A stretch of 6,059 bases of DNA, taken from positions 1 to 6,059 of the forward strand of contig JAGLYR010000326.1 of assembly GCA_023132135.1 (NCBI GenBank), given 5' to 3'. The position numbers were made by a program, and so were the translations under genes. Positions within the stretch are counted from its first letter, which is position 1. Every line of letters starts with the position of its first letter. This stretch comes from Candidatus Eiseniibacteriota bacterium. GTDB taxonomy: Bacteria; Arandabacterota; Arandabacteria; JAGLYR01. The notes under the pieces were generated by a model. It did no database searches and was not told where the DNA came from. It saw nothing but the letters and a program-made list of their open reading frames with translations. Positions 1-6,059 of the stretch are shown piece after piece.

Positions 1-2
1 CT

Positions 3-68
3 CGTTTGGGGCACGAACCACATGCAGGCAAGATAGTTGCAACGTCAGACCGGAGAAGTTGTGCATAA
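3..68 (+). CDS. Possible 3' end of an upstream gene
   Basis: The first bases read open in frame 3 as a tail ending LGHEPHAGKIVATSDRRSCA and a TAA at 66-68. This stop shares its last A with the ATG of the Mur ligase gene (TAATG), a common arrangement of translationally coupled genes. A competing reading is frame 1, which ends LVWGTNHMQAR at a TAG at 34-36 and has a higher share of G/C at third codon positions. Too little is visible to name a product or to choose firmly between the frames. Confidence 0.3.
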   Translation, partial: RLGHEPHAGKIVATSDRRSCA

Positions 69-1447
69 TGCAGGCTAACGAGAACTACGGCGCGTCGCTT
101 CATCTTCACTTCGTCGGTGTGGGGGGAAGCGGCGTGAGCGCCCTGGCCCAGTATCACGTGATGAGAGGGGGCTCGGCACAGGGAAGCGATCGTTCCTTTG
201 ATGCGGGGCGGAATCTGCAGACACGAGAACGTCTCGAATCGCTGGGCATTGAGATCGTTCCCCAGGACGGGTCGGGATTGACCACAGAGTGCGATGCCGT
301 GATCGTGTCCGGCGCGGTGGAGAACTCCATCCCGGACATCCATGTAGCCCGCCAGCGCAGCATCCCCATTCTTCACCGTTCCGAGCTTCTGGCCCGGTTC
401 GTATCGGAAAAGCACACGACGTCGGTCGCGGGCACGAGCGGGAAATCGACCGTCACCGCCATGATCTTCGAGATTCTCCGCTCCGCGGGCCAGGATCCGT
501 CCTTGATCACCGGTGGGAATCTCATCTCCCTCCAGAAGGAAGGACATCCGGGAAACGCCTGGGTGGGGGAATCCGATCTCCTGGTCATCGAGGCAGACGA
601 AAGTGATGGGAGTTTGATCCGGTACGAGTCGTGGATCGGGGTTCTCCTCAATCTCCATCGCGATCACAAGGAACTGGAGACGCTGGTCGGGTACTTCGAG
701 GGTTTCAGGGATCAGACACGTGGCCCGTTCCTGGTGGGGGAGGATGAAAACCTCGAGCCGTTCCGCGCCGGCGCGGTTGTGTTTGGGCTGGGGCCCGGGT
801 GTGATTTCCGGGCCGAAGCCGTCGATGTTGTCCCCGAGGGTTCCCGGTTCCTCGTCGAGGGCGTCGAGTTTTGTCTCTCGGTTCCCGGCCTTCACAATGT
901 CCGCAACGCCATCGCTGCCGTTGCCGCGTGCCGGGCATCCGGAGTCGACCTGGAAGCTGCCTCCGAGGCACTGACCCGGTTCCGGGGTGTGGAACGGCGC
1001 TTTCAGGTGGTCGGGCGCGTTCGTGGCGTCGAGGTGGTGGATGACTTTGCGCACAACCCGGACAAGATCCGGGCTGCGTTGACCACTGCGCGGGATCGGG
1101 GCGACCGGATTCTCGCTGTCTTCCAGCCCCACGGGTACGGCCCCGTCCGTTTCATGCGTGAGGAACTCGTGGATACGCTGGCCCTGAGCCTGCGGCGCGA
1201 CGACCGGTTGTGGATGCCCGAGATCTTCTACGCCGGGGGAACGGTGAACAGAGACGTCTCTTCGAAGGATATTGTCGAGGAGGTGGCGGCCTTGGGGATT
1301 CCTGCCGTGTACGCGGAGAAGCGGGATGCTCTGGTGGATCTGATCGCCGCGGAGGCGAAGGCGGGCGATGTTGTGGTGATCATGGGCGCTCGCGATCCGT
1401 CGCTGTCCGGCTTCGCCCGGCGGATTCTGGATCGCCTGACTCCCTAG
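68..1447 (+). CDS. Divergent MurC/Mpl-type Mur ligase (ATP-dependent amide ligase)
   Basis: This is a complete three-domain Mur ligase of 459 aa, close to the usual MurC/Mpl length. Family members join an amino acid or peptide to UDP-MurNAc through an acyl-phosphate made with ATP, in the cytoplasm. The N-terminal Rossmann motif is HFVGVGGSG (14-22). The central domain has the P-loop AGTSGKST (121-128), EADESDGS (175-182) and NLHRDH (195-200). The C-terminal part has PGLHNVRNA (273-281), RGVERRFQ (306-313), DDFAHNP (325-331), FQPHGYGP (352-359) and MGARDP (439-444). It departs from orthodox MurC/Mpl at several signature sites: GTSGKS in place of GTHGKT, DDFAHNP in place of DD[YF][GA]HHP, and HGY in place of HRY. 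Its substrate is therefore uncertain; it may be a paralogue rather than the housekeeping MurC. ATG 68 is chosen because GGAG at 52-55 precedes it, whereas the in-frame TTG at 59 lies too close to that site. The gene converges on the anti-sigma gene 15 bp away, with no clear terminator between them. Confidence 0.9.
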   Translation: MQANENYGASLHLHFVGVGGSGVSALAQYHVMRGGSAQGSDRSFDAGRNLQTRERLESLGIEIVPQDGSGLTTECDAVIVSGAVENSIPDIHVARQRSIPILHRSELLARFVSEKHTTSVAGTSGKSTVTAMIFEILRSAGQDPSLITGGNLISLQKEGHPGNAWVGESDLLVIEADESDGSLIRYESWIGVLLNLHRDHKELETLVGYFEGFRDQTRGPFLVGEDENLEPFRAGAVVFGLGPGCDFRAEAVDVVPEGSRFLVEGVEFCLSVPGLHNVRNAIAAVAACRASGVDLEAASEALTRFRGVERRFQVVGRVRGVEVVDDFAHNPDKIRAALTTARDRGDRILAVFQPHGYGPVRFMREELVDTLALSLRRDDRLWMPEIFYAGGTVNRDVSSKDIVEEVAALGIPAVYAEKRDALVDLIAAEAKAGDVVVIMGARDPSLSGFARRILDRLTP

Positions 1448-1462
1448 CCAGATCCGCTGTTT

Positions 1463-2017
1463 CTATTCCTTCAGGAAGGCAATAGCCCGCAAGAAAGCCC
1501 AAAGGGCCGGGATCGCGCTGAGAATCGTCACGGTGAGAGTGGTCACAAGAGGACCGGAAACCCGCTCGAAAACCTGCAGGTGTTCGCTGGGGAAATCGGA
1601 GATCCGCGCAAGGCCTCCCAGGATCGCGTGGCCCATCCATATGACGGGAGCGGCGAGAGTGTCGGCCAGGGCGTCCGTCGCAGGGAGAAGCACCCGGGCA
1701 AGATCCGCTCTCAACATCCACAGGAGGGCGATTCCCACTGCGAACGCGAACGCCGGCGCGAGACTGGCGAACCAACGGGAGCGCTTTTCCACTCGAGCCC
1801 GCGCCAGGGCTTTTTCGGACACACGCCGGGTGAAGTCTGCCGGGAGTTCCGAGGGGACCTCCTGCGCCAGGGCTTCAAGGATTCTTCTCTGCAAAAGGAG
1901 CTCGGCCCGGCAACGACTGCAGCCCGAGAGATGTGCCTGCAGCTCCCGCTCATGAGACCCGGGGAGGGTCCCATCCACTTCCTGAGCAATCCACTGGACG
2001 TAATCGGAGCATTTCAT
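1463..2017 (-). CDS. Zinc-binding (ZAS/zf-HC2) membrane anti-sigma factor
   Basis: The 184-aa product starts MKCSDY and carries the zinc-associated anti-sigma signature H29-x3-C33-x2-C36, with C3 as the probable fourth metal ligand. Such N-terminal domains hold an ECF sigma factor inactive at the cytoplasmic face of the membrane. A charged linker (about 50-82) leads to a hydrophobic segment at 83-102, a weaker one around 122-136 and a strong one at 155-182 that runs almost to the C-terminus. The protein therefore looks multi-pass, with little room for a large periplasmic sensor domain. Its ATG overlaps the sigma stop codon as ATGA (2014-2017), the usual coupled arrangement of a sigma factor with its cognate anti-sigma factor. 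The metal-ligand motif and the context make the role fairly sure. What signal releases the sigma factor is not visible. Confidence 0.9.
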   Translation of the reverse strand: MKCSDYVQWIAQEVDGTLPGSHERELQAHLSGCSRCRAELLLQRRILEALAQEVPSELPADFTRRVSEKALARARVEKRSRWFASLAPAFAFAVGIALLWMLRADLARVLLPATDALADTLAAPVIWMGHAILGGLARISDFPSEHLQVFERVSGPLVTTLTVTILSAIPALWAFLRAIAFLKE

Positions 2018-2688
2018 CCGGACTGCCCTCCGTCAGCCACCGTTTCCGGGGCACGTTCACCCACAAGGCCCGCCAGGTCCGGGTGGGCCAGCACCAGGTT
2101 CCTGAGGCGCGCTCTGGCCCGGCGAATGTGCGTCTTGACCGTGCCCATGGGAAGATTCATGATCTCGGCAATCTCCTCGTACCGGGTCTGGTGGACGTAG
2201 AACAGTGTCAGAACCGTGCGGTACCGTACCGGCAATTGCTCCACCAGTTCCTGAACGCGCCGGGAAACGTCCCTCCGTTCAATCTGCTCCTCCAGGTTCT
2301 CCCGGGTGTCCGACAGGAGCCAGTGGACTTTCTCTTCGCCCTCTTCCTCGAAAGAGAGATGCCGACCTCGCCGGCCGCGCTTGCGGAGCTCCGAGAGGCA
2401 GAGATTATGAGCGATCTTGTAGATCCAGGTGCTGAACCGGCTGCCGCTTCGGAAGCGGGGAAGAGCCCGGTACACCCGAAGGAAAACCTCCTGGGTGAGG
2501 TCCTCGTCATCGGGGCTTCCCACCATCCGCCGGACCAGCCGGTGGATCCTGTGCTTGTACCGGTCGACGAGCTCCGTGAAGGCGCCGTGGTCGTGTTCCA
2601 GGCAGCGGAGGACGAGTTCTTCATCGCTCTGCTCAACCAGGGGTTTCTCGTGGTCCATTGTCTGTTCCCGGGACAGGCGCTCATTCAC
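2014..2688 (-). CDS. ECF-family RNA polymerase sigma factor (sigma-70 regions 2 and 4)
   Basis: Numbered from the GTG at 2688 (224 aa), region 2 spans about 21-107. It includes DDEDLTQEVFLRVYRAL (60-76), which contacts core RNA polymerase, and FSTWIYKIAHNLCLSELRKR (85-104), which recognises the -10 element. An acidic linker follows. Region 4 (about 143-196) includes QLPVRYRTV and a helix-turn-helix around YEEIAEIMNLPMGTVKTHIR that reads the -35. There is no region 1 or 3, as expected for an ECF factor. The start is uncertain. GTG 2688 has GGAG five bases upstream; ATG 2658 (214 aa) has only GGGAA; ATG 2736 has no clear ribosome site. The longest open frame, to 2898, is unlikely because it would run through the proposed promoter at 2792-2820. 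The gene is cotranscribed with the anti-sigma gene through a 4-nt overlap and is probably autoregulated. Confidence 0.93.
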   Translation of the reverse strand: MNERLSREQTMDHEKPLVEQSDEELVLRCLEHDHGAFTELVDRYKHRIHRLVRRMVGSPDDEDLTQEVFLRVYRALPRFRSGSRFSTWIYKIAHNLCLSELRKRGRRGRHLSFEEEGEEKVHWLLSDTRENLEEQIERRDVSRRVQELVEQLPVRYRTVLTLFYVHQTRYEEIAEIMNLPMGTVKTHIRRARARLRNLVLAHPDLAGLVGERAPETVADGGQSG

Positions 2689-2791
2689 CTTGACTCCGAA
2701 GGGGCGGTCAAGCGCTCCAGCGTCAATTCTAGACATTATCCGTGAATCCCGCAAGGGCCTGGATGCGCTGGTCTCTCTGCTTCCATCTGAG

Positions 2792-2820
2792 TAGACGCCC
2801 GCGGCGATGAGAATGTTTCG
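2792..2820 (-). promoter_or_regulatory. ECF-type promoter for the sigma/anti-sigma operon
   Basis: On the minus strand CGAAAC (2820-2815) is followed after exactly 17 bases by CGTCTA (2797-2792). This fits the general -35 GAAAC / -10 CGTC pattern of ECF promoters (for example Bacillus sigma-M and sigma-X types). Transcription would begin near 2785, upstream of all plausible sigma start codons. The same two hexamers at the same spacing occur on the opposite strand at 2851-2879, which strengthens the call. Confidence 0.65.
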
Positions 2821-2850
2821 CCGGTAGATGGAACGAAAGCGGATTCCGGG

Positions 2851-2879
2851 TGAAACAATTGACCCGGGGGTGGCGTCTA
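2851..2879 (+). promoter_or_regulatory. ECF-type promoter for the DUF6249-like gene
   Basis: TGAAAC (2851-2856), a 17-base spacer and CGTCTA (2874-2879) match the divergent sigma-operon promoter in sequence and spacing. Transcription would begin near 2886 and leave a leader of about 84 nt before the GTG at 2970. The 30 bp between the two facing -35 elements contains GGAA-N10-TTCC (2830-2847), which could be an operator but may be chance. Confidence 0.65.
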
Positions 2880-2969
2880 TGCGGGGTGGAACGGACAACC
2901 CGGGGGCGCTGGGGAGAGGCCCGAGATCGGGTGCAATCCGGAGCGCTCATCGAACAAGGAGGAGTCGTC

Positions 2970-3368
2970 GTGCAAGAAGGGGTGATAGCGGTCTTTATTC
3001 CGATCTTCGCTATTCTGGCGGCTTTCGCAGTGGCTATTGTTGCGATGGTCCTCAAGTCCAGGGCGAAGGACCGGCAGCACAGAGAACGGATGTTCCTTGC
3101 CGAGAAGGGACTCGAGATCCCTCCGGAGCTGTATGGGACCCAGGAGGAGAAGAAGCCCAGCGATTTCCGCGCAGTCCGCGCGCTGCTTATGATTCTGGGT
3201 GCGATAACGTTCTTCGTCGGGATTGGCGTCATGGTTTCCCTGACCACGCGGAACGGTTTCTATGAAGGTGTCTACGGCATGATTCCGCTCTTCATCGGTC
3301 TCGGCTTTCTGGCCGCAGAGCGGATGATTGTGAAGTATGTCGTGAAGGCTAACGGGGATAACAATTAG
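2970..3368 (+). CDS. Small three-helix membrane protein, DUF6249-like
   Basis: The 132-aa product has a hydrophobic N-terminal helix (about 5-28) and a basic segment KSRAKDRQHRER (29-40). Next come MFLAEKGLEIPPELYG (41-56), two further hydrophobic segments (about 70-91 and 101-117) and a short basic tail. The 'EKG-x-x-[IV]-P-x-E-L' signature after a first membrane helix, and a C-terminal GMIPLFIGLGFL stretch, recall the DUF6249 family as I remember it. Its biochemical function is unknown. The GTG at 2970 is chosen because AAGGAGGAG (2956-2964) lies five bases upstream. The open frame extends to an ATG at 2850, but that would place the start inside the proposed promoter and adds a basic, unconserved-looking stretch. 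It is divergent from the sigma gene and probably transcribed by that sigma factor, so it may be a regulon member acting in the envelope. Confidence 0.8.
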   Translation: MQEGVIAVFIPIFAILAAFAVAIVAMVLKSRAKDRQHRERMFLAEKGLEIPPELYGTQEEKKPSDFRAVRALLMILGAITFFVGIGVMVSLTTRNGFYEGVYGMIPLFIGLGFLAAERMIVKYVVKANGDNN

Positions 3369-3421
3369 CCGGCGGAATACTGCCCTGTTTCCTCGACACC
3401 CTGTCGCTTGTTACTCGCCCA

Positions 3422-3459
3422 CGTCACACGGGCCGGGCATTGGCCCCGGCCCAGTGACG
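3422..3459 (+). terminator. Two-part GC-rich hairpin, terminator-like, without U tract
   Basis: CGTCAC (3422-3427) pairs with GTGACG (3454-3459). Inside it GGGCCGGG (3430-3437) pairs with CCCGGCCC (3445-3452) around a 7-nt loop. Only AC on one side and A on the other interrupt the 14 base pairs. It begins 53 bp past the stop of the DUF6249-like gene, where a terminator is expected. No run of T follows on either strand, so intrinsic termination is not assured and another RNA role is possible. Confidence 0.5.
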
Positions 3460-3546
3460 GGTGGCACTGGCATCAAACCTGCTGTATCCCTTCCCCCAGT
3501 AACACCAACTGCACGACCACAGCGCGATAACCCTTTGTCTGCTCAT

Positions 3547-3572
3547 CGATTCGCAGTTTTTGTCGTGAATCG
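3547..3572 (+). other. Small stem-loop upstream of the PPC-protein gene
   Basis: CGATTCGC (3547-3554) can pair with GTGAATCG (3565-3572), giving eight pairs with one G-U, around a 10-nt loop that contains five T. It sits about 140 bp before the next start codon and directly before the direct repeats. A role is not known; it could be a leader structure or chance. Confidence 0.3.
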
Positions 3573-3577
3573 GGGAT

Positions 3578-3611
3578 CGTGCATTCTGCCCGGGCGACCG
3601 TGCATTCTGCC
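3578..3611. repeat. Pair of 13-bp direct repeats, 21-bp period
   Basis: CGTGCATTCTGCC occurs at 3578-3590 and again, identically, at 3599-3611. GGCG follows each copy at the same offset. The period of 21 bp is two helical turns, so both copies face the same side of the DNA, as is common for tandem regulator sites. The second copy is also part of an inverted repeat, CCGTG (3598-3602) with CACGG (3611-3615). It lies about 100-130 bp upstream of the secreted-protein start codon. Confidence 0.6.
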
Positions 3612-3709
3612 ACGGCGCTGCCTAGCTCAGTTTCAGGAAGGAGGGATGCCCCGTCGTTGGTGCTGGAAAAGAGGAAGTCCACCCACGTACTTGAAATCCG
3701 GAGGTAGAA

Positions 3710-4810
3710 ATGAGAATCGTTTCACTGCTGACAGTCATTGCTTTCCTGGGACTCACCGCCGCGGCCTTCGCCGGCACTCCCTTGACTTCGAACAAGGTCG
3801 ATTCCAGTGCCCTCAGGGCGCTGAAGGATGCCATGGAGCACGGCTATCCCGACTATGCGGGCCGTCGTGTGGGTGGGGAAGACATGGCCAATGCAACCGC
3901 CATCCCGGGGCTTCCGTTCACCGACTCGGGCAACACCTGCCAGTTCCTGGATAACTATGATGAAGCCTGTCCGTACACCGATTCCACATCACCCGACGTT
4001 GTCTACTTCATGAAACCTCCCAGTGACATCGAGGTCGACATCTCACTCTGCAACTCGTACTACGATACCAAAGTCTACGTTTACGATGCCGCTGGAATGG
4101 CCGTTGCCTGTAACGACGATGCCTGTGATGGGCCCAACTATAGCTCCCCATACTTGTCGTGCATCCAGTGTCTCCAACTCGCGGGCGGCCAGACGTATTA
4201 CATTGTTGTCGACGGCTACGGTGGAGACTGCGGGGAATACATTCTCGATGTCTCCGAGTGCGTGCCTCCCGACCCGCCCTGTGATCTCGTATGCCCGGAA
4301 GGCGCGATCCTGGAACAGGAACCCGAATGCTTTGACCTTCTCAATGACGTCTGGAACGGTGGTTGTAACTCCGACCCTCCGGTGTTCCAGACCCTCCAGC
4401 CCGACTGCGACGGTTCCATCGTTGTGTGTGGTACGAGTGCGTACGATTACAGCGGTAGTGGCTACCGCGACACGGACTGGTACGAGATCATCCTGACGGA
4501 GGCGACGGAGCTCACCCTCTGCGTTGTCGCCCAGTTCGCGCCGCAGATCCTCATCGTTGAGGTCTTTGACTACTGCAACTCGTATGATACCTCCCGCATT
4601 GCCTGGGGACCGGCCTGTGAGCCCGTGTGCCTGACCGACACCCTCGAGCCCGGCAAGTACTGGTTGTGGGTGGGCCCGGATTTCTACGAGAACGGCAATG
4701 TTCCCTGCGGCTGGGGATACATCATGACGGTCGACGGTTTCTACCCGCCGGGCGGCCCCTCCGCCACCAAGGAGACCAGCTGGGGAGCGGTCAAGGGCCT
4801 GTACAGGTAG
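3710..4810 (+). CDS. Secreted cysteine-rich protein with two PPC-like domains and WG-K-YR tail
   Basis: The 366-aa product begins with a Sec signal peptide (MRIVSLLTVIAFLGLTAAAFA, cleavage near residue 21). Two beta-rich regions follow, about 70-184 and 193-343. Both resemble bacterial pre-peptidase C-terminal (PPC) domains: SPDVVYFMKP, VDISLCNSYYDTKVYVYD and GGQTYYIVVDGYGGDCGEYILDV in the first; DTDWYEIILTEATELTLCV and LEPGKYWLWVG in the second. Twenty cysteines in the mature part suggest many disulfides and an extracytoplasmic location. There is no peptidase or other catalytic domain, so it may bind or scaffold at the surface. The last residues, TKETSWGAVKGLYR (353-366), match the tail of the secreted protein at 5350-6009 and may be a sorting signal. 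The ATG has GGAGG five bases upstream. The gene appears monocistronic, flanked by hairpins on both sides. Confidence 0.85.
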   Translation: MRIVSLLTVIAFLGLTAAAFAGTPLTSNKVDSSALRALKDAMEHGYPDYAGRRVGGEDMANATAIPGLPFTDSGNTCQFLDNYDEACPYTDSTSPDVVYFMKPPSDIEVDISLCNSYYDTKVYVYDAAGMAVACNDDACDGPNYSSPYLSCIQCLQLAGGQTYYIVVDGYGGDCGEYILDVSECVPPDPPCDLVCPEGAILEQEPECFDLLNDVWNGGCNSDPPVFQTLQPDCDGSIVVCGTSAYDYSGSGYRDTDWYEIILTEATELTLCVVAQFAPQILIVEVFDYCNSYDTSRIAWGPACEPVCLTDTLEPGKYWLWVGPDFYENGNVPCGWGYIMTVDGFYPPGGPSATKETSWGAVKGLYR

Positions 4811-4835
4811 ACTTCTCCAAAGCGATTCTTATCCC

Positions 4836-4859
4836 GGGGCCCCGCATTTGCGGGGCCCC
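4836..4859. terminator. Perfect GC hairpin between convergent genes
   Basis: GGGGCCCCGC (4836-4845) and GCGGGGCCCC (4850-4859) form a perfect 10-bp stem around an ATTT loop. It lies 25 bp after the stop of the PPC protein and directly abuts the stop codon of the convergent UPF0339 gene. It can therefore serve both strands. Neither side has a T run, as for the hairpin at 3422-3459. Confidence 0.7.
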
Positions 4860-5180
4860 TCACTGCCTCTGCACGGCTCTTCTCACCGCCTGAATTCCAT
4901 CATCCCGGCCCCGCTTGGTGGTGTACCTCTCGCTGACGCCGATGATCTCGCCGTTGGCTGCAGTCAGCGTGAAATAGAACTGCCCGTCGGAAGATCCCTT
5001 CCGGTGAAACCGTTCGACCTTTGCGACATTCGCCTTGACGGCCCGGATTCCTTTTTCGCAGGACGACCTGGAGGCGTAGCCCTCGCTTCTCAGGACAACC
5101 CGGCCGTTTCGGGCAATGAGGCGGAAGTAGAACTGCTGATCTTTACCGCGATGAATCTGGAACTTGGGATTGGTCATCAT
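4860..5180 (-). CDS. UPF0339 (DUF1508/YegP-like) protein with two tandem repeats
   Basis: The 106-aa product consists of two copies of the roughly 47-residue UPF0339 unit. Repeat 1 (about 6-52) contains KFQIHRGKDQQFYFRL, then ARNGRVVLRSEGYASR and a helix GIRAVKANV. Repeat 2 (about 57-103) contains FHRKGSSDGQFYFTL, then AANGEIIGVSERYTTK and GIQAVRRAV. The F-Y-F-x-L, N-G-x-[VI]-[VI] and G-I-x-[AS]-V positions agree between copies. The domain is small, alpha/beta and cytoplasmic; its molecular role is not settled. Repeat 2 carries S-E-R-Y where repeat 1 has the family's S-E-G-Y. ATG 5180 is chosen because GGAGG (5191-5187) lies six bases upstream; the in-frame GTG at 5186 touches that site and is an unlikely start. 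It stands alone, convergent with the PPC-protein gene and divergent from the next. Confidence 0.92.
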   Translation of the reverse strand: MMTNPKFQIHRGKDQQFYFRLIARNGRVVLRSEGYASRSSCEKGIRAVKANVAKVERFHRKGSSDGQFYFTLTAANGEIIGVSERYTTKRGRDDGIQAVRRAVQRQ

Positions 5181-5204
5181 TGACACCCTCCTGGCCCGAA
5201 TCAG

Positions 5205-5233
5205 ATTCTACCATTTTCCTCCATTGCCCTGAA
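5205..5233 (-). promoter_or_regulatory. Possible sigma-70-type promoter for the UPF0339 gene
   Basis: On the minus strand TAGAAT (5210-5205) is one base from the -10 consensus. A weak -35, TTCAGG (5233-5228), lies 17 bp upstream. Transcription would start near 5198, leaving a leader of about 18 nt that contains the GGAGG site. The -35 matches only half of the consensus, so the call rests on the -10 and its position. Confidence 0.3.
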
Positions 5234-5238
5234 GCAAT
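5223..5238. promoter_or_regulatory. Inverted repeat ATTGC-N6-GCAAT, possible operator
   Basis: ATTGC (5223-5227) and GCAAT (5234-5238) form a perfect inverted repeat. Its six-base centre is exactly the proposed -35 hexamer of the UPF0339 promoter. A repressor dimer bound here would cover the promoter. The arms are short and chance is not excluded. Confidence 0.25.
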
Positions 5239-5270
5239 CTTCACAAAATGCAAAAGCTCCGGATTGAATC

Positions 5271-5292
5271 GTCCGATACAAGCTATACGGAC
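5271..5292. promoter_or_regulatory. Inverted repeat GTCCG-N12-CGGAC upstream of the second secreted gene
   Basis: GTCCG (5271-5275) and CGGAC (5288-5292) are perfect inverted arms 12 bp apart, about 58 bp before the ATG at 5350. TTGAAT (5264-5269) overlaps the left flank, and TATACG and TATAGA lie at 5284 and 5293, but none gives a 16-18 bp promoter spacing. It may be a regulator site within an unresolved promoter. Confidence 0.3.
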
Positions 5293-5349
5293 TATAGAGA
5301 GGATTTGGAGTGCCTTGGTAAATCATGCGCGATCAGGGGGAAATGAGCG

Positions 5350-6009
5350 ATGACACGGATTTTCCGGATTCTCGGCTTGGCAATGTTGGGATTGATCCTG
5401 CCGACATCTGTGGCTGCGACTATCGTGACCAGCCATCTGGGAAGCGATGAGGAATTGCAGGACATGCTGCCGGAGGAGAGCGTGGCCTTTATCGCGGAAG
5501 GACGGATTGGAGATGGGGGAAGCGGGGAGGTCTACGAGCTTGGCTTGGGGCAGAACACGACGGCCCCGGATGTGACAGCGCAGTATGCCTGGGAGACGAG
5601 CGCGACAGAGGAGTTCACTCTCTCATACGACAAGGTCCTGAATGAGGCCCGGCTCGTTCTCGGGGGCAACACGCTCTCGTACTCGCCGGACCTCCTGTTT
5701 GTAGAAATCTTCCTCCGCGCCGCGGCGGTGGGTGAGAACACATCGGTTTCCATCTCCGGTCTTTACCTGGGTGGGGAGAGTGTTGCGGATTCCTGTGTCG
5801 CCACGGGAGCGGACGGTCTGGACATTCTTCGCATCAGCGGCGCGGCGTTGCTGGACGGCTTCACGCTCACCGGCGAGGTCACGATGACCTGGTCGGGCAG
5901 TCCGCCGACCGGTGATCAGCTCTCGTTCCAGGCTCGGGTTGGAAGCCCGGATCCGCTGGTGGCCACCGACACGAAGACCTGGGGTTGGATCAAGAGTCGG
6001 TACAGGTAG
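5350..6009 (+). CDS. Secreted choice-of-anchor W-like protein with WG-K-YR tail
   Basis: The 219-aa product has a signal peptide (basic MTRIFR, then a hydrophobic core, cleavage near residues 22-23). One beta-sandwich-like domain fills most of the mature part. Its segments GSDEELQDMLPE (31-42), VAFIAEGRIGDG (45-56), YAWETSATEEFTLSYD (79-94), GGNTLSYS (105-112) and FTLTGEVTMTWSGSPPTGDQ (171-190) resemble the choice-of-anchor W domain as I recall it. That family is named because its members carry differing C-terminal surface anchors. Here the C-terminus is instead TKTWGWIKSRYR (208-219), ending at the stop codon and matching the tail of the PPC protein upstream. It contains no cysteine cluster apart from one Cys at 149. 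Translation is served by a purine-rich GGGGGAAA run (5336-5343), a weaker site than those of its neighbours. Function is unknown; surface display or secretion is likely. Confidence 0.8.
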   Translation: MTRIFRILGLAMLGLILPTSVAATIVTSHLGSDEELQDMLPEESVAFIAEGRIGDGGSGEVYELGLGQNTTAPDVTAQYAWETSATEEFTLSYDKVLNEARLVLGGNTLSYSPDLLFVEIFLRAAAVGENTSVSISGLYLGGESVADSCVATGADGLDILRISGAALLDGFTLTGEVTMTWSGSPPTGDQLSFQARVGSPDPLVATDTKTWGWIKSRYR

Positions 6010-6059
6010 CCGGACGACTCATGAATCATCCAGGCCGGTGTGGAGTTCATATCCTTCGG

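Follow-up and report, generated by a model that had tools for sequence, protein, structure and literature searches.

The window analysed here, a whole stretch of 6,059 nucleotides, encodes two exported proteins that end alike (Table 1), which raises the question of whether their common ending is a sorting signal and, if so, what would read it. Both open reading frames (ORFs) finish in an exact W-G-x-[IV]-K-x-x-Y-R at the C-terminus, so that the coincidence of W, G, K, Y and R counted from the stop, pointed out in a sequence-only reading of the window, stands in both, and the signal peptides claimed by that reading are obvious on both proteins. The start of the first tail, given there as 4767, was one base late, the true first codon base being 4766. 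The observation itself is confirmed, and is much larger than had been stated.

Table 1. Features of the window, with coordinates counted from its first nucleotide.
Feature	Coordinates	Strand	Basis
Exported protein, 366 aa: signal peptide, two beta-rich regions and tail	3710..4810	+	ORF, N-terminus, homologues, predicted model
C-terminal tag TKETSWGAVKGLYR (14 codons, 4766-4807) and stop TAG (4808-4810)	4766..4810	+	Sequence; 36 such ends in the genome versus 1 control
Exported choice-of-anchor W protein (choice_anch_W), 219 aa, with tail	5350..6009	+	NF041928, residues 7-198; 172.5 bits versus cut-off 45, E 7e-51
C-terminal tag TDTKTWGWIKSRYR (codons 5965-6006) and stop TAG (6007-6009)	5965..6009	+	Sequence; outside domain model
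Small DUF1508 protein (two repeats), lying between the tail genes	4860..5186	-	
DUF6249 membrane-type protein	2850..3368	+	
ECF sigma factor (2014-2898) and zinc-finger anti-sigma factor (1463-2017), adjacent ORFs	1463..2898	-	By eye
Mur ligase	59..1447	+	murC 299.8 versus cut-off 335.1, mpl 150.1 versus 388.7; both below cut-off

The 3710-4810 protein had been labelled PPC, which its two beta-rich regions, seen in a low-confidence predicted model, make plausible, but the protein has no Pfam match at E 0.001, PPC included, and no NCBIfam match. In this model (mean pLDDT 49) the tail continues past the last strand, while in the choice-of-anchor W protein it occupies residues 206-219, beyond the NF041928 model; the tail is thus not simply the last strand of a known domain. 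Two homologues of the 3710-4810 protein (L159, L094) are likewise tail-ended.

A motif fixed at the C-terminus

In the window's genome (3.4 Mb in 345 contigs, 96% complete), the pattern W-x-x-[IV/M]-K-x-x-[YF]-R followed by a stop occurs at 36 places compared to a single place for the reversed pattern, with about 0.0006 occurrences expected from composition among 3000 C-termini, so the terminal motif is not due to chance. All eight genomes searched in the window's phylum contain it, at 10 to 36 places each and with at most one control match. Identical coordinates place the MAGs M3-30_Bin_374, GMC4.maxbin2.282, Meg22_46_Bin_89 and Meg22_1012_Bin_348 among the members of this phylum. When the stop codon was dropped from a stricter form of the pattern, 91 places were found in these eight genomes, with no control match, and comparison of the lists obtained with and without the stop placed 87 of the 91 exactly at a stop, showing that the motif is terminal and not merely frequent. 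Internal matches of the loose pattern, in a conserved WGGIKFYF protein (radical-SAM-like by eye) and a TPR-like protein, were taken as chance.

We derived the shape of the tag from 170 distinct carriers, in which W at -9 and K at -5 were fixed by the query. The counts of G at -8 (151), I at -6 (148), L, M or I at -3 (162), Y at -2 (160) and R at -1 (169) are biased, as most carriers were retrieved by a pattern favouring those residues; at positions free of the query, S or T stands at -10 in 167 carriers, E at -13 in 105, V at -14 in 88 and P at -15 in 82. The consensus is [ST]-W-G-x-I-K-x-[LM]-[YF]-R, nine to ten residues at a free C-terminus behind a short linker rich in P, V and E. Immediately before the linker, cysteine shows strong enrichment, being present in 28, 20 and 32 of the 170 carriers at -20, -19 and -18.

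The codons of the tail vary freely across carriers, with four different codons used for Gly and six for Arg, which indicates selection on the protein and rules out a DNA-level element at gene ends. As a separate observation, the stop codon is TAG in 31 of the 36 tail genes of the window's genome, more than in the few other genes checked there. No hydrophobic stretch is present in the last 20 residues of the 170 carriers, in agreement with the earlier statement that the tail lacks a hydrophobic helix. Its pattern of hydrophobic residues has a maximum near helical periodicity, above that of shuffled sequences, and a second maximum at strand periodicity, and on this periodicity the tail is likely to be a short amphipathic helix.

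Carriers, distribution and type IX secretion

The motif is concentrated on exported proteins that are otherwise unrelated. In a crude test, 126 of 140 complete carrier ORFs scored as signal-peptide proteins, while among other ORFs of 200 aa or longer, a background that includes spurious ones, 218 of 1139 did; in the window's genome 24 of 26 complete carrier ORFs scored in this way. Mean column identity over 83 carriers is 7%, and their domains comprise beta-helix, NHL, FG-GAP, PKD, LTD, PPC, P-domain and choice_anch_W, E and J, along with homologues of PEP-CTERM ScyF and of rhombosortase-dependent and myxosortase-dependent M36 proteins. Families of the choice-of-anchor type have differing anchors at the protein end in different bacteria. 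A lipobox-like match was found in about 12 of the 126 signal-peptide carriers, few of them convincing as lipoproteins; two carriers (L070, L081) are lipoprotein-like (lipobox-like VGLVGC and FVGGC) and tailed all the same, so the tail is not simply a membrane anchor. Four adjacent tail genes of the window's genome (L008-L011, contig 161) belong to one family. This family recurs, tail included, in a Krumholzibacteriota MAG, where about 35% of residues are identical and the tail residues W, I, K, Y and R are among those conserved.

Across approximately 85,000 species genomes, a scan with the strict pattern returned at least 119 stretches, where we estimate about one chance match. The tag is spread over at least three phyla, including Eisenbacteria and Krumholzibacteriota; named records among the matches listed are from Eisenbacteria, Krumholzibacteriota, Aegiribacteria, Effluviviaceae, UBP1 and two labelled Gemmatimonadota, and no Bacteroidota are among them. 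Of 47 Eisenbacteria genomes, 39 have the strict tail and seven more a looser form, W-G-x-I-K-x-x-[YF] followed by residues like R, H, K or N (for example WGKIKMRYR, WGKIKTRFH and WGGIKQIYN), giving at least 46 of 47. The eight strict-negative genomes, tried as a tail-free contrast set, had to be abandoned as such: seven are looser-tailed and the eighth is only 1.4 Mb. In Krumholzibacteriota the tail was found in 74 of 80 genomes, with no control match, its last residue being R, K or sometimes E or D. One Eisenbacteria genome (G064) has degenerate tails or tails extended by one or two residues (WGKIKRSFGP in L191, WGAIKVQFKAP in L195), perhaps reflecting a relaxed or diverged receptor.

Type IX secretion (T9SS) occurs alongside the tail. 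The window's genome encodes 118 T9SS type A C-terminal domains, such domains are present in 33 of 33 genomes searched, and a SprA match was obtained in all eight genomes of the window's phylum and in 49 of 50 genomes with tails, the match exceeding the curated cut-off in 42 of these 50; the one genome with no match is only 1.7 Mb. Because T9SS is general in these phyla, this co-occurrence is weak evidence and names no receptor. Furthermore, T9SS domains number 22 to 128 in the six Krumholzibacteriota genomes that lack a strict tail, which, together with the lack of Bacteroidota among the matches listed, indicates that T9SS alone is insufficient for the tail.

The tail and the T9SS domain do, however, exchange with one another. 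A homologous region is followed by the tail in one protein of the window's genome (L028) and by a T9SS domain in a protein from the same class (L076); adjacent genes at another locus (L062) show the same exchange after a homologous region; and beta-helix proteins, tailed in many genomes, carry the T9SS domain in one case (L171). No carrier examined had both, and the T9SS domain model TIGR04183 was absent from the window proteins at E 1 and from the families of the 83 carriers at E 0.01. This exchange, read from homology, is the best argument for a targeting role, and would be compatible with either T9SS or a separate machine as the reader.

The sequence-only reading of the tail as a sorting signal survives the three refutation tests proposed with it, namely whether the motif is present on other exported proteins of the genome, of which dozens were found, whether it favours exported over other proteins, and whether it is the last strand of a domain. 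The dedicated recognition machinery proposed alongside it did not emerge: clustering of the neighbourhoods of tail genes gave no clearly recurrent non-tail family except T9SS-domain proteins, and no receptor, and the genes around sprA, in the window's genome and one relative, are shared, housekeeping-like and include no tail-linked candidate. T9SS may be the reader instead.

Candidate readers and roles

Our leading reading, held tentatively, is that the tail is a C-terminal sorting tag with a T9SS-linked reader, standing in for the T9SS domain. We infer the sorting role, route and receptor as follows. Sec would export the precursor by way of its signal peptide, and the body would fold in the periplasm, leaving the tag exposed behind its linker, probably as a small amphipathic helix or strand; an outer-membrane receptor would then bind the tag, and the protein would be sent to the cell surface or outside. 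The most likely route would be T9SS itself, or a shuttle that is linked to it and specific to these phyla. The type A C-terminal domain of T9SS depends for its function on its very end: loss of two C-terminal residues blocks export of P. gingivalis RgpB, while C-terminal extensions are tolerated in other T9SS proteins (PMC11285876). Type B signals need cognate shuttles (PMC12618676), which, combined with the sensitivity of the RgpB C-terminus, makes a clade-specific shuttle for a short peptide conceivable. Against a T9SS-linked tag we count the lack of T9SS-domain fold or sequence in the tail, and the few lipoprotein-like carriers, which would need no further anchor.

Somewhat unlikely, in our estimate, is a reader in the form of a separate, undescribed machine unrelated to T9SS, such as a TPR-like or PDZ-like receptor in the periplasm that would clamp the free C-terminus and feed its own secretion or anchoring step. 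The strictly terminal position of 87 of the 91 instances suggests that a free carboxylate is read, the motif does not resemble the T9SS domain, the number of tails does not track the number of T9SS domains, and the named records among the matches listed are candidate phyla, while T9SS is wider. However, no candidate for such a machine lies near the tail genes or around sprA, and the exchange with the T9SS domain on homologous regions is simplest if there is one common route.

We give less weight still to the tail as a docking motif, by which proteins exported along a different route would attach to a common scaffold or surface structure; it would then serve assembly, not sorting across a membrane. 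A short amphipathic peptide could act in this way, several lipoprotein-like carriers (L070, L081) would already be membrane-anchored, and domains of binding type, beta-helix and NHL among them, are common among carriers; yet the tail exchanges with a secretion domain, and no scaffold gene recurs near the carriers. A tag governing the stability of periplasmic proteins, through a C-terminus that either protects against a tail-specific protease or attracts it, would likewise be short and strictly terminal, but we consider it improbable: stability and proteolysis tags usually need far less than nine-residue specificity, so that W, G, I, K, Y and R would be excessive, and homologues have a secretion domain in the place of the tail. 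That the tail has no tag function, arising by one-family inheritance, as a last strand or as a DNA-level element, is scarcely credible, for although some carriers are tandem paralogues, as on contig 161, the carriers have very low column identity and unrelated domains across three phyla, and the tail lies outside the domain models.

Comparison with known sorting signals

To our knowledge, the known bacterial C-terminal sorting signals consist either of a motif with a membrane helix or of a folded domain. We judge it an even chance that a nine-residue tag at the free C-terminus, having neither, is a sorting signal of a kind not described before, one that in several phyla directs Sec-exported proteins onto or across the outer membrane by means of a putative receptor. 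If true, such a nine-residue tag, confined to the very end of many proteins per genome and shared by at least three phyla, would constitute a new class of signal and would make surface proteins of these almost wholly uncultured bacteria recognisable from sequence; its W, K, Y and R at the stop offer a sharp handle for a receptor search, and if the tag feeds T9SS, then T9SS can read a short peptide in place of a folded domain. The tail consensus has no PDB or Pfam match. Our literature search, outside which most subscription papers lay, found no paper on such a signal, nor on these phyla together with secretion or sorting signals.

In being very short, strictly terminal and present on unrelated proteins, the tag resembles the peroxisomal targeting signal PTS1 (-SKL), an analogy of mechanism only; PTS1 operates in the cytosol of eukaryotes, and its cargo proteins lack signal peptides. 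Like the LPXTG motif read by sortase, it is a C-terminal sorting motif on exported proteins, but LPXTG, which does not occur in the tail consensus, is cleaved and lies ahead of a membrane helix and a basic tail, whereas the present motif is itself the end of the protein.

The tag also resembles PEP-CTERM/exosortase, GlyGly-CTERM/rhombosortase and MYXO-CTERM/myxosortase signals, which are short C-terminal homologies on many unrelated exported proteins, and choice-of-anchor domains and M36 proteins may bear either these anchors or the present tag. Those signals pair a signature motif with a membrane helix and a basic end, whereas the tag has no hydrophobic helix: the membrane helix with basic cluster was found in none of the 170 carriers within the last 20 residues, and six tails matched no NCBIfam model, curated CTERM models included, at E 10. 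With the T9SS type A C-terminal domain (TIGR04183, Por_Secre_tail) it shares a C-terminal position, Sec-exported carriers with unrelated domains, many copies per genome and the same place on homologues, but that domain is folded and about 70-80 residues long, while the tag has nine to ten residues and no fold of its own. In its logic, the tag is akin to these known C-terminal sorting signals, without the helix or fold that defines them.
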